Part shown: piece by piece, positions 1 to 64,000 of the stretch
How positions within the stretch are numbered: the first letter of the stretch is position 1
How the letters are laid out: each line of letters starts with the position of its first letter
Assembly (NCBI GenBank): GCA_019635285.1
Contig: JAHBZS010000007.1
Location: forward strand, 1 to 64,000
DNA length: 64,000 bases
Origin: Rubrivivax sp.
GTDB lineage: Bacteria; Pseudomonadota; Gammaproteobacteria; Burkholderiales; Burkholderiaceae_C
Direction: 5' to 3'
Made by a program: the position numbers and the translations under genes
Notes under the pieces: generated by a model
Databases searched by the model: none
What the model was told of the DNA's origin: nothing
Seen by the model: only the letters and a program-made list of their open reading frames with translations

Positions 1-266
1 GGGGCAGGCGCCGGGCGCGGCCGCGCCGGCGGCGGCGTGCTCACGCGAGGGGGTGGCTTCTTTTCGATGGCCTCGGGCGGTGGCACCGGTGGCGGCGCGC
101 GCCGCAGCCAGACGAGCAGCGGCGGGCGCGTCGCCGCGGGTCGCTGCGGCGGGCTGCGCATCGCGTGCTGCCAGGCCTCCACCAGCAGCAGGTGCAGGGC
201 CACCACCAACAGCGCGATCGCCAGCCAGCTCCGGCGCGCGCGACGTGGGCCGGCACTCCAGTTCAT
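1..266 (-). CDS. N-terminus of a proline-rich membrane-anchored protein (partial; DUF3108-like)
   Basis: The reading frame runs leftward from an ATG at 266-264 and leaves the window, so only the first 88 residues are visible. They show a basic cytoplasmic start (GPRRARRSW), one hydrophobic segment at about residues 14-30 (LAIALLVVALHLLL) and then a long Pro/Arg-rich linker (PPPVPPPEAIEKKPPPR). This layout fits an inner-membrane anchored periplasmic protein. DUF3108 proteins of Burkholderiales often start this way, but the diagnostic domain lies outside the window, so the family name is a guess; a TonB-like protein is possible. GACAAT lies 5 nt before the ATG and no Shine-Dalgarno is visible. 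Confidence 0.6.
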   Translation of the reverse strand, partial: MNWSAGPRRARRSWLAIALLVVALHLLLVEAWQHAMRSPPQRPAATRPPLLVWLRRAPPPVPPPEAIEKKPPPRVSTPPPARPRPAPA

Positions 267-341
267 GCCGCATTGTCCCCGAGCCGCCCGCCCGCTTCTG
301 CGGCACACTGGCGCGCCTGCCCGTAGCCACTGTAGCTTTCC

Positions 342-1403
342 ATGGACTTCATTCCTCTAGGCCGCAGCGACCTGCACGTCAGCCCGATCTGCCTGGGCAC
401 CATGACCTTCGGCGAAGCGCAGGTCGACACGGCCGTCTCGCACCGCATCCTGGACCGCGCGCTGGAGCGCGGCCTCAACTTCATCGACACCGCGGAGATG
501 TATCCGGTTCCGCCCAGCGCCGAGCGTTATGGCGACACCGAGCGCATCCTCGGGGACTGGCTGCGCCAGCGGCCGCAGGCGCGCTCGCGCATCGTGCTGG
601 CCACCAAGGCCGCCGGGCCGGTGCGCGGCTACGGCTGGCTGCGCAACGGCAGCGCCGATGTCACGGCCGAGGACATCGTGGCCTCGTGCGAAGGCAGCCT
701 GAAGCGGCTGCACACCGACGTCATCGACCTGTACCAGCTGCATTGGCCGACACGCAACGTGCCGATGTTCGGCGCGCTGTACCACGAGCCGAAGAACGAC
801 CGCCAGGTGACGCCCATCGACGAGCAGCTGCGCGGCCTGCAGCGCCTGGTGCGCGACGGCAAGGTGCGCTACGTGGGCGTGAGCAACGAGACGCCGTGGG
901 GCGTGGCCGAGTTCGTGCGCCTGGCCGACAGCGCGGGGCTGCCGCGCATCGTCAGCGTGCAGAACGCCTACAACCTGCTCAATCGCGCGGTGGACAACGG
1001 CCTGGACGAGACGATGCAGCGTGCGCAGGTGGCGCTGCTGGCCTATTCGCCGCTGGCCTTCGGCCTGTTGACCGGCAAGTACGACGCGGCCGGGCTGGCC
1101 GACCCGGCCAAACCGGGTCGGCTGGCCATCTTCCCGAGCATGCAGAAGCAGCGCTGGGGCCGTGCCGAGGCGCTGGCCGCGGCGCGCCGCTACAACGCGC
1201 TGGCGCGCGAGCATGGGCTGACGCCGACGCAGCTGGCGCTGGCCTTCTGCTACCGCAACTGGCGCGTGGCCAGCACGATCATCGGCGTGACCACCGTCGA
1301 GCAGCTGGACGAGGACATCCAGGCCTGGGACACGACACTGAGCCCCGAGCTGCTGGCGGCGATCGACCGCATCCGCTGGGAGTGCCGCGACCCCGCGCAA
1401 TGA
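342..1403 (+). CDS. Aldo/keto reductase (Tas-like)
   Basis: This is a 353-aa NADP(H)-dependent aldo/keto reductase, expected to reduce aldehydes or ketones in the cytosol. The catalytic tetrad of the family is present: Asp49 and Tyr54 (FIDTAEMY), Lys89 (VLATKAAG) and His134 (LYQLHWP). The insertion carrying the RYGDTERILGDWL segment, the long loop around residues 134-155 and the length fit the E. coli Tas subgroup rather than short AKRs. The substrate cannot be read from the sequence. ybaK starts 1 nt after its stop, so the two are probably co-transcribed. Confidence 0.9.
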   Translation: MDFIPLGRSDLHVSPICLGTMTFGEAQVDTAVSHRILDRALERGLNFIDTAEMYPVPPSAERYGDTERILGDWLRQRPQARSRIVLATKAAGPVRGYGWLRNGSADVTAEDIVASCEGSLKRLHTDVIDLYQLHWPTRNVPMFGALYHEPKNDRQVTPIDEQLRGLQRLVRDGKVRYVGVSNETPWGVAEFVRLADSAGLPRIVSVQNAYNLLNRAVDNGLDETMQRAQVALLAYSPLAFGLLTGKYDAAGLADPAKPGRLAIFPSMQKQRWGRAEALAAARRYNALAREHGLTPTQLALAFCYRNWRVASTIIGVTTVEQLDEDIQAWDTTLSPELLAAIDRIRWECRDPAQ

Positions 1404-1404
1404 C

Positions 1405-1893
1405 ATGGCCAGGAAGGACAGGCACGTCAGCGAAACGCCGGCCACACAATGGCTGCGGCGACACGGCATCGCCTTCACCGAGCACCCCTACGACTATGTC
1501 GATCATGGCGGCACCGCCGAATCGGCGCGCCAGCTGGGCGTGGACGAACATGCCGTGGTGAAGACCTTGGTGATGCAGGACGACAAGGCGCAGCCGCTGC
1601 TCGTGCTGATGCATGGCGACCGCCAGGTCAGCACCAAGAACCTGGCGCGCGCCCTCGGCGTGAAGAGCGTCGAGCCGTGCACGGTGGAGACGGCGCAGCG
1701 CCACAGCGGCTATCTGGTGGGCGGCACCTCGCCCTTCGGCACGAAGAAGGCGATGCGCGTGGTCGTCGAGTCCAGCGTGCTGGCGCTTCCGCGCATCTGG
1801 ATCAACGGCGGGCGGCGCGGCTACCTGGTGGGCCTCGACCCGGCGGTGCTGAGCGGTAGCCTGGACGCGCGCGCCGTCGAATGCGCGCTCTAG
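1405..1893 (+). CDS. ybaK: Cys-tRNA(Pro)/Cys-tRNA(Cys) deacylase, YbaK/EbsC family
   Basis: This 162-aa protein is a trans-editing hydrolase that removes Cys wrongly attached to tRNA(Pro), acting in the cytosol. The YbaK/EbsC fold is recognisable from the N-terminal TPATQWLRRHGI helix, the VVKTLVM strand, the conserved Lys in STKNLARAL, and the GYLVGGTSPFG glycine loop followed by KKAMRV. Length matches the family (about 155-165 aa). The ATG lies 1 nt after the stop of the aldo/keto reductase, giving a tight two-gene unit. A repeat-derived sequence follows the stop almost directly. Confidence 0.92.
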   Translation: MARKDRHVSETPATQWLRRHGIAFTEHPYDYVDHGGTAESARQLGVDEHAVVKTLVMQDDKAQPLLVLMHGDRQVSTKNLARALGVKSVEPCTVETAQRHSGYLVGGTSPFGTKKAMRVVVESSVLALPRIWINGGRRGYLVGLDPAVLSGSLDARAVECAL

Positions 1894-1895
1894 GA

Positions 1896-1940
1896 GCCTT
1901 GGCCACCTCGGCGCAGGTGCCGAGCTCTGCCGCCCAGGCT
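1896..1940 (+). repeat. Solo right end of the 21.8-kb palindromic repeat family
   Basis: This 45-bp stretch between ybaK and plsY matches 22046-22090 at 43 of 45 positions. The second location is the right arm of hairpin II plus the inner part of the right terminal repeat of the folded element at 21800-22113. No other part of that element is seen here, so this looks like a truncated copy or an independently mobile end. It is non-coding and lies about 25 bp upstream of plsY. Confidence 0.75.
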
Positions 1941-1952
1941 GCTGGCCGCGGC

Positions 1953-1958
1953 TAAACT
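1953..1958 (+). promoter_or_regulatory. -10-like hexamer 6 nt before plsY (possible leaderless start)
   Basis: TAAACT lies 6 nt before the plsY ATG and no Shine-Dalgarno is visible between them. Such spacing would place the transcription start at or near the A of the ATG. No convincing -35 box is seen. The assignment rests on position and similarity to TATAAT only. Confidence 0.35.
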
Positions 1959-1964
1959 GCCTGC

Positions 1965-2660
1965 ATGAGCTACCTGCCGAGCGTGCTGGCCGTGCTGGCC
2001 GCGTACCTGATCGGTTCGCTGTCCTTTGCCGTCATCGTCAGCCGCGGCATGGGCTTGCAGGACCCGCGCCACTACGGCTCGGGCAACCCCGGCGCCACCA
2101 ACGTGCTGCGCTCCGGCAACAAGGCGGCGGCGCTGCTGACGCTGGCCTTCGACGCCTTGAAGGGCTACGTGCCGGTGCTGCTGGCGCAGGTCTACGGCCC
2201 GGCCTGGGGGCTGGGCGAGATGACGGTGTCCTTCGTCGGGCTGGCGGCCTTCGTCGGCCACCTGTGGCCGGTGTTCTTCGGCTTCAAGGGCGGCAAGGGC
2301 GTGGCCACGGCCGCCGGCGTGCTGCTGGCGCTGAACCCGGGGCTGGGCGCGGCGACCCTGCTGACCTGGGTGATCATCGCCGTGTTCTTCCGCTACTCGT
2401 CGCTGGCGTCGATCGTCGCGGCGCTGTTCGCCCCCTTCTACCAGCTGCTCATCTGGGGCGCCGCGCCGTCGCTGCTGGCCCTCTGCATCATGAGCCTGCT
2501 GCTGCTGTGGCGGCACCAGCCGAACATGCGCAAGCTCTTCGCCGGCACCGAGTCGCGCATCGGCGCCAAGGCCGCGGCGGCAAGCAGCGGCGCGACGGTC
2601 AAACATCCGGTGAACCGGCATCCGACACAGCCCCACAGACATGGAAAGGGACCGAAATGA
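1965..2660 (+). CDS. plsY: Glycerol-3-phosphate acyltransferase PlsY
   Basis: PlsY moves an acyl group from acyl-phosphate to glycerol-3-phosphate, the first step of phospholipid synthesis, in the inner membrane. The 231-aa product has five hydrophobic segments and the three PlsY motifs: SGNPGATNVLR (about residues 39-49), GFKGGKGVATA (about 106-116) and the region near FRYSSLASI/WRHQPNMRKL. After about residue 205 comes a poorly conserved hydrophilic tail rich in Ala, His and Lys, longer than in E. coli PlsY. The 3' end overlaps the ridA start by 4 bp (ATGA), suggesting translational coupling. Confidence 0.95.
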   Translation: MSYLPSVLAVLAAYLIGSLSFAVIVSRGMGLQDPRHYGSGNPGATNVLRSGNKAAALLTLAFDALKGYVPVLLAQVYGPAWGLGEMTVSFVGLAAFVGHLWPVFFGFKGGKGVATAAGVLLALNPGLGAATLLTWVIIAVFFRYSSLASIVAALFAPFYQLLIWGAAPSLLALCIMSLLLLWRHQPNMRKLFAGTESRIGAKAAAASSGATVKHPVNRHPTQPHRHGKGPK

Positions 2661-3007
2661 CGATCCAGCGCTTTGACGTGGGCACGCGCCTGTCGGAGAT
2701 GGCGGTGCACGGCGGTGTGTGCTACCTGGCCGGGCAGGTGGCGCCCGATGGCAGCCAGGACATCCGCGGCCAGACGCGCCAGGTGCTGGCGGCCATCGAC
2801 GCGCTGCTGGCGCGCGCGGGCAGCGACAAGTCGCGCATCCTGATGTGCCAGATCTTCATCACCGACCTGGCCGATTTCCCGGGCATGAACGAGGTCTGGG
2901 AAGCCTGGCTGCCGGCCGGGCATGCGCCGCCGCGCGCCACCGTCAAGGCGTCGCTGGCCAAGCCGGAGTGGAAGGTCGAGATGGTGGTCACCGCCGCCGT
3001 CAAGTGA
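2657..3007 (+). CDS. RidA/YjgF/YER057c/UK114 family protein
   Basis: This 116-aa cytosolic protein belongs to the Rid family, whose RidA members hydrolyse reactive enamine/imine intermediates from amino-acid metabolism. Visible features are the GGVCYLAGQVAPDG strand, the central TRQVLAAIDALLARAG helix and ILMCQIFITDLADF. The C-terminal part (PPRATVKASLAKPEWKVEMVV) has Arg-Ala-Thr where true RidA has R-A-T/A-V ligand contacts, but the VEIEAIA ending is changed, so it may be a Rid4-7 paralogue. It overlaps plsY by 4 bp, which serves as its start context. Confidence 0.85.
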   Translation: MTIQRFDVGTRLSEMAVHGGVCYLAGQVAPDGSQDIRGQTRQVLAAIDALLARAGSDKSRILMCQIFITDLADFPGMNEVWEAWLPAGHAPPRATVKASLAKPEWKVEMVVTAAVK

Positions 3008-3065
3008 CTTAGCCTCTGGGCGCGCCGCGCTGATCCGCAGCGATCGCCCGACCGTCGCGCCTGCG

Positions 3066-3698
3066 TCAGGCCGACGCGAGCCCCAGCCGCGCCAGGTCGC
3101 CGCGGCCCTCGCGCACCACCAGCGGCGTGCCGCTGACCAGGTCGATCACGGTGGTGGGCTGCATCGGGCAGGCGCCCGCGTCGATCACCGCCTGCAGGCT
3201 CTTCTGGAAGTGCTCGCGGATCTGCTGCGGGTCGTTCAGCGGCTCGCTCTGGCCGGGCAGGATCAGCGTCGTGCCCAGCAGCGGCTGGCCCAGCACTTCC
3301 AGCAGGTCCTGCGTCACCTTGTGGTCGGGCACGCGCAGCCCGATGGTGCGCCGCGACGGGTGGCTCAGCCGGCGCGGCACTTCCTTGGTGGCTTCGAGCA
3401 AGAAGGTGTAGGGCCCGGGCGTGCCCAGCTTGAGCAGGCGGTACTGCTGGTTGTCCACGCGCGCATAGCTGGCCAGCTCGCTCAAGTCGCGGCACAGCAG
3501 CGTCAGGTGGTGCTTCTCGTCGACCTGGCGCAGGCGGCGCAACTCCTGTGCCGCGGCCTTGTCGTCCAGCCGGCACACCAACGCATAGCTGGAATCGGTG
3601 GGCACGGCGGCGATGCCGCCCTGCTGCAGGATCTGCGCGGCCTGCTTCAGCAGCCGCGGCTGCGGATTGTCGGGGTGGACTTCGAAGTACTGCGACAT
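3066..3698 (-). CDS. yciO: YciO-type Sua5/YrdC domain protein (L-threonylcarbamoyladenylate synthase-like)
   Basis: The 210-aa protein carries a single YrdC domain. Motifs include AAVPTDSSYALVCRLDD (nucleotide/bicarbonate pocket), the RLRQVDEKHHLTLLCRDLSELASYA stretch and PGPYTFLLEATKEVPRRLSHPSRRTIGLRVP. The SSYAL and KEVPRRLSH variants are typical of YciO rather than TsaC/YrdC or Sua5. TsaC makes threonylcarbamoyl-AMP for t6A37 on tRNA; YciO has at most weak activity in E. coli. It is followed, in the same direction, by the PHP nuclease gene, as in many proteobacteria (yciV-yciO). Confidence 0.9.
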   Translation of the reverse strand: MSQYFEVHPDNPQPRLLKQAAQILQQGGIAAVPTDSSYALVCRLDDKAAAQELRRLRQVDEKHHLTLLCRDLSELASYARVDNQQYRLLKLGTPGPYTFLLEATKEVPRRLSHPSRRTIGLRVPDHKVTQDLLEVLGQPLLGTTLILPGQSEPLNDPQQIREHFQKSLQAVIDAGACPMQPTTVIDLVSGTPLVVREGRGDLARLGLASA

Positions 3699-3718
3699 CG
3701 CGTCGCCTCAGCCCCCGC

Positions 3719-4576
3719 TCATGCGCGCTGCACGCGGTGCTGCAGCGCCGACCACACGGGGTTCAGCCGGCCCGGCAGGTCGGGCAGGGTGCCCAGGTCG
3801 GTGTGGCTCTCTTCGGGCGAATGGAAATCGCTGCCGCGCGAGGCCAGCAGGCCGAACTCCAGCGCCATGTCGGCGTACTTCAGGTAGTCGGCGCTGTTGT
3901 GGCTGCCGGTGATCACCTCGACGCCGCGGCCGCCATGGCCGATGAACTCGCTGAACAGCGCGTACTCCTGGGTGGGCGTGAAGTTGTAGCGGCCCGGGTG
4001 CGCGATCACCGCCAGGCCGCCGGCCGCGGTGATCCAGCGCACCGCGTCGCCCAGCGACGCCCAGCGGTGCGGCACATAGCCCGGCTTGCCTTCGGTGAGG
4101 AAGCGGCGGAAGACCTCGTCGGTGCTCTGGCAGACGCCGCTCTCGACGAGGAAGCGCGCGAAATGCGTGCGCGAGATCAGCGCCGGGTTGCCGGCGTGGC
4201 GCAGCGCGCCTTCGAAGGCACCCTTGATGCCCACCTGGGCCAGCGCATCGGACATGGCCTGCGCGCGCTCGCCGCGCCCGCCGCGCGTGGCCGCCAGGCC
4301 GTCGCGCAGCGCCGCGTCGTCGGCGTCGAAGCCCAGGCCGACGATGTGCACGGTGATGCCGATGAAGCTGACCGAGATCTCGCAGCCGCTCAGGTAGTCC
4401 AGCCCCAGGCGGCGCGCGGCGTCGGCGGCGCGGCGCTGGCCGTCGACCTCGTCATGGTCGGTCAGTGCCCAGAGTTCCACGCCGTTGGCCTTGGCGCGCT
4501 GCGCCAGGGCTTCGGGTTCGAGCGTGCCGTCGGAGACGACGGAATGGCAATGCAGGTCGGCGTTGAGCAGATTCAC
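3719..4576 (-). CDS. PHP-domain phosphoesterase / 5'-3' exoribonuclease (YciV/RNase AM-like)
   Basis: From a GTG at 4576-4574 the product is 285 aa and begins NLLNADLHCHSVVSDG, the usual start of this family. PHP metal ligands are visible: the HCHS pair, LTDHDEVDG, the GCEIS glutamate, VIAHPGRY near residue 190 and GSDFHSPEE near residue 250. E. coli YciV (RNase AM) trims 5' ends of rRNA and hydrolyses 3',5'-nucleoside bisphosphates; the same role is expected. An upstream in-frame ATG at 4624 would overlap lolD and add non-homologous residues, so I prefer the GTG. TACAAT sits 7 nt upstream and no Shine-Dalgarno is seen. Confidence 0.88.
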   Translation of the reverse strand: MNLLNADLHCHSVVSDGTLEPEALAQRAKANGVELWALTDHDEVDGQRRAADAARRLGLDYLSGCEISVSFIGITVHIVGLGFDADDAALRDGLAATRGGRGERAQAMSDALAQVGIKGAFEGALRHAGNPALISRTHFARFLVESGVCQSTDEVFRRFLTEGKPGYVPHRWASLGDAVRWITAAGGLAVIAHPGRYNFTPTQEYALFSEFIGHGGRGVEVITGSHNSADYLKYADMALEFGLLASRGSDFHSPEESHTDLGTLPDLPGRLNPVWSALQHRVQRA

Positions 4577-4583
4577 TGCACGA

Positions 4584-4589
4584 ATTGTA
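4584..4589 (-). promoter_or_regulatory. -10-like hexamer 7 nt before the PHP gene
   Basis: TACAAT on the minus strand ends 7 nt before the GTG start of the PHP-domain gene. There is no Shine-Dalgarno in the gap. If used, the mRNA would start at the start codon. It lies between lolD and the PHP gene, so the PHP gene may have its own promoter despite the close spacing. Confidence 0.4.
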
Positions 4590-4623
4590 GGAAGGCCGCC
4601 GCCGCCGGGTCGGCGTGGGGGCA

Positions 4624-5296
<673 letters not shown>

Positions 5297-5304
<8 letters not shown>

Positions 5305-6553
5305 AGCGCAGCGCCTCCGCCGGGTTGACGCGGCTGGCGCGCCAGCTCGGGTACAGCGTAGCCACGAAGGCCAGCAGCAGGGAGATGACCACGATGGGCA
5401 CGATGTCGCTGGCCAGCGGCTCGCTGGGCATGCGGCTGATCAGGTAGATGCTGCCGGGCAGGAAGGCCACGCCCAGCGCGCGTTCGATGGCCGGCACGAT
5501 GGTGCCGATGTTGAAGGCCACCAGCAGCCCGAAGGCCACGCCGCCCAGCGTGCCGATGACGCCGGCCGCCGCGCCCTGCACCATGAAGATGCCCATGATC
5601 GAGCGCGGGCTCGCGCCCAGGGTGCGCAGGATGGCGATGTCGGCGCGCTTGTCGGTGACCGTCATCACCAGCGTCGACACCAGGTTGAAGGCGGCCACGG
5701 CGACGATCAAGGTCAGGATGATGAACATCAGCCGTTTCTCGATCTGCACCGCGTCGAACCAGTTCTTGTTGGTGCGCGTCCAGTCGCGCACCAGCAGCCC
5801 CGGCCCCAGGCTGCCCGACAGCTCGGCCGCCACCTGCCGCGCCGCCTGCACGTCGCGCAGCCGCAGCTGCACGCCGGTGGGGCCTTCGACGCGGAAGAAG
5901 CGCGCCGCGTCCTCCAGGTCGATGAGCGCCAGCCCGGCGTCGTACTCGTAGTGGCCGGCCTCGAAGGTGCCGCTCAGCGTGAACTGCTTCAGCCGCGGAA
6001 TCACGCCGGCCGGCGTCATCTGCCCGCCGGCGGCGACCAGCGTGACCTTGTCGCCGATGCGCACGCCCAGCGCGCGCGCCAGCTCGGCGCCGAGCACGAT
6101 GTGCCAGCTGCCCGGCGTCAGCGTGGCCAGGGTGGTGTCGCGCAGCTGCGCCGCCAGCGGCGTGACCGTGGCCTCGTCGGCCGGCGAGATGCCGCGCACG
6201 ATGACCGCACGCATGTCGTCGCCGCGCGCCACCAGCGCTTGCGCGGCGACGAAGGGCGCGGCGCCCAGCACCTGCGGGTTCTGCTTGGCCTGGGCGGCGG
6301 TGGCCTGCCAGTCGGGCAGTGCGGCGCCGCGTGGCTCGAAGACCTCGATGTGCGCGATCACCGACAGCATGCGGTCGCGCACCTCCTTCTGGAAGCCGTT
6401 CATCACGCTGAGCACGATGATCAGCGCGGCCACGCCCAGCGCGATGCCGAGCATCGACACGCCGGAGATGAAGGAGATGAAGCGGTTGCGCCTGCCGCTG
6501 CGACCGGCCCGCGTATAGCGCCAGCCGATCTGCAGTTCGTAGGGGAGGCTCAT
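5297..6553 (-). CDS. lolC: Lipoprotein-releasing ABC transporter permease LolC/LolE
   Basis: The 418-aa inner-membrane permease works with LolD in lipoprotein sorting. It begins [16 protein letters not shown], the classic LolC/E start, followed by a first transmembrane segment ([28 protein letters not shown]), a large periplasmic domain (about residues 50-270) and three C-terminal membrane segments. Only one permease gene is present, as in organisms where LolF or a LolC homodimer replaces the LolC/LolE pair; the rest of the genome is not visible. I chose the ATG at 6553 because it gives the family N-terminus; upstream in-frame residues are not conserved. Confidence 0.93.
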
Positions 6554-6597
6554 GGCGGGCGGCATGCTAACCGACGGCTCCGGCGCGGCCGGCCCCC

Positions 6598-6603
6598 GAT
6601 AAT
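6598..6603 (+). promoter_or_regulatory. -10-like hexamer 7 nt before the RpfE-like gene
   Basis: GATAAT ends 7 nt before the ATG at 6611 in the short divergent region between lolC and the RpfE-like gene. No Shine-Dalgarno occurs in the gap (CCGCGGC). No clear -35 is seen. The arrangement suits a leaderless transcript. Confidence 0.4.
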
Positions 6604-6610
6604 CCGCGGC

Positions 6611-7555
6611 ATGCATCTCGTCGTCCCCCATGCGGCGCCCGCCCCGGAGGTCGGGGCGCAGGTCCTGCAAGGGCTGCGGCTGCCGCAGCTGGAGCGGCTG
6701 CTGGCGCGGCTGTCGCCGGGGCCGGCGATCCGCACCGGGCCCGCGTCGCTGAACACGCCATTCGAGCATGTGCTGGCGCGCTGCCGCGGCTGGGCGGGCG
6801 ACGACGGCAGCCTGCCGCTGGCCGCCTGGGCGGCGCAGGCCGATGGCCTGCCGGCCGCGCCGGCGGGCCAGGGCTGGGGCCTGCTGACGCCCACGCATTG
6901 GCAGGTGGGCAGCGAGCAGATCCTGCTGCTCGACCCGGCGCAGTTGCATCTGCACGAGGCCGAGTCGCGCGCGCTGTGGCGGACGCTGCGCGGGCTGTTC
7001 GACGAAGGCGATGGCTGGACCCTGCACTGGGGCGCGCCGCTGCGCTGGTATGCCACGCATGCCCTGCTGGACGGGCTGGCCACCGCCTCGCTGGACCGCG
7101 TCATTGGCCAGCCCATTGATCGCTGGCTGCCCGAGCGCCGCGCCGGCGCGGTGCTGCGCCGGCTGCAGAGCGAGGCGCAGATGCTGCTGCACACGCACCC
7201 CATCAATGCGGCGCGCGAGGCGCGGGGCGAGCTCGCCGTCAACTCCTTCTGGCTCAGCGGCACCGGTCCCACGCAGGCACTGCGGCCGACGGAGGACGAG
7301 CCGCAGGTCGACGACCGTCTGGCCGCGCCCTGGCGCGCCGGCGACTGGGCCGCCTGGGCCGAAGCGTGGCAGGCGTTGGATGCGCAGCAACTGGGCGAAA
7401 TCGAAGCCCGCGCCGCGCGCGGCGATGTGGTCGGCCTGACCTTGTGCGGCGAACGCGCGGCGCAGCGCTTCGACAGCGCGCAGCGCAGCACCTGGCAGCG
7501 GCTGACGCGAGGTTGGCGCCGGCCTGCCGCCCGCACCGCCCTGGAGCCGCTGTGA
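6611..7555 (+). CDS. RpfE-like / 'phosphoglycerate mutase'-named conserved protein of unknown function
   Basis: This 314-aa cytosolic protein resembles the RpfE/COG4255 group found beside recJ in beta- and gammaproteobacteria. Databases often call it phosphoglycerate mutase, but no phosphohistidine motif (RHG) is visible. Recognisable blocks are TPFEHVLAR, WGLLTPTHWQVGSEQILLLDP (about residues 92-115), the WALRTLRGLF-like helix, a LHWGAPLRWYA segment and MLLHTHPINAAREARGELAVNSFWLSGTG (about 195-223). The last block looks like a conserved functional site, yet no reaction is known to me. Its stop overlaps the recJ GTG by 4 bp (GTGA), so it is translated with recJ. Confidence 0.8.
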   Translation: MHLVVPHAAPAPEVGAQVLQGLRLPQLERLLARLSPGPAIRTGPASLNTPFEHVLARCRGWAGDDGSLPLAAWAAQADGLPAAPAGQGWGLLTPTHWQVGSEQILLLDPAQLHLHEAESRALWRTLRGLFDEGDGWTLHWGAPLRWYATHALLDGLATASLDRVIGQPIDRWLPERRAGAVLRRLQSEAQMLLHTHPINAAREARGELAVNSFWLSGTGPTQALRPTEDEPQVDDRLAAPWRAGDWAAWAEAWQALDAQQLGEIEARAARGDVVGLTLCGERAAQRFDSAQRSTWQRLTRGWRRPAARTALEPL

Positions 7556-9279
7556 ACGCACCGCGCCTGCAGCTTCGCGACGTGCCCCCGCGCAGCGCCT
7601 TTGCGCTGGAGCAGGCGGGCGCGCACCCGTTGCTGGCGCGCTTGCTGGCGGCGCGCGGCGTCTGCCGGCCCGAAGAATTGGACGACGGCCTGGCGCAGCT
7701 GTTGCCGCCGCAGGCCCTGGCCGGCGCCGACGCGGCCGCGCGGCTGCTGGCCGACACCGTGCAGCAGCGCCACCGCCTGTGCGTGGTGGCCGACTACGAC
7801 TGCGACGGCGCCACGGCCTGCGCGGTGCTGCTGCGCGGCCTGCGGCTGCTGGGCGCCGCGCCCGGCACGCTGCACTACGTGGTGCCCGACCGCGCCGTGC
7901 ACGGCTATGGCCTGACGCCGGCCATCGTCGACCTGGCCTGCGCCAAGCAGCCGCAATTGCTGGTCACGGTGGACAACGGCATTGCCAGCTTCGAGGGCGT
8001 GGCCCATGCGCGGGCCTGCGGGTTGCAGGTGCTGGTCACCGACCACCACCTGCCGGCGGTCGACGACGGGCAGGTGCGGCTGCCGCCCGCCGACGTGATC
8101 GTCAACCCGAATCAGCCGGGCTGCGGCTTCGCCAGCAAGGCGCTGGCCGGCGTGGGCGTGGTGTTCTACGTGCTGCTGGCCACACGCGCCGAGCTGCGCG
8201 CGCGCGGCGCCTTCGATGCCGCGGCCCAGCCCAAGCTGGACAGCCTGCTCGACCTGGTGGCGCTGGGCACGGTGGCCGACGTGGTGCAGCTGGACGCCAA
8301 CAACCGGCGGCTGGTGGCGCAGGGGCTGAAGCGCATCCGCGCCGGCCGCATGCAGCCGGGCGTGGCCGCGCTGTTCGCGGTGGCCGGGCGCGACCCGCGG
8401 CGCGCCGCGGCCTTCGACTTCGGCTTCGCGCTGGGGCCGCGCATCAACGCCGCCGGCCGCCTGTCGGACATGACGGTGGGCATCGAATGCCTGCTCAGCG
8501 ACGACGCCGCGCGCGCCGCGGCGCTGGCGCAGGCGCTGGACGGCATCAACCGCCAGCGCCGCGAGCTGGAAAGCGGCATGCAGCAGCAGGCGCAGGTGGC
8601 GCTGGACGGGCTGATGCCCGACGAGCAGGTCGCGCCGCCCAGTGCGCTGGCGCTGTTCGACCCGGCCTTTCACGAGGGCGTGGTCGGCATCGTCGCCGGC
8701 CGGCTGAAGGACCGCCTGCACCGTCCGGCCTTCGTCTTCGCGCGCGGTGCGGACGGCTGGCTCAAAGGCTCGGGCCGCTCCATCCCCGGCTTCCACCTGC
8801 GCGACGCGCTGGACCTGGTGGCCAAGCGCCACCCGCAGCTGCTGCAGCGCTTCGGCGGCCATGCCATGGCGGCCGGCTGCAGCATCGCCGAGGCGCAGTT
8901 CGGCGCCTTCGGCCAGGCCTTGCAGCAGGTGGCCGACGAATGGCTGGACCCGGCGATGTTGACGCGCACCTTGCGCACCGACGGGCCGCTGCAGGCCGAG
9001 TGGTTCAACCCGTCGACCGCGGCGTTGCTGGAGGCGCAGGTCTGGGGCCAGGGCTTCGAGGCGCCGCTGTTCTGCGACGAGGTGCAGGTGCTGCAGCAGC
9101 GCCTGGTGGGCGAGAAGCACCTGAAGCTGCGCGTGCGCCATGCCGGCGCCGTGCGCGACGCCATCTGGTTCGGCCGCGCCGAGCCGGTGGCCGAGCAGCT
9201 GCGCCTGGCCTACCGCTTGAGCGTCGACGAATGGCAGGGCCAGCAGCGCGTGCAGATGGTCGTGGAAGCGGCAGGGTGA
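7552..9279 (+). CDS. recJ: Single-stranded-DNA-specific exonuclease RecJ
   Basis: RecJ is a Mn2+/Mg2+-dependent 5'-3' exonuclease on ssDNA used in RecF recombination and mismatch and base excision repair. The 575-aa product has the DHH-domain motifs VVADYDCDGATA (about residues 79-90), VTVDNGI, TDHHLPAV (DHH) and the later RINAAGRLSD block, then the DHHA1 domain with GSGRSIPGFHL and FGGHAMAAGC and a C-terminal OB fold. Length matches the family. The GTG at 7552 is preferred because it overlaps the previous stop and because the residues upstream in frame belong to the other gene. Confidence 0.96.
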   Translation: MNAPRLQLRDVPPRSAFALEQAGAHPLLARLLAARGVCRPEELDDGLAQLLPPQALAGADAAARLLADTVQQRHRLCVVADYDCDGATACAVLLRGLRLLGAAPGTLHYVVPDRAVHGYGLTPAIVDLACAKQPQLLVTVDNGIASFEGVAHARACGLQVLVTDHHLPAVDDGQVRLPPADVIVNPNQPGCGFASKALAGVGVVFYVLLATRAELRARGAFDAAAQPKLDSLLDLVALGTVADVVQLDANNRRLVAQGLKRIRAGRMQPGVAALFAVAGRDPRRAAAFDFGFALGPRINAAGRLSDMTVGIECLLSDDAARAAALAQALDGINRQRRELESGMQQQAQVALDGLMPDEQVAPPSALALFDPAFHEGVVGIVAGRLKDRLHRPAFVFARGADGWLKGSGRSIPGFHLRDALDLVAKRHPQLLQRFGGHAMAAGCSIAEAQFGAFGQALQQVADEWLDPAMLTRTLRTDGPLQAEWFNPSTAALLEAQVWGQGFEAPLFCDEVQVLQQRLVGEKHLKLRVRHAGAVRDAIWFGRAEPVAEQLRLAYRLSVDEWQGQQRVQMVVEAAG

Positions 9280-9296
9280 TGTCGCTTCGAGGCAAG

Positions 9297-10394
9297 ATGC
9301 GGCCCATGCAACGACTCTGGTTCCTTCTGTTCGCGTTGGCGCTCGGCATCGCGCAGGCGGCCGAACTCAAGGCGGTGAACGTGGCGCGCGGCCTGGCCAA
9401 CCCCTGGGCCGTGGCCTTCCTGCCGGACGGGCGCTATCTGGTCACCGAACGCGCGGGCCGGCTGCGCCTCGTCGAGCGCGACGGCCGCGTCGGCGAGCCG
9501 ATCGCGGGTTTGCCGGCGGTGGATGCCGGCGGCCAGTGCGGGCTGCTCGACGTGGTGCTGGACCCGGCCTATGCGCAGAACGGCTGGGTCTACTGGAGCT
9601 ATGCCGAAGCCGGCGAGGGCGGCAACAGCACCGCGGTGGCGCGCGGCAAGCTGCAGGGCACGCGCATGGTCGAGGTGCAGAAGATCTTCACGCAAGTGCC
9701 CAAGGTGTCCAGCCAGCAGCACTGTGGCTCGCGCCTGGTGTTCGCGCGCGACGGCCGGCTGTTCGTCACGCTGGGCGACCGCTTCTCGCGCAAGGACGAC
9801 GCGCAGAAGCTGGACAACCACCTGGGCAAGATCGTGCGCATCGAGGCCGACGGCCAGGTGCCTGCCGACAACCCCTTCGTCGGCACGCCGGGGGCCAAGC
9901 CGGAGATCTGGAGCCTGGGCCACCGCAACGTGCAGGGCGCGGCGCTGCACCCCGTCACCGGCGAGCTGTGGGCCAGCGAACATGGCCCGCAAGGCGGCGA
10001 CGAGCTGAACCGCGTGCTGCCGGGCCGCAACTACGGCTGGCCGCTGCTGACCTTCGGCCGCAACTACGGCACCGGCACGCGCATCGGCGAGGAAGGCCCC
10101 AAGCCCGGCTTCGAGCAGCCGCTGAAGGTGTGGGTGCCGGTGTCGGTGGCGCCCAGCGGCATGGCCTTCCTGAGCAGCGATCGCTACGCGGGCTGGAAGG
10201 GCAGCGTGTTCCTGGGCACGCTACGCGGCGAGTCGCTGCTGCGGCTGGAGCTGGACGGCGAGCGCGTGAGCGGCGAAGAGCGCCTGCTGACCCGTCTGAG
10301 CGAGCGCATCCGCGACGTGCGCCAGGGGCCGGACGGCTGGCTCTATGTGCTGACCGACAGCGCGGACGGCCGGCTGCTGCGGCTGCAGCCCTGA
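9297..10394 (+). CDS. Secreted PQQ-dependent aldose/sugar dehydrogenase (YliI/Asd-like)
   Basis: The product (365 aa from ATG 9297) has a signal peptide (MQRLWFLLFALALGIAQAA) and a six-bladed GSDH/SorB propeller, so it acts in the periplasm. Family signatures are GLANPWAVAFLPDGRYLVTERAGRL near the start, GGQCGLLDVVLDP, the SSQQHCGSRLVFARDGRLFVTLGDR segment and IWSLGHRNVQGAALHP followed by ELWASEHGPQGGDELN (PQQ and Ca2+ region). E. coli YliI oxidises several aldoses with PQQ. GAGG at 9289 precedes the ATG at 9297 by 4 nt; ATG 9306 is also possible. It directly follows recJ. Confidence 0.88.
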   Translation: MRPMQRLWFLLFALALGIAQAAELKAVNVARGLANPWAVAFLPDGRYLVTERAGRLRLVERDGRVGEPIAGLPAVDAGGQCGLLDVVLDPAYAQNGWVYWSYAEAGEGGNSTAVARGKLQGTRMVEVQKIFTQVPKVSSQQHCGSRLVFARDGRLFVTLGDRFSRKDDAQKLDNHLGKIVRIEADGQVPADNPFVGTPGAKPEIWSLGHRNVQGAALHPVTGELWASEHGPQGGDELNRVLPGRNYGWPLLTFGRNYGTGTRIGEEGPKPGFEQPLKVWVPVSVAPSGMAFLSSDRYAGWKGSVFLGTLRGESLLRLELDGERVSGEERLLTRLSERIRDVRQGPDGWLYVLTDSADGRLLRLQP

Positions 10395-10473
10395 GGGGCC
10401 GCGCCCGCCGTGGGCGGACACGGCCGATCGATGCGCCGGCACGACGCGGGCCTTGCCTGACCGATCGCGACGG

Positions 10474-10502
10474 TTGCCGTGCCGGCTGGGCACGGCTATT
10501 GT
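10474..10502 (+). promoter_or_regulatory. Candidate sigma70 promoter of the CDGSH gene
   Basis: TTGCCG (10474-10479) and TATTGT (10497-10502) are separated by exactly 17 bp in the 192-bp gap before the CDGSH gene. Transcription would start near 10509, leaving an approximately 78-nt leader. The hexamers match the sigma70 consensus only partly. Confidence 0.45.
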
Positions 10503-10586
10503 GGGTGCGCTCGTGTCGGCCGGGGACAGCGTGCCGTGGTCGACCTTGCCGCACCGCGTCCTCAAAACACTCATCAGGGAGTTTCC

Positions 10587-11312
10587 ATGGCCCAGAGTCC
10601 GCACGAAGTCCAGATCGGCACCACCGAAAGCGACCCGTCCGTCTTCATCACGGTGACGGCGAATGGCCCGTACATCGTGCACGGGACGCCGCCGCTGCAC
10701 CTGCAGACCATCACGCCGGATGCCACCGGCCATTCGTGGACCTATGAGCAGGGGCGTGCCTTCGCGGTGAAGGACGGCACCGCACTGTGCCGCTGCGGCC
10801 ATTCGAAGAACAAGCCGTACTGCGACGGCAGCCACCGGCACGCGCCGGTGGATCTTAGCGAGACGGCGTCCTTCGACCCGCTGCTGCAGCACTCGACCGA
10901 GATCGACGGACCGATGGTCGCGCTGACCGACAACGAACGCTACTGCGCCTTCGCGCGCTTCTGCGACAGCGGCGAGCAGATCTGGAAGGAAGTGACGATT
11001 CAGGGCCGGTCGCATGCCGACGCCGCGATACGCATGGCGCACCATTGCCCGTCGGGACGGCTGCTGGTCTGGGACCTGCAGACCAAGCAGCCGCTGGAAC
11101 AGCCGATGCCGGTGGCGCTGGGCCTGATCGAAGACCCGCAGCAGGGGTGCAGCGGGCCGCTGGCGCTGCAGGGCGGTATCCGCGTCGTCAGCGCCAGCGG
11201 GCGCAGCTACGAAGTGCGCAACCGCCAGACCCTGTGCCGCTGTGGCGCGTCGTCCAACAAGCCGTTCTGCGACGGCAGCCACGCGTCGATCAAGTTCAAC
11301 GACGGTCTCTGA
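10587..11312 (+). CDS. CDGSH iron-sulfur protein with two CDGSH domains and a central Fer4_19-type segment
   Basis: The 241-aa soluble protein has two complete CDGSH motifs, each with the 3Cys-1His ligand set of a [2Fe-2S] cluster: Cys68, Cys70, Cys79 and His83 (CRCGHSKNKPYCDGSH), and a second near residues 215-232 (CRCGASSNKPFCDGSH). Between them lies a segment with YCAFARFC (about 118-125) and AHHCPSGRLLVW (about 152-163), resembling the divergent ferredoxin-like Fer4_19 domain that accompanies CDGSH in some bacteria. A redox or cluster-transfer role is inferred; no partner is encoded nearby. CAGGGAG is a fair Shine-Dalgarno. Confidence 0.88.
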   Translation: MAQSPHEVQIGTTESDPSVFITVTANGPYIVHGTPPLHLQTITPDATGHSWTYEQGRAFAVKDGTALCRCGHSKNKPYCDGSHRHAPVDLSETASFDPLLQHSTEIDGPMVALTDNERYCAFARFCDSGEQIWKEVTIQGRSHADAAIRMAHHCPSGRLLVWDLQTKQPLEQPMPVALGLIEDPQQGCSGPLALQGGIRVVSASGRSYEVRNRQTLCRCGASSNKPFCDGSHASIKFNDGL

Positions 11313-11333
11313 TCCGAGGCTGCACCCCAGGCC

Positions 11334-11361
11334 GAGAGTCACTGCACGGTGTAGTGCTCTC
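11334..11361. terminator. Hairpin between convergent CDGSH and VWA genes
   Basis: GAGAG-T-CACT and AGTG-CTCTC pair across a short loop, giving a 9-bp stem with one bulged base. It lies between the two converging genes and could end transcription from both sides. No T-run follows it, so strength is uncertain. Confidence 0.45.
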
Positions 11362-11376
11362 GCCCGCGGGGCGGCC

Positions 11377-12411
11377 TCAAGCCACCCGCCCGAACCACCA
11401 CACCGACAGCCCGGCGCCCAGCAGCGCCAGCAGCGCCCCGGCGGCGGCGAAGAAGGCGGTGATCTCGGTCTCCTTCTTCTCGACCACGAGCTTCGAGCTC
11501 AGCGACTGGTAGACCTTGAGCAGGTCCTGCGCCGTGCCGGCATAGAAGTACTCGGCCTGCGTCAGCAGCGCCACCTGCTTCAGCGCCGCCTCGTCCAGCC
11601 GCACGCGCATGCTCCAGCCTTCGAAGCCGATGGTCTCGCCGGCCACGGTGCCGATGCCCACGGTGTAGACCTTGACGCCGCGGTCGGCGGCCATCTTGGC
11701 GGCTTCCAGCGGGTCGGGGCCGGTGGTGCGCGCGCCGTCGGTGAGCATGATGATCGCCGCCGAGGTGTACGAGCCCGGCGGCACCGGCGTGAACTCCTGC
11801 TTCTTGTCCTTCTTCTCGTCCAGCGGCCCGGGCATGTTGCGCTGACCGGTGGCCTGCGAGATCTCGATGCCGGCATCGGGGAAGATCGTCGCCAGCGACA
11901 GGATGATGCCGCTGCCGGTGGCGGTGGCCCGCTGCAGCTGGAAGCGGTCGATGGCGGCGATGATGTCTTCGCGGCTGGTGGTCGGCGCCTGCACCACCGC
12001 GGCGGTGCCGGCGAAGGCCACGACGCCCACGCGCACCTCGCGCGGCAGGCTGTTGACGAAGGACTTGGCGGCCTCCTGCGCGGCCACGATGCGGCTGGGC
12101 TGCACGTCGGTGGCGCGCATGCTGCCGGACACGTCCATCGCCAGGATGATGGTGCGCTGCGCCTGCGGCAGCGTGATCACCGCCAGCGGCCGCGCCATGC
12201 CCACCAGCAGCGTGCCGATGGCCAGCAGCAGCAGCACCGGCGGCACGTGGCGGCGCCAGCCCGGCCCCTTGCCCAGCGCCGCCTTGGCCACCCCCAGGCT
12301 GGCCAGCCGCACGGTGCTGCGCCGGCGCCGGTGCAGCAGCCACAGGTACAGCAGCACCAGCAGCGGCAGCAGCAGCAGCGACCAGAGGAAGGAGGGCCAG
12401 AGGAAGGTCAT
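11377..12411 (-). CDS. VWA-domain membrane protein (BatA/BatB-like)
   Basis: The 344-aa product has two N-terminal membrane segments (about residues 8-28 and 56-76), a von Willebrand A domain and a C-terminal membrane segment (about 315-338). The MIDAS is intact: DVSGS (DxSxS, about residues 91-95), the Thr in the ATATGSG loop and TDGARTTG. This is the BatA/BatB (Aer) layout with the VWA domain outside the membrane. It forms an operon with the DUF58 and MoxR genes (4-bp overlap with DUF58). MoxR-VWA systems act in assembly or stress tolerance, but the client here is unknown. Confidence 0.88.
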   Translation of the reverse strand: MTFLWPSFLWSLLLLPLLVLLYLWLLHRRRRSTVRLASLGVAKAALGKGPGWRRHVPPVLLLLAIGTLLVGMARPLAVITLPQAQRTIILAMDVSGSMRATDVQPSRIVAAQEAAKSFVNSLPREVRVGVVAFAGTAAVVQAPTTSREDIIAAIDRFQLQRATATGSGIILSLATIFPDAGIEISQATGQRNMPGPLDEKKDKKQEFTPVPPGSYTSAAIIMLTDGARTTGPDPLEAAKMAADRGVKVYTVGIGTVAGETIGFEGWSMRVRLDEAALKQVALLTQAEYFYAGTAQDLLKVYQSLSSKLVVEKKETEITAFFAAAGALLALLGAGLSVWWFGRVA

Positions 12412-13415
12412 GGCAAGGCTCCGGCAACGGGTGCCGCAGCGTCGGGGCGCAGATGCGAGGGGAAGCGCCCGCCCACCTTGATGCGCCCGCGCTGGCGCCG
12501 CAGCGCGGCGAAGCGCAGCATCGCCTCGAGCAGGTCGTCGTCGGTGGACAGCTCCAGCGTGTCCGCCCCCGCGCGGCCCAGCGCGCCGCGCAGGGCCGCC
12601 TCGCGCGCGTCGGCCTCGGCGGCATAGCGCGCGCGGAAGCCGGGGTCGGAGGTATCGATGAACAGCTGCTCGCCGGTTTCCGCGTCCTCCACCGTCACCA
12701 GGCCGAGTTCGGGCAGTTCCATCTCCAGCGGGTCGTACAGGCGCACGGCGATCACTTCATGGCGCTGCGCCAGGCGGGCCAGCGCGTCTTCCCAGCCCGG
12801 CTCGCTGATGAAGTCGGACACCACCAGCACCAGCGAGCGGCGCTTGATCATGCCCGCGGCGCCGTGGAGCAGGTCCGCCAGGGCGGTGGCGCCGCGGCCA
12901 CGCTCGTCGCGCGGGCGGCTGCGCATCAGGCGCATCAGGTTGAGCACGTGCTGGCGCGACAGCCGCGGCGGCAGCACGGTGTCGACCTGCGTGCCGTAGA
13001 ACATGGCGCCGACGCGGTTGCCGTGGCGCGTGAGCACGCGCGCCATCACCGCCACGAAGCCGGAGGACACCGACAGCTTGGTCACGTCCGCCGAGCCGAA
13101 GTCCACGCTGCCCGACAGGTCGAGCAGGAACCATGCGGTCATCTCGCGGTCTTCGGTGAACTGGCGCACGTGCGGCGTCTGCAGCCGGGCGGTGACGTTC
13201 CAGTCGATGTGGCGCACGTCGTCGTGGAACTGGTATTCGCGCAGATCGGCCAGGTCGATGCCGGCGCCGCGCAGCAGGGTGCGGTAGTCGCCCTGCAGCA
13301 GCCCGTCCAGGCGGCGCATCACCGTCCACTCCAGCTGCCGCAGCAGCCGCTCTTCCAGGCCCGGCGCGTGCAGGTCGGCGCCGGCTTCAGGCATGGACTG
13401 CGTTGCCGTTTTCAT
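12408..13415 (-). CDS. DUF58 domain protein of a MoxR-type operon
   Basis: This 335-aa protein carries the DUF58 signature with YQFHDDVRHIDWNVTARLQTPHVRQF (given in parts: FHDDVRHIDWNVTAR, about residues 63-77) and a following VWA-like fold with LLDLSGSVDFGS (a DxSxS-like site, about 97-108). DUF58 proteins pair with MoxR AAA+ ATPases and VWA proteins. The ATG at 13415 overlaps moxR by 29 bp; an in-frame ATG at 13394 (PEAGADLHAP) would overlap by 8 bp and is equally plausible. Neither start has a clear Shine-Dalgarno. Confidence 0.88.
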   Translation of the reverse strand: MKTATQSMPEAGADLHAPGLEERLLRQLEWTVMRRLDGLLQGDYRTLLRGAGIDLADLREYQFHDDVRHIDWNVTARLQTPHVRQFTEDREMTAWFLLDLSGSVDFGSADVTKLSVSSGFVAVMARVLTRHGNRVGAMFYGTQVDTVLPPRLSRQHVLNLMRLMRSRPRDERGRGATALADLLHGAAGMIKRRSLVLVVSDFISEPGWEDALARLAQRHEVIAVRLYDPLEMELPELGLVTVEDAETGEQLFIDTSDPGFRARYAAEADAREAALRGALGRAGADTLELSTDDDLLEAMLRFAALRRQRGRIKVGGRFPSHLRPDAAAPVAGALP

Positions 13416-14400
13416 GCGGGGCGTGGGCCATGGGCTTGTCGGGCACGGCCACCTTGTGCATCACGCGCTGCACGATCTGGTCGGCCGTGACGTTGTCGGC
13501 CAGCGCCTCGTAGGACAGCACCAGGCGGTGGCGCAGCACGTCGGGCACCAGGTCCACCACGTCTTCGGGCAGGGCATAGCGCCGGCCGCGCAGCAGCGCC
13601 AGCGCGCGGGCGCCTTCGATCATGCCGATGGTGGCGCGCGGGCTGGCGCCGAAGGTCAGGTACTTGGCCAGGTCCGGCAGTTCGTAGCGCGCGGGCTGGC
13701 GCGTGGCGCTGACCAGCTTGACGGCGTACTGGATCAGCGACGGGTCGACGTAGACCGCGCGGCATTCTTTCTGCAGCGCCTGCAGGGCCGCGGTGTCGCA
13801 GACCGTCTGCACCTCCACCGCGTGGCCGGTGACACGCTGCGCGATGACGAACTCTTCTTCTTCGGTGGGGTAGTCGACCAGCACCTTCATCATGAAGCGG
13901 TCGACCTGCGCCTCGGGCAGCGGGTAGGTGCCTTCGGTCTCGATCGGGTTCTGCGTGGCCATGACGACAAAGGGCTCGGGCACGCGGTGCGTGTCGCCGG
14001 CGATCGTCACCTGCCGCTCCTGCATCACCTCGAGCAGCGCGCTCTGCACCTTGGCCGGCGCGCGGTTGATTTCATCCGCGAGCAGCAGGTTGGCGAACAC
14101 CGGGCCCAGCGCCGTGCCGAACTCGCCGGTCTTCTGGTTGTAGATGCGCGTGCCCACCAGGTCGGCCGGCACCAGGTCGGGCGTGAACTGGATGCGCCTG
14201 AAGCTGCCGTGCATGGTGCGCGCCAGCGTCTTCACCGTCAGCGTCTTGGCCAGCCCCGGCACGCCTTCGACCAGCAGGTGCCCTTGCGCCAGCATGGCGA
14301 TGAGCACGCGTTCCAGGAAGCGGTCCTGCCCGACGACGACACGCTTGACTTCGTAGAGCATGCGCTCCATCAGGTCGGCGGTCTGAGCAGAATCTTGCAT
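13387..14400 (-). CDS. MoxR-family AAA+ ATPase
   Basis: The 337-aa cytosolic ATPase has Walker A EGVPGLAKT (about residues 37-45), Walker B LLLADEINRAP (about 105-115), sensor 1 VMATQNPIETEGTYPLPEAQ and the sensor 2 region GASPRATIGM. MoxR ATPases act as chaperone-like maturation factors for proteins bound by their VWA partners. It is first in the leftward moxR-DUF58-VWA operon and lies 26 nt after the S1C protease gene. Confidence 0.93.
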   Translation of the reverse strand: MQDSAQTADLMERMLYEVKRVVVGQDRFLERVLIAMLAQGHLLVEGVPGLAKTLTVKTLARTMHGSFRRIQFTPDLVPADLVGTRIYNQKTGEFGTALGPVFANLLLADEINRAPAKVQSALLEVMQERQVTIAGDTHRVPEPFVVMATQNPIETEGTYPLPEAQVDRFMMKVLVDYPTEEEEFVIAQRVTGHAVEVQTVCDTAALQALQKECRAVYVDPSLIQYAVKLVSATRQPARYELPDLAKYLTFGASPRATIGMIEGARALALLRGRRYALPEDVVDLVPDVLRHRLVLSYEALADNVTADQIVQRVMHKVAVPDKPMAHAPHENGNAVHA

Positions 14401-14426
14401 GGGTCGTCCTGCAGGTGGAAGGCGGG

Positions 14427-15386
14427 TCAGAAGGGGGCCAGGCCGGCGGCGCCGGCGGCGTTCTCGATGGGGACGGCGAAGCCGATGCCGACAAAGGTGC
14501 GCTGCTCGTTCGGGTTGAGGATGGCGGTGACGATGCCGACCACGAAGCCATCCATCGTCACCAGCGGGCCGCCGGAATTGCCCGGATTGGCCGCGGCATC
14601 GAACTGGATCAGGTTGGTCAGCGAGTGCTGCCCCTCGGGCGAGCGGAATTCGCGCCCGAGGCCGGAGATCACGCCCGCGCTGACCGACGGCCCGATGCCG
14701 AAGGGGTGGCCCACGGCGATCACCTGGTCGCCGGGCGCCAGGTCGCCGGTGGAGCGCATCGTCGCCGGCATCAGGTCGTCGGGCAGGCTCTTCGCCTTGA
14801 GCACCGCCAGGTCGTTCTCGGGCTGGGCGCCGACCATCGGCGCGTCGGATTCGTGCCCGTCGGCAAAGGTCACGCGCACGCGCTTGGCGCCGTGGACCAC
14901 GTGCAGGTTGGTGAGGATCGTGCCGTCGTCCTTGATGACCACGCCGGTGCCCAGGCTGCGCTCCATGGCGCGCTTTTCAGGCCGCTCGGTGGCGTCGTCT
15001 TCCTCGTCCATCAGGCCGACCACGCGCACCACCGAGCGGGCCACGCCTTCGTAGGCCTTGGTCGCCGGGGAGGGCAGCGGGTCCTTCTCCAGCGAATGCC
15101 GTATGGCGGCGTCGAGCTGCTTCTGGGTCAGCGGCGGCCGCTGCGGCTGCTGCCCCAGCACCACCAGCATCAGCGCCGCGGCCAGCAGGGCGCCGACGCT
15201 GCTCCAGGCCAGCGCCGGCAGATGGCGGCGCCAGGCGCGTACCCCGGTGGGTTGCGCCTGCGCCGGCGGCGAGTCCGGCGGCGCCGTGGCCGGCTGCGGC
15301 GCGGTGCCTGGCGCCCGCGGCTCGGGCGGGCTGGCCACGGCCTTGCGGCGTGACGGGCTGTACAGCGGAGTCTTGCGGTTCGGCAT
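14427..15386 (-). CDS. Membrane-anchored S1C-type trypsin-like serine protease without PDZ
   Basis: The 319-aa protein has a Pro/Ala-rich cytoplasmic N-terminus, one membrane segment (about residues 60-80, LAWSSVGALLAAALMLVVL) and a periplasmic DegP-like protease domain. The triad is intact: His in LTNLHVVHG (about 165), Asp in ENDLAVLK (about 195) and Ser in NPGNSGGPL (about 272). No PDZ domain follows, unlike DegP/DegS. An acidic insert (DEEDDATERPEK) precedes the first strand. It lies directly upstream of moxR in the same direction and may share its mRNA. Confidence 0.9.
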   Translation of the reverse strand: MPNRKTPLYSPSRRKAVASPPEPRAPGTAPQPATAPPDSPPAQAQPTGVRAWRRHLPALAWSSVGALLAAALMLVVLGQQPQRPPLTQKQLDAAIRHSLEKDPLPSPATKAYEGVARSVVRVVGLMDEEDDATERPEKRAMERSLGTGVVIKDDGTILTNLHVVHGAKRVRVTFADGHESDAPMVGAQPENDLAVLKAKSLPDDLMPATMRSTGDLAPGDQVIAVGHPFGIGPSVSAGVISGLGREFRSPEGQHSLTNLIQFDAAANPGNSGGPLVTMDGFVVGIVTAILNPNEQRTFVGIGFAVPIENAAGAAGLAPF

Positions 15387-15419
15387 GCGCTGCCTGGCGA
15401 CGAATCCTGGGCGTTGGAT

Positions 15420-15434
15420 TCACGTTATCACGTT
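15420..15434. promoter_or_regulatory. Paired TCACGTT direct repeat in a divergent intergenic region
   Basis: TCACGTT occurs twice with a 1-bp gap (15420-15426 and 15428-15434) in the 122-bp region between the S1C protease and the tatD-like gene. On the minus strand the same bases include TGATAAC, a possible -10. The spacing suggests a regulator site, but no known operator is recognised. Confidence 0.25.
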
Positions 15435-15508
15435 GCGCGAGCGTGTGCATCCCCGCGGCGCCATGGCCGCAAGGCGGTGGGTCGGCGGCAACAGGCATCA
15501 TCGGGGAC

Positions 15509-16321
15509 ATGCCGACCTGGGTCGACACCCACTGCCACCTCGACGCCAGCGAGTTCGACGCCGACCGGGCGGCGGTGGTCGCGCGCGCCCGTGCCGCCGG
15601 GGTCGCGCGGCTGGTGCTGCCGGCGGTGCAGGTGGCGAACTTCGACACCGTGCGCGAGCTGGCCCACGCCTGGGACGGCGTGTATGCGCTGGGCATCCAT
15701 CCGCTGTACGTGGACCGCGCCGCGGACGACGACCTGGACCGGCTGCGCCAGGCGGTGCAGGCGCAGCGGGCGGACGCGCGGCTGGTCGCGGTGGGCGAGA
15801 TCGGCCTGGACCATTTCGTGCCGGGGCTGGACCGCGAACGGCAGCAGCGCTTCTACCTGGCGCAGCTGGAGATCGCCCGCGAGGCCGGCCTGCCGGTGAT
15901 CCTGCACCTGCGGCGCTCGGCCGACGCGCTGCTGCATGGCCTGCGGCGCGTGGCGGTGCCCGGCGGCATCGTGCACGCCTTCAACGGCAGCGAGGTGCAG
16001 GCCGGCCACTTCATCGCGCGCGGCCTCAAGCTCGGCTTCGGCGGCGCGATGACGCACGAACGCGCGCTGCAGATCCGCCGCCTGGCCGCCGCGCTGCCCG
16101 CGGACGCGCTGGTGCTGGAGACCGACGCGCCGGACATCCCGCCGCAGTGGCTGTACCGCAGCGCGCAGCAGCGCGCCGAGGGCCAGGTGTCGCGCAACGA
16201 ACCCGGCGAACTGCCGCGCATCGCCCGGACCCTGGCCGCGCTGCGCGGCTGGACGCTCGAACACACCGCCGCGGTCACCGGTGCGAATGCGCGCGCGGCG
16301 CTGCCGAGGCTGATGCCATGA
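15509..16321 (+). CDS. TatD-family metal-dependent hydrolase (DNase-like)
   Basis: The 270-aa TIM-barrel protein belongs to the TatD family of metal-dependent deoxyribonucleases. Metal ligands are visible in DTHCHLDASEF (HxH, about residues 6-16), GEIGLDHF (Glu, about 95), ILHLRRS (His), IVHAFNGS (His, about 155) and LETDAPD (Asp, about 208). The LYRS...RNEP stretch near the end is usual for the YjjV subgroup. It heads a rightward series with the glycosylase gene after a 91-bp gap. Confidence 0.9.
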   Translation: MPTWVDTHCHLDASEFDADRAAVVARARAAGVARLVLPAVQVANFDTVRELAHAWDGVYALGIHPLYVDRAADDDLDRLRQAVQAQRADARLVAVGEIGLDHFVPGLDRERQQRFYLAQLEIAREAGLPVILHLRRSADALLHGLRRVAVPGGIVHAFNGSEVQAGHFIARGLKLGFGGAMTHERALQIRRLAAALPADALVLETDAPDIPPQWLYRSAQQRAEGQVSRNEPGELPRIARTLAALRGWTLEHTAAVTGANARAALPRLMP

Positions 16322-16412
16322 GCCTCGCGCCGCGCCGCATCGTCGGTGTCATGAGCGTGCCGGGCCTTTGGGCATCGTGCAGGGCAGGGCATGCATGCCG
16401 CGAGGCCGCCCG

Positions 16413-16916
16413 ATGAGCGAGCGGCTGCAGGGCCTGCCGCCGGTGATCGGCCGGCAGACGCGGCTGCTGCTGCTGGGCAGCTTTCCCGGCGCGGCCTCGC
16501 TGGCCGCCGGCCAGTACTACGCCCATCCGCGCAACCAGTTCTGGCCGCTGCTGTCGGCGCTGCTGGACGAGGACCTGCGCGCGCTGCCCTATGCGCGGCG
16601 GCTGCAGCGGCTGCGCGCGCGCGGCCTCGGGCTGTGGGACGTGATCGCCGAATGCCAGCGCGAAGGCAGCCTGGACAGCGACATCCGGGAAGCCCGCTAC
16701 AACGACCTGGCCAGCCTGAGGCGGCGCGCGCCGCAGCTGGCGGCGGTGGCGCACAACGGCGGCGAGTCCGCGCGGGCGATGCGCGTCACCGGCGCGTTGG
16801 GCCTGCCGGTCTATCGGCTGCCGTCCAGCAGCCCGGCCAACGCCAGCTGGAGCTTCGAGCGCAAGCTGGCCGCCTGGCGCGAGGTCTTCGCGGCCAGCGG
16901 GGTGGCGCATGGCTAG
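16413..16916 (+). CDS. DNA-deoxyinosine glycosylase (UDG family 6, HDG)
   Basis: The 167-aa protein matches the family-6 uracil-DNA glycosylase superfamily, whose members remove hypoxanthine (deaminated adenine) from DNA. Diagnostic motifs are LLLGSFPGAASLAAGQYYAHPRN (in parts: GSFPGAAS, QYYAHPRNQFWP), GLGLWDVIAEC and the C-terminal LPSSSPANAS motif that enters the DNA. ATG 16413 is preferred over an upstream ATG at 16368 because GAGG lies 8 nt before it and the protein then starts as in the family. It overlaps the next gene by 8 bp. Confidence 0.88.
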   Translation: MSERLQGLPPVIGRQTRLLLLGSFPGAASLAAGQYYAHPRNQFWPLLSALLDEDLRALPYARRLQRLRARGLGLWDVIAECQREGSLDSDIREARYNDLASLRRRAPQLAAVAHNGGESARAMRVTGALGLPVYRLPSSSPANASWSFERKLAAWREVFAASGVAHG

Positions 16917-17712
16917 CCGGCGCCCGGCCCCGAAGCTGCCCGAGGCGACGATCTCGGAGTACCAGGGCGTGCGCAGCCTGCACCTGGGCACCATCTGGAT
17001 CCAGGGCTCGATGCGCATCGCCAAGCCCGACCTGGTCGAGCTGGAGTACGTGCAGCGCATGCTGGCCAGCCTGTTGTGGCTGCCGACGCAGCAGATCGGC
17101 CAGGGCCGGGCGGTGCAGCTGGGCCTGGGTGCCGCGGCGATCACCCGCTTCACCCACAAGGCCCTGCGCATGCCCACCACCGCGGTGGAGCTCAACCCGG
17201 CCGTCATCGAGCTGTGCCGCCGCAGCTTCCACCTGCCGGCCGACGGGCCGCGCCTGCAGGTGCTCAACCTGGACGCCGGTGCCTGGGTGCGCGACCCGGC
17301 GCAGCGTGGCAGCGTGGCGCTGCTGTACGTGGACCTGTACGACCACGAGGCCGCGGCGCCGGTGCTGGACGACGCCGGCTTTTATGCCGACTGCCGCGGC
17401 GTGCTGGCCGACGGCGGCGTGATGAGCGTCAACCTGTTCGGCCGCAGCGCCAGCTTCGAGCAGAGCCTGGCGCGCATCGCGCAGGCCTTCGGCGAGGAGC
17501 AGGTCTGCGCGCTGCGGCCCACGCGCGAGGGCAACCATGTGGTGCTGGCGGGGCGCGGCGTGACCCTGCCCGACCGTGCCACATTGCTCGATCGGGCGGC
17601 GCACATCGAAGCACGCTTCCGGCACTGCGGCCTGCCGGCGCGAAAATGGCTGCGCATGCTGCGGCCGCTGGTGCCGCAGGCCCGTCCGCCCGCCGAGGCT
17701 TCGCTGCCATGA
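16909..17712 (+). CDS. Spermidine synthase-like methyltransferase-fold protein
   Basis: This 267-aa protein has the spermidine synthase fold core: the IQGSMRIAKPDLVELEYVQRM entry segment, the AdoMet/dcSAM loop VQLGLGAAAITRF (about residues 67-79), AVELNPAVIELCRR (acidic ribose-binding Glu, about 93) and LLYVDLYDHEAA (about 142-153). Many fused-type or orphan spermidine synthase homologues are not polyamine enzymes, and the Gly-rich and gatekeeper residues differ here, so the substrate is open. The gene overlaps both neighbours (8 bp with the glycosylase, 4 bp with the ATPase gene). Confidence 0.75.
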   Translation: MASRRPAPKLPEATISEYQGVRSLHLGTIWIQGSMRIAKPDLVELEYVQRMLASLLWLPTQQIGQGRAVQLGLGAAAITRFTHKALRMPTTAVELNPAVIELCRRSFHLPADGPRLQVLNLDAGAWVRDPAQRGSVALLYVDLYDHEAAAPVLDDAGFYADCRGVLADGGVMSVNLFGRSASFEQSLARIAQAFGEEQVCALRPTREGNHVVLAGRGVTLPDRATLLDRAAHIEARFRHCGLPARKWLRMLRPLVPQARPPAEASLP

Positions 17713-19556
17713 CCCAGACCGCTTCCACCTTGCGTGCCGCCCGCCTGGCCGTGGCCGACACGCTGGCCGTGCCGCACCAGTCGTGGAAGGGCAAGCTCGA
17801 CTGGAAGCTGCTGCTCGGCTGGCTGCGCGACGACGGCTGGATCACCCCCGACGACGGCGAGCGCGTGACGCGCCGCTTCGGCGCCGGCGCGTCCAGCCAG
17901 CATGCGCTGGTGCGGCTGGGCGGTGCCGGCCTGCTGCGCGCCGGTTCACAGCGCGCGCTGGACACCGAGTCGCTGACCGAATGGCTGGCGCAGCGCTGCA
18001 AGATGCCGTACCAGCGCATCGATCCGCTGAAGGCCGAGGTCGGGCGCGTGGCCGACGTGATGTCGGTGGCCTACGCCGAGAGCCGCTGCGCGCTGCCGCT
18101 GCAGCTGAACAACCACGAGGTGGTGATCGCCACCGCCGAGCCCTTCGACGTGGGCTGGGTGCCCGAGATCGAGGCGCACACGCGGCGCAGCGTCAAGCTG
18201 GTGCTGGCCAATCCGCTGGACGTGCGCAAGTACACCACCGAGTTCTACGCGCTGGCCAAGTCGGTGCGCGCCGCGCAGAAGACCGGCGAGGTGTCGCCGG
18301 CGGCCAGCTTCGAGCAGCTGGTCGAGCTGGGCAAGAGCGCCAAGCAGCTGGATGCCAACGACCAGGGCGTGGTGCAGGTGGTGGACTGGTTGTGGCAATA
18401 CGCCTTCGACCAGCGCGCCAGCGACATCCACCTGGAGCCGCGGCGCGAGATGGGGGCCATCCGCTTCCGCATCGACGGCGTGCTGCATACCGTCTACCAG
18501 GTGCCGCTGGGCGTGATGAACGCCATGACCTCGCGCATCAAGCTGCTGGGCCGCATGGACGTGGTGGAGAAGCGCCGCCCGCTGGACGGGCGCATCAAGA
18601 CCAAGCGCCCCGACACCGCGGACAAGATCGGCAGCGAGGTGGAGATGCGGCTGTCCACCCTGCCCACCGCCTTCGGCGAGAAGCTGGTGATGCGCATCTT
18701 CGACCCCGAGACGGCGGTGAAGAGCGTCGAGGCGCTGGGCTTCGGCACGCACGACACGCAGCGCTGGCAGGAGCTGATCGCGCGGCCGCACGGCATCATC
18801 CTGGTCACCGGCCCCACCGGTTCGGGCAAGACGACCACGCTGTATTCGACGCTGAAGGCGCTGGCCACCGACGACGTCAACGTCTGCACCATCGAAGACC
18901 CGATCGAGATGATCGAGCCGGCCTTCAACCAGACGCAGGTGCAGCCGGCGCTCGACTTCGGTTTCGCCGAAGGCCTGCGCGCGCTGATGCGGCAGGACCC
19001 GGACATCATCATGGTCGGCGAGATCCGCGACCTGGCCACTGCCGAGATGGCCATCCAGGCGGCGCTGACCGGCCACCTGGTGTTCAGCACCTTGCACACC
19101 AACGACTCGGCGTCGGCCATCACGCGGCTGGCCGACCTGGGCGTGCCGGCCTACCTGATCTCGGCCACCGTGATCGGCGTGCTGGCGCAGCGCCTGACGC
19201 GCATGCTGTGCCCGGCCTGCAAGCAGCGCGACGAGGACACCTCGCGCGAGACGCTGGACGAACTGGCCAAGCCCTGGCGGCTGTCGGGCGGCGTGCGGCC
19301 GTACAAGCCGGTGGGTTGCCTGGAATGCCGCCACACCGGCTACCGCGGCCGCGTCGGCCTGTACGAACTGCTGGTCATGACCGAAGCCGCACGCGCCTGC
19401 GTGCACCCGTCGCTGGACGCCGGCGCCTTGCGCCGCCAGGCGGTGAAGGACGGCATGCGCGCGCTGCGCCTGGCCGGCGCGATGAAGGTGGCCGAAGGCC
19501 TGACGACGATCGAAGAAGTGCTGCGCAGCACACCGAGCCTGGACATGCGGGCCTGA
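17709..19556 (+). CDS. GspE/PilB-type secretion or pilus assembly ATPase (orphan)
   Basis: The 615-aa ATPase has the N-terminal T2SSE_N domain and a full PulE-type motor: Walker A TGPTGSGKTTT (about residues 367-377), Asp box CTIEDPIEM, Walker B RQDPDIIMVGEIRDL (about 430-444) and His box GHLVFSTLHTND. A Cys-x2-Cys pair at CPACKQ and another at CLECRHTGYRG form the zinc-binding C-terminal module of GspE/PilB. It powers type II secretion or type IV pilus extension, but no gsp or pil genes are in the window. Its 3' end lies inside the first copy of a 75-bp tandem repeat. Confidence 0.88.
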   Translation: MTQTASTLRAARLAVADTLAVPHQSWKGKLDWKLLLGWLRDDGWITPDDGERVTRRFGAGASSQHALVRLGGAGLLRAGSQRALDTESLTEWLAQRCKMPYQRIDPLKAEVGRVADVMSVAYAESRCALPLQLNNHEVVIATAEPFDVGWVPEIEAHTRRSVKLVLANPLDVRKYTTEFYALAKSVRAAQKTGEVSPAASFEQLVELGKSAKQLDANDQGVVQVVDWLWQYAFDQRASDIHLEPRREMGAIRFRIDGVLHTVYQVPLGVMNAMTSRIKLLGRMDVVEKRRPLDGRIKTKRPDTADKIGSEVEMRLSTLPTAFGEKLVMRIFDPETAVKSVEALGFGTHDTQRWQELIARPHGIILVTGPTGSGKTTTLYSTLKALATDDVNVCTIEDPIEMIEPAFNQTQVQPALDFGFAEGLRALMRQDPDIIMVGEIRDLATAEMAIQAALTGHLVFSTLHTNDSASAITRLADLGVPAYLISATVIGVLAQRLTRMLCPACKQRDEDTSRETLDELAKPWRLSGGVRPYKPVGCLECRHTGYRGRVGLYELLVMTEAARACVHPSLDAGALRRQAVKDGMRALRLAGAMKVAEGLTTIEEVLRSTPSLDMRA

Positions 19557-19696
19557 CGGCTCAGGCCCGCGTGCCTGGCGAGGGCCGACCGGCCTGCATG
19601 CCGTCGGCCGAGCCTGGACATGCGGGCCTGACGGCTCAGGCCCGTGTGCCTGGCGAGGGCCGGTCGGCCTGCATGCCGTCGGCCGAGCCTGGAGAC
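19533..19696. repeat. 75-bp direct tandem repeat (two copies plus a partial third)
   Basis: The sequence starting CCGAGCCTGGACATGCGGGC repeats with a period of 75 bp at about 19533, 19608 and 19683, the last copy breaking off after about 12 bp. The first copy includes the last codons and stop of the ATPase gene. The two full copies differ mainly at one 12-mer, GGCCGACCGGCC versus GGCCGGTCGGCC, which are exact reverse complements. Each copy also holds a second stem, GGCCGAC/GTCGGCC in copy 1. Confidence 0.9.
19547..19570 (+). terminator. Hairpin at the end of the GspE-type ATPase gene
   Basis: GCGGGCCTGA and TCAGGCCCGC form a perfect 10-bp stem with a CGGC tetraloop that covers the stop codon. 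The tandem repeat gives a second copy at 19622-19645 with one G-T wobble. No T-run follows, so it may act as an mRNA 3'-end stabiliser as much as a terminator. Confidence 0.5.
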
Positions 19697-19764
19697 CCGA
19701 ATCCCGGCTGCGGGCGTCGGACCATTACGTGGAAACCACAGCGGGGGCCGTCGGCCGGCCTGCC

Positions 19765-19770
19765 TAGAAT
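19765..19770 (+). promoter_or_regulatory. -10-like hexamer upstream of tctB
   Basis: TAGAAT lies 32 nt before the tctB GTG. No good -35 is seen 16-18 bp upstream. A GAGGAG Shine-Dalgarno (19791-19796 region) precedes the GTG, so this gene is not of the leaderless type. Confidence 0.35.
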
Positions 19771-19802
19771 CGCGCTCCACAAGGGCTACCGAGGAGACGC
19801 GC

Positions 19803-20267
19803 GTGAAGATCAAGAGCCAGAAGGACTTCTGGTCGGGCCTGATGTTCGTGGTCACCGGATTGGGCTTTGCGGCCGGTGCCACCAACTACAGCTTCGGCAC
19901 TTCCGCCCGACCGGGCCCGGGCTACTTCCCGTTCGGGCTGGGCATCCTGCTGGCCGTGCTGGGGGGGCTGGTGCTCTTCAAGTCGCTGACCATCGAATCC
20001 GAGGGCGGCGATCCGATCGGCGACATCGGCTGGAAGCCGCTGGGCCTGATCACGCTGGCGGTGGTGATGTTCGGCTTCGCGCTGCCCTATCTGGGCATGT
20101 TCATCGCGCTGCCCCTGTTGATCCTCGTCTCCAGCCTGGCGGGCGACGAGTTCAACCTGAAAGAGGTGATCATCAACATCGTGATCCTCACCATCGGCTC
20201 GTGGCTGGTGTTCATCAAGGGCTTGAACCTGGTGATCCCGCTGTGGCCGGTTTTCATGACCGCCTGA
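19803..20267 (+). CDS. tctB: Tripartite tricarboxylate transporter small permease TctB
   Basis: TctB is the small integral-membrane subunit of TTT transporters. The 154-aa product starts with the typical KIKSQKDFWSGLMFVVTGLGFAAGA followed by GTSARPGPGYFPFGLGILLAVLG (quoted in parts), then three further membrane segments. The GTG at 19803 has a strong GAGGAG Shine-Dalgarno; longer in-frame starts add non-homologous residues. tctA follows after 10 nt, while the solute-binding tctC-like gene is displaced by two genes. Confidence 0.93.
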   Translation: MKIKSQKDFWSGLMFVVTGLGFAAGATNYSFGTSARPGPGYFPFGLGILLAVLGGLVLFKSLTIESEGGDPIGDIGWKPLGLITLAVVMFGFALPYLGMFIALPLLILVSSLAGDEFNLKEVIINIVILTIGSWLVFIKGLNLVIPLWPVFMTA

Positions 20268-20277
20268 GGAGCGCACG

Positions 20278-21789
20278 ATGGACCTGCTGAACAATCTTGC
20301 GCTGGGCTTCGGCGTCGCCTTCACGCTGCAGAACATCTTCTACGCCTTCTTCGGCGCCGTGCTGGGCACGCTGATCGGCGTGCTGCCCGGCCTGGGCCCG
20401 GTGGCGACGATCGCCATGCTGCTGCCCAGCATCTACGCGCTGGACGCTACGCCGGCGCTGATCATGCTGGCTGGCATCTACTACGGCGCGCAGTACGGCG
20501 GCTCGACCACCGCCATCCTGATCAACGTGCCGGGTGAGTCCAGCTCGGTGGTCACGGCGATCGACGGCTACCAGATGGCGCGCAAAGGGCGCGCCGGAGC
20601 TGCGCTGGCCGCGGCCGGCCTGGGGTCGTTCTTCGCCGGCTGCGTGGGCACGATCATCATCGCCGCCTTCGCGCCGCCGCTTACCGAACTGGCCTTCAAG
20701 TTCGGCCCGGCCGAGTACTTCAGCCTGATGGTGCTGGGCCTGATCGGCGCGGTGGTGCTGGCCTCGGGCTCGCTGATCAAGGCCATCGCCATGATCCTGC
20801 TGGGCCTGCTGCTCGGCCAGATCAACACCGACGTGATCTCGGGCGTGCCGCGTTTCAGCTTCGACATCCCCGAGCTGACCGACGGCATCGGCTTCGTGGC
20901 CATCGCCATGGGCGTGTTCGGCTTCGGCGAGATCATCGCCAACCTGAGCCGGCCGGCCGAGCACCGCGAGGTCTTCACCAAGGATGTCAAGGGCATCTGG
21001 CCGACCAAGCAGGACTTCAAGAACGCCTGGCCGGCGGTGCTGCGCGGCACGGCGCTGGGCTCGATCCTCGGCGTGCTGCCCGGCGGCGGCGCGCTGCTGG
21101 CCTCGTTCGCCGCCTACACGGTGGAGAAGAAGACCAAGGGCCGCCCCGGCGACGTGCCCTTCGGCCAGGGCAACATCCGCGGTGTGGCCGGGCCCGAGAG
21201 CGCCAACAACGCCGGCGCGCAGACCAGCTTCATCCCGATGCTCACGCTGGGCATCCCGCCCAATGCGGTGATGGCGCTGATGGTCGGCGCGATGACCATC
21301 AAGGGCATCCAGCCGGGCCCGCAGGTGATGACCAGCAACCCGCAGCTGTTCTGGGGCCTGATCGCGTCGATGTGGGTCGGCAACCTGATGCTGATCATCC
21401 TGAACCTGCCGCTGATCGGCATCTGGATCAAGCTGCTGACGGTGCCGTACCGCTTCTACCCTGCGATCATGGCCTTCTGCTGCATCGGCCTGTACACGCT
21501 GAACAACAACAACTTCGACGTGTTCACCGCCGCCGGCTTCGGCATCGTCGGCTACGCCTTCTTCAAGCTGGGCTGCGAGCCGGCACCGCTGCTGCTGGGC
21601 TTCATCCTCGGGCCGATGATGGAAGAGAACCTGCGCCGTGCGCTGCTGCTCAGCCGCGGCGACTGGACGGCGTTCCTGACGCGCCCGCTGTCGGCCGGGC
21701 TGCTGATCGCCGCCGCGCTGATGATCGTCATCGTCTCGCTGCCGTCCATCAAGAGCAAGCGCGAGGAAGCGTTCCAGGAAGAAGGCTGA
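20278..21789 (+). CDS. tctA: Tripartite tricarboxylate transporter large permease TctA
   Basis: TctA is the large permease of the TTT system, driving carboxylate uptake with an ion gradient. The 503-aa protein has about 12 membrane segments and the two inverted family motifs, GVLPGLGPVATIAMLLP (about residues 34-50) and GVLPGGGALLASFAAYTVEKK near residue 265. The GIPPNAVMALMVGAM and PLLLGFILGPMMEENLRRAL regions (the latter quoted in part) are also typical. It pairs with tctB upstream. The substrate is set by the binding protein, which may be the Bug protein at 24935. Confidence 0.95.
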   Translation: MDLLNNLALGFGVAFTLQNIFYAFFGAVLGTLIGVLPGLGPVATIAMLLPSIYALDATPALIMLAGIYYGAQYGGSTTAILINVPGESSSVVTAIDGYQMARKGRAGAALAAAGLGSFFAGCVGTIIIAAFAPPLTELAFKFGPAEYFSLMVLGLIGAVVLASGSLIKAIAMILLGLLLGQINTDVISGVPRFSFDIPELTDGIGFVAIAMGVFGFGEIIANLSRPAEHREVFTKDVKGIWPTKQDFKNAWPAVLRGTALGSILGVLPGGGALLASFAAYTVEKKTKGRPGDVPFGQGNIRGVAGPESANNAGAQTSFIPMLTLGIPPNAVMALMVGAMTIKGIQPGPQVMTSNPQLFWGLIASMWVGNLMLIILNLPLIGIWIKLLTVPYRFYPAIMAFCCIGLYTLNNNNFDVFTAAGFGIVGYAFFKLGCEPAPLLLGFILGPMMEENLRRALLLSRGDWTAFLTRPLSAGLLIAAALMIVIVSLPSIKSKREEAFQEEG

Positions 21790-21799
21790 CCAAAGCGCC

Positions 21800-22113
21800 T
21801 GCAAACGGCGGCCGCGGACTCCGAGGAGCCTGGGCGGCAGAGATCGGCACCCGCGTTGGGGCTGATTCGGGATGCAGGCAAGGCGCAGTGCGCAGCCCGG
21901 GCGGGCCGCCCGGGCAAGCGCTGCAACGCTGCATGCGCCCGAATCAGCCCCAACCCGAAGGGCCGAGGTACCCAAGGCCGCTGGCGGGTGTTGCGCCGCT
22001 TGCGCGGGCGGCGAGCCCGCGCTGCGCGACGCGCCTACGCCAGCGGCCTTGGCCACCTCGGCGCGGGTGCCGATCTCTGCCGCCCAGGCTCCCAGGGTTC
22101 GCGGCCGTTTGCA
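21800..22113. repeat. 314-bp folded repeat element: terminal inverted repeats enclosing two hairpins
   Basis: This element fills the gap between tctA and the MFS gene. Its outer ends (about 21800-21855 and 22062-22113) are roughly 50-bp imperfect inverted repeats sharing AGCCTGGGCGGCAGAGATCG and a GCAAACGGC tip. Inside are two hairpins. Hairpin I spans 21856-21953 with a perfect 16-bp stem (TTGGGGCTGATTCGGG and its complement) and a CCCGGGCGG-G-CCGCCCGGG core. Hairpin II spans 21962-22062 with 25-bp arms matching at 23 positions and an inner GCGCGGGC/GCCCGCGC stem. No transposase gene is inside. A related end occurs at 1896-1940, so this is a repeat family. Confidence 0.85.
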
Positions 22114-22141
22114 TTGGCGGCACCTGCTACCGTTGCGGCCG

Positions 22142-23767
22142 ATGACCAAGCTGCTGAATGCCCTGACGGACAACGCCATCTTCGCGCCGCTGCGCACGGC
22201 GGTGTTCCGCAACCTGTGGCTGGCCACCTTCGCGGCCAACATCTCGATGTGGATGAACGACGTGACCGCCGCCTGGGTGATGACGTCGTTGAGCACCAGC
22301 CCGGTGATGGTGGCGCTGGTGCAGACCGCATCCACGCTGCCGGTGTTCCTGCTGGGGCTGCCCAGCGGTGCGCTGGCCGACATCATCGACCGGCGCCGCT
22401 ACTTCGCCACCACCCAGCTGTGGGTGGCGCTGAATGCGCTGGTCCTGGCGGCGCTGTCGCTGACCGGCACGCTGACCGCGCCGCTGCTGCTGCTGCTGAC
22501 CTTCGGCAACGGCATCGGCCTGGCCATGCGCTGGCCGGTGTTCTCGGCCATCGTGCCCGAAGTCGTGCCGCGCGAGCACCTGGGCTCGGCCATGGCGCTG
22601 AACGGCATTTCGATGAACCTGTCGCGCGTGGTCGGCCCGGTGGCCGCCGGCGCCATCATCTCGGCGGTGGGCAGCGGCGCGGTGTTCGTCATCAACGTCG
22701 TGCTCGCGACCGCGGCCTTCACCACCATCGTGCGCTGGCGCTCGACGCCGCGCACCAGCACGCTGCCCGGCGAGCGCTTCATCGGCGCCATGCGCATCGG
22801 CTGGCAACACGTCATGCAGTCGCCACGCATGAAGTCGGTGCTGGTGCGCATCTTCTTCTTCTTCCTGCATTCGTCGGCGCTGCTGGCGCTGCTGCCGCTG
22901 ATCGCCCGCGAGTTGCACGGTGCCGGGCCGGGTACCTACACCTTGATGCTGGCCGGCATCGGCAGCGGGGCGGTGGTTGCGGCGCTGTACTTTCCGCGCC
23001 TGCGCCAGCGCTTCAACCGCGACCAGTTCGTGGCCGGCGGCACGCTGATGCATGCGGCGATGTCGGTGATCGTGGTCTTTGCGCCAAACATCTGGATCGC
23101 GCTGCCGGCCATCGCCGTGCTCGGCATGGCCTGGATCTCCACCGCCAATTCGCTGACGCTGGCCGCCCAGGTGGCGCTGCCCAACTGGGTGCGCGCACGC
23201 GGCATGGCCATCTACCAGATGGCGCTGATGGGCGGTGCCGCGGCGGGTTCGCTGCTGTGGGGCCAGGTGGCCGGCCTGACCAGCGTGCCCATCGCCGTCG
23301 CGGCCGCCGCGGGGGTCGGGCCGCTGCTGTGGCTGGCCACGCGCCGCCTCACCGTCGAAGGCGGCGCCGACCCCGACTTCAGCCTGGTGCAGCCTCGCGA
23401 CATGCCGAAGACGGCCATCGAGGTGGCGCCGGACGACGGGCCGGTGATGATCACGGTGGAATACCAGATCGACCCGGCGCAGGCCGAGACCTTTGCCGCG
23501 GTGATGCAGAAGACGCGGCGCGCGCGGCTGCGCCAGGGCGCGCTGTCCTGGGGCCTGTTCCGCGACACCGAGGCGCCGGGCCGCTACATCGAGTACTTCG
23601 TCGACGAAAGCTGGGTCGAGCACCTGCGCCGCCTCGAGCGCTTCACCGCGGCCGACGCCGGGCTGCGCGAGCAGCGGCTGGCGCTGCACCGTGGCGACGG
23701 GCCGCCGAAGGTGCAGCGCTACGTCGCCGAGAACCTGCGCAGCAGCGCGCATTGGCCTTTCGGGTAG
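22142..23767 (+). CDS. MFS transporter of the EntS/MFS_3 type with a C-terminal ABM-like domain
   Basis: The 541-aa product has 10-12 membrane segments over residues 20-410, beginning [22 protein letters not shown], the usual start of the MFS_3 (DUF894) group of exporters such as EntS. The motif-A-like loop is [11 protein letters not shown]. After about residue 430 it carries a soluble tail with [20 protein letters not shown] and [22 protein letters not shown], resembling a ferredoxin-like antibiotic-biosynthesis-monooxygenase fold; this fusion is seen in other family members. The substrate is unknown. lhgO follows after 4 nt. Confidence 0.85.
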
Positions 23768-23771
23768 CGAG

Positions 23772-24884
23772 ATGGAACAAGTCGATTGCGTGGTGGTCGG
23801 GGCCGGTGTCGTCGGCCTGGCCGTGGCGCGCGCCCTGGCGCTGGCCGGGCGCGAGGTGCTGCTGCTGGAGGCCGCCGATGCGGTGGGCACCGGCACCAGC
23901 TCGCGCAACAGCGAGGTCATCCACGCCGGCCTGTACTACCCGCCGGGTTCGTGGAAGGCACGCCTGTGCGTGCGCGGCCGCGACCTGCTGTACGACTATT
24001 GCGCCTCGCATGGCGTCGCGCACCGGCGCTGCGGCAAGCTGGTCGTCGCCACCGACGCATCGCAGGAGCCGGCGCTGCACGCGCTGCGCGAGCGCGCCGC
24101 GGCCTGCGGCGTGTTGGATCTGCAATGGCTGGACGGCGCGCAGGCCCGCGCGCTGGAGCCGGCGCTGCGCTGCACCGCCGCGCTGCTGTCGCCGTCCACC
24201 GGCATCGTCGACAGCCACGGCCTGATGCTCGCGCTGCAGGGCGATGCCGAGGCGCACGGCGCGCTGCTGGCGCTGTGCAGCCCGCTGCAGCGGCTGCGCC
24301 GCGTGCACGACGGCTTCGAGCTGCAGGTGGGCGGCGACGAGCCGATGGCCTTGCATGCGCGCAGCGTGGTCAACAGCGCCGGGCTGCATGCGGTGGCGCT
24401 GGCGGCGCGCTTCGAGGGCCTGCCACCGCCGCCGCAGGCCTACTGGGCGCGCGGCCACTATTTCACCTGCGCCGGCAAGCCCGCCTTCACGCGGCTGATC
24501 TACCCGATGCCCGACGAGGCCGGCCTGGGGGTGCACGTCACGCTGGACTTGAACGGGCAGATGCGCTTCGGGCCCGACGTGCAGTGGATCCCGGTCGCCG
24601 AGCGGGGCGCCGAGGACTATGGTGTGGATGCGGCGCGGGCCGCGCCTTTCGCCGAGGCCATTCGCCGCTACTGGCCGGGCCTGCCCGAGGCCGCGCTGCA
24701 GCCCGCCTATGCCGGCATCCGGCCAAAGCTCAGCGGCCCGGGGCAGGCCGCGGCGGACTTCCTGATCCAGGGGCCGGCGGCGCATGGCGTGCCGGGGCTC
24801 GTGAACCTGCTGGGCATCGAATCGCCGGGGCTGACCGCATCGCTGGCCATCGCCGAAAGGGTCGCCGAACTGCTGCGCGAATGA
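23772..24884 (+). CDS. FAD-dependent oxidoreductase, L-2-hydroxyglutarate oxidase-like
   Basis: This 370-aa DAO-fold flavoprotein has the dinucleotide motif [20 protein letters not shown] (residues 7-26), an [28 protein letters not shown] region (quoted whole only for position 32-59; key part [11 protein letters not shown]) and a C-terminal [18 protein letters not shown] motif. [15 protein letters not shown] is characteristic of LhgO, which oxidises L-2-hydroxyglutarate to 2-oxoglutarate. Related 2-hydroxyacid oxidases share it, so the substrate is likely but not certain. Placed between the MFS exporter and the Bug protein gene. Confidence 0.8.
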
Positions 24885-24934
24885 AGGGGATGCGTGGGCG
24901 GCGACAATGGCCCACGCTTCACCGTTCGACTGCC

Positions 24935-25912
24935 ATGCTTCGACGCACACTCCTCACGCTGGCCGCTGCGGCCCTGGCTTCCCCCGCGGCCTGGGCCCAG
25001 GCCTATCCCAGCAAGCCGATCCGCCTGGTGGTGCCGTTCCCCGCGGGCGGCGCCACCGACCTGCTGGCGCGGGCGCTGGCGCAGCGCCTGGGCCAGAGCC
25101 TGGGGCAGACGGTGGTGGTGGACAACAAGTCCGGCGGCGGCGGCTCGCTGGGTTCGGCCGAGGTGGCCAAGGCCGCGCCCGACGGCTACACGCTGCTCAT
25201 CGCCACCAGCAGCACGCATGCCATCGGCCCGCACCTGAACCCGAAGCTGCCCTACAAGACCACCGGTCCGAACAGCGACTTCACGCCCATCGCGCACGTC
25301 GCCGATGCCACCAACGTGCTGCTGGTGCCGCTGGACCTGCCGGTGAAGAACGTCAAGGAACTGATCGCCTATGCCAAGGCGCGGCCGGGGCAGCTGAACT
25401 ACGCCTCCAGCGGCAACGGCACCATCGTGCACCTGACCAGCGAGGCCTTCAAGGCGCAGGCCGGCCTCTTCATCACGCACATCCCGTACCGCGGCACCGC
25501 GCTGGCCATTCCCGACCTGGTGTCGAACAAGGTGCAGTTGCTCTTCGACAGCATCGTCTCGGGCATGCCGCACGTGAAGGACGGCAAGCTCAGGGCGCTG
25601 GCCGTCACCGGCCGCACGCGCTCGGCCCTGGCGCCGGAGCTGCCGACGGTGTCCGAATCGGGGCTGCCGGGCTTCGTCTCGACCACCTGGTTCGGCATCT
25701 ACGGGCCGCGTGGCCTGCCGGCGGACATCACCGCCCGGCTGAACGCCGAATTCAACAAGGCCATGCAGTCGGCCGACGTGCGCGAGCGCCTGGCGCGCCT
25801 GGGCGCCGACGTCGCCGCGGCCAACACGCCGGCGCAGTTTGCCGCGCTGGTGCAGGCCGACAGCGACCGCTGGGCCGCCCTCATCCGCGACCGCAAGATC
25901 ACCCTGGATTGA
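24935..25912 (+). CDS. Bug family tripartite tricarboxylate transporter binding protein (TctC-like)
   Basis: The 325-aa periplasmic protein has a signal peptide (MLRRTLLTLAAAALASPAAWAQ) and the Bug fold: YPSKPIRLVVPFPAGGATD at the mature N-terminus, GGGGSLGSAEVAKAAPDGYTL, LNYASSGNGTIVHLTSEAFK and the HIPYRGTALAIPDLV motif. Bug proteins bind carboxylates through water-bridged contacts and are very numerous in Burkholderiales. It could serve the TctAB permease encoded 3 kb upstream. It is followed at 5 nt by the gamma-glutamyltransferase gene. Confidence 0.93.
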   Translation: MLRRTLLTLAAAALASPAAWAQAYPSKPIRLVVPFPAGGATDLLARALAQRLGQSLGQTVVVDNKSGGGGSLGSAEVAKAAPDGYTLLIATSSTHAIGPHLNPKLPYKTTGPNSDFTPIAHVADATNVLLVPLDLPVKNVKELIAYAKARPGQLNYASSGNGTIVHLTSEAFKAQAGLFITHIPYRGTALAIPDLVSNKVQLLFDSIVSGMPHVKDGKLRALAVTGRTRSALAPELPTVSESGLPGFVSTTWFGIYGPRGLPADITARLNAEFNKAMQSADVRERLARLGADVAAANTPAQFAALVQADSDRWAALIRDRKITLD

Positions 25913-25917
25913 CCGCC

Positions 25918-27543
25918 ATGACACACCGCTTCGATTGGGACGCGCCCTACGCCACGCCACGCCGGCCGGTGTTCGCGCGCAATGTCGTGTCCACCTCGCA
26001 TCCGCTGGCCGCGCAGGCCGGCCTGCGCATGCTGGCGGCGGGCGGCAATGCCGTCGACGCCGCCATTGCCGCCGCGGCGGCGATGACCCTCGTCGAGCCC
26101 TGCAGCAACGGCCTGGGCTCCGACGCCTTCTGCATCCTGTGGGACGGCCAGCAGCTGCACGGGCTCAACGCCTCCGGCCCGGCGCCGGCGGCGTGGACGC
26201 CGCAGTACTTCCGCCGCAAGCATGGCGATGCGGCCGCGGCGCCGCCGCAGCGCGGCTGGGACAGTGTGTCGGTGCCCGGCGCGGTGGCGGCCTGGGTGGC
26301 GCTGAGCGAGCGCTTCGGCAAGCTGCCCTTCGCCGACCTGCTGGCGCCGGCCATCGAGATCGCCGAGCGCGGCACCATCGTGCCGCCGGTGGTGGCGCAG
26401 AAGTGGATGCTGGCCGCGCAGGTGGCCGAGCTGGCATCGCAGCCCGGCTTTGCGCAGACCTTCCTGCCGCACGGCCGCGCCCCCGAGGTCGGCGAGCTGT
26501 TCCGCATGCCCGCCGCGGCGCGCATGCTGCGCGCGGTGGCCGACACGCGCGGCCAGGCGCTGTACGGCGGCGAAATCGCCGAGAGCCTGGCGCGCGCCGC
26601 GCGCGAGCAGGGCGGCGCCATGACCGTGCAGGACCTGGCGGCCTTCCAGCCCGAGTGGGTGACGCCCATCGCCAAGGACTACCGCGGCCACACGCTGCAC
26701 GAGATTCCGCCCAACGGGCAGGGCATCGCCGCGCTGATGGCGCTGGGCATCCTGTCGCACTTCGACGTGGCCTCGCTGCCGGTGGACGGCACGGCGTCCT
26801 TCCACCTGCAGATCGAGGCCATGAAGCTGGCCTTCGCCGACGTCTACCGCCATGTGTCGGAGCGCTCGACCATGCAGGTCAGCACCGAGCAGATGCTGGA
26901 CGATGCCTATCTGGCCAGTCGCGCCAAGCTGATCGACCCGCAGCGCGCGCAGGACTTCGGCCCCGGCCTGCAGCCCAAGGGCGGCACCATCTACCTGAGC
27001 GCGGCCGACCAGAGCGGCATGATGGTCAGCTTCATCCAGAGCAACTACATGGGCTTCGGCTCGGGCGTGGTCATCCCCGAGTGGGGCCTGAGCCTGCAGA
27101 ACCGCGGCCACGGCTTCAGCCTGCGCGACGGCAGCCCCAACCTGGTGGCGCCGGGCAAGCGGCCGTTCCACACCATCATCCCGGCCTTCCTGACGAAGGA
27201 CGGGCAACCGGTGATGAGCTTCGGCGTGATGGGCGGCGACATGCAGCCGCAGGGCCACCTGCAGGCGCTGGTGCGCATGCTGGACTACCGGCAGAACCCG
27301 CAGGCCACCTGCGACGCGCCGCGCTGGCGCTTAAACCTGCAGAAGAAGCTCAACCTGGAGCCGGGCGTGCCGGCGGACACGGCGCAGGGCCTGCAGCGGC
27401 TGGGCCACGTGCTCGACGATCTGCAGGACAGCTACCAGGACTTCGGCGCCGGCCAGTTCATCTGGCGCCTGGGCGACCCGTCGGCCGAAGGCTACGCCGC
27501 GGCCAGCGACTCGCGGCGCGACGGACTCGCCGCGGGCTTCTGA
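25918..27543 (+). CDS. Gamma-glutamyltransferase family protein (Ntn hydrolase)
   Basis: The 541-aa protein belongs to the GGT family, which hydrolyses or transfers gamma-glutamyl groups after self-cleavage into two subunits. The predicted nucleophile is Thr357 in PKGGTIYLSAADQSG, giving a large subunit of about 356 residues and a small one of about 185. N-terminal VVSTSHPLAAQAGLRMLAAGGNAVDAAIA is typical. The Arg-rich substrate site of E. coli Ggt is not obvious and no signal peptide is seen, so it may be a cytosolic acylase-like or YwrD-type GGT. Its stop overlaps the probable CTG start of the next gene. Confidence 0.85.
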   Translation: MTHRFDWDAPYATPRRPVFARNVVSTSHPLAAQAGLRMLAAGGNAVDAAIAAAAAMTLVEPCSNGLGSDAFCILWDGQQLHGLNASGPAPAAWTPQYFRRKHGDAAAAPPQRGWDSVSVPGAVAAWVALSERFGKLPFADLLAPAIEIAERGTIVPPVVAQKWMLAAQVAELASQPGFAQTFLPHGRAPEVGELFRMPAAARMLRAVADTRGQALYGGEIAESLARAAREQGGAMTVQDLAAFQPEWVTPIAKDYRGHTLHEIPPNGQGIAALMALGILSHFDVASLPVDGTASFHLQIEAMKLAFADVYRHVSERSTMQVSTEQMLDDAYLASRAKLIDPQRAQDFGPGLQPKGGTIYLSAADQSGMMVSFIQSNYMGFGSGVVIPEWGLSLQNRGHGFSLRDGSPNLVAPGKRPFHTIIPAFLTKDGQPVMSFGVMGGDMQPQGHLQALVRMLDYRQNPQATCDAPRWRLNLQKKLNLEPGVPADTAQGLQRLGHVLDDLQDSYQDFGAGQFIWRLGDPSAEGYAAASDSRRDGLAAGF

Positions 27544-28451
27544 ACACCCCGCCGGCCGCCGCCGCCCCGGCCGCGTCGCGCTGGCCGGGCCTGGCGCTGG
27601 CCATCGTCGGCGCCATCGCGTTTTCGGGCAAGGCCATCATCGTCAAGCTGGCCTACCGCTACGGCGTGGACGCGGTGACGCTGATCATGCTGCGCATGCT
27701 GTTCGCGCTGCCGCTGTTCGTCGCGCTGGCCTGGTGGGCGGGCCGCGGCCAGCCGCCGCTGACGGCGCGCGACTGGCGCGTGGTGGGGCTGCTCGGCTTC
27801 AGCGGCTACTACCTGGCCAGCTTCCTGGACTTCTGGGGCCTGCAGTACGTCAGCGCGGGCCTGGAGCGGCTGATCCTGTACCTGGGCCCGACGCTGGTGC
27901 TGCTGCTGGGGCGCGTGCTGTACCAGCGCCGCGTCGCCCGCGGCCAGCTGGTGGCGCTGGCGGTCAGCTATGTCGGCGTGCTGCTGGTCTTCGGCCACGA
28001 ACTGGAGCTGGGCGGCCCGCACACCGTGCTCGGCACGGCCCTGGTCTTTGGCAGCACGCTGAGCTACGCGCTGTACCTGCTGTTCAGCGGCGAGGAGGTC
28101 AAGCGCCTGGGCGCGGCGCGCCTCACCGGCCTGGCCACCAGCGTGGCCTGCCTGCTGTGCATCCTGCAGTTCGTGCTGCTGCGGCCGCTGGACAGCGCGT
28201 GGGCCGTGGCGCCGCAGGTGCTGTGGCTGTCGCTGCTGAATGCCACGCTGTGCACCTTTGCGCCGGTGCTGATGGTCATGATGGCCATCGAACGCGTCGG
28301 CGCGGCCGTGGCGTCGCAGGCTGGCATGATCGGGCCCGTCAGCACCATCGCCATGGGCGTGTGGATCCTGGGCGAGCCGCTCAACGCCTGGATCGTGGCG
28401 GGCACGCTGCTGGTGCTGGGCGGCATCACCCTGCTGGCGCGGCTGCGCTGA
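27540..28451 (+). CDS. EamA/DMT-family transporter with an apparent CTG start
   Basis: The frame encodes a full ten-segment EamA permease of 303 aa if read from CTG 27540: WPGLALAIVGAIAFSGKAIIVKLAYR begins segment 1 (key part GAIAFSGKAIIVKL), with a second EamA repeat from about residue 160 and the closing LGEPLNAWIVAGTLLVLGGITL. No ATG, GTG or TTG occurs in frame before the first segment; the nearest GTG and ATG lie inside it or after it. The CTG overlaps the previous stop as CTGA, exactly where an ATGA would be expected. Start codon use is inferred; the family call is firm. Confidence 0.8.
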   Translation: MNTPPAAAAPAASRWPGLALAIVGAIAFSGKAIIVKLAYRYGVDAVTLIMLRMLFALPLFVALAWWAGRGQPPLTARDWRVVGLLGFSGYYLASFLDFWGLQYVSAGLERLILYLGPTLVLLLGRVLYQRRVARGQLVALAVSYVGVLLVFGHELELGGPHTVLGTALVFGSTLSYALYLLFSGEEVKRLGAARLTGLATSVACLLCILQFVLLRPLDSAWAVAPQVLWLSLLNATLCTFAPVLMVMMAIERVGAAVASQAGMIGPVSTIAMGVWILGEPLNAWIVAGTLLVLGGITLLARLR

Positions 28452-28474
28452 ACACTTCGACACGGAGCATTGCG

Positions 28475-29263
28475 ATGGATCTGGGCATCAACGGCAAATG
28501 GGCGCTGGTCTGCGCCGCGAGCAAGGGGCTGGGCAAGGGCTGCGCCGCGGCGCTGGTGCGCGAGGGCGTGCACGTGGTCATCACCGCGCGCGGCGACGAG
28601 GCGCTGCAGGCCACCGCCGCCGAACTGCGCGCGCTGAACCCGGCCGTGCAGGTGCGCACGGTGGCCGGCGACATCACCACCGCCGAAGGCCGCGCCGCCG
28701 CGCTGGCGGCCTGCCCGCAGGTGGACATCCTGGTGAACAACGCCGGCGGGCCGCCGGCCGGCGACTTCCGCGAATGGAACCGCGACACCTGGATCGCCGC
28801 GCTGGACGCCAACATGCTGACGCCGATCGAGCTGATCAAGGCCACGGTGGACGGCATGGCCGAGCGCGGTTTCGGCCGCGTGGTCAACATCACCTCGGCG
28901 GCGGTGAAGGCGCCCTACGAGGCGCTGGGCCTGAGCAACGGCGCGCGCACCGGGCTCACCGGCTTCGTCGCCGGGCTGGCGCGGCAAAGCCGGCTGGCGT
29001 CGCGCAACGTGACCATCAACAACCTGCTGCCCGGCCCCTTCGACACCGACCGGCTGCGCTCGAACACCGCCGCGGTGGCGCAGCGCGCGGGGCAGGGCTT
29101 CGACGCGCTGTGGGAGCAGCGCCGGCTGAGCAACCCGACGCAGCGCTTCGGCCGCGCCGACGAGTTCGGCGCGGCGTGCGCCTTCCTGTGCAGCGTGTAC
29201 ACCGGCTACATGACCGGGCAGAACCTGATGCTGGACGGCGGGGCGTATCCGGGGACGTTCTGA
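28475..29263 (+). CDS. SDR family protein with substituted Tyr/Lys active site
   Basis: The 262-aa Rossmann-fold protein has an SDR nucleotide site (CAASKGLGKGCAAAL, about residues 13-27), the NNAGGPP motif (about 88-94) and the PGPFDTDRL region. The Ser of the catalytic triad is present in NITSAAVKAPYEALGLSNGAR, but 13 residues later a Ser replaces Tyr and four further on Arg replaces Lys. This LSN-AR pattern is shared by a recognised branch of 3-oxoacyl-ACP-reductase-like proteins, so the enzyme may still act with another acid. It ends the rightward block before the low-GC island. Confidence 0.85.
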   Translation: MDLGINGKWALVCAASKGLGKGCAAALVREGVHVVITARGDEALQATAAELRALNPAVQVRTVAGDITTAEGRAAALAACPQVDILVNNAGGPPAGDFREWNRDTWIAALDANMLTPIELIKATVDGMAERGFGRVVNITSAAVKAPYEALGLSNGARTGLTGFVAGLARQSRLASRNVTINNLLPGPFDTDRLRSNTAAVAQRAGQGFDALWEQRRLSNPTQRFGRADEFGAACAFLCSVYTGYMTGQNLMLDGGAYPGTF

Positions 29264-29503
29264 TCAGGCAACCCGCGGGGTGGAGCCGCTGACACGCTCG
29301 CCGATGTGCGGCGTCTTGTTCTCGAATGGCGCTTACGGCCAGGAGGGGTCGACGGCAAACGTCCGCCTGTGGGAAGCGGGCTGCATTCTTCGATGGACAC
29401 CGACTAAGAAGGCGCTCACGTGCAAGTGTGGCGTCTGCCTGCCGGCAGTTATGTTGGCGTGCCGTGCGGGGAGCAGCGAAGCAAGCCGCAGCCGGAGGTG
29501 CTA
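29264..29503. other. Non-coding boundary of the low-GC island
   Basis: No gene with recognisable features is found here. GC content drops compared with the SDR gene. A direct repeat AAGG(C/T)GCTCACGT occurs at 29409 and again at 29504 in the hairpin that follows the PIN gene. No integrase gene, tRNA or insertion-sequence end is visible. Confidence 0.5.
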
Positions 29504-29556
29504 AAGGTGCTCACGTCTAGCCGCCGGGCACGTTCTGTAGTCTTCGTGAGCACCTT
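29504..29556 (-). terminator. Hairpin after the PIN-domain gene
   Basis: AAGGTGCTCACG (29504-29515) and CGTGAGCACCTT (29545-29556) form a perfect 12-bp stem with a 29-nt loop. It begins 3 nt after the stop codon of the PIN gene on the minus strand and continues into TTTAG. The long loop and short T-run make it a moderate terminator candidate. Confidence 0.5.
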
Positions 29557-29559
29557 CGC

Positions 29560-30945
29560 TCAATCGTCCCGGGATCCCTCGATTTCAATGGCCGAGAAGT
29601 CACTTGTACTGATTGCCTTTTCAAGCTGGCTGACCAAGTCAGTAGGTTGTTTAAAACGCATCGTGCTCATGTCGATCAAGTCCGCCACCGAACTGTCTTT
29701 GAGGTTCCTTGGCACCACGATAGATGTCTTGACTTCGCCGTACAGGTTTGCCGCCGTGACGACGGCGTCAATGCGAAATTCATCCGCGTGCGGGTCTGCC
29801 CGACCAATGACAACGTACTCGTACGCCAGGCCATGGCGGAAGTCCGCACACGCGACCCGCACCTCTAGGGACCGTTTTGGATCATCTAGCACCACGAACT
29901 CGTGCTTCCCTGGCTGTGCCATCGAGCGGATTGAGTCGTGCAGCGTCCGCGGCATATGAATGTCCATCAGAGATCGCCCCTCTGGCCTCGGAGCGGGAGG
30001 CCCTGAAGGACTGGCCAGCACGTACCTCTCGTTGAACCACCCTCCCGTTGCCGTCAGGCGTATGAGCAAGGACTCCGCTGGCACCTGGCCCGTGTTCTCT
30101 ATCCGGAAACGAATCTTGAGTTGCCCGTAGTTGAGCTCGATCTTCCGCTCGAAATCACGAACGAAGTGAGGGACCTCGCTGCCCTCCCACTTCGTATAGC
30201 GCTTGTCCAACGTATGGTCATAGTCGCCCATGATCGAAGCGAGTCCCGAGTGCTCCTGTTTCGGCTTGGGACGTAACCGGATGATGGTCTCCTGAATCGC
30301 CCGCCTCTCGTCAGGCGACAAAGCCTTGACGCGGTGCACATCCACGGATGGTTGGCTTGTACTCAGATGCAGTGCAAGCTGGGGTTCGCGGTCCTTCATC
30401 GCGTCCAACTGACGCTGAAGATTGGCTGCCTTCTTCTCGGCCTCGGAAACCTCTTTCGGGCGAAGCCAGGTTTCGCTGACCTGATGAATCTTCAGTCCAT
30501 GGCGTCTCGCAAGGTGGAGAGGACGAATGTCTTGGCTAACTACAACGCGTGACTCCGGGGAAGGCCCTTGGGCGGACAGTGCTTGTGCCACCACGCGCGC
30601 ATCCGGCTCGTCTTGGTCAAGCTCCGGGTACTGCTCCCAATCAATGCGGTTGCAGTCGGCCAGCGCGATCTCTACCCGAGGGGCCGGCGACTCTCGGACT
30701 AGGACGGTGGCCTTCCCTTCAAGCAATGGCCGCAACGTCCGGTTGAAGCGTCGGGCGTGATCCGCAAGCCGCGCATGATTCTTCTTGGAGTCCACCTCCT
30801 GCATCACCGTCGGCAACACCAAGACGAGGATGGGGCCGGATGCACTGATCTCTTTCCAAGGGAGCCCGTCGAGTGCAGAACACTCAAGGGCAATGTTCGA
30901 GTCGATAAACGCTACGACCGGATACTGCTGCCAGTTGATGCCCAC
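29560..30945 (-). CDS. PIN-domain protein with a long uncharacterised C-terminal region
   Basis: The 461-aa protein starts with a PIN (PilT N-terminus) nuclease domain, residues 8-155. The acidic set is present: Asp15 (AFIDSNIALE), Glu50 (PTVMQEVDSKK), Asp112/Asp115 (QDEPDARVV) and Asp139 (VVSQDIRPLH). A Lys/Glu-rich linker (about 165-215) follows, then a beta-rich region of unknown fold (about 250-430). PIN toxins are usually about 130 aa, so this is not a simple VapC; no antitoxin is adjacent. Start is GTG 30945 behind GAGGTGG. Codon use and GC are clearly lower than in the flanks, suggesting transfer. Confidence 0.8.
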   Translation of the reverse strand: MGINWQQYPVVAFIDSNIALECSALDGLPWKEISASGPILVLVLPTVMQEVDSKKNHARLADHARRFNRTLRPLLEGKATVLVRESPAPRVEIALADCNRIDWEQYPELDQDEPDARVVAQALSAQGPSPESRVVVSQDIRPLHLARRHGLKIHQVSETWLRPKEVSEAEKKAANLQRQLDAMKDREPQLALHLSTSQPSVDVHRVKALSPDERRAIQETIIRLRPKPKQEHSGLASIMGDYDHTLDKRYTKWEGSEVPHFVRDFERKIELNYGQLKIRFRIENTGQVPAESLLIRLTATGGWFNERYVLASPSGPPAPRPEGRSLMDIHMPRTLHDSIRSMAQPGKHEFVVLDDPKRSLEVRVACADFRHGLAYEYVVIGRADPHADEFRIDAVVTAANLYGEVKTSIVVPRNLKDSSVADLIDMSTMRFKQPTDLVSQLEKAISTSDFSAIEIEGSRDD

Positions 30946-32014
30946 AGTCCACCTCTCGTTGCCACCAGGACTTTGGCCAATCGCAGTACTGGACCAATGT
31001 CAGGTGTTCCGCCCCGGCTTCATTGCGTAAGCGACGGACCTAGATCGGCACCGTCGGACGCTTGCTCAGTCCCTTGATGAACACAGCCGGAAGTTCTTTG
31101 CCCGGAGGGATTCCAATCCCGACATCTACACGGGACGCCCACCGTGTCCCAGTCAGATTGAGCGGCGCGGTCGTCCTGTGCAGCAAATCAGCATTGCTGC
31201 CGATCACATAACGATAGCAGTCAGCGGCGACCGCGGAGTTGAACCGCTCGACCTGCTCTGGCCGCACGTCGGCATGGCGCATGCGACCCTCGTCTCCGTT
31301 CATGACCAGCGCCGCAGTTCGAGATAGAGGGAAAAGGACATGCGTGTGAAGCGAACCGTAGCCAAGCGGAAGATGTTCCGTGCTGGACAGCGGCGACAGC
31401 ACAACCGGGGAGTCGGAGGTTATGTACTCTGATCCGCTAGGCGCGTGGACAACGGTCCAGTCTCTTTCAAAGAGCGTCCGCGCCACCGTGTCCCATGTCT
31501 TGAGGGCGTCTGCGCGCGCCGCTTCGTCAGGAACATCGATACGCAAGTGATCACCACTGACCATCTCATGCAGCTTGGTCGCAAGCCTGCGTAGCTCTGC
31601 CTCGGACGTATCCGCAGGCGTCGACTCCTCCATCAGCTTGTAGGCCGCGCGCTCACTCGAAACGATGAGCTTCAGCCTTGCTTGCGCAGCCTTTTCGCGC
31701 ACGATGCGGAACTCTGCAAGGGCGGCCGGCGTTCGAATGGCGTGCATCGCGACGAACAACGCCAGGTACTCGCGATCCTCGAAGCTGAGAGACGCTCTAG
31801 AAGCGGCGGATCTCAACGCAGTGCCGGCACGACTCTCTACGATTCCGAACAAGGCTTCGATCTCGAATCGGCGTCGATCGCTTTCGTCGATGAAGGTGTA
31901 GAGATGCTCAATGGCGGCGGCATTCTTTGGCACCAGCGCATCGACGACGCCGGTAGTTCGGTCGTACACAGACACGCGCCGGTGCGCTGCCCCCAGGTTT
32001 CGTAGCAGTCCGAT

Positions 32015-32893
32015 CTAGAGCCCGGGAGTTTGCATCGTAGTCGTTGATGCGGGGTTTGGCGCGTTGCCGCCAGCATGCTGGCGGCAACGCGCGGCGAACA
32101 CGGCCGGCGGCACGTACCCGAGGGTGCTGTGCGGCCGGTGGTGGTTGTAGTCCTCGCGCCAGTTGTCGATGACGCTGCGCATGTGGCTGAGACTCGCGAA
32201 CCAGTGCTGCGATAGGCACTCGTCGCGGAAGCGGCTGTTGAAGCTCTCGATGTAGGCGTTCTGCACCGGCTTGCCTGGCTGGATGAAGCGCAGCTCGATG
32301 CCGTTGCTGGCCGCCCAGGTCTGCATCGTCCTGCCGGCGAACTCCGGGCCGTTGTCGGTGCGGATCACCTTGGGCAGTCCGCGCTCGGCCTTGACCTGGT
32401 CGAGCACGCGGGTCACGTACAGCGCCGGGATCGAAGTGTCCACGGCGATCTGCACCGCCTCCTTGCTGCAGTCGTCCACGACCGTCAGCGTCTTGACCCG
32501 CCGGCCGTTGGCCAGCTCGTCGAACACGAAGTCCATGCTCCACACCTCGTTGGGTTGGATGGGTCGCACCAGGGGTTGCCGCTCGGGCACGGGCAGCTTC
32601 TTGCGCCGACGCTTGCGCACCATCAAGCCTTCCTCCCGGTAGACCCGGTAGGTGCGCTTGACGTTGATCGCCCAGCCGTCAATGCGCAATCGGCTGTGCA
32701 GCATCCGGTAGCCGTGGCGGCGGTGCTGGCCGGCGAGCTCCGTCAGGCGCTCGCGCAGCCGGCCGTTGCCGTCGTCGCGGGGTTCGTAGCGCAGGGTGCT
32801 GGCGCTCATGCCCACCAGCTTCAAGGCCTGGCGTTCGCTCAAGCCCCTGTCCTGCAACTGCCGCACGACCTCGCGACGCGCCGCCACGGCCAC
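32015..32893 (-). CDS. IS3-family transposase OrfB (DDE integrase domain)
   Basis: OrfB supplies the catalytic part of the transposase. In the -1 frame relative to orfA it encodes about 292 residues with an HTH_21-like region (HGYRMLHSRLRIDGWAINVKRTYRVYREE in part) and an rve integrase core. DDE residues are seen in WSMDFVFDEL (Asp), IRTDNGPEFAG (Asp) and AYIESFNSRFRDECL (Glu). It is probably made mainly as an OrfAB fusion by -1 frameshifting at 32896-32902; GTG 32893 could start a free OrfB. The end of the ORF reaches into the inverted repeat. Confidence 0.93.
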   Translation of the reverse strand: MAVAARREVVRQLQDRGLSERQALKLVGMSASTLRYEPRDDGNGRLRERLTELAGQHRRHGYRMLHSRLRIDGWAINVKRTYRVYREEGLMVRKRRRKKLPVPERQPLVRPIQPNEVWSMDFVFDELANGRRVKTLTVVDDCSKEAVQIAVDTSIPALYVTRVLDQVKAERGLPKVIRTDNGPEFAGRTMQTWAASNGIELRFIQPGKPVQNAYIESFNSRFRDECLSQHWFASLSHMRSVIDNWREDYNHHRPHSTLGYVPPAVFAARCRQHAGGNAPNPASTTTMQTPGL

Positions 32894-33153
32894 TATTTTC
32901 CCTTCAGCACCTCGCGCATCGCGTCGACTTCGAGCATCGAGTTGGCCAGCAGCCGCTTGAGCTTGCCGTTCTCGGCTTCCAGCGCCTTCAGACGCTGTGC
33001 GTCCGACACCTTCATGCCTCCGAACTTGGCCTTCCAGGCGTAGTAGCTCGGCTCGCTGAAGCCGTGCTTCCTGCACAGCTCCTTGACCGGCAGCCCAGCG
33101 TCGGCCTCGCGCAGGAAGCCAATGATCTGTTCCTCGCTGTATCTCTTCTTCAT
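32893..33153 (-). CDS. IS3-family transposase OrfA (HTH, leucine zipper)
   Basis: The 86-aa OrfA binds the IS ends. It begins MKKRYSEEQIIGFLREADAG, with the helix-turn-helix VKELCRKHGFSEPSYYAWKAKFGG (residues 23-46, quoted in part) and a leucine-zipper-like C-terminus (LKALEAENGKLKRLLANSML). This sequence is typical of the IS407 subgroup. It ends TAG directly after a slippery heptamer. Confidence 0.93.
   Translation of the reverse strand: MKKRYSEEQIIGFLREADAGLPVKELCRKHGFSEPSYYAWKAKFGGMKVSDAQRLKALEAENGKLKRLLANSMLEVDAMREVLKGK
32896..32902 (-). promoter_or_regulatory. Programmed -1 frameshift heptamer G-GGA-AAA
   Basis: On the minus strand the last sense codons of orfA read AAG GGA AAA TAG. 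G GGA AAA fits the X XXY YYZ rule for -1 slippage, and a -1 shift enters the orfB frame as GGG AAA ATA GTG. The orfA stop follows at once. Confidence 0.75.
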
Positions 33154-33326
33154 CGGTCCGATCTCCGTCTCGGTTGATCGGACTCTAGAACTTCCTGCTA
33201 CGAATCTCCGGGGGCAGCGCACCGGTTCTGGGTGAAACCCTTCAAGTAGAACCTTGACACGTAGTGCTGCCGCGCTGGTCCATCGAGCAACGGCTGCCGC
33301 TCTGTGAGGCGATCGAATGCGCTCAT

Positions 33327-33633
33327 ACACTGAGATTTTATACAGCCCACGGCCCGTACAAGGGCGGTCTGGTCCGGCAGCGTTTGGACCCGCGTGCAGC
33401 GTCGGCAGTTGCCTTCGTTTACCCGACGCTTGACGGCTTTCGGGCGTCAGACTCGGGTGAGTGAGATTCCGCTCCGGGTCGGACCGTGCGGGCCATAGCC
33501 TCGGCAGGTGGTCGGCCAGCTTGCGAAGATCATCATCGACAGGCAGGTGCGGCCGTCGCTTCCCGCTCGCCTCGGCCAGGAGCGGTCGGCCGGCCCCGGG
33601 GTAGAAAACCGCCGGAGCCCGTGGCGCGGTGTG
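33327..33633. other. Intergenic region between the DUF4238 and DUF1501 genes
   Basis: This 307-bp region marks the return from lower to high GC. It contains TATAAAAT (33335-33342, minus strand), the likely -10 of the DUF4238 gene. A weak inverted repeat around CGCTTGACGGCTTTCGGGCG is seen near 33430. No gene was recognised. Confidence 0.4.
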
Positions 33634-34797
33634 TCAAGCGGCTGAGTTCAGGCGCAGCAGCCTCTGCAGGGGCCTGGCGGGAGTTCCGCCCGGGAACAGG
33701 ATGCGCGAGGTGTGCTCGGGTTCGACCTGGAACGCTTCGGCGCACACCGAGGCGATCAGCAGGTCCAGTGCCAGCGTGGGCCTCAGATCGCGCCCCTCGA
33801 AGAGCTTCGCTGCAGAAAGTCCCGGCCAATCGGCGATGACGCGGCCGCCTTGCACGGCGCCGCCGACCAGCATGGCCGCCGAGCCGGTGCCGTGGTCGGT
33901 GCCGCCGGTGCCGTTGGCGGCCACGGTGCGCCCAAACTCGGTGGCCACCAGGATCACCGTCTGCGCCCAGGCCGCCCCCAGCCCTTCGTGCAGCCCCGAG
34001 ATCAGGCCATCGAGCCCGCCGAGCTGGTTGGCCAGCCGTGCGTTCTGCCCGCTGTGCGTGTCCCAGCCACTGGTCTCGATCATGGCGATGCGCGGGCCGT
34101 CGGCGCGTGCCAGGAAGCCTGCGGCCATGCGGCCCAGCGCCGCCGGCGCCTGCCGATTGCCGCCGCCGCCGGAGCCGGCGGCCATGCCGCGTGCCTCGAT
34201 GGCCGAAGACCACAGGGCGTGCAGTTGCGGGTCGCTCGCATAAAGCTGGTCGACACGCATCATCAAGTCGTCGTTGGCCTGCGGCAGCGCAGAGGGCGCG
34301 TAGCTCGCCACCTCGACCGGGCCGCGCAGCGCCAACGGCACCGAAGGCGCGAAGGCGATCGCATCCTTGCCTCTGCGGGGCAGCATGCCGACCAGACGGT
34401 TCATCCAACCGTCCTTCAGCTGGTACGGCGCGCTGCCGCCGGTCTCCAACACGTTCTGCCCGTCGAAGTGGGACCGGTCACGGTAGGGCGACGCGACCGC
34501 ATGAAAGAAGCTCGCCTGCCCGGCGCCGTACAGCTCGTGCAGCTTCGGCAACGACGGGTGCAGCGCGAAGCTGCCATCCAGCTTCAGCTGACTCGCGGCG
34601 TCGACCGCCAGCGCGCCGCGCAGGCTGGCATAGGCCGGCTCGGCATACGGGATGACGGTATTCAACCCATCGGCCGCGCCGCGCTGGATGATGAAGATGA
34701 AGCGCCGGTCGGTGGCGGCTTGCGCAAAGAGCAGGGGCGATGCCGTGAACAAACCGGCGGTGCCGAGGAAGCGGCGGCGGTCCATGGGCACGGTCAT
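33634..34797 (-). CDS. DUF1501 family protein (twin-arginine exported)
   Basis: The 387-aa protein begins MTVPMDRRRFLGTAGLFTASPLLFAQA, a Tat-type signal with RRRFLG, so export of a folded protein is expected. It shows the DUF1501 pattern: IFIIQRGAADGLNTVIPY, LHPSLPKLHELYGAGQASFFHAVASPYRDRSHFDGQ (quoted in part as SPYRDRSHFDGQ), ETSGWDTHSGQNARL and EFGRTVAANGTGGTDHG. The sulfatase-like alkaline phosphatase fold suggests a metal site in these last motifs. It overlaps the DUF1800 gene by 4 bp; the two families are almost always paired. Function is unknown. Confidence 0.9.
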   Translation of the reverse strand: MTVPMDRRRFLGTAGLFTASPLLFAQAATDRRFIFIIQRGAADGLNTVIPYAEPAYASLRGALAVDAASQLKLDGSFALHPSLPKLHELYGAGQASFFHAVASPYRDRSHFDGQNVLETGGSAPYQLKDGWMNRLVGMLPRRGKDAIAFAPSVPLALRGPVEVASYAPSALPQANDDLMMRVDQLYASDPQLHALWSSAIEARGMAAGSGGGGNRQAPAALGRMAAGFLARADGPRIAMIETSGWDTHSGQNARLANQLGGLDGLISGLHEGLGAAWAQTVILVATEFGRTVAANGTGGTDHGTGSAAMLVGGAVQGGRVIADWPGLSAAKLFEGRDLRPTLALDLLIASVCAEAFQVEPEHTSRILFPGGTPARPLQRLLRLNSAA

Positions 34798-36167
34798 CTC
34801 CTCAGGAACTCGGGCGCGACGAGCAGCAAGGCCAGCGCCGTGCGGCCGCTCTCGGCACGCGCGATGGCACCGGCCGTGCTCTCGCTCAATGCGCCGGGCA
34901 GCACGCGCGGCGCCAGCGCGCGTGCGTCGGCCGCGGCACCGGCCTGCGACGCCAGGCGTTGTGCGGTCTCCACGCGGCGCAGCAGCGCGTCGGGCGCGGC
35001 CCAGGTGGCGGCCACGTCGTCGTAGCCGGCCGGCGAGCCGGGGCGCCACACCGGCTGGCCCAGCTGGTTCATCAGGTTCACCGCTTGAGCCGGCGGCATC
35101 TCGGGCCGGCCCAGGGCGCGCTGCGCGGAAATGGCCCATTCCCAAGGGGACTTGAACTTGGCCGCCGTGGGCTGCCACGCTTGCGGTGCCGCAACCAACT
35201 CGCGGTACAGGCTGGGCAGGTCACCGCCGGTGCGCATGAAGGTGTCGGCCAGGCGCTGCACCAGCGCGGGGGGTGGATCGTCGGCCACGAAGTGGCGCGC
35301 CAGCTTGCCAGCGATGTGGCGGGCCGTGGCCGGCGCGACCGCCAGGTCGTGCAGCATGGCGCTGGCCTGCGCTTCGCCGCCCTCGGCATAGCTGCGGCCC
35401 AGCAGAGTCCGCGACCCGGGTTCGTGCAGCGCCGGCACGAAGCGGAAGGTGGCCGCGCTGCCGGGTGCTCCGTGTGCCCCGTCGTCGCCCGGCAGGGTCC
35501 AGCCGGTGAGCGCGCGGGCGAACTCGGTGACGTCCTGCTGCGTGTAGCCGCTGCGCACACCGAGCGTATGCAGCTCCAGGATCTCGCGCGCCAGGTTCTC
35601 GTTGAGGCCACGGCGGCGCTGCCCGGCCCTGCGTGGACGCTGTGCTGCGGGGCTGTCGGGGCCGATCGACTGCGCCTGGTCGAGGTACAGCAGCATCGTC
35701 GGATGGCGGACCACGGCCAGCAGCAGATCCTCGAAGCGGCCCAGCACATGCGGCCGGATGGCGTCGGCCTCGAAGCCGCCTGCCATGCCCACGATCAGCA
35801 GCTTGTCCACCGACACGGCGAAGTGGTTGGACCAGAAGTGCACCAGCCGTTCCACGAAGGGCGTGGTGGTCTGCAGGGCACTGTGGGTGCGGGCACCCAC
35901 CGCCGCGACATAGGTGTCGCGCCCCTGGCGGAGATAGGCTTCGCGAATGCCGCTGACCTGTCCCTCCGCAGCCTGCCGCACAGCGCGCTGCTGCGCGAGC
36001 CAGAGTTCCAGCAGCGCCGGGGTTCGGGCCATCGGCTTCCAGGCCGACGGCATGGGCTCATAAGCGTCGAACTGGCTCAGCAGCCACCGTTGCGGATCGG
36101 CCGGTGCCGAGTCGTCGGGCCTGGCGCCAAGGCCAAAGCGGTTCAGGGCGACGGCGGAGCTACTCAT
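34794..36167 (-). CDS. DUF1800 family protein
   Basis: The 457-aa protein starts SSSAVALNRFGLGARPDDS, the usual opening of DUF1800. Other family markers are LVHFWSNHFAVSVDK (about residues 105-119), RPHVLGRFEDLLLAVVRHPTMLLYLD (quoted in part as GRFEDLLLAVVRHPTMLLYL), NENLAREILELHTLGV (about 185-200) and HFVADDPP. It is encoded with the DUF1501 partner, whose Tat signal could carry the pair out of the cell. A longer ATG start at 36236 is possible but adds residues not typical for the family. Confidence 0.9.
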   Translation of the reverse strand: MSSSAVALNRFGLGARPDDSAPADPQRWLLSQFDAYEPMPSAWKPMARTPALLELWLAQQRAVRQAAEGQVSGIREAYLRQGRDTYVAAVGARTHSALQTTTPFVERLVHFWSNHFAVSVDKLLIVGMAGGFEADAIRPHVLGRFEDLLLAVVRHPTMLLYLDQAQSIGPDSPAAQRPRRAGQRRRGLNENLAREILELHTLGVRSGYTQQDVTEFARALTGWTLPGDDGAHGAPGSAATFRFVPALHEPGSRTLLGRSYAEGGEAQASAMLHDLAVAPATARHIAGKLARHFVADDPPPALVQRLADTFMRTGGDLPSLYRELVAAPQAWQPTAAKFKSPWEWAISAQRALGRPEMPPAQAVNLMNQLGQPVWRPGSPAGYDDVAATWAAPDALLRRVETAQRLASQAGAAADARALAPRVLPGALSESTAGAIARAESGRTALALLLVAPEFLRR

Positions 36168-36301
36168 TGCCGAATTGTCACGCTCGAACTTCTGCGCGCT
36201 GTGTCCGCTGTGTGGCGAAGCGTAAAGACCAAGCAAGCACCAAGCACTTCAGCCCGCGGCACCGACCGCAGCCACCCGCAGCCGCTTTCATGCGCGAGCG
36301 C

Positions 36302-36793
36302 TCAGCGCACGAACTGGTCCACGTAGTCCGCGCCCAGCCCGACCTCGCGGTAGTGCCGGCGGCACATCTCGATCTTGGTGAACACGTCCTCGTAGCCGGT
36401 GGTCTGGCCGGCCTCGTCGACGTAGACCATCGCGCCGGCGATGTTGAAGAAGGTGATCATCTCCGTCGCGCCGCCTGCGGCCTCGTCGACCACCAGCGTG
36501 TGGATCTCGCCCGGCGGCTCGTAGACGAAGCTGCCTTCGTGGGCCACCCAGTCGTGCTCCAGGTAGCGCCAGGCGCCGCGGATCACGTAGCCCGTCACCC
36601 AGCTGGGGTGGATGTGGCGCGACAGCACGCCGGCCTTGCGCACGCGCAGCAGGTTGCACCAGCTGCCGGTCACCGTGTTCAGCAGCAGCGGGCGGAACCA
36701 CACCAGCGGCGCCTGCGGCACCCACACGCGTTCGTCGTCGGGGACCGCTTGGATGGCGATCTCCGGCTGGATGCCGGGAAGTTGCACGATCAT
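36302..36793 (-). CDS. Cupin protein, 2,4'-dihydroxyacetophenone dioxygenase family
   Basis: The 163-aa protein is a single cupin. The metal site is read in LSRHIHPSWVTGYVIRG (two His, about residues 59-64) and PPGEIHTLVV (Glu and His, about 93-101). The VWFRPLLLNTVTGSWCNLLRV opening (quoted in part as LLLNTVTGSWCNLLRV) and the GYEDVFTKIEMCRRHYREVGLG tail (part: YEDVFTKIEMCRRHY) are like 2,4'-dihydroxyacetophenone dioxygenase, a C-C bond-cleaving iron enzyme. Here it ends a sugar-acid type operon, so a ketoacid or ring-less substrate is possible. Confidence 0.8.
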   Translation of the reverse strand: MIVQLPGIQPEIAIQAVPDDERVWVPQAPLVWFRPLLLNTVTGSWCNLLRVRKAGVLSRHIHPSWVTGYVIRGAWRYLEHDWVAHEGSFVYEPPGEIHTLVVDEAAGGATEMITFFNIAGAMVYVDEAGQTTGYEDVFTKIEMCRRHYREVGLGADYVDQFVR

Positions 36794-36806
36794 CGTCGCG
36801 GCTCCT

Positions 36807-37511
36807 TCAGGTGATCAAGTACCCGCCGTCCACCGGCAGCACCACGCCAGTGACGAAGCGCGCGCCTTCGCTGGCCAGAAACAGCACCGGCCCGGCCACG
36901 TCCTCGGGCGTGCCCCAGCGGCCCAGCGGCGTGCGCGCCAGGATCGGCGCGCTGCGCGCCGGGTCGTCCTGCAGCGCCTGCGTCAGCGGCGTGGCGATCC
37001 AGCCCGGCGCCACCGCGTTGACGCGGATGCCGTCGGCCGCGTAGGCGATGGCCAGGCTTTTGGTCAGTTGCGCCACGCCGCCCTTGCTGGCGCTGTAGCC
37101 GGGCACCAGGCCGCCGCCGAAGAAGCTGAGCATCGACGCGGTGTTGACGATGCAGCCGCGCCGCGCCTTCAGCCCCGAGCGCGCCGCGGCGCAGACGCGC
37201 ATGGTGCCGTTCAGGTTGATGTCCACGGTGCGCGCAAAGGCCTCGGCCTCGTGCTCGGCGCCGCGGTTGATGATGCCGGCGCAGTTGACCACCACGTCCA
37301 GCTCGCCCAGTTCCTGCAGCAGCGCGGCCACCGCATCGCCGTCGCGCACGTCGAGCATGCGGTGGGCGAGGGCGGGGCGGGCGGCGGTGGCCGCGTCGAC
37401 CTCGGCCGCCGTTGCGCCGGTGGCCCACACCTGTGCGCCGTCCGCCGCGAAGGCCGACGCGATGCCCGCGCCGATGCCGCTGGTGGCGCCGGTGACCAGC
37501 ACCTTCCTCAT
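36807..37511 (-). CDS. SDR family oxidoreductase (classical, intact triad)
   Basis: The 234-aa NAD(P)-dependent dehydrogenase has TGATSGIGAGIASAF (residues 7-21), VNCAGI, and the complete Ser-Tyr-Lys triad in IVNTASMLSFFGGGLVPGYSASKGG (Ser about 128, Tyr-x3-Lys about 141-145). The end ARFVTGVVLPVDGGYL is standard. Its ATG overlaps the kinase stop by 4 bp. In this operon it likely oxidises a hydroxyl of a sugar acid, as in 2-keto-3-deoxygluconate or gluconate pathways. The exact substrate is not readable. Confidence 0.88.
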   Translation of the reverse strand: MRKVLVTGATSGIGAGIASAFAADGAQVWATGATAAEVDAATAARPALAHRMLDVRDGDAVAALLQELGELDVVVNCAGIINRGAEHEAEAFARTVDINLNGTMRVCAAARSGLKARRGCIVNTASMLSFFGGGLVPGYSASKGGVAQLTKSLAIAYAADGIRVNAVAPGWIATPLTQALQDDPARSAPILARTPLGRWGTPEDVAGPVLFLASEGARFVTGVVLPVDGGYLIT

Positions 37512-38428
37512 GCCTGCCTCGCCAGGGCGGCACGCACCGCGTCGGCGCGCGGGATCGGCGCCACCGCGCCGTAGCCCTGCGTGGACAGCGCCGCCGCCGC
37601 GGCGGCGTAGCGCCCGGCGGCGCGCAGGCCGTCGCCGGCCACCAGGCGTGCGACGAAGGCACCGCCAAAGGTGTCGCCGGCGCCGGTGGCATCCACCGGC
37701 TGGCAGGGGAAGGGGGCGATGCGGTGGCGCTCGCTTTCGCTGGCCACCAGCGCGCCTTCGGCGCCCAGCTTCAGCGCCACTACGTTCGCGCCGCCGCGCA
37801 GGCAGTGGTCGACGATGGCGTCGGGCTCGGTCAGCCCGGTGATGGCGGTGATGTCGTCCCAACTGGGCAGCGCGATATCGCAGCGCCGCAGCACGTCGCT
37901 CATCACCGCGCGGGCGCGGTCCAGCGACCACAGCTTCAGCCGCAGGTTGGTGTCGAAGGAGACGCGCGCGCCGGCCGCCCGCGCCGCGTCGATGGCGGCA
38001 TAGCCGGCGTCGCAGGCGCTGTTGGAAATCGCCAGCGAGATGCCCGACAGATGGAAGACCTTGGCCGCGGCGATGCGCGCCTGCGGCACATCGGCCGGCG
38101 CCACGCGGCTGGCCGCGCTGCCGCTGCGGTAGAAGTGGAACTCGTGGCCGCGCTCGCCGTGGGTGACGAAGTAGATCGCGGTGAAGGCCGCGGCGTCGCT
38201 GCGCACCAGGCTGTGGTCCACGCCTTCGGCATCCCACAGCGCGCGCAGTGCGCGGCCGTTGGCGTCGTCGCCCAGCGCGCTCCAGTAGCCGACGCGCGCG
38301 CCCTGGCGCGCGGCGGCGATGGCGAAGTTGCTGCTGTCGCCGCCGAAGCCCTGCAGGTACAGGCGGCCCTCGCCCTGGCCGGTCTGGTTGAACTCGACCA
38401 TCGGTTCGCCGTAGGCGAGGATGTCCAT
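37508..38428 (-). CDS. PfkB-family sugar kinase (2-keto-3-deoxygluconate kinase-like)
   Basis: The 306-aa ribokinase-fold enzyme starts MDILAYGEPMVEFNQTGQGEG and has GGDSSNFAIAAARQGARVGY (about residues 29-48), and the ATP/anion-hole signature PVDATGAGDTFGGAFVARL with catalytic Asp (about 250). KDG kinases phosphorylate 2-keto-3-deoxygluconate, which an aldolase then splits. The adjoining RraA-like aldolase and hydroxyacid dehydrogenase support a sugar-acid role. It overlaps the SDR gene by 4 bp. Confidence 0.87.
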   Translation of the reverse strand: MDILAYGEPMVEFNQTGQGEGRLYLQGFGGDSSNFAIAAARQGARVGYWSALGDDANGRALRALWDAEGVDHSLVRSDAAAFTAIYFVTHGERGHEFHFYRSGSAASRVAPADVPQARIAAAKVFHLSGISLAISNSACDAGYAAIDAARAAGARVSFDTNLRLKLWSLDRARAVMSDVLRRCDIALPSWDDITAITGLTEPDAIVDHCLRGGANVVALKLGAEGALVASESERHRIAPFPCQPVDATGAGDTFGGAFVARLVAGDGLRAAGRYAAAAAALSTQGYGAVAPIPRADAVRAALARQA

Positions 38429-38434
38429 GCGGGG

Positions 38435-39091
38435 TCAGATCCTTCCGTACTTGGCCAGGCCCTGGCGCAGCGACTTCTGGTCCATGATCAGCTTGGCCTG
38501 CTCGAGTTCGCGCGCGTCGATCTCCTGCGCCATCTTAAGCACCTGCGCCGCTTGCGCCTGCGGCACCACGACCACGCCGTCGACGTCGCCGACGATCAGG
38601 TCGCCCGGGTGCACCACCACGCCGCCCACGCGCACCGGCACCTGCGCCGCCACGGTCTTGTAGCGGCCCAGCGTGGTGCCCGGGCTGACGCTGCGCGCAT
38701 ACACCGGGAAGCCGTAGTCGCGGCGGATCTCCACCAGGTCGCGCACGCCGCCGTCGAGCACCGCGCCGGCATGGCCGTTGGCCACCGCGCCGGCGGTCAT
38801 GAGCCCGCCCCAGACGGCCACGTCGGGCTCGCCGCCGGCGATGGAGATGACGATGACGCTGCCCTTGGGCGCCTCGTCGATCAGGTCCAGCGCATGCTGC
38901 GGCGGCAGGAATTCGTCGGTGGCCGCTTCCAGCACCGTGGCCGCGGGGCCGCAGATCCGCTGGTCGTTGATCTGCGGCTTGATGGGGTGGTCCATGTAGC
39001 CGCGGTGGCCGCAGACCTTGTCGACGGCGTCGGCGATCGAGGCGATGGCCACCTGGCCGAAGGCTTCGACCAGTTTGGAGGTGTCGTTCAT
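38435..39091 (-). CDS. RraA-like aldolase/decarboxylase (HMG/CHA aldolase type)
   Basis: The 218-aa protein has the RraA-like fold: the GPAATVLEAATDEF strand, VISIAGGEPDVAVWGGLMTAGAVANGHAGAVLDGGVRDLVEIR (key part GGLMTAGA and DGGVRD, about residues 95-125) and the GDLIVGDVDGVVVVPQ signature with metal-binding Asp. Members are class II pyruvate aldolases or oxaloacetate decarboxylases; RraA itself inhibits RNase E. The R and D of GGVRD are the catalytic residues of the aldolase group. In this operon it likely cleaves a 2-keto acid intermediate. Confidence 0.85.
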   Translation of the reverse strand: MNDTSKLVEAFGQVAIASIADAVDKVCGHRGYMDHPIKPQINDQRICGPAATVLEAATDEFLPPQHALDLIDEAPKGSVIVISIAGGEPDVAVWGGLMTAGAVANGHAGAVLDGGVRDLVEIRRDYGFPVYARSVSPGTTLGRYKTVAAQVPVRVGGVVVHPGDLIVGDVDGVVVVPQAQAAQVLKMAQEIDARELEQAKLIMDQKSLRQGLAKYGRI

Positions 39092-39107
39092 GGGGGGTTC
39101 CAGTGGG

Positions 39108-40166
39108 TTACCAGGGGTTGAGCCAATGCAGCGGCCGCTCGCCGCGCAACACGCGCACCGCCTCCTCGGCGGCCTTGCGCTGCAGGTCGCGCATGGACTC
39201 TTCGCTGTACCAGCCGATGTGGTTGGTGACGACGACGTTGTCCAGCGCAAACAGCGGATGGGCCGGGTCGGGCGGCTCGTGCTCGAACACGTCCAGCCCG
39301 GCGCCGAGGATGCGGCGCTGCGCCAGCGCCGCGGCCAAGGCGTCCAGGTCGACCAGCCCGCCGCGTGCGGTGTTGACCAGGATGGCCGTCGGCCGCATGG
39401 TGGCGATGCGCCGCGAGTCGATGAGGTGCCGCGTCTGCGGCTTCAGCGGCGCGTGCAGCGAAATCAGGTCGGCCTCGCGGCAGATGTCGTCGACGCTGGC
39501 GGCCCTCGCGCCCGGCGGCAGGTCGGGGTGGGGGTCGGCCACCAGCACGCGTGCGAAGCCGAAGCCGGCGAACATGGCGTGCGTGAGCCGCGCGATGCGG
39601 CCGTAGCCGATGAGCCCCAGCGTGCGCCCGCGCAGGCGGTACATCGGCTGCAGCACGCCGGTGGACCAGCGGCCGGCGCGCACCTCGGCGTCGTGCAGGC
39701 GCACGCGCCGCACCACGGCCAGCGCCAGCGCCACCGCCTGCGTGGCCACCTCGTCGGTGCCGTAGTCGGGCACGTTGCAGACCGCGATGCGGCGTTCGCT
39801 GGCGGCACGCTGGTCGATGTTGTCCACGCCGATGCCGTAGCGGATGACCGCGCGGCCGTTCGTCATCGCCTCGATCGCCGCGCGCGGCAGCGGCGATTCG
39901 CGCACCAGCACCACGCTGGCGTCGCGCACCGCCGCCAGCGTCGCGTCCGGGTCGCGCCGGCAGGGGCGCAGCTCGAAGCGCGCGCCCACCGTGGCGAGCA
40001 ACTGCTCTTCCTGGTCGTAGGCGGCGTAGCCGTCGTCGATGGCGACGACGAGCGCCTCACGCCCCTCGCCCGGCGCGTCCGCCGGTTCGCCTGGGGAGGT
40101 GGCGCGGGCCGGCTTGGCAGCGGCCCGGCGCGCGTCCCGCGCCGCGTTCGAGGCAGGGCGTGTCAT
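39108..40166 (-). CDS. D-2-hydroxyacid dehydrogenase (C-terminal-binding-protein/phosphoglycerate dehydrogenase type)
   Basis: The 352-aa enzyme has an unusual basic Ala/Arg/Lys-rich first 35 residues before the conserved domain. The NAD site is LGLIGYGRIARLTHAMFAGF (about residues 185-204). Catalytic residues are Arg in LVNTARGGLVD, Glu in GLDVFEHEPPDP and His in TNHIGWYSEESM. It likely interconverts a 2-hydroxyacid and a 2-ketoacid. It lies between the RraA-like gene and the TRAP binding-protein gene in the same operon. Confidence 0.88.
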   Translation of the reverse strand: MTRPASNAARDARRAAAKPARATSPGEPADAPGEGREALVVAIDDGYAAYDQEEQLLATVGARFELRPCRRDPDATLAAVRDASVVLVRESPLPRAAIEAMTNGRAVIRYGIGVDNIDQRAASERRIAVCNVPDYGTDEVATQAVALALAVVRRVRLHDAEVRAGRWSTGVLQPMYRLRGRTLGLIGYGRIARLTHAMFAGFGFARVLVADPHPDLPPGARAASVDDICREADLISLHAPLKPQTRHLIDSRRIATMRPTAILVNTARGGLVDLDALAAALAQRRILGAGLDVFEHEPPDPAHPLFALDNVVVTNHIGWYSEESMRDLQRKAAEEAVRVLRGERPLHWLNPW

Positions 40167-40179
40167 GCGTCTGCCGGCA

Positions 40180-41190
40180 TCACTTCTTCGTCGCGTCGAT
40201 GGCCTTGAACAGGTCGTCGACGTAGTTCTTGCCGATCTCGGCCTCGGCCCACTGGCGCACCGGCGGCTGCGCCAGCTTGCGGAACTCGCCGATCTGCGCC
40301 GCGGTCGGCACGTAGACCTGCATGCCGTTCTTCTCCAGGATGGCCTTGGCGTTGTTGTCCTGGTCTGCGGTCATCTTGCGGTGGATGGCCGTGGCCTTGG
40401 CGACGCCTTCGTCGACCGCCTTGCGCTCGGTGGCGGTCAGGCCGTTGTAGAAGCGGTCGTTGACCATGTAGGCGTGCACCGAGTACACGTGCCCATCCAA
40501 GGTGGCGTACTTCTGGTACTGGTACAGGCTGGCGGCCAGGATGTTGGTGACGCCGTTCTCCTGCCCGTCCACCACCTTCTGCTGCAGTGCGGTGGGCAGC
40601 TCGGCCCAGGGGATGGCCGACGGCGACGCACCCAGCGCCTCGACCATCGTCTTGAACACCGGCGACGGCTGTATGCGGATCTTCATGCCCTTCATGTCGG
40701 CCGGCGTCTGGATGGGGCGCAGGCTGTTGGTGAAGTGGCGCACGCCGTTGTCGGCCACCGACAGCATGCGGATGCCGGTCTTCTTGATCATGTCGTCGGA
40801 GAAGCCCTTCAGCCACGCCGAGTCATACACGCGCCAGGCCTGCTCGTGGCTGTCGAACAGGAACGGAATGCCGAGCACGCCGATCGGCTTGTAGACGGTG
40901 GCGATGGCGCCGTCGTGCGCCACGGCCAGCTCCAGCGTGCCGAGCTTCAGGCCCTCCATCGTCGGCTGGTCCTTGCCGAACTGGCCGGCCGGATAGATCT
41001 CGACCTTGATCGAGCCGTTGGTCGCCTTCTCCACATACTCCTTGAAGGCCAGCGCGGCCACGTGCTTGGGCTGGTCGTCCTTGGCGGGCTGGAAGTGGGC
41101 GTACTTCAGCACCTTCTGCGCATGGGCCAGCGGCGCCGCGAGGCAGGCCGCAGCGGCGGCGGCGACGGCGAGCAAACGGGACAGTTTCAT
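40180..41190 (-). CDS. dctP: TRAP transporter substrate-binding protein DctP
   Basis: The 336-aa periplasmic receptor has a signal peptide (KLSRLLAVAAAAAACLAAPLAHA) and the DctP fold: KYAHFQPAKDDQPKHVAALAF (part: KYAHFQPAKDDQPKHVAA), KVEIYPAGQFGKDQPTMEGLKLGTLE (part: EIYPAGQFGKD) and the substrate-anchoring Arg in MKGMKIRIQPSPVFKTMVEALG. TRAP receptors bind organic acids through that Arg. It is transcribed after dctQ and dctM. Confidence 0.94.
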   Translation of the reverse strand: MKLSRLLAVAAAAAACLAAPLAHAQKVLKYAHFQPAKDDQPKHVAALAFKEYVEKATNGSIKVEIYPAGQFGKDQPTMEGLKLGTLELAVAHDGAIATVYKPIGVLGIPFLFDSHEQAWRVYDSAWLKGFSDDMIKKTGIRMLSVADNGVRHFTNSLRPIQTPADMKGMKIRIQPSPVFKTMVEALGASPSAIPWAELPTALQQKVVDGQENGVTNILAASLYQYQKYATLDGHVYSVHAYMVNDRFYNGLTATERKAVDEGVAKATAIHRKMTADQDNNAKAILEKNGMQVYVPTAAQIGEFRKLAQPPVRQWAEAEIGKNYVDDLFKAIDATKK

Positions 41191-41226
41191 CGGAAGTCTC
41201 CTCTACGGGCGGGGTGGGAAAGGGCG

Positions 41227-42516
41227 TCAGCGCAGGTAGCCGAACGCCTGGGGCAGCCAGGTGCTGAACGCCGGCACCAGGCTCAACAGCAGCAGGACCA
41301 GGATCTGCGCGCCCAGCATCGGCAACAGCTCGCGCGACAGCGGCCCCATCTTCACGCCCGAGACGATGGACGTGACGAACAGCAGCGCCCCCACCGGCGG
41401 CGTGATCATGCCCAGCGTCAGGTTGACGAGCACGACGATGGCGAACTGCAGCGGGTCGATGCCGGCCGCCAGCGCCAGCGGCGCCAGCACCGGCACCAGG
41501 ATCATCACGCCGGGCAGCGGCTCGATGAAGATGCCGGCGAGCAGCAGGAAGACGTTGATCAGCAGCAGCAGCTCGACCGGGCCGAGGCCGAAACCGCCGA
41601 TCCACGCGGCCACCGTCTGCGGCACCTGGCCGACGGTGAGCACCCAGCCGAAGACCTCGGAGCAGGCGATGACCATCAGGATCGACGCCGTCAGCAGCGC
41701 GGTACGCAGCAGGATCGTCGGCAGCATGGCGAAGCGCAGCGTGCCGTAGAGGAAGCGGCCGACCAGCAGCGCGTAGAACACGGCGGCCGCCGAGGCCTCG
41801 GTGGGCGTGAACATGCCGAAGTGGATGCCGCCCAGGATGATCACCGGCAGCAGCAGCGCCGGCAGCGCCTTGAAGAAGCTCACCGCGATGGTGGCCAGCG
41901 GCGGCCGGCCGGCGTCGGAGCGGTAGCCGCGCCGCGTGCTGATGATGTGGTTCACCACCAGCAAGGAGCCGGTGATCATCAGCCCGGGCACGATGCCGGC
42001 CAGGAACAGGCCCATGATGGTCACGCTCGGCTCGGTGAGCGCGTAGACGATCATGATGATCGACGGCGGGATGATCGGGCCGACGATGGCCGTGGCCGCG
42101 GTCAACGCGGCGGCATAGCCCGGGCTGTAGCCGGCCTGGCGCATCATCTTGATGAGCATGGCGCCCGGGCCGGCGACGTCGGCCAGCGCCGAGCCGCTGA
42201 TGCCGGAGAAGAAGGTCAGCGTGAGCACGTTGGTGTGGCCCAGGCCGCCGCGCACGTGGCCGATCAGCTGGCTGGCGAAGCGCAGCAGCACCTCGGTGAG
42301 CGCGCCGCCGGTCATCAGCTCGGCGGCCAGGATGAAGAACGGAATGGCCATCAGCGGGAAGCTGTCGATGCCGGCGAACATCTGCTGCACCGCCACCAGC
42401 GGCGGCAGCGAGCCCTGCACCCACACCGCGGCCAGCCCGCCGACCAGCATCGTGAAGGCGATGGGCACGCCGAGGATCAGCGTCACCAGGAAGACGAGCA
42501 TCAGCGTGGCGCTCAT
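41227..42516 (-). CDS. dctM: TRAP transporter large permease DctM
   Basis: The 429-aa protein has about 12 membrane segments and forms the transport channel with an elevator mechanism. Typical motifs are FFILAAELMTGGALTEVLLRFA, SGISGSALADVAGPGAMLIKMM (quoted in part: GISGSALADVAGPGA), GPIIPPSIIMIVYA and NLTLGMITPPVGALLFVTS. The ATG at 42516 gives the family-typical start SATLMLVFLVTLILGVPIAF. dctQ lies 58 nt upstream. Confidence 0.94.
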   Translation of the reverse strand: MSATLMLVFLVTLILGVPIAFTMLVGGLAAVWVQGSLPPLVAVQQMFAGIDSFPLMAIPFFILAAELMTGGALTEVLLRFASQLIGHVRGGLGHTNVLTLTFFSGISGSALADVAGPGAMLIKMMRQAGYSPGYAAALTAATAIVGPIIPPSIIMIVYALTEPSVTIMGLFLAGIVPGLMITGSLLVVNHIISTRRGYRSDAGRPPLATIAVSFFKALPALLLPVIILGGIHFGMFTPTEASAAAVFYALLVGRFLYGTLRFAMLPTILLRTALLTASILMVIACSEVFGWVLTVGQVPQTVAAWIGGFGLGPVELLLLINVFLLLAGIFIEPLPGVMILVPVLAPLALAAGIDPLQFAIVVLVNLTLGMITPPVGALLFVTSIVSGVKMGPLSRELLPMLGAQILVLLLLSLVPAFSTWLPQAFGYLR

Positions 42517-42574
42517 CGCGGCAGCCTCCAGGCGGCGCGCGCCGGCGTGAACGCAGGGGAACGGCCGGGCGCGT

Positions 42575-43114
42575 TCACAGCGTCGCCTCCTCGGGCGACA
42601 GCGCACCGTCGCTGCGGAACTGCCGATCGCGCACGTAGCCCGCGGCGATGAAGCCCAGATAGACGAGCATCAGCACCGCGCCGATCGGGATGGCCAGGTA
42701 GACGAGCCCGAAGTTCCAGTTGAGCACCGGCGTCTCCTGGCCCCAGGCGAAGTCCACGTACTGCGCGCCCAGCCAGAGCATGGCGACGAAGGCGCCCGCC
42801 AGCACCGCGACCACGGCGACGCGCATGGCCTGCGCGGCGCGGCGCGGCAGCAGGTCCTGGAAGACGTCGACCGCGAGGTGCGCGCCGATGCGCAGCACCA
42901 GGCCCGAGCCGAGGAAGCCGACCCAGATCATCATGTAGCGCGACAGCTCCTCGGCCCAGACGAAGGAGTGGTTGAAGGCGTAGCGGGCGATGACGTTGGC
43001 GATGACCAGCAGCGCCATCGCCGCCATCAGCGCTATCAGCACGCCGCTGTTGACGGCCACCAGCGCACGCTCGGCGCGGCCGCTGGTCGGGGGGGAGGAG
43101 GCCTCTTCGCTCAT
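42575..43114 (-). CDS. dctQ: TRAP transporter small permease DctQ
   Basis: The 179-aa product has four membrane segments, with the family patterns VIARYAFNHSFVWAEELSRYMMIW (part: YAFNHSFVWAEELSRY, about residues 54-69) and GAHLAVDVFQDLLP. It is the first gene of the leftward operon, facing the GntR gene. ATG 43114 is preferred; the long upstream frame crosses the promoter region and is not homologous. Confidence 0.92.
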   Translation of the reverse strand: MSEEASSPPTSGRAERALVAVNSGVLIALMAAMALLVIANVIARYAFNHSFVWAEELSRYMMIWVGFLGSGLVLRIGAHLAVDVFQDLLPRRAAQAMRVAVVAVLAGAFVAMLWLGAQYVDFAWGQETPVLNWNFGLVYLAIPIGAVLMLVYLGFIAAGYVRDRQFRSDGALSPEEATL

Positions 43115-43203
43115 GGCCTGGATTGTGGTAACTGATATCTCAGATCTAGTACAGTAATTTCCCGAATGGCCGACCCGGGCGCGCCGCGTGAACAATCGCC
43201 GCC
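43115..43203. promoter_or_regulatory. Divergent control region between dctQ and the GntR regulator
   Basis: This 89-bp AT-richer gap separates the catabolic operon from its likely regulator. It contains CTGA-TATC-TCAG (43131-43142 region), a dyad, directly followed by TCTAGTACAGTA. FCD-type GntR proteins bind short dyads such as TNGTNNNACNA, so this is the likely operator for both directions. The exact site and promoters are not fixed by the sequence. Confidence 0.5.
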
Positions 43204-43863
43204 ATGAACGCCCCGCTGCGGCTCGAACGCCCGCAACTGCTGACCGACGTCGTCTGCGCGCGCATCCGCACGGCCATCGTCGACGGCGAGTTCGCGCTGG
43301 GCGAGCAGATGTCCGAGGCGCAGCTGGCGCAGCGCCTGGGGGTGAGCAAGACGCCGGTGCGCGAGGCGCTGCTGCGGCTCAAGGCCGACGGCCTGGTGGA
43401 GATCCACCCGCAGCGCGGCAGCTTCGTCTTCCGCCTGGATGCCGACCGCGTGGGCCAGCTATGCCGCTACCGGGCGATGATCGAGACGGCGGCGCTGCGC
43501 GAAGCGCTGGCCGTGGGCCGCGGCCCGGCGCTGGCGCGCACGCTGGCGGCGCTGGTCACGGCGATGAAGAAGGGCGAGCGCACGCGCGACCTCAAGGCGC
43601 TGGCCACGCTGGACATGGACTTCCACTGGCAGCTGTTCGCGCATTGCCCGAACCGCTACCTGCTGGCCGGCTACGACGTGGTGCGCTGGCAGTTGGTGGC
43701 CATGCGCCAGCGCGCGCCCATCGACAACGCGGTGGACAGCCACCAGGTGCTGGTCGACGCGATCGGCGACGGCGACGTCGAGCGTGCCTGCACGCTGCTC
43801 GTCGGCCACGTGCTGGAAAACGAGAGCCGCTACGCCGACGCGATGCGCGCCGCGGCGGGCTGA
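43204..43863 (+). CDS. GntR-family regulator, FadR/FCD subfamily
   Basis: The 219-aa regulator has an N-terminal winged helix (LAQRLGVSKTPVREALLRLKADGLVEI, residues 42-68; key part GVSKTPVREALLRL) and a C-terminal FCD domain that binds a metal and an organic-acid effector. Metal ligands fit Asp in LDMDFHWQLF, His of the same segment, and the later His in SHQVLVDAI and VGHVLENE. It faces dctQ and most likely represses the TRAP/sugar-acid operon until its substrate or an intermediate binds. Confidence 0.9.
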   Translation: MNAPLRLERPQLLTDVVCARIRTAIVDGEFALGEQMSEAQLAQRLGVSKTPVREALLRLKADGLVEIHPQRGSFVFRLDADRVGQLCRYRAMIETAALREALAVGRGPALARTLAALVTAMKKGERTRDLKALATLDMDFHWQLFAHCPNRYLLAGYDVVRWQLVAMRQRAPIDNAVDSHQVLVDAIGDGDVERACTLLVGHVLENESRYADAMRAAAG

Positions 43864-43867
43864 CGCC

Positions 43868-44173
43868 TCAGTCGCTGCGCGCCGCGCCGCAGTTCCAGCA
43901 CTGCTCGAAGGGGCCGTCGATCAATTCGCCGCAGCGGCGGCAGGCCCAGTGCCGCCAGGGCGGGTTGCGCAGTTCGTGCAGCAGGTGCAGCGCCTCGGCG
44001 TGGCGGTTTTCGTCGGTGACCCAGACCTCGGGCAAGGCCTGGTCGACCGGAATCTCGCCGGCGATGCTGCCCGCCCAGGCACGCTGCACCGTGGCGTCGA
44101 TGCCGGCGCCGCACAGCTGGTCGGCCCACAGCGTGGCCAGGGCCAGGTTGGGTGCGGCGACCAGGCGCTTCAT
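43868..44173 (-). CDS. DUF2007 domain protein with a zinc ribbon
   Basis: The 101-aa protein has an N-terminal DUF2007 domain (LALATLWADQLCGAGIDATVQ, then PEVWVTDENRHAEALHLLHEL) and a C-terminal Cys4 zinc ribbon (CRRCGELIDGPFEQCWNCG, residues 79-97). DUF2007 is a small alpha/beta domain named as a putative signal transducer; function is unproven. Start ATG 44173 is 17 bp from the start of the divergent DUF2784 gene. Confidence 0.85.
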   Translation of the reverse strand: MKRLVAAPNLALATLWADQLCGAGIDATVQRAWAGSIAGEIPVDQALPEVWVTDENRHAEALHLLHELRNPPWRHWACRRCGELIDGPFEQCWNCGAARSD

Positions 44174-44178
44174 GACTC

Positions 44179-44184
44179 GACAAT
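44179..44184 (+). promoter_or_regulatory. -10-like hexamer 6 nt before the DUF2784 gene
   Basis: GACAAT ends 6 nt before ATG 44191, and no Shine-Dalgarno lies between (GCAGCA). The promoter lies in only 17 bp between two divergent starts, so transcripts in both directions would have almost no leader. Confidence 0.4.
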
Positions 44185-44190
44185 GCAGCA

Positions 44191-44622
44191 ATGGGCTGGT
44201 CGATTCTCGCCGACGCCGTGCTCGTGCTGCACGGCGCCTTCATCGCCTGGGCCACCTTGGGGGCGCTGGCGGTGTGGCGCTGGCCGCGGCTGGTCTGGGC
44301 GCACCTGCCGGCGCTGGCCTGGGGCGTGTGGATCGAGGCCAGCGCCGGCCTGTGCCCGCTGACGCCGCTGGAGGTCGCGCTGCGCCAGCGCGCCGGCCAG
44401 CGCGGCTACGAGGGCAGCTTCATCGACCACTACCTGGGCGCGCTGATCTATCCGCAGGGGCTGACGCCGGCCGCGCAGGCGCGCATCGCCCTGGGGCTGG
44501 CGGCCTTCAACCTGCTGGTCTACGGGCTCATCGTCTGGCGCCGCCGGCGCACGCGCCGCGTCAGCCCGCTCCGGCGCCCACGCCGGGTCAGCCCGCTCCG
44601 GCGCCCACGCCGGGTGCGCTAA
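44191..44622 (+). CDS. DUF2784 family small membrane protein with an Arg-rich C-terminal repeat
   Basis: The 143-aa protein has four membrane segments and the DUF2784 pattern: ADAVLVLHGAFIAWATLGALAVWRW (part: LVLHGAFIAWATLG), a conserved CPLTPLE (residues about 55-61), LRQRAGQRGYEGSFIDHYLGALIYP (part: YEGSFIDHYLGALIYP). After the last segment comes a tail VSPLRRPRR repeated twice, from a 27-bp DNA duplication. Function is unknown. It reads away from the DUF2007 gene. Confidence 0.87.
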   Translation: MGWSILADAVLVLHGAFIAWATLGALAVWRWPRLVWAHLPALAWGVWIEASAGLCPLTPLEVALRQRAGQRGYEGSFIDHYLGALIYPQGLTPAAQARIALGLAAFNLLVYGLIVWRRRRTRRVSPLRRPRRVSPLRRPRRVR

Positions 44623-44636
44623 CCTCCGGGGCTGAC
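44559..44636 (+). repeat. 27-bp tandem duplication plus a 9-bp inverted repeat at the DUF2784 3' end
   Basis: The unit starting GTCAGCCCGCTCCGGCGCCC occurs twice in tandem (44560-44586, 44587-44613) and encodes the repeated C-terminal tail. GGTCAGCCC (44586-44594) also pairs with GGGCTGACC (44628-44636) past the stop, forming a possible terminator stem. The duplication places a second potential left arm at 44559, so either could pair. Confidence 0.7.
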
Positions 44637-44656
44637 CTCAGCTTGCAGGAGAAGGC

Positions 44657-45646
44657 ATGAACTCATCGAAGACCATTCAGATCCGCCAGTTCGGTGGCCC
44701 CGAGGTGCTGCAGATGGTGGAGCTGCCGGTGGGCGAGCCCGGGCCCGGCGAGATCCGCATCCGCCACGAGGCCTGCGGCCTGAACTTCATCGACGTCTAC
44801 CAGCGCACGGGGCTGTACCAGAACCCGCTGCCGCTGACCCTGGGCATGGAAGGCGCCGGCATCGTCGAGGCGGTGGGCGAGGGCGTCACGCACCTGAAGG
44901 TCGGCGACCGCGCCGCCTATGCCAGCAACCCGCCGGGCGCCTACAGCCAGGCGCGCGTGATGCCGGCGCGCACGGTCTGCCGGCTGCCCGACGCCATCGA
45001 CTTCGACACCGGCGCGGCGATGATGCTCAAGGGGCTGACCGCGCAGTACCTGCTGAAGAAGACGCGGCCGGCGGAGGGCCTGCAGGAAGGCGACTTCGTG
45101 CTCTTCCACGCGGCCGCCGGCGGCGTGGGCCTGATCGCCTGCCAGTGGGCCAAGGCGCTGGGGCTGCAGCTGATCGGCACGGCCGGCAGCGAGGCCAAGT
45201 GCCAGCTGGCGCTGGCGCACGGCGCCGCGCATGCCATCAACTACGCCAAGGACGACTTCGTCGCGCGCGTCAAGGACATCACCGGCGGCAAGGGCGTGAA
45301 GGTGGTCTACGACTCGATCGGCAAGGACACCTGGGACGGCAGCCTGAACTGCCTGCGCCCCTTCGGCCTGATGGCCAGCTTCGGCAACGCCTCCGGGCCG
45401 GTGCCGCCGTTCGCGCCGGGCATCCTGGGCGCGAAGGGCTCGCTGTACGTGACGCGGGCCACGCTGTTCACGCACATCGCCACGCGCGAGGCCACGCAGG
45501 CCATGGCCGACGACCTGTTCGCGGTGGTCGGCAGCGGGCAGGTGAAGATCCGCATCGACCAGCGCTACCCACTGGCCGACGTGGCCCAGGCGCACCGCGA
45601 CCTGGAAGCGCGCAAGACCACCGGCAGCAGCGTGCTGATGCCTTGA
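44657..45646 (+). CDS. qor: NADPH:quinone oxidoreductase (MDR superfamily, QOR1 type)
   Basis: The 329-aa zinc-free medium-chain reductase starts IQIRQFGGPEVLQMVELPVGEPGPGEIRI (part: IRQFGGPEVLQMVELPVGEP). It has NADPH-binding HAAAGGVGLIACQWAKALG (about residues 150-168) and YQRTGLYQNPLPLTLGMEGAG. Zinc-ligand Cys residues of alcohol dehydrogenases are absent. It reduces quinones or other alpha,beta-unsaturated carbonyls by hydride transfer. AGGAGAAGG forms a strong Shine-Dalgarno 6 nt before ATG 44657. Confidence 0.92.
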   Translation: MNSSKTIQIRQFGGPEVLQMVELPVGEPGPGEIRIRHEACGLNFIDVYQRTGLYQNPLPLTLGMEGAGIVEAVGEGVTHLKVGDRAAYASNPPGAYSQARVMPARTVCRLPDAIDFDTGAAMMLKGLTAQYLLKKTRPAEGLQEGDFVLFHAAAGGVGLIACQWAKALGLQLIGTAGSEAKCQLALAHGAAHAINYAKDDFVARVKDITGGKGVKVVYDSIGKDTWDGSLNCLRPFGLMASFGNASGPVPPFAPGILGAKGSLYVTRATLFTHIATREATQAMADDLFAVVGSGQVKIRIDQRYPLADVAQAHRDLEARKTTGSSVLMP

Positions 45647-45664
45647 GACGTTGGCGGTGCGACG

Positions 45665-45682
45665 GCGCGCCGCCTGGCGCGC
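45665..45682. terminator. Bidirectional hairpin between qor and the DUF2189 gene
   Basis: GCGCGCC and GGCGCGC form a perfect 7-bp stem with a GCCT loop, filling the gap between two converging genes. No T-run is present on either side. Confidence 0.4.
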
Positions 45683-46471
45683 TCAGTCGGCCACCGCCGC
45701 CCGGTAGGCATGCCACGAGGCATGCCCCAGCACCGGCCCGACGACCAGCAGCCCGGCGAACCAGGGCAGCAGCGCCAGCACCACCCCCACGGTGATCAGC
45801 GCGCCCCAGAACAGCATCACCGGCATCTGCGTGAAGAACAGGCGCATGCTGGTCAGGCCGGCGGTGATGGCGTCGGTCTGGCGGTGCAGGATCATCGGAA
45901 TGGACACCACGCTGACGGCATAGATCAGCCCGGCGAAGAGCGCGCCCACGCCCACCCAGGCGACGATGAAGCCGAGGTTCTGGGGGTCCATCAGCGCCAG
46001 CAGCGAGCCGCGCAGGTCCGGCATGCCGTCGAAGCTGACCGCAAAGATGACCAGCGTGGCGCGGCCCCACAGCATCTCCAGGATGAGCAGCACGAAGCCG
46101 AAGATGGCGAGCTGGCCGGTGCGCGTGTCCCAGGCCAGCAGCGAGTCGCCGAAGTCGGGTTTCTCGCCGTTCTCCAGCCGCTGGCTGGCGCGGTACAGGC
46201 CCAGGCACAGGAACGGGCCCATCAGCAGGAAGCCGGCCGACAGCGCCATCACGTAGGCCGGTGCGGTTTCGTAGACCTTCATCAGCGCCCAGCCCATGAC
46301 CATGAAGCAGGCGCCGTAGAACAGGCCGATGCCGGGGCAGCGGATGAAGTCGCGCCAGCCCAGCGCCAGCCAGCGCAGCGGGTCGGCGAAGCTCAAGCGG
46401 CGCAGCACGATCGCCGGCTTGGCGGCGGCCGTGTCGGTGGCGTCCGGGCCCGGGGTGTCGTCAGCGCTCAT
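45683..46471 (-). CDS. DUF2189 family membrane protein
   Basis: The 262-aa protein has a short N-terminal tail, IVLRRLSFADPLRWLALGWRDFIRCPGIGLFYGACFMVMGW (key part DPLRWLALGWRDFIRCPG) and about five membrane segments. This opening is the DUF2189 hallmark. Related proteins in alphaproteobacteria and Burkholderiales are uncharacterised and some neighbour cytochrome oxidase genes; none is nearby here. It is transcribed in the same direction as lspA and ileS, lying just downstream of lspA. Confidence 0.87.
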   Translation of the reverse strand: MSADDTPGPDATDTAAAKPAIVLRRLSFADPLRWLALGWRDFIRCPGIGLFYGACFMVMGWALMKVYETAPAYVMALSAGFLLMGPFLCLGLYRASQRLENGEKPDFGDSLLAWDTRTGQLAIFGFVLLILEMLWGRATLVIFAVSFDGMPDLRGSLLALMDPQNLGFIVAWVGVGALFAGLIYAVSVVSIPMILHRQTDAITAGLTSMRLFFTQMPVMLFWGALITVGVVLALLPWFAGLLVVGPVLGHASWHAYRAAVAD

Positions 46472-46479
46472 GGCGGGTC

Positions 46480-46977
46480 TCAGCGGCCGCGGCGCACGCG
46501 GCGGATCTCGTCAAGGATCAGGCAGATCGCGCCCAGCGTGATGGCGCTGTCGGCCAGGTTGAAGGCCGGAAAATACCAGCCGCCGTAGTGCAGCTGGATG
46601 AAGTCCACCACGTGGCCATGCAGCAGCCGGTCGACGACGTTGCCGACCGCGCCGCCCAGGATCATGGTCACGGCGAAGCAGAACAGCTTCTGCGTCGGAT
46701 GCGTCTTCAGCATCCAGACGATGAAGCCCGAGGCCACCGCGCCCAGCGCCACGAAGAACCAGCGCTGCCAGCCCGAGGCGCCGGCCAGGAAGCTGAAGGC
46801 CGCGCCGCTGTTGTGCACCCGCACCAGGTTGAACCACGAGGTCAGCGGCTGGCTGTGGTGCAGCTCGAAGGCGTTGACCACCAGCGTCTTGCTCAGCTGG
46901 TCGATCAGCACCACCACGCCGGCCAGCGCCAGCCAGCCCCACAGGCTGGACGCCGAGCCGGACGCGCGCGTCGCCAT
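46480..46977 (-). CDS. lspA: Lipoprotein signal peptidase LspA
   Basis: LspA (signal peptidase II) cleaves the signal of diacylated prolipoproteins in the inner membrane. The 165-aa protein has four membrane segments, [11 protein letters not shown] (conserved Asn), and the two catalytic Asp in [15 protein letters not shown] and FNLADSAI. It starts 2 nt after ileS, the classic ileS-lspA pair, so it is co-transcribed. Confidence 0.96.
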
Positions 46978-46979
46978 GC

Positions 46980-49847
46980 TCAGGCGACGCGGCGCACTTC
47001 GCCGGCGCCGTACAGGTTGCTGACGCAGCGCCCGCACAGCGTGGGGTGCGCGGCATCGGCGCCGACGTCGTCGCGCCAGTGCCAGCAGCGCTCGCACTTG
47101 GTGGCGGCCGACGGCGTGACCGTGACCGCCAGCGCGTCGGCGCTGGCCAGCGTGGCCTTCGACGTGATGAGCACGAACTTCAGGTCCTCGCCCAGCGAGG
47201 CCAGCAGCGCATGCGCCTCGGGCGGCGCGGCCAGCGTCACCTCGGCCTGCAGCGACGAGCCCACGCCGCCGGCGGCGCGCACCGCCTCGATGGCCTTGTT
47301 GACGGTATCGCGCACCTCGCGCAGCGATTGCCATTTGCTCAGCAGCCCCGCGTCGGGGGTGGTGCCGACGCCGGCGAAGTTCCAGTATTCCTGCATGAAG
47401 ATGCTGCCCTGGCCCGGCGCCACCACCGCCCAGGCTTCCTCGGCGGTGAAGCTGAGGAACGGCGCCATCCAGCGCAGCATGGCCTGCGTGATCTGCCACA
47501 GCGCGGTCTGCGCGCTGCGCCGCGCCAGGCTCTTCGGCGCGGTGGTGTACAGGCGGTCCTTGAGCACGTCCAGATAGAACGCGCCCAGGTCCTCGCTGCA
47601 GAACACCTGCAGCTTGGCGACCACCGGATGGAACTCGTAGACCTCGTAGTGCTTCAGCACCTCGGCCTGGAACTGTTCCGCGCGCGTCAGCGCCCAGCGG
47701 TCGATCTCCAGCATCTGCGCCCAGGGCACGGCGTCGGTCTGCGGATCGAAGTCACTGGTGTTGGCGAGCAGGAAGCGCAGCGTGTTGCGGATGCGCCGGT
47801 AGGCGTCGACCACACGCTTCAGGATCTCGTCGTCGCCGGCGATGTCGCCGCTGTAGTCACTGGCCGCCACCCACAGGCGGATGATCTCGGCACCCAGTTT
47901 CTGGCTCACCGCCTGCGGCTCGATGCCGTTGCCCAGGCTCTTGCTCATCTTGCGGCCCTGGCTGTCCACGGTGAAGCCGTGGGTCAGCAGCCCGCGGTAG
48001 GGCGCGCGGCCGTAGATCGCGCAGGCCAGCAGCAGCGAGCTGTGGAACCAGCCGCGGTGCTGGTCGTGGCCTTCCAGGTACAGGTCGGCCTCGGGGCCGC
48101 TGTCGTGGTGGCCCAGGCTGGAGCCGGTGTTGGCATGCGTGCCGCGCAGCACGTGCCAGAAGGTGGAGCCCGAGTCGAACCAGACCTCGAGGATGTCGCT
48201 GCTCTTGGTGTAGTGCGGCGCGTCCTCGGGCCCCAGGATCTCTTCGGCGGTGACGCGGCTCCAGGCTTCGATGCCGCCGGCCTCGACGATGTCGGCGGCC
48301 TGGTCGAGGATCTGCATGGTGCGCGGATGCAGCTCGCCGCTGTCGTTGTGCAGGAAGAAGGGCAGCGGCACGCCCCAGCTGCGCTGGCGGCTGATGCACC
48401 AGTCGGGCCGGTTGGCGATCATGTCGCGCAGGCGCGCACGGCCGTTCTCCGGGTAGAAGCCGGTGTGGTCGATGGCTTCCAGCGCCAGTTGGCGCAGCGT
48501 CTGCGGCGCCTTGTCCTTGGTGAACACGCCCACGCCTTCGTCCATGCGTATGAACCACTGCGCCGCGGCGCGGTAGATCACCGGGCTCTTGTGGCGCCAG
48601 CAGTGCGGGTAGCTGTGGGTGATCGTGGCGCTGGCGAGCAGCCGGCCGGCGGCCTTCAGCGTGTCGATGATGACCGGCACCGCCTTCCAGATGTTCTGGC
48701 CGCCGAACAGCGGGAAGTCGGCCGCATAGCTGCCGTTGCCTTGCACGGGGTTGAGGATGTCGTCGGTCTTCAGGCCGTGCGCGATGCAGGAGTTGAAGTC
48801 GTCCACGCCGTAGGCCGGCGACGAATGCACGATGCCGGTGCCGTCTTCGGCGGTGGCGTAGTCGGCCAGGTACACCGGCGACAGCCGGTCGTAGCCCGGG
48901 TCCACCTCGGCCAGCGGGTGGCGGAAGTTGATGCCGGCCAGCCGTTCACCCAGGGTGGTGGCCAGCACGCGGCCTTCGAGGCCGTAGCGCTCCAGGCAGC
49001 TTTCCACCAGCGACGCGGCCAGCAGCAGCAGCCCGCGCGGCGTGTCGACCAGCGCGTACTCCAGCGCCGGGTTCAGGTTCAGCGCCTGGTTGGCGGGCAG
49101 CGTCCAGGCGGTGGTCGTCCAGATGACCGCGAAGGCCGGCTGGGGCAGCGACGCCAGGCCGAAGGCCGCGGCCAGCTTGTCCGGCTCGGCGCAGGGGAAG
49201 GCCACGTCCACCGTCTGGCTCTTCTTGTCGGCGTATTCGATCTCGAACTCGGCCAGCGAGCTGCCGCAGTCGAAGCACCAGTACACCGGCTTCAGGCCGC
49301 GGTAGACGAAGCCGCGTTCGATGACGCGCTTGAGCGCGCGGATCTCGCCGGCCTCGTTGGCCGGCGCCATCGTCAGGTACGGATGCTGCCAGTCGCCCAG
49401 CACGCCCAGGCGCTGGAAGTCGGTGCGCTGCAGCGCGATCTGCTCGGTGGCGAAGGCGCGGCTCTTGGCCTGCATCTGGTCGCGGCTCAGGCCCCGGCCG
49501 TACTTCTTCTCGATGGCGTTTTCGATGGGCAGGCCATGGCAGTCCCAGCCGGGCACGTATTGCGCGTCGAAGCCGGCCAGCTGCCGCGCCTTGACGATCA
49601 TGTCCTTCAGCACCTTGTTGACGGCGTGACCCATGTGGATCTGCCCGTTGGCATAAGGCGGGCCGTCGTGCAGGATGAACTTGGGCGCGTTGCAGCGCAC
49701 GTCGCGCAGCTGCTTGTACAGGCCCTCTTCGTTCCACTGCTTGACCCAGCCCGGCTCGCGCTTGGGCAGGTCGCCGCGCATCGGGAAGGGCGTGTCGGGC
49801 AGGTTCAGCGTGGCACGGTAATCGGTCTTGGGAGGGGCGGCATTCAT
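46980..49847 (-). CDS. ileS: Isoleucyl-tRNA synthetase
   Basis: IleRS charges tRNA(Ile) and edits Val. The 955-aa class Ia enzyme has the HIGH box variant [14 protein letters not shown] (about residues 57-70), the editing domain with [16 protein letters not shown], the KMSKS loop [13 protein letters not shown] (about 630) and a C-terminal zinc-binding module CERCWHWRD...CGRCVSN. Start ATG 49847 gives the family N-terminus [24 protein letters not shown] (part: [14 protein letters not shown]). It is upstream of lspA and downstream of ribF after 160 bp. Confidence 0.97.
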
Positions 49848-50007
49848 GATGGGCGGCGGCGCCTGAAGGGCCGCAGGGCAAACGTCGAAAGGGCAATGGC
49901 GGCTGCGGCCTGCTGCGGGCCGCGCGGGCGCGTCAAATTCGATCGCGGGTGATCTGCCGGCCAGTTGCCGCGTGCCCGGTGTGCGTGCTCGATGCCATGC
50001 CCCGATT

Positions 50008-50979
50008 CTACCGGGCCGCCCGTGGCGCGCCGAACCAGGCGCGGGCGTCGGCGATGTCCTGCGCGATGCCTTCGCGCAGCGCCTCCAGCGACGGGTACTT
50101 GCGCTCGTCGTGGAACTTGTGCAGCAGCTCGACGCGCACGCAGCGGCCGTAGGCGCCGTCGCGGCCCAGCGCCTCGGGCCACTGCAGGCAGAACACCTCC
50201 AGCAGTTGGCGGCCGGCGTGCTCGACTGTCGGGCGCACGCCCAGGCTGGCCACGCCGGGCAGCGGCGCCTCGGCCAGGCCGTGCACCTGCACCGCGAACA
50301 CGCCCTGCGCCGCCGGCCGCGCATGGCCGAAGCGCAGGTTCAAGGTGGGCGTGCCCAGCGTGCGGCCGAGCTTGCGGCCGTGCAGCACATGGCCGCTGAT
50401 GCTGTAGGGCCGGCCCAGCAGCGCGGCGCAGCGCGCCAGGTCGCCGGCGGCCAGCGCGTCGCGCACCGCCGAGCTGGACACGCGCAGGCCGTGCACTTCG
50501 TAGCTCTGCATGCGCGCCACGTCGAAGCCTTGGCGCGCGCCGGCGGCGTCGAGCATGGCGTAGTCGCCGGCGCGCTTGGCGCCGAAGCGGAAGTCGTCGC
50601 CCACCAGCACGTAGCGCGCACGCAGGCCGCGCACCAGCACGTCGTCGATGAAGGCCTGCGGCGACTGTGCGGCGAAGGCCGCGTCGAAGCGCATGATCAC
50701 CGCCTGGTCGATGCCGCAGCGTTCCAGCTCGGACAGCTTGTCGCGCAAGGTGGCCACGCGCCGCGGCGCCTGATCCGGCGTGCCGGCGCGCGCCGCGAAA
50801 TAGTCGCGCGGATGCGGCTCGAAGCTGAGCACGCAACTCGGCACGCCGCGGTGGCGCGCTTCGTTGGTGAGCAGCGCCAGCATCGCCTGGTGGCCGCGGT
50901 GCACGCCGTCGAAGTTGCCGATGGTCAGCGCACAGGCCGGCGCGATGCCTGGATGGCGTAGCCCTCGGAAGACCTGCAT
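50008..50979 (-). CDS. ribF: Bifunctional riboflavin kinase/FAD synthetase RibF
   Basis: RibF phosphorylates riboflavin to FMN and adenylates FMN to FAD. The 323-aa product has the N-terminal FMN adenylyltransferase domain with [17 protein letters not shown] (about residues 20-36) and [15 protein letters not shown], and the C-terminal kinase domain with [27 protein letters not shown] (part: [20 protein letters not shown], about residues 190-209). ATG 50979 gives the usual MQVFRGL start. GATAAT is 6 nt upstream with no Shine-Dalgarno, suggesting a leaderless mRNA. Confidence 0.95.
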
Positions 50980-50985
50980 GCGCCG

Positions 50986-50995
50986 ATTATCCACA
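50986..50995 (-). promoter_or_regulatory. -10 hexamer GATAAT of ribF overlapping a DnaA-box sequence
   Basis: On the minus strand GATAAT (50991-50986) lies 6 nt before the ribF ATG. The plus strand reads TTATCCACA at 50987-50995, identical to the consensus DnaA box. Overlap of the two could let DnaA block ribF transcription, but a single 9-mer can occur by chance. Confidence 0.35.
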
Positions 50996-51106
50996 GGCCC
51001 TTGCGCGCATTCGTAGGCAGGAAGGGAGGCAACGTCGAAGGCTTCGTGGACGTGCGGTGGCCTGCATGGAGCTCCCGCTGTCGGCGCGTTGTTGTCGTTC
51101 GCGTCA

Positions 51107-51215
51107 TCCAGCGCGAGCCGAGGGCGACGGGTGAACGAATCCGCTCCTGTCCCCCGCCCGGTCTGCGACCGGGCTCCTCCTTTACCTCGCGGATTCGCTC
51201 ACCCGCCACCCTCGG
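51107..51215 (+). repeat. Palindromic element A, copy 1
   Basis: This copy starts TCCAGCGCGAGCCGAGG and folds on itself. The outer stem is CCGAGGG/CCCTCGG, followed by GGGTGA-CGAATCCGC pairing with GCGGATTCG-CACCC, and an apical CCCGGT/ACCGGG hairpin. Unpaired strands CTCCTGTCCCCC and CTCCTCCTTTACCTC flank the apical hairpin. No gene is present. Its inverted partner is at 51318-51425. Confidence 0.85.
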
Positions 51216-51317
51216 CCGGGCAGCTGCGAGGCCTTCGATGCCGCGTCAACAGCCCAAGCGACGCAGTGCCGCGTGTTTGGCTGTTGGCGATGTCTCGAAC
51301 CACACCGTACTCACCCG
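51216..51317. other. Spacer between the two element A copies, with a short hairpin
   Basis: The 102-bp spacer contains CAACAGCC (51248-51255) and its complement GGCTGTTG (51279-51286), an 8-bp stem with a 23-nt loop. No coding sequence is recognised. Confidence 0.4.
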
Positions 51318-51425
51318 CCGAGGGCGGGGGATGCGAGTCCGCGAGGTAAAGGAGGAGGGGCGGGCGCCAGCCCGACCCGGGGGACAGGAGCGGACTCGCA
51401 TCCCCCGTCCTCGGCTCGCGCTGGA
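51318..51425 (-). repeat. Palindromic element A, copy 2 (inverted)
   Basis: Read on the minus strand this copy starts TCCAGCGCGAGCCGAGG like copy 1. Its stem GGGGATGCGAGTCCGC/GCGGACTCGCATCCCC differs from copy 1 on both sides of the pairing, so base pairs are kept. The CTCCTGTCCCCCG and CTCCTCCTTTACCTCGCGGA strands are conserved, while the apical hairpin (CGGGC-GCCA-GCCCG) has a different sequence but still pairs. Confidence 0.85.
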
Positions 51426-51490
51426 CTGAAGCGGACGACTACATTGCGCCGAACTCGGCCGCTCGATCGTTAGCCGCACGCCCGCGGCCA

Positions 51491-52906
51491 TCACCCTGTC
51501 GGCCAGGCCAGCGGATGTGTGCCGGGCGGCATGGAAGGCCGCGGCCAGTCTGTGGGGGTGACCGACAGCTGTGCCGCATGGCGCAGGGCCGTCAGGCGTC
51601 CGAAGCCACTGTCGGTGGTCTGCAGATACGGCGCGAAGTCGGCCTTGGGTGCATCGAAGCCGCCTTCGACCCGGCCCAGGCGGCGCAGCCAGTGGCCGGT
51701 GGCGGCCAGCGACACTTGCACGTGCCAGCTGCCGCCTTCGCGCTGCTGGCGCCGCAGCGCGGCGCAGGCGCCCAGCGCCATCAGGTGGCCCGAGCCGTGG
51801 TCGAGGATCTGCATCGGCAGCGCGCGTGGCGGGCCGCTGCCGAAGGCCTGGGCCTCGGCCAGGTTGAAGCCGGTGGCCGTTTGCACCAGCGAATCGAAGC
51901 CGCGGCGTTGCGCCCACGGGCCCTGGCTGCCATAGGCCGACAGCGAGACCACGACGAGGCCCGGATGGCGCTCGGCCAGCGCCTCGGCGCCGTAGCCCAG
52001 CGCCTGCAGCCCGCCGGGCCGGTAGCCCTGCACGAACACATGCGCGTCGCTCAACAGCGGCTCGAAGGCCTGCCGATCGTCCGCGTCGTGCAGGTCGGCC
52101 AGCGCGGACAGCTTGCCGCGGCTGGTCTCGGCGATGGCGTCGATGTTGGGCAGCCGAGGCGAGTTGACCAGCAGCACGTCGGCACCGTGCGCCGCCAGCA
52201 CGCGCGTGCCCACCGGCCCGGCGAGGATGCGCGTCAGGTCGAGCACGCGCACGCCCTGCAGCGGCCGGGCTTGCGTGGGCAGCGGCGGCAGGGCGCGCGG
52301 CGCGGCGTCGCCGAGCTTGGTCCACTGCAGCAGCGGCTGCTGGGCCACCGAGATGCCCTGCGCATGGTGGTCCCACTCGTCGAAGCTGCGCAGCGCGGCC
52401 ACCACCAGGCCGGCGTCGGCCGCGGCCTGTTCGAAGTCCAGCGCGCGCCAGCCCTGCAGTGCGCGCTGCACGTCGCTGCGCTCGGTGCTGCCGCCTTCGG
52501 GCAGGCCCAGCAGGCGCAGCGCGCCGTCGCGGTGGTGCGCGAAGTTGGTGTGCAGGCGCACCCAGCCCGCCGCGCCGTCGTCGCCGCCGCAGGGGTACAG
52601 GCCGGCCAGCTTGTCCCACACCTGCAGCGCCTGGCCGTCCAGCAGGAAGTGCGTGCAGCATTCCAGCGCGGCGTGGCGCATGTCCACGCTGAGCGCTTGT
52701 TCGACGCCGTTGCGCAGCCGGCCCAGCTCGGCGGCGGCCAGCGCACCGGCCGCGGTGGCTGCCTGCGCCGCCGTGCCGACGGCGAAGGACGAGGGCAGCA
52801 CCGGCTCGCTGCCGCGCAGGTCGACGCGCTGCAGGGCCGTCTCGTCCAGGCCGGCACAGCGCCACAGCTGTTGCAGCGCGTCGCGGGGCGGTGTGGGTGG
52901 TGACAT
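51491..52906 (-). CDS. Family III CoA-transferase (CaiB/BaiF) protein
   Basis: The 471-aa protein belongs to CaiB/BaiF CoA-transferases, which move CoA between carboxylic acids. The core begins near residue 215 with GVRVLDLTRILAGPVGTRVLAAHGADVL (part: VLDLTRILAGPVGTRVLAAHG), followed by the GKLSALADLHD segment and YGSQGPWAQRRGFDSLVQTATG. An N-terminal half with SSFAVGTAAQAATAAGALAAAELGRLR and VSVDMRHAALE-like motifs resembles the C-terminal half of the fold, as in a common Burkholderiales branch. The catalytic Asp of FRC is not clear. Start ATG 52906 or GTG 52909; it overlaps the rsuA stop. Confidence 0.82.
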   Translation of the reverse strand: MSPPTPPRDALQQLWRCAGLDETALQRVDLRGSEPVLPSSFAVGTAAQAATAAGALAAAELGRLRNGVEQALSVDMRHAALECCTHFLLDGQALQVWDKLAGLYPCGGDDGAAGWVRLHTNFAHHRDGALRLLGLPEGGSTERSDVQRALQGWRALDFEQAAADAGLVVAALRSFDEWDHHAQGISVAQQPLLQWTKLGDAAPRALPPLPTQARPLQGVRVLDLTRILAGPVGTRVLAAHGADVLLVNSPRLPNIDAIAETSRGKLSALADLHDADDRQAFEPLLSDAHVFVQGYRPGGLQALGYGAEALAERHPGLVVVSLSAYGSQGPWAQRRGFDSLVQTATGFNLAEAQAFGSGPPRALPMQILDHGSGHLMALGACAALRRQQREGGSWHVQVSLAATGHWLRRLGRVEGGFDAPKADFAPYLQTTDSGFGRLTALRHAAQLSVTPTDWPRPSMPPGTHPLAWPTG

Positions 52907-53604
52907 CACAGCCCCGGGGCGATGTGTTCAGGCTCGACCCAGCGCCACTGGCCTGCGGCCAGGTCGTCCGGCAGATGCAGGTTGCCGAAGGCGCTGCGCC
53001 GCAGCGCGACCACGCGGTTGCCCACGGCAGCGACCATGCGCTTGACCTGGTGGTACTTGCCCTCGGTCAAGGTCAGCTGCAGCTGCCGCTCGCCCAGGGC
53101 CTGGCAGGCGGCGGCGCGCACCGGCTGCGGGTCGTCGTGCAGCACCACGCCGTCCAGCAGCTGGGCCACCTGGGCGGGCGTCAGCGCGTCGGCGCAGTCG
53201 GCGACGTAGACCTTGGGCACGTGCCGCTTCGGCGAGGTGAGCCGGTGGATCAGCGTGCCGTCGTCGGTGAGCAGCAGCAGGCCGGTGGTGTCTTCGTCGA
53301 GCCGGCCGATGGGCTGCACGTCGCGCTGGCGCAGCGGCGGCGGCAGCAGGCTCAGCACGCTGGGGTGGTGCCGGGGCTTGCGCGAGCATTCATAGCCCGG
53401 CGGCTTGTTCAGCATCAGCAGCGCCTTGGCACGGTAGGCCCAGGGCTGGCCCTGCACGCTGAACACCAGGCCGTCGGTGGCCAGGTCGGCCGCGGGGTCG
53501 TCCAGCACCTGGCCGCCGACCTGCACCTCGCCGTGCAGGATCAAGGTATCGCAGGCGCGGCGCGTGCCGAAGCCCTGGCTGAAGAGCACCTGGCGCAGCT
53601 GCAC
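52906..53604 (-). CDS. rsuA: 16S rRNA pseudouridine(516) synthase RsuA
   Basis: The 232-aa enzyme isomerises uridine in 16S rRNA (U516 in E. coli). It has an N-terminal S4 domain (VLFSQGFGTRRACDTLILHGEVQVGG) and the catalytic domain with LNKPPGYECS, catalytic Asp in IGRLDEDTTGLLLLTDDG (about residue 104), and SEGKYHQVKRMVAAVGN-like TEGKYHQVKRM. HVPKVYVADCADAL fits RsuA better than RluB/E. The start is GTG 53604, 1 nt after the stop of the dehydrogenase gene; no ATG lies nearby. Confidence 0.9.
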   Translation of the reverse strand: MQLRQVLFSQGFGTRRACDTLILHGEVQVGGQVLDDPAADLATDGLVFSVQGQPWAYRAKALLMLNKPPGYECSRKPRHHPSVLSLLPPPLRQRDVQPIGRLDEDTTGLLLLTDDGTLIHRLTSPKRHVPKVYVADCADALTPAQVAQLLDGVVLHDDPQPVRAAACQALGERQLQLTLTEGKYHQVKRMVAAVGNRVVALRRSAFGNLHLPDDLAAGQWRWVEPEHIAPGL

Positions 53605-53605
53605 G

Positions 53606-54544
53606 CTAAGCGTCGCCCTGCAGGCGCTCCCAGGCGCGCGCCGCACGCTGCGTGCGCGCCGACCCCGCCACGCCGAAGAGCGCGGCGTCGCGCTGCCAGC
53701 GTTGCGCGGCCGGGTCGTCTGCATGCTGCGCCCACAGCGGGCCCGCCTCGGCATACAGCGCATGCGCCTGGGCCAGCGCGCCGGCCAGCACCACGTGGGT
53801 GGCCGGCGCGTCGGCCGGTGCCGCGCCGACTTCGGCCAGCGCGACGATGACCGCGCACAGCCGCTCGGCAAAGGCCGTGGGCCAGCCGCGCTGGCGCGCT
53901 TCGCGCAGCAGGTAGGCCAGCACCGCCAGCGTCACGTGCGCATCCTCGAGGGTACGGAAGGGCTTGACGTAGCGCGCGTAGCCGTCGCCCGGCAGCAGCG
54001 CGTCGGCCGTCACGCACACCGCGTCCAGCTGCACGCGCGCATGCGGCACCTCGGGCACGAAGCGCGTGTCGGGCATCGCCAGCAGCTGCAGCCCCGGCGT
54101 GCCGCTGGCCACGCGGGCCACCTTCAGCTGCGCGCGCTCGGCGCCGTCGTCGCCGGCGGGCAGGGCGCCGACGACCAGCAGCACGCTGCTGTCGGGGCCC
54201 AGGGTGGTCCAGCGCTTGGCTCCGCTGATGGTCCAGCTGCCGTCGCCGGCCGGCGTGAGGCGCGTGCGGATGTCGCGTGGCCGGTTGCCGCCTTCTTCGG
54301 TGACGCAGAACGCGGCCACCGCCGCGGCGGGCAGGTCGGGCAGCAGCGCGCGCAGGGCCGCCTGGTAGCCGCTGGCGAAGGCCCAGCCGACGCGGTCGGC
54401 GTCGAAGCCGCCGAGCAGCGCTTGCGCCGCCGGCGTGGCCGCGCGTGCCGCGCCGTCGCGCCAGCGCGGCCACCAGGCGGCGACGTCGGCGCGCGCGGGC
54501 ACGTCGGTGGGGGCACGCAGGCAGGCATCGAGGGCGGCGATCAT
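53606..54544 (-). CDS. Short acyl-CoA dehydrogenase-like protein
   Basis: The 312-aa protein has the acyl-CoA dehydrogenase middle domain: FCVTEEGGNRPRDIRTRLTPAG and WTISGAKRWTTLGPDSSVLLVVG (part: ISGAKRWTTLGPDSSVLLVV), about residues 77-125. It is about 70 residues shorter than typical members, with a reduced N-terminal helical domain and no clear catalytic Glu. An FAD-linked role is uncertain. It is followed by rsuA and the CoA-transferase gene, all close together. Confidence 0.78.
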   Translation of the reverse strand: MIAALDACLRAPTDVPARADVAAWWPRWRDGAARAATPAAQALLGGFDADRVGWAFASGYQAALRALLPDLPAAAVAAFCVTEEGGNRPRDIRTRLTPAGDGSWTISGAKRWTTLGPDSSVLLVVGALPAGDDGAERAQLKVARVASGTPGLQLLAMPDTRFVPEVPHARVQLDAVCVTADALLPGDGYARYVKPFRTLEDAHVTLAVLAYLLREARQRGWPTAFAERLCAVIVALAEVGAAPADAPATHVVLAGALAQAHALYAEAGPLWAQHADDPAAQRWQRDAALFGVAGSARTQRAARAWERLQGDA

Positions 54545-54630
54545 GGGCGGGCGACTTAGGGGGATGGGTGCATGTTAGCGGCGCACACGCGTAGCATGCC
54601 GGGCGCGCCACACGTCTGCGGAGGTGATCC

Positions 54631-55116
54631 ATGCGCTGCCATCGCTTCGTCCTGGGTGCGGGCCTGCTCTGCTGGGCCCTGCTGGCGGGTGCCGCGGGGG
54701 GCGGCGGTGGCGACACCCCGTCGCCGTCCTGGTCCGCCAAGTCGGAGGACCCTGCGGTGAAGACTGCCCAGGCGGCCATCGCCGCCGGCGACTATGCGTC
54801 GGCGCAACTGGCGCTGAAGGTGGCGCTGGCGGCCGACCCCGGCAATGCCGACCTGCACAACCTGTATGCCTATGCGCTGCGCAAGGGCCCCAACCCCGAC
54901 ATGGACCTGGTGTTCAAGCACTACCAGGAAGCCCTGCGCATCGACCCGAAGCACCGCGGTGCGCAGGAATACATCGGCGAGGCCTACCTGATGGTCAACA
55001 ACCTGCCCAAGGCCAAGGAGCACCTGGCGGCGCTGGACAAGCTGTGCTTCTTCGGCTGCAGCGAGTACGCCGAGTTGAAGAAGGCCATCGCCGACTACGA
55101 GGCCCGGCCGAAGTAG
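54631..55116 (+). CDS. Exported TPR protein
   Basis: The 161-aa protein has a signal peptide (MRCHRFVLGAGLLCWALLAGAAG) and a Gly/Ser/Pro-rich linker, followed by TPR repeats at about residues 42-135: AQAAIAAGDYASAQLALKVALAADPGNADLHNLYAYAL (part: AGDYASAQLALKVALAADPGN) and HYQEALRIDPKHRGAQEYIGEAYLMVNN (part: ALRIDPKHRGAQEYIGEAYL). Two Cys in LDKLCFFGCSEY (about 138-149) could form a disulfide or bind metal. TPR domains mediate protein contacts; no partner is evident. Confidence 0.8.
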   Translation: MRCHRFVLGAGLLCWALLAGAAGGGGGDTPSPSWSAKSEDPAVKTAQAAIAAGDYASAQLALKVALAADPGNADLHNLYAYALRKGPNPDMDLVFKHYQEALRIDPKHRGAQEYIGEAYLMVNNLPKAKEHLAALDKLCFFGCSEYAELKKAIADYEARPK

Positions 55117-55117
55117 C

Positions 55118-56119
55118 TCAGCCGCGGCCCAACTCGTCGGCCGAGGGCAGGTTCGGCAGGCCTGTGGCGCTGCGTACCGCGTTGCGGATCGCGCGTGCCA
55201 CGGTTTCCGCGGCCAGCACACCCAGCAGCGTCAGGTCGGCTTCGCCGCCGGCCTGCCCCGTGCCCAGCGCGAACAGCGTGTCGCCGTCGGCCATGGTCAG
55301 CGGATCGATGCTGCGCGACAGGCCATGGTGCGCCATGCCTGCCAGCCGCTGCGCCTGCGCCTTGTTCAGCCGGACATCGGTGGCGACCACGCCGATGGTC
55401 GTGGCGCTGCCGGGCAACACGCTGGCCATCAGCCGCTCGGGGCCGCGGCCGGCCAGCAGCGCCGCGGTGGTAGGCGCCAGCGAGCGGCCGTCCTCGCTGC
55501 GCGCGCCGGCCAGCACCTGGCCGCTTTCATCGAGCACGTCCCCGATGGCGTTGACCGCCACCAGGGCACCCACCGTCACCTTGCCCAGCTTCAGCGACGC
55601 GGTGCCGATGCCGCCCTTCATGGCGCGCCCGATCCCGAAGAGCTTGCCCACGCTGGCGCCGGTGCCTGCACCGACGCTGCCCTGCGCCGGCGGCCGTGTG
55701 CTGGCGGCCTCGCAGGCGGCGTGGCCGGAAGCTGCGTCGGGCCGGATCCGGGCATCGCCGACCCACAGGTCGAAGAGCACCGCGGCCGGCACGATGGGCA
55801 CGTGCGCCGGGCCGACGGCCAGGCCGTGGCCGTGCTCTTCGAGCCAGCGCATCACGCCCGTGGCGGCGTCCAGCCCGAAGGCGCTGCCGCCCGTGAGCAG
55901 GACGGCATGCACCTGGTCCACCAGGTTGTCCGGGCGCAGCAGATCGGTTTCGCGCGTGCCCGGCGCGCCGCCGCGTACCGCCACGCCGCAGACCGCGCCC
56001 TGCGGGCACAGCACGACGCTGCAGCCGGTGGGACGGCGCGCGTCGGTGTGGTGGCCGACGCGCAGTCCGGGGACGTCGGTGATCGCGCCGGGGAACCGCC
56101 CCGGTGCTGCTGCGGTCAT
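55118..56119 (-). CDS. P1-family peptidase (DmpA/S58 type, self-cleaving)
   Basis: The 333-aa protein is a DmpA-type aminopeptidase, an N-terminal nucleophile enzyme that cleaves itself. The predicted cut is before Thr in GKV-TVGALVAVNAIGDV (about residue 190), and the LTGGSAFGLDAATGVMRWLEE and RAMKGGIGTASL motifs are typical. Family members hydrolyse L- or beta-aminopeptides and amides; some have D-Ala activity. Its start overlaps the following acyl-CoA dehydrogenase gene stop by 4 bp. Confidence 0.87.
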   Translation of the reverse strand: MTAAAPGRFPGAITDVPGLRVGHHTDARRPTGCSVVLCPQGAVCGVAVRGGAPGTRETDLLRPDNLVDQVHAVLLTGGSAFGLDAATGVMRWLEEHGHGLAVGPAHVPIVPAAVLFDLWVGDARIRPDAASGHAACEAASTRPPAQGSVGAGTGASVGKLFGIGRAMKGGIGTASLKLGKVTVGALVAVNAIGDVLDESGQVLAGARSEDGRSLAPTTAALLAGRGPERLMASVLPGSATTIGVVATDVRLNKAQAQRLAGMAHHGLSRSIDPLTMADGDTLFALGTGQAGGEADLTLLGVLAAETVARAIRNAVRSATGLPNLPSADELGRG

Positions 56120-57249
56120 GCAAACACGCCGGCGCTATCGCGCATGCGCGCGCTGACCTCGCCGAGGTGGTACATCGTGTCACCGAAGCTCAGTTCGATG
56201 ACGGTGAGGCGCTTGAAGTAGTGGCTGGAGACGTATTCGTCGGTGACGCCGATGCCGCCATGGATCTGCGTGCACTGCTGGCCGACGAAGCGCATCGAAT
56301 GGCCCAGCTGCACCTTGGCCTGCGACAGCGCGCGGCGCCGCGCGTCGGGCGCCTCGCCCAGCTTCAGGCTGGCGAAGTAGCTCATCGAGCGGCCCAGCTC
56401 GACCTGCATCTTCACGTCGGCGATGCGGTGGCGCAGTGCCTGGAAGGTGGCCAGCGGCACGCCGAACTGCTTGCGCTGGTGCATGTAGTCGACGGTCACC
56501 GCCAGCATGCGGTCCATCAGGCCCACGGCCTCGGCGCAGAGGGCGGCGATGGCCACGTCGGCGGCGTGTGCCAGCGCGTCGTGGCCCTTGCGCGTCAGCA
56601 GCGTGGCCGGCGTGCCGGCCAGCACCACGTCGGCGGCGCGCGCGCCGTCCTGCGTCGGGTAGCCGCGCACCGTCAGGCCCGCGGCCGCCTTGTCGACGAT
56701 GAACAGCGCCACGCCGGCGGGGTCACTCTCGCCGCCGCTGACGCGTGCCGAGACGATGAAGGCATCGGCCTCGTCGCCGGCGGGCACGACGACCTTGGTG
56801 CCGCTGAGCTTCCAGGCGCCGCCGGCTTCGGCGGCCTTCACCGCCACCTTGTCGAGGTCGTAGCGCGAATGCCGCTCCTGCTGGGCCAGCACCACCAGCG
56901 CCTCGCCGCCGGCGATCTTCGGCAGCCAGGCCTGCTGCAGCTCGGCCGAGGCGTAGGACAGCAGCGTCGGCGCGACCAGCGCGGCCTGGGTGTAGGGCGC
57001 GTTGACCAGGCCGCGGCCCAGTTCTTCCATCACCACCATCGCCTCGATGGCGCCGAAGCCCATGCCGCCGTGGGCCTCGGGCACCACCAGGCCCGCCAGG
57101 CCCAGGTCGTTGATCTCGCCCAGCACCTCGCGGCTCTGGCCGCCGGCCTTGGCCAGCGCATGGCGGCGCTCGAAGCCGAAGCCCTTGTCCACCCAGCGCC
57201 GCACCGCGTCGCGCAGCTGCTCTTGTTCGTCGCTGAATTCGAAGTCCAT
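56116..57249 (-). CDS. Acyl-CoA dehydrogenase
   Basis: The 377-aa flavoprotein oxidises an acyl-CoA to its enoyl form. It opens MDFEFSDEQEQLRDAVRRWVDKG. The middle domain (about residues 110-210) is less conserved; the C-terminal domain has KQFGVPLATFQALRHRIADVKMQVEL (part: KQFGVPLATFQALRHRIADM-like), IHGGIGVTDEYVSSHYFKRL with the catalytic region. Two adjacent acyl-CoA dehydrogenase genes often encode the subunits of one heteromeric enzyme (as in ChsE/FadE pairs), and that is likely here. Confidence 0.9.
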   Translation of the reverse strand: MDFEFSDEQEQLRDAVRRWVDKGFGFERRHALAKAGGQSREVLGEINDLGLAGLVVPEAHGGMGFGAIEAMVVMEELGRGLVNAPYTQAALVAPTLLSYASAELQQAWLPKIAGGEALVVLAQQERHSRYDLDKVAVKAAEAGGAWKLSGTKVVVPAGDEADAFIVSARVSGGESDPAGVALFIVDKAAAGLTVRGYPTQDGARAADVVLAGTPATLLTRKGHDALAHAADVAIAALCAEAVGLMDRMLAVTVDYMHQRKQFGVPLATFQALRHRIADVKMQVELGRSMSYFASLKLGEAPDARRRALSQAKVQLGHSMRFVGQQCTQIHGGIGVTDEYVSSHYFKRLTVIELSFGDTMYHLGEVSARMRDSAGVFA

Positions 57250-57327
57250 GATTCACCTCGTCAATCTGGCTGGAGCCCCTGCGAAAGGAGCCATGAAATC
57301 TCGCCTCGGCGAGAACCGCGCTGGGCT

Positions 57328-58518
57328 TCAGCCCAGCACGGTTTGAGCGACGATGTTGCGCTGCACCTCGTTCGACCCGCCATAGATCGTCGTCTTGCGC
57401 TGGTTGAAATACGTGCCGGCCAGCGGCAGCAGGAAGCGGTCGATGGCGATGTCGCCCTGCCAGCCGCCTTCCATGGCCTCGTGCAGGTAAGGCACGGTGA
57501 CCGGGCCGCCGGCCAGCATCATCAGCTCGCTGTAGCGCTGCTGGATCTCGCTGCCGCGGATCTTCAGCAGCCCGGCCACGTCCAGGCTCTGCTTGCCGCT
57601 CTTTTCGGCCCACAGCACGCGCAGCACCATCATCTCCAGCGCCACGACGTCGATCTCCAGCAGCGCGATCTGGTCGCGGAAGCGCGCGTCGTCATACACG
57701 CCTTCGCTCTTGGCGATGCGCTTCAGCCGCTCCAGCTCGCGCTTGGCGCGGTTCACGTCGGCGATGTTGGTGCGCTCGTGCGCCAGCAGGTGCTTGGCGT
57801 AAGTCCAGCCCTTGTTCTCCTCGCCGATCAGGTTCTCGGCCGGCACCTCGACGTTGTCGAAGAAGACCTCGTTGACCTCGTGCTCGCCGTCCATCGTGAT
57901 GATTGGCCGCACGGTGATGCCGGGGCTCTTCATGTCGATCAGCAGGAAGCTGATGCCCAGTTGCGGCTTGCCTTCGCTGCTGGTGCGCACCAGGCAGAAG
58001 ATCCAATCGCCGTGCTGGCCCAGCGTGGTCCAGGTCTTCTGGCCGTTGACGATGTACTTGTCGCCCGAACTCGTGGAGACACGCTCGGCGCGCGTCTTCA
58101 GGCTCGCCAGGTCGGAGCCCGAACCCGGCTCGCTGTAGCCCTGGCTCCACCAGACCTCGCCGCTGGCGATGCCCGGCAGGAAGCGTTTGTGCTGCTCGGC
58201 ATTGCCGAAGGCCATGATCACCGGCGCCACCATCACCGGGCCGAAGGGCAGGATGCGCGGCGCGCCGGCGCGGGCGCATTCCTCCTCGAACAGGTGCTTC
58301 TGCACCGAATTCCAGCCCGGGCCGCCGAACTGCGTGGGCCAGTTGTAGCCCAGCCAGCCCTTCTTGCCGAGGATCTTCTGCCAGCCCTGCTGGTCCTCGC
58401 GGCTCAGGCGCAGCGCGTTGTGCACCTTGTGGCTGGTCTCCTTGGGCAGGCTGCTTGCCACCCAGGCGCGGACTTCCTCGCGGAATGCGAGTTCTTCCGG
58501 GGTGAAGTTCAGGTCCAT
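57328..58518 (-). CDS. Acyl-CoA dehydrogenase
   Basis: The 396-aa flavoprotein starts MDLNFTPEELAFREEVRAWV. Middle-domain motifs are SQGYSEPGSGSDLASLKTRAER (Ser/Gly-rich FAD and substrate contact, about 125-145), YIVNGQKTWTTLGQHGDWIFCLVRT (part: YIVNGQKTWTTLGQHGDWIF) and the C-terminal IYGGSNEVQRNIVAQTVLG. It matches the large-subunit type of the cholesterol or branched-acid acyl-CoA dehydrogenase pairs. The partner gene follows after 78 bp. Confidence 0.92.
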   Translation of the reverse strand: MDLNFTPEELAFREEVRAWVASSLPKETSHKVHNALRLSREDQQGWQKILGKKGWLGYNWPTQFGGPGWNSVQKHLFEEECARAGAPRILPFGPVMVAPVIMAFGNAEQHKRFLPGIASGEVWWSQGYSEPGSGSDLASLKTRAERVSTSSGDKYIVNGQKTWTTLGQHGDWIFCLVRTSSEGKPQLGISFLLIDMKSPGITVRPIITMDGEHEVNEVFFDNVEVPAENLIGEENKGWTYAKHLLAHERTNIADVNRAKRELERLKRIAKSEGVYDDARFRDQIALLEIDVVALEMMVLRVLWAEKSGKQSLDVAGLLKIRGSEIQQRYSELMMLAGGPVTVPYLHEAMEGGWQGDIAIDRFLLPLAGTYFNQRKTTIYGGSNEVQRNIVAQTVLG

Positions 58519-58605
58519 TGCGTGTCTCCTCGGCCTGCGGCCATGCAACCGCCTTTCTAGCACGACCGTGCGCCGCCGGCCGCCTGGCGTGCCGGCGCGG
58601 CGGCG

Positions 58606-59253
58606 TCAGCGGCGACGCTCCAGGCGCAGCAGGTCGTTGTCGCGGCGCATCTGGAAGCGCGACAGGAAGCTGTTGCCCAGCAGCACGTAGGGCATCTGCG
58701 CCGGCATGACGATGGCGTCGATATTGTTGACCTCGACCTCGCCGACGCGCACCGCGTTCAGGCTCACGCGGTGCACCGGCACGGGGCCGTTGGCCGTCTG
58801 CGTCATGCCGCGCGGCGCGTTGCGCCAGTCCAGCCCGATGCGCTCGGCGTCGGCTTGGCTCAGCGCCACCACGGTGGCGCCGGTATCGACCATGAACTGC
58901 ACCGGCCGCCCGTTGATCGCGCCGTTGGACATGAAGTGCCCGCCCAAACCCACCGGCAGCACGATCTCCTGCGCGCCAGCGGCCGCCTGGGGCGTGCCCG
59001 TCAGCCGCGCCGGCGCCGCGCCCAGGTGCAGCGTGGCCGTGCTGCCGCCGCGCTGCACCTGCGCCTGGCCCTCCGACAGCTGCAGCAGCGTCACGCCCGC
59101 GGCCGACTGGCCCACCGCCAGCGTATGCGGTTGCCCGTCGATGACCAGCAGCGCCTTGCCGCCCATGCTGCCGGCCAAGGTCACGCCCTGCGCCCACGCG
59201 CCCGCCGCGCAGGCGAGCCCCAGCAGGGCGCTCAGCCAGGCGCGCTGGCGCAT
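58606..59253 (-). CDS. Retropepsin-like clan AA aspartic protease (secreted or periplasmic)
   Basis: The 215-aa protein has a signal peptide ([22 protein letters not shown]) and a single retropepsin domain in the C-terminal half. The catalytic motif is VQFMVDTGATVVALSQADAER (Asp-Thr-Gly-Ala, about residues 128-131), with the hydrophobic LLGNSFLSRF near the end (about 193-202). One DTG per chain means it acts as a dimer. Similar genes (TIGR02281-type) sit beside yajQ in Burkholderiales. Its ATG overlaps the yajQ stop by 1 nt. Confidence 0.87.
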   Translation of the reverse strand: MRQRAWLSALLGLACAAGAWAQGVTLAGSMGGKALLVIDGQPHTLAVGQSAAGVTLLQLSEGQAQVQRGGSTATLHLGAAPARLTGTPQAAAGAQEIVLPVGLGGHFMSNGAINGRPVQFMVDTGATVVALSQADAERIGLDWRNAPRGMTQTANGPVPVHRVSLNAVRVGEVEVNNIDAIVMPAQMPYVLLGNSFLSRFQMRRDNDLLRLERRR

Positions 59254-59753
59254 CAATCGCGGAAGTTGTTGAAGCCCAGCGGCAGATCGGTGATGTCGCG
59301 CCGGATCAGCGCGATGGCCGCCTGCAGGTCGTCGCGCTTGCCGCCGCTGACGCGCACCGCATCGCCCTGGATGGCGGCCTGCACCTTGAGCTTGCTTTGC
59401 TTGAGCAAGACCTGAATGCGCTTGCCGGACTCGCTGTCGATGCCGGTCTTCACCGGCACCGCCTGCTTGACCTTGTCGCCGCCCATCTTCTCGACCTTGG
59501 TGTTCAGGTCGAGGAAGCGCACGTCGACGCCGCGCTTGCTGAGCTTGGCCAGCAGGATGTCGCGCACCTGGTTCAGCTGGAAGTCGCTGTCGGCGTGCAA
59601 CTGCAGCGTGCGCTCCTTGCCCTTGTCGCCGAGCTCGATGCGCGCGTCCGAGCCCTTGAAGTCGAAGCGCGTGCCGATCTCCTTGTTGCTCTGCTCGACG
59701 GCATTGCGCAGTTCCACCAGATCGGGTTCGAGGACCGTGTCGAAGCTGGGCAT
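59253..59753 (-). CDS. yajQ: YajQ family cyclic-di-GMP-binding protein
   Basis: The 166-aa cytosolic protein has two ferredoxin-like folds and the family start [21 protein letters not shown], then [10 protein letters not shown]-like [16 protein letters not shown] and the end [12 protein letters not shown]. Xanthomonas and Pseudomonas YajQ bind c-di-GMP and help control transcription. Length matches the family. It is divergent from murB with a 43-bp gap. Confidence 0.93.
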
Positions 59754-59784
59754 GGTCGACAGTCTGGCACAAAGGGAAGTAGGC

Positions 59785-59790
59785 GAAAAT
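59785..59790 (+). promoter_or_regulatory. -10-like hexamer 6 nt before murB
   Basis: GAAAAT ends 6 nt before ATG 59797 and no Shine-Dalgarno lies between. It fits the leaderless pattern seen at other genes here. No good -35 is visible. Confidence 0.3.
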
Positions 59791-59796
59791 TCTGCC

Positions 59797-60834
59797 ATGG
59801 TGCAAGAGCGCACGGAACTACCCATCGAGCGGCGCGCCAGCCTGCGCGCGTTCAACAGCTTCGGCCTGCCGGCCACGGCGGCGGCGCTGGTGCGCGTGCG
59901 CAGCGAGGCCGACGTGCGGCGTGTCGTCGACCACCCCGAGCTGGGCCCGGCGCCCAAGCTGATCCTGGGCGGCGGCAGCAACCTGGTGCTGACGCGGGAC
60001 ATTGCCGCCACGGTGCTGAAGGTGGAGATCCTGGGCCGCCGGCTGGTGGCGCAGACCGACGACGCCGTCATCGTCGAGGCAGGCGCGGGCGAGAACTGGC
60101 ATGAGCTGGTGGCCTGGACCTTGCAGCAGGGCTGGCCGGGGCTGGAGAACATGGCGCTGATCCCGGGCCTGGTGGGCGCCGCGCCGGTGCAGAACATCGG
60201 GGCCTATGGGGTCGAGCTGAAGGACCGCTTCGAATCGCTGGACGGCGTGGACCTGGTCACCGGCCGCAACGTGACGCTGGACGCGCGCCACTGCGCCTTC
60301 GGCTACCGCGACAGCGCGTTCAAGCACGGCCTGGCCGGCAAGACGCTGATCACGCGGGTGCGCCTGCGTCTGCCGCGGCCGTGGACGCCGGTGCTCGGCT
60401 ACCTGGACCTGCAGCGGCGCGTGCACGACACCGGCAATGCCACGCCGGACGCCGGCACGGTGTTCGACTGGGTGTGTGCCATCCGCCGCAGCAAGCTGCC
60501 CGACCCGCAGCAGATCGGCAACGCCGGCAGCTTCTTCAAGAATCCGGTGGTCAGCGCCGAGCAGTGCCGCGACATCATCGGCCGCGACCCGTCGGTGGTG
60601 CATTACCCGTTGCCCGACGGCAGCGCCAAGCTGGCCGCCGGCTGGCTGATCGATGCCTGCGGCTGGAAGGGCAAGTCCATCGGCCGTGCCGGCGTCTACG
60701 AGCGCCAGGCGCTGGTGCTGGTCAACCGCGGCGGCGCCATCGGTGCCGAGGTGCTGACGCTGGCGCGCGCGATCCAGGAGAGCGTCTACGGCCGCTTCGG
60801 CATCCGGCTGGAGCCGGAGCCGGTCATCCTGTAG
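59797..60834 (+). CDS. murB: UDP-N-acetylenolpyruvoylglucosamine reductase MurB
   Basis: MurB reduces UDP-GlcNAc-enolpyruvate to UDP-MurNAc in peptidoglycan synthesis. The 345-aa type I enzyme has the FAD motif [12 protein letters not shown] (about residues 54-65), [27 protein letters not shown] (part: [17 protein letters not shown]), the [10 protein letters not shown] segment with its Tyr, catalytic Ser in [13 protein letters not shown] (about 247) and catalytic Glu in LEPEPVIL at the end. It reads away from yajQ. Confidence 0.95.
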
Positions 60835-60855
60835 CCGCCGGCCCCGCGTCCTGCG

Positions 60856-63156
<2,301 letters not shown>

Positions 63157-63784
63157 GCCGAGCGGCTGTAGTACACCGTGGAGCGCAGTTCGGGGTTGGA
63201 GTCGAAGGGATAGATGATGAACAGCGGGCCCTTGTCGCGCACCGCCATCGGCTTGTCGTCCAGCAGGCGCGCCACGATCACGTCGAAGCGCTGGGCATCG
63301 TCGAAGGGCAGGTCGACGCGATAGTCGTTCAGTGCGATGGCGCGCACGTTGCTGCCCTGGGCATCGCAGGCGCCCAGCACGTCACGCAGCAGCGGGCCGG
63401 TGAACTTGTGCACGCTGGAGTACCACGGCGTGCGCGTCACGAAGCTCACCTGCGGCAGCTGTTCGAGCATGGCCATGTCGAACTGCGCCGCGTTGCCGGC
63501 ATTGGGCTTGCGCACGCGGCCGGTCACGGTGAGCACCACCGCGCCCTCCGGCCGCTCGAGCGCCCGCGCCGCGGTCCAGCCGGCCGCCAGCACCGTGCCC
63601 ACCATCCGCGAGAACTGTCGCCTGGACGGGTGGCCTCCCGGTGCCGGGGAGGCGGCATCATGGTCGCCGTGGCGGGTCGTGGCGGGGGTGGAGGGTCCCT
63701 TGGACAAGACGGCGGGTGCAGTGGCGGTGATGCGCGATTCTAGGTCGGGCGCGCTGCGGCCAGAGCGCCCGCCGGGCCGCCGGC

Positions 63785-64000
63785 CTAGGCCGCGATCATC
63801 TGCACACGGCCTTTTTCCTCGTCCATCGTCTTAGCCAGCAGCTTGACCAGGGCGTACACCGTGTCGATGTGGGGCGTCGGCGTGCCGGTGAGCCGGCCCA
63901 GCTCGACCACCGAGCCGACCAGCGCGTCGATCTCCGGGGCGCGGCCGGCCTCCACGTCCTGCAGCATGCTGGTCTTGTGTTTGCCCACCTTCTCGGCGCC
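63785..64000 (-). CDS. C-terminus of a ketopantoate reductase (2-dehydropantoate 2-reductase), partial
   Basis: The frame enters from the right edge and ends at 63785, so only the last 71 residues are visible: GAEKVGKHKTSMLQDVEAGRAPEIDALVG, followed by VVELGRLTGTPTPHIDTVYALVKLLAK (quoted in parts). The HKTSMLQDVEAGR-EIDAL motif is the C-terminal substrate-binding signature of PanE/ApbA, which reduces ketopantoate for CoA synthesis. Many Burkholderiales carry paralogues with other 2-ketoacid substrates, so panE is not certain. Confidence 0.85.
   Translation of the reverse strand, partial: GAEKVGKHKTSMLQDVEAGRAPEIDALVGSVVELGRLTGTPTPHIDTVYALVKLLAKTMDEEKGRVQMIAA

What the first reader, a model, noticed from the sequence alone, without database searches (positions are those of the whole stretch)
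51107..51425. Two inverted copies of a palindromic element that differ by compensating base changes
Copies at 51107-51215 (+) and 51318-51425 (-) share TCCAGCGCGAGCCGAGG, CTCCTGTCCCCCG and CTCCTCCTTTACCTCGCGGA. The long stem is CGAATCCGC/GCGGATTCG in copy 1 but CGAGTCCGC/GCGGACTCG in copy 2, and the apical hairpins CCCGGT/ACCGGG versus CGGGC/GCCCG have different sequences that both pair. Conserved unpaired strands plus covarying stems are what one expects of a structured RNA or a hairpin-selected mobile DNA repeat. The pair lies in 511 bp with no gene, upstream of ribF.
Basis: seen in the sequence. Interest (0 to 1): 0.75.

Follow-up and report, generated by a model that had tools for sequence, protein, structure and literature searches.

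The report
Paired purine-cored hairpin repeat
The two hairpins are the halves of one dispersed repeat found in many Burkholderiales and Xanthomonadaceae; its stems change in step between copies and its two conserved purine loop strands also change together, which indicates that one particular strand folds and that the fold is kept by selection.

Summary
The two "copies" are arms of one 370-bp element (51082-51451) between a CoA-transferase gene and ribF: two inverted ~100-nt hairpins, a ~100-bp centre, imperfect terminal repeats. The genome holds 26 model arms in two subfamilies; ten copies tested have unrelated flanks, so the unit has spread. Arms occur in 58 of 120 sampled family genomes and in 8 of 349 phylum-wide. 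In 23 diverse arms 36 of 38 pairs show double changes. Wobbles are strongly one-sided, so the folded strand is 5'-stem-GTAAAGGAGGAG-hairpin-CGGGGGACA-stem-3'. Both loop strands read GGNGGA and their Ns are coupled: A/G 119, G/A 27, A/A 4, G/G 0 of 150 listed places: a non-Watson-Crick contact, possibly a two-tier G-quadruplex. 58 of 61 multi-arm clusters in 12 genomes point outward; elements are rarer in divergent gaps and single arms show no clear gene-strand bias. I favour a non-autonomous, REPIN-like DNA element whose G strand is a recognition hairpin. Presence of Y1/RAYT genes does not track it (42 of 58 with arms, 45 of 62 without). The enzyme is unknown, and RNA function is not excluded.

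The parts
51082..51451 (.). whole element, subfamily A, 370 bp
   Evidence: Ends set by where dispersed copies stop being alike; 4 A copies 93-97% identical, no flank-flank matches among 10 copies
51082..51096 (+). left terminal inverted repeat CGGCGCGTTGTTGTC
   Evidence: Ends alike in A and B copies
51117..51216 (-). left arm; folded (G) strand is the minus strand; R1 match 93.6 bits
51148..51154 (+). left arm, 5' loop strand on the C strand (TGTCCCC; G strand GGGGACA)
51174..51185 (+). left arm, 3' loop strand on the C strand (CTCCTCCTTTAC; G strand GTAAAGGAGGAG)
51217..51314 (.). centre (spacer) between the arms
   Evidence: similar spacing in relatives
51315..51417 (+). right arm; folded (G) strand is the plus strand; R1 match 84.0 bits
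51346..51357 (+). right arm loop strand GTAAAGGAGGAG (first GGNGGA, N=A)
51379..51386 (+). right arm loop strand GGGGGACA (second GGNGGA, N=G)
51437..51451 (-). right terminal inverted repeat (plus strand GACTACATTGCGCCG)
50008..50994 (-). neighbour: ribF (FAD synthetase + riboflavin kinase)
   Evidence: Pfam PF06574, PF01687
51491..52909 (-). neighbour: CoA-transferase family III gene
   Evidence: Pfam PF02515

Best explanation
It is a dispersed element made of two inverted hairpin arms, and it works like an outsized REPIN. SHOWN by sequence comparison: each arm is a long stem P1, a conserved asymmetric purine internal loop and an apical hairpin P2; structural selection acts on the strand with GTAAAGGAGGAG...CGGGGGACA; the two GGNGGA loop strands are coupled; copies lie at unrelated sites within a genome; in most pairs the folding strand points outward, so on each DNA strand the 3' arm is the foldable one. 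INFERRED: when the DNA is single-stranded (replication, cruciform extrusion) the G strand folds and is recognised by an enzyme acting in trans that spreads the unit, the two arms marking the two 3' ends. The core could be a two-tier G-quadruplex or a tract of G.G and A.G pairs. The enzyme is unknown; presence of Y1/RAYT genes does not track the element.
For: Dispersal: 26 arms in the own genome; 4 A elements 93-97% and 6 B elements 82-95% identical with no flank similarity; like terminal repeats. Structure: 36 of 38 pairs with double changes, 0 of 500 shuffles as high on any of five measures; at one orthologous site 11 of 31 P1 pairs with double changes among 11 right arms, 97.4% paired. Strand: in 111 non-redundant arms the C strand has A.C 193 against G.T 41 at stem positions 10-31; 84 arms lean that way, 5 the other, 22 tie, p=1.4e-19; shifted registers give 214-286 against 164-210. 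The arm filter counted G.T, not A.C, as a pair, which works against this result. Loop: 150 listed places, from 37 of 51 positive genomes (200 searched): A/G 119, G/A 27 (17 genomes), A/A 4, G/G 0, Fisher p=7e-26 without correction for relatedness. Architecture: in 12 genomes 57 pairs and one quadruplet outward, 1 inward, 1 '--', 1 '++', 26 single arms. DNA rather than RNA: 7 divergent, 36 tandem, 22 convergent sites against 56/99/29 gaps without an element; single arms 8 sense, 5 antisense; no sigma-70-like promoter found in the window gap; at one Stenotrophomonas site the element lies between what I read by eye as two terminators.
Against: No transposase, insertion event or clear target duplication was identified. 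The one near-clean empty site among 20 genomes read can equally be a deletion. Single-stranded DNA is not shown: wobble fits RNA as well. The consensus scan flagged only one of the two supposed terminators, no more than shuffles give (1 against mean 0.9). Persistence at an orthologous site also suits a host function. Blast found nothing on plasmids (two queries) or phages (one query), though one viral contig (L148) carries an arm (51.8 bits). In a first crude gene elements fell inside called ORFs, and one search removed such ORFs by assuming that arms are non-coding.
Confidence: 0.55

Rival explanations
1. A structured RNA: the G strand is transcribed (from the centre outward, or by read-through) and acts as a small RNA or an mRNA 3' element.
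For: G-U wobble on one strand, a conserved internal loop and heavy covariation are classic RNA signatures; outward-pointing G strands would suit divergent transcription from the centre.
Against: No clear gene-strand bias of single arms in a small sample (8 sense, 5 antisense; 11 and 9 in the cruder); no promoter-like site by consensus in the window gap; no Rfam family reached its cut-off; dispersed copies with like ends.
Confidence: 0.25
2. A true REP/REPIN system mobilised by a RAYT (Y1) transposase.
For: Inverted dimers with a spacer of about 100 bp, single units, arrays; REP dimers mostly have spacers of 20-100 bp (PMC3733652, passage).
Against: No Y1_Tnp at E<=0.001 in the own genome; Y1 in 42 of 58 genomes with arms and 45 of 62 without (recounted); no arm in the 20 Y1 loci kept, 11 of which come from genomes with arms; arms about 100 nt against 20-40.
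Confidence: 0.1
3. Neutral palindrome correction: replication template switching keeps the stems matched without selection.
For: Quasi-palindromes tend to be corrected (recalled knowledge); many stem positions are almost free in sequence.
Against: It predicts neither the wobble asymmetry nor the coupled, non-complementary loop positions.
Confidence: 0.05
4. A host chromosome element (bound by a nucleoid or topology protein as cruciform or quadruplex) that spreads only occasionally. This overlaps with the best explanation.
For: No plasmid or phage match by blast, persistent at an orthologous site with compensation, rarer in divergent gaps.
Against: Matches per genome vary from 0 to 35 among the 12 genomes, and no arm was found in 62 of 120 family genomes, so it is dispensable; tight within-genome subfamilies show spreading; one viral contig carries an arm.
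Confidence: 0.15

Closest known systems
REP / REPIN / BIME repeats
   Same: Palindromes, single or as inverted dimers with spacers (20-100 bp in most dimers, PMC3733652 passage), arrays; preference for non-divergent gaps (for REPs recalled, here)
   Different: Arms about 100 nt, not 20-40; a purine internal loop in place of a GTAG or CGTC tag; no association with Y1/RAYT genes
MITEs (non-autonomous DNA transposons)
   Same: Short, dispersed, terminal inverted repeats
   Different: No clear target duplication and no parent transposon found; conserved structured subterminal hairpins
Intrastrand triplex motif of E. coli (TM-ECO)
   Same: Repeated intergenic G-rich motif with unusual DNA structure (PMC4666352, abstract and passages)
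   Different: 37-nt, different sequence, no long covarying stem

Membership tests
REP/REPIN | unit of 20-40 nt | tested here: not met
   arm about 100 nt
REP/REPIN | GTAG or CGTC tag at one end of the unit | tested here: not met
   the conserved sequence is an internal loop between P1 and P2; the outer ends of the stem vary
REP/REPIN | inverted dimers and single units | tested here: met
   57 outward pairs and 26 single arms in 12 genomes; diverged partners below the threshold may be missed
REP/REPIN | association with a RAYT (Y1) gene | tested here: not met
MITE | terminal inverted repeats | tested here: met
   found at both ends in 7 of 10 own-genome copies; missing or too diverged at one end in 3
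MITE | target site duplication | tested here: inconclusive
   none seen by eye at own-genome copies; AGCAAC beside the element in G569 can be duplication or deletion endpoints
MITE | parent transposon with the same ends | tested here: inconclusive
   end pattern too short: 699 matches against 332 in the reversed control; among the 25 largest neighbour-ORF clusters, seen by eye, none stood out as a transposase
Known Rfam RNA family | match over gathering score | tested here: not met
   0 of 4227 families over the whole window; best weak hits in 51000-51500 are microRNA hairpins, 24.4 bits against 97
Intramolecular G-quadruplex | four G tracts that stack as tetrads | not testable with these tools
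   four GG tracts are conserved but no tetrad was measured

The most novel reading that the evidence does not exclude
A class of bacterial repeat not described in the papers searched here, in which a two-tier G-quadruplex, formed by two GGNGGA strands whose central purines must be one A and one G, is closed between two covarying helices; this hairpin-quadruplex on the 3' half of each strand is the substrate of an unknown, non-RAYT enzyme that has spread the unit through Burkholderiales and Xanthomonadaceae.
Probability: 0.25. Interest if true: 0.85.

Novelty: new variant of a known kind. Interest (0 to 1): 0.68.

Why it matters
Covariation of this depth in a dispersed bacterial repeat, with the folded strand and a non-Watson-Crick core contact readable from sequence alone, gives a sharply testable substrate: four core variants (A/G, G/A, A/A, G/G) and two strands. 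It could lead to a new single-strand-processing enzyme or nucleoid factor, and it supplies a natural candidate for a quadruplex embedded in a hairpin and kept by selection.

Tried and rejected
RAYT link: no correlation. Recurrent neighbour genes: of the clusters of 6059 ORFs from 150 loci I looked by eye at the 25 largest; none stood out as a transposase. Widely spaced pairs: L052 is two single arms 1750 bp apart, L094 a pair with a 544-bp gap between loop motifs and no convincing gene. Parent transposon by its ends: inconclusive. Empty site of the window copy in G134: flanks differ beyond the element, so not clean. Shine-Dalgarno mimicry (AAAGGAGG): unlikely, since the central base is G when the partner is A. 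Terminator: none by consensus in 50980-51520. Triplex motif of PMC4666352: a different motif. Literature: searches of the held library gave no description of this element; subscription papers are mostly not held. Replication-strand bias was not tested.

The 198 arms came from a loose pattern and excluded arms within 70 bases of an end; 18 were dropped for weak stems or long apices, so pairing percentages lean upward; 111 non-redundant arms were kept. The 23 arms of A3 are 20 of these with a 21-nt apex plus 3 own-genome arms. One search scored at most 33 candidates per genome and only 11, so counts are lower bounds. One search took 100 of 121 loci and aligned the best 150 of 160 matches; one search parsed 149 of 150; the other 21 loci were searched (30 matches) but not added to those counts. 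One search listed only 150 places. One search used 150 of 153 matches. One search took the 11 right arms, not the 12 left arms. Ends of 3 copies were set by analogy. Gene calls are crude, 10 elements far from a called gene and 4 at edges were left out. Searches were read by eye.

Full report
OBSERVATION. The sequence is as described. Both arms fold better than shuffles on either strand. In the 64-kb window only these two places match the conserved strand within 3 mismatches; the genome holds 27 such places (14 forward, 13 reverse; reversed control 0), mostly in inverted pairs 164-183 bp apart, and 26 covariance-model arms.

ANATOMY. The unit is one element, 51082-51451: terminal repeat, left arm, centre of about 100 bp, right arm, terminal repeat. 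Two subfamilies share the ends and loop (A against B 65% identical). Copies within a subfamily are 93-97% (A, 4 copies) or 82-95% (B, 6 copies) identical and the flanks of these ten share nothing at E 1e-5, so the unit has been copied to new places. Both ends were found in 7 of 10 copies; in three one end is missing or too diverged. A deletion derivative of about 130 bp sits on contig C8, and several contigs end inside B copies. The window copy lies between a CoA-transferase III gene and ribF, both on the minus strand.

SPREAD. The model finds arms in 58 of 120 same-family genomes and in 8 of 349 phylum-wide genomes, in two families (lower sensitivity); the second family is that of G435, taken as Xanthomonadaceae. 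Blast of two elements against plasmids and of one against phages found nothing. Of two viral-contig pattern hits, L148 carries a model arm (51.8 bits) and L147 does not.

FOLD AND STRAND. On 23 diverse arms 88.5% of 872 cells pair (shuffles 61.3%, slid registers at most 41%), with double changes at 36 of 38 pairs. Most stem positions beyond the ninth carry under 1 bit of sequence information yet pair in 71-90% of arms up to position 31; positions 2, 3, 4, 6 and 8 next to the loop often do not pair. On the C strand A.C outnumbers G.T 193 to 41 at positions 10-31 (146 to 16 at 10-22); the complement turns A.C into G.T wobble, so selection sees GTAAAGGAGGAG...CGGGGGACA. Shifted registers lean mildly the same way (at most 1.7-fold), too little to explain it. 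At one orthologous site 11 of 31 P1 pairs show double changes among 11 right arms.

PURINE CORE. Both loop strands read GGNGGA. In the first sample the two Ns are A/G 138, G/A 5, A/A 5, G/G 1 (Fisher 2.6e-6). In a search that left both Ns free, 150 listed places gave A/G 119, G/A 27 in 17 genomes, A/A 4, G/G 0; counting distinct sequences per genome, 105, 26, 4 and 0 (Fisher 7e-26). The reversed pattern matched once in 200 genomes. Relatedness is not corrected for, but near-identical loop-and-apex sequences within one genome occur in either state (G098, G005, G009). Positions that are not complementary yet change together point to direct contact with a two-fold-symmetric role: the middle of a GGNGG/GGNGG purine helix or the linkers of a two-tier quadruplex. 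Which of these is inferred, not shown.

ARCHITECTURE AND CONTEXT. In 12 genomes (11 with arms) 57 pairs and one quadruplet point outward, 1 pair inward, 1 '--', 1 '++', and 26 arms are single. In the 100 loci: 43 internal and 2 edge outward pairs, 1 inward, 1 '+-+', 1 '--', 33 internal and 20 edge single arms. By crude gene calls that assume arms are non-coding, elements are rarer in divergent gaps (7 against 58 others; background 56 against 128; p=0.0015) and commoner in convergent ones (p=0.004); an earlier call without that assumption gave 46 tandem, 22 convergent, 8 divergent and 15 inside called ORFs. Single arms in tandem contexts are 8 sense and 5 antisense (11 and 9).

ONE SITE THROUGH A GENUS. 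The locus of L058/L101 was searched in 31 genomes of the genus of G435 and read in 20. Single full elements in G435, G562, G577, G559, G573 and G569 lie between two hairpins with T runs that I read as terminators; the consensus scan flagged one of them in G435, no more than shuffles give. G231, G564 and G566 carry partial or full tandem duplications; G567 (right arm) and G575 (left arm, beside a long insertion) keep one arm; G581 and G582 have remnants; G578, G571, G560, G585, G584, G570 and G580 have none; 11 genomes were not read. In G578 about 20 bp separate the two hairpins, and AGCAAC flanks the element in G569, which fits insertion or deletion equally. G569 carries quite different stems at the same site.

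READING. I favour a non-autonomous REPIN-like DNA element whose G-strand hairpins are the recognised parts. It fails membership as a REP (size, tag, RAYT) and is unproved as a MITE. RNA function is the main rival. Y1 transposases occur in 42 of 58 genomes with arms and 45 of 62 without, none was found in the own genome, and the 20 Y1 loci kept (11 from genomes with arms) carry no arm.

LITERATURE. PMC4666352 was seen as outline, abstract and passages, PMC3733652 and PMC12306157 as passages; other papers as listings only (one search listed none). I found no description of this element in these searches.

Noticed in passing
L043, L062, L076 (JAHREJ01, titled Bacillus subtilis SK7B5): A record titled Bacillus subtilis carries arms like those of Xanthomonadaceae; perhaps a mislabelled or contaminated assembly.
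   Followed up: no
L215 (G000:C8), about 77480-77600: Deletion derivative of subfamily A, about 130 bp, apparently lost between two CGGGGGA stretches.
   Followed up: partly
L340 (G575:C1:4401815-4404294): At the Stenotrophomonas site one genome has a long insertion (possibly an insertion sequence) beside a surviving left arm, the right arm being lost.
   Followed up: no
L148 7351-7430: A viral contig of 42,780 bases (IMG/VR) carries one model arm near the end of the fetched stretch; prophage or misassigned host DNA not resolved.
   Followed up: partly
G015:C1: 20 Y1_Tnp matches (some partial) in one single-contig genome in which no arm was found; looks like an IS200-type expansion.
   Followed up: no
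G000:C67:125173-125497: A second element, subfamily B, on the same contig beyond the window.
   Followed up: partly
window 46980-53871: Order on the minus strand: pseudouridine synthase, CoA-transferase III, element, ribF, isoleucyl-type tRNA synthetase.
   Followed up: partly
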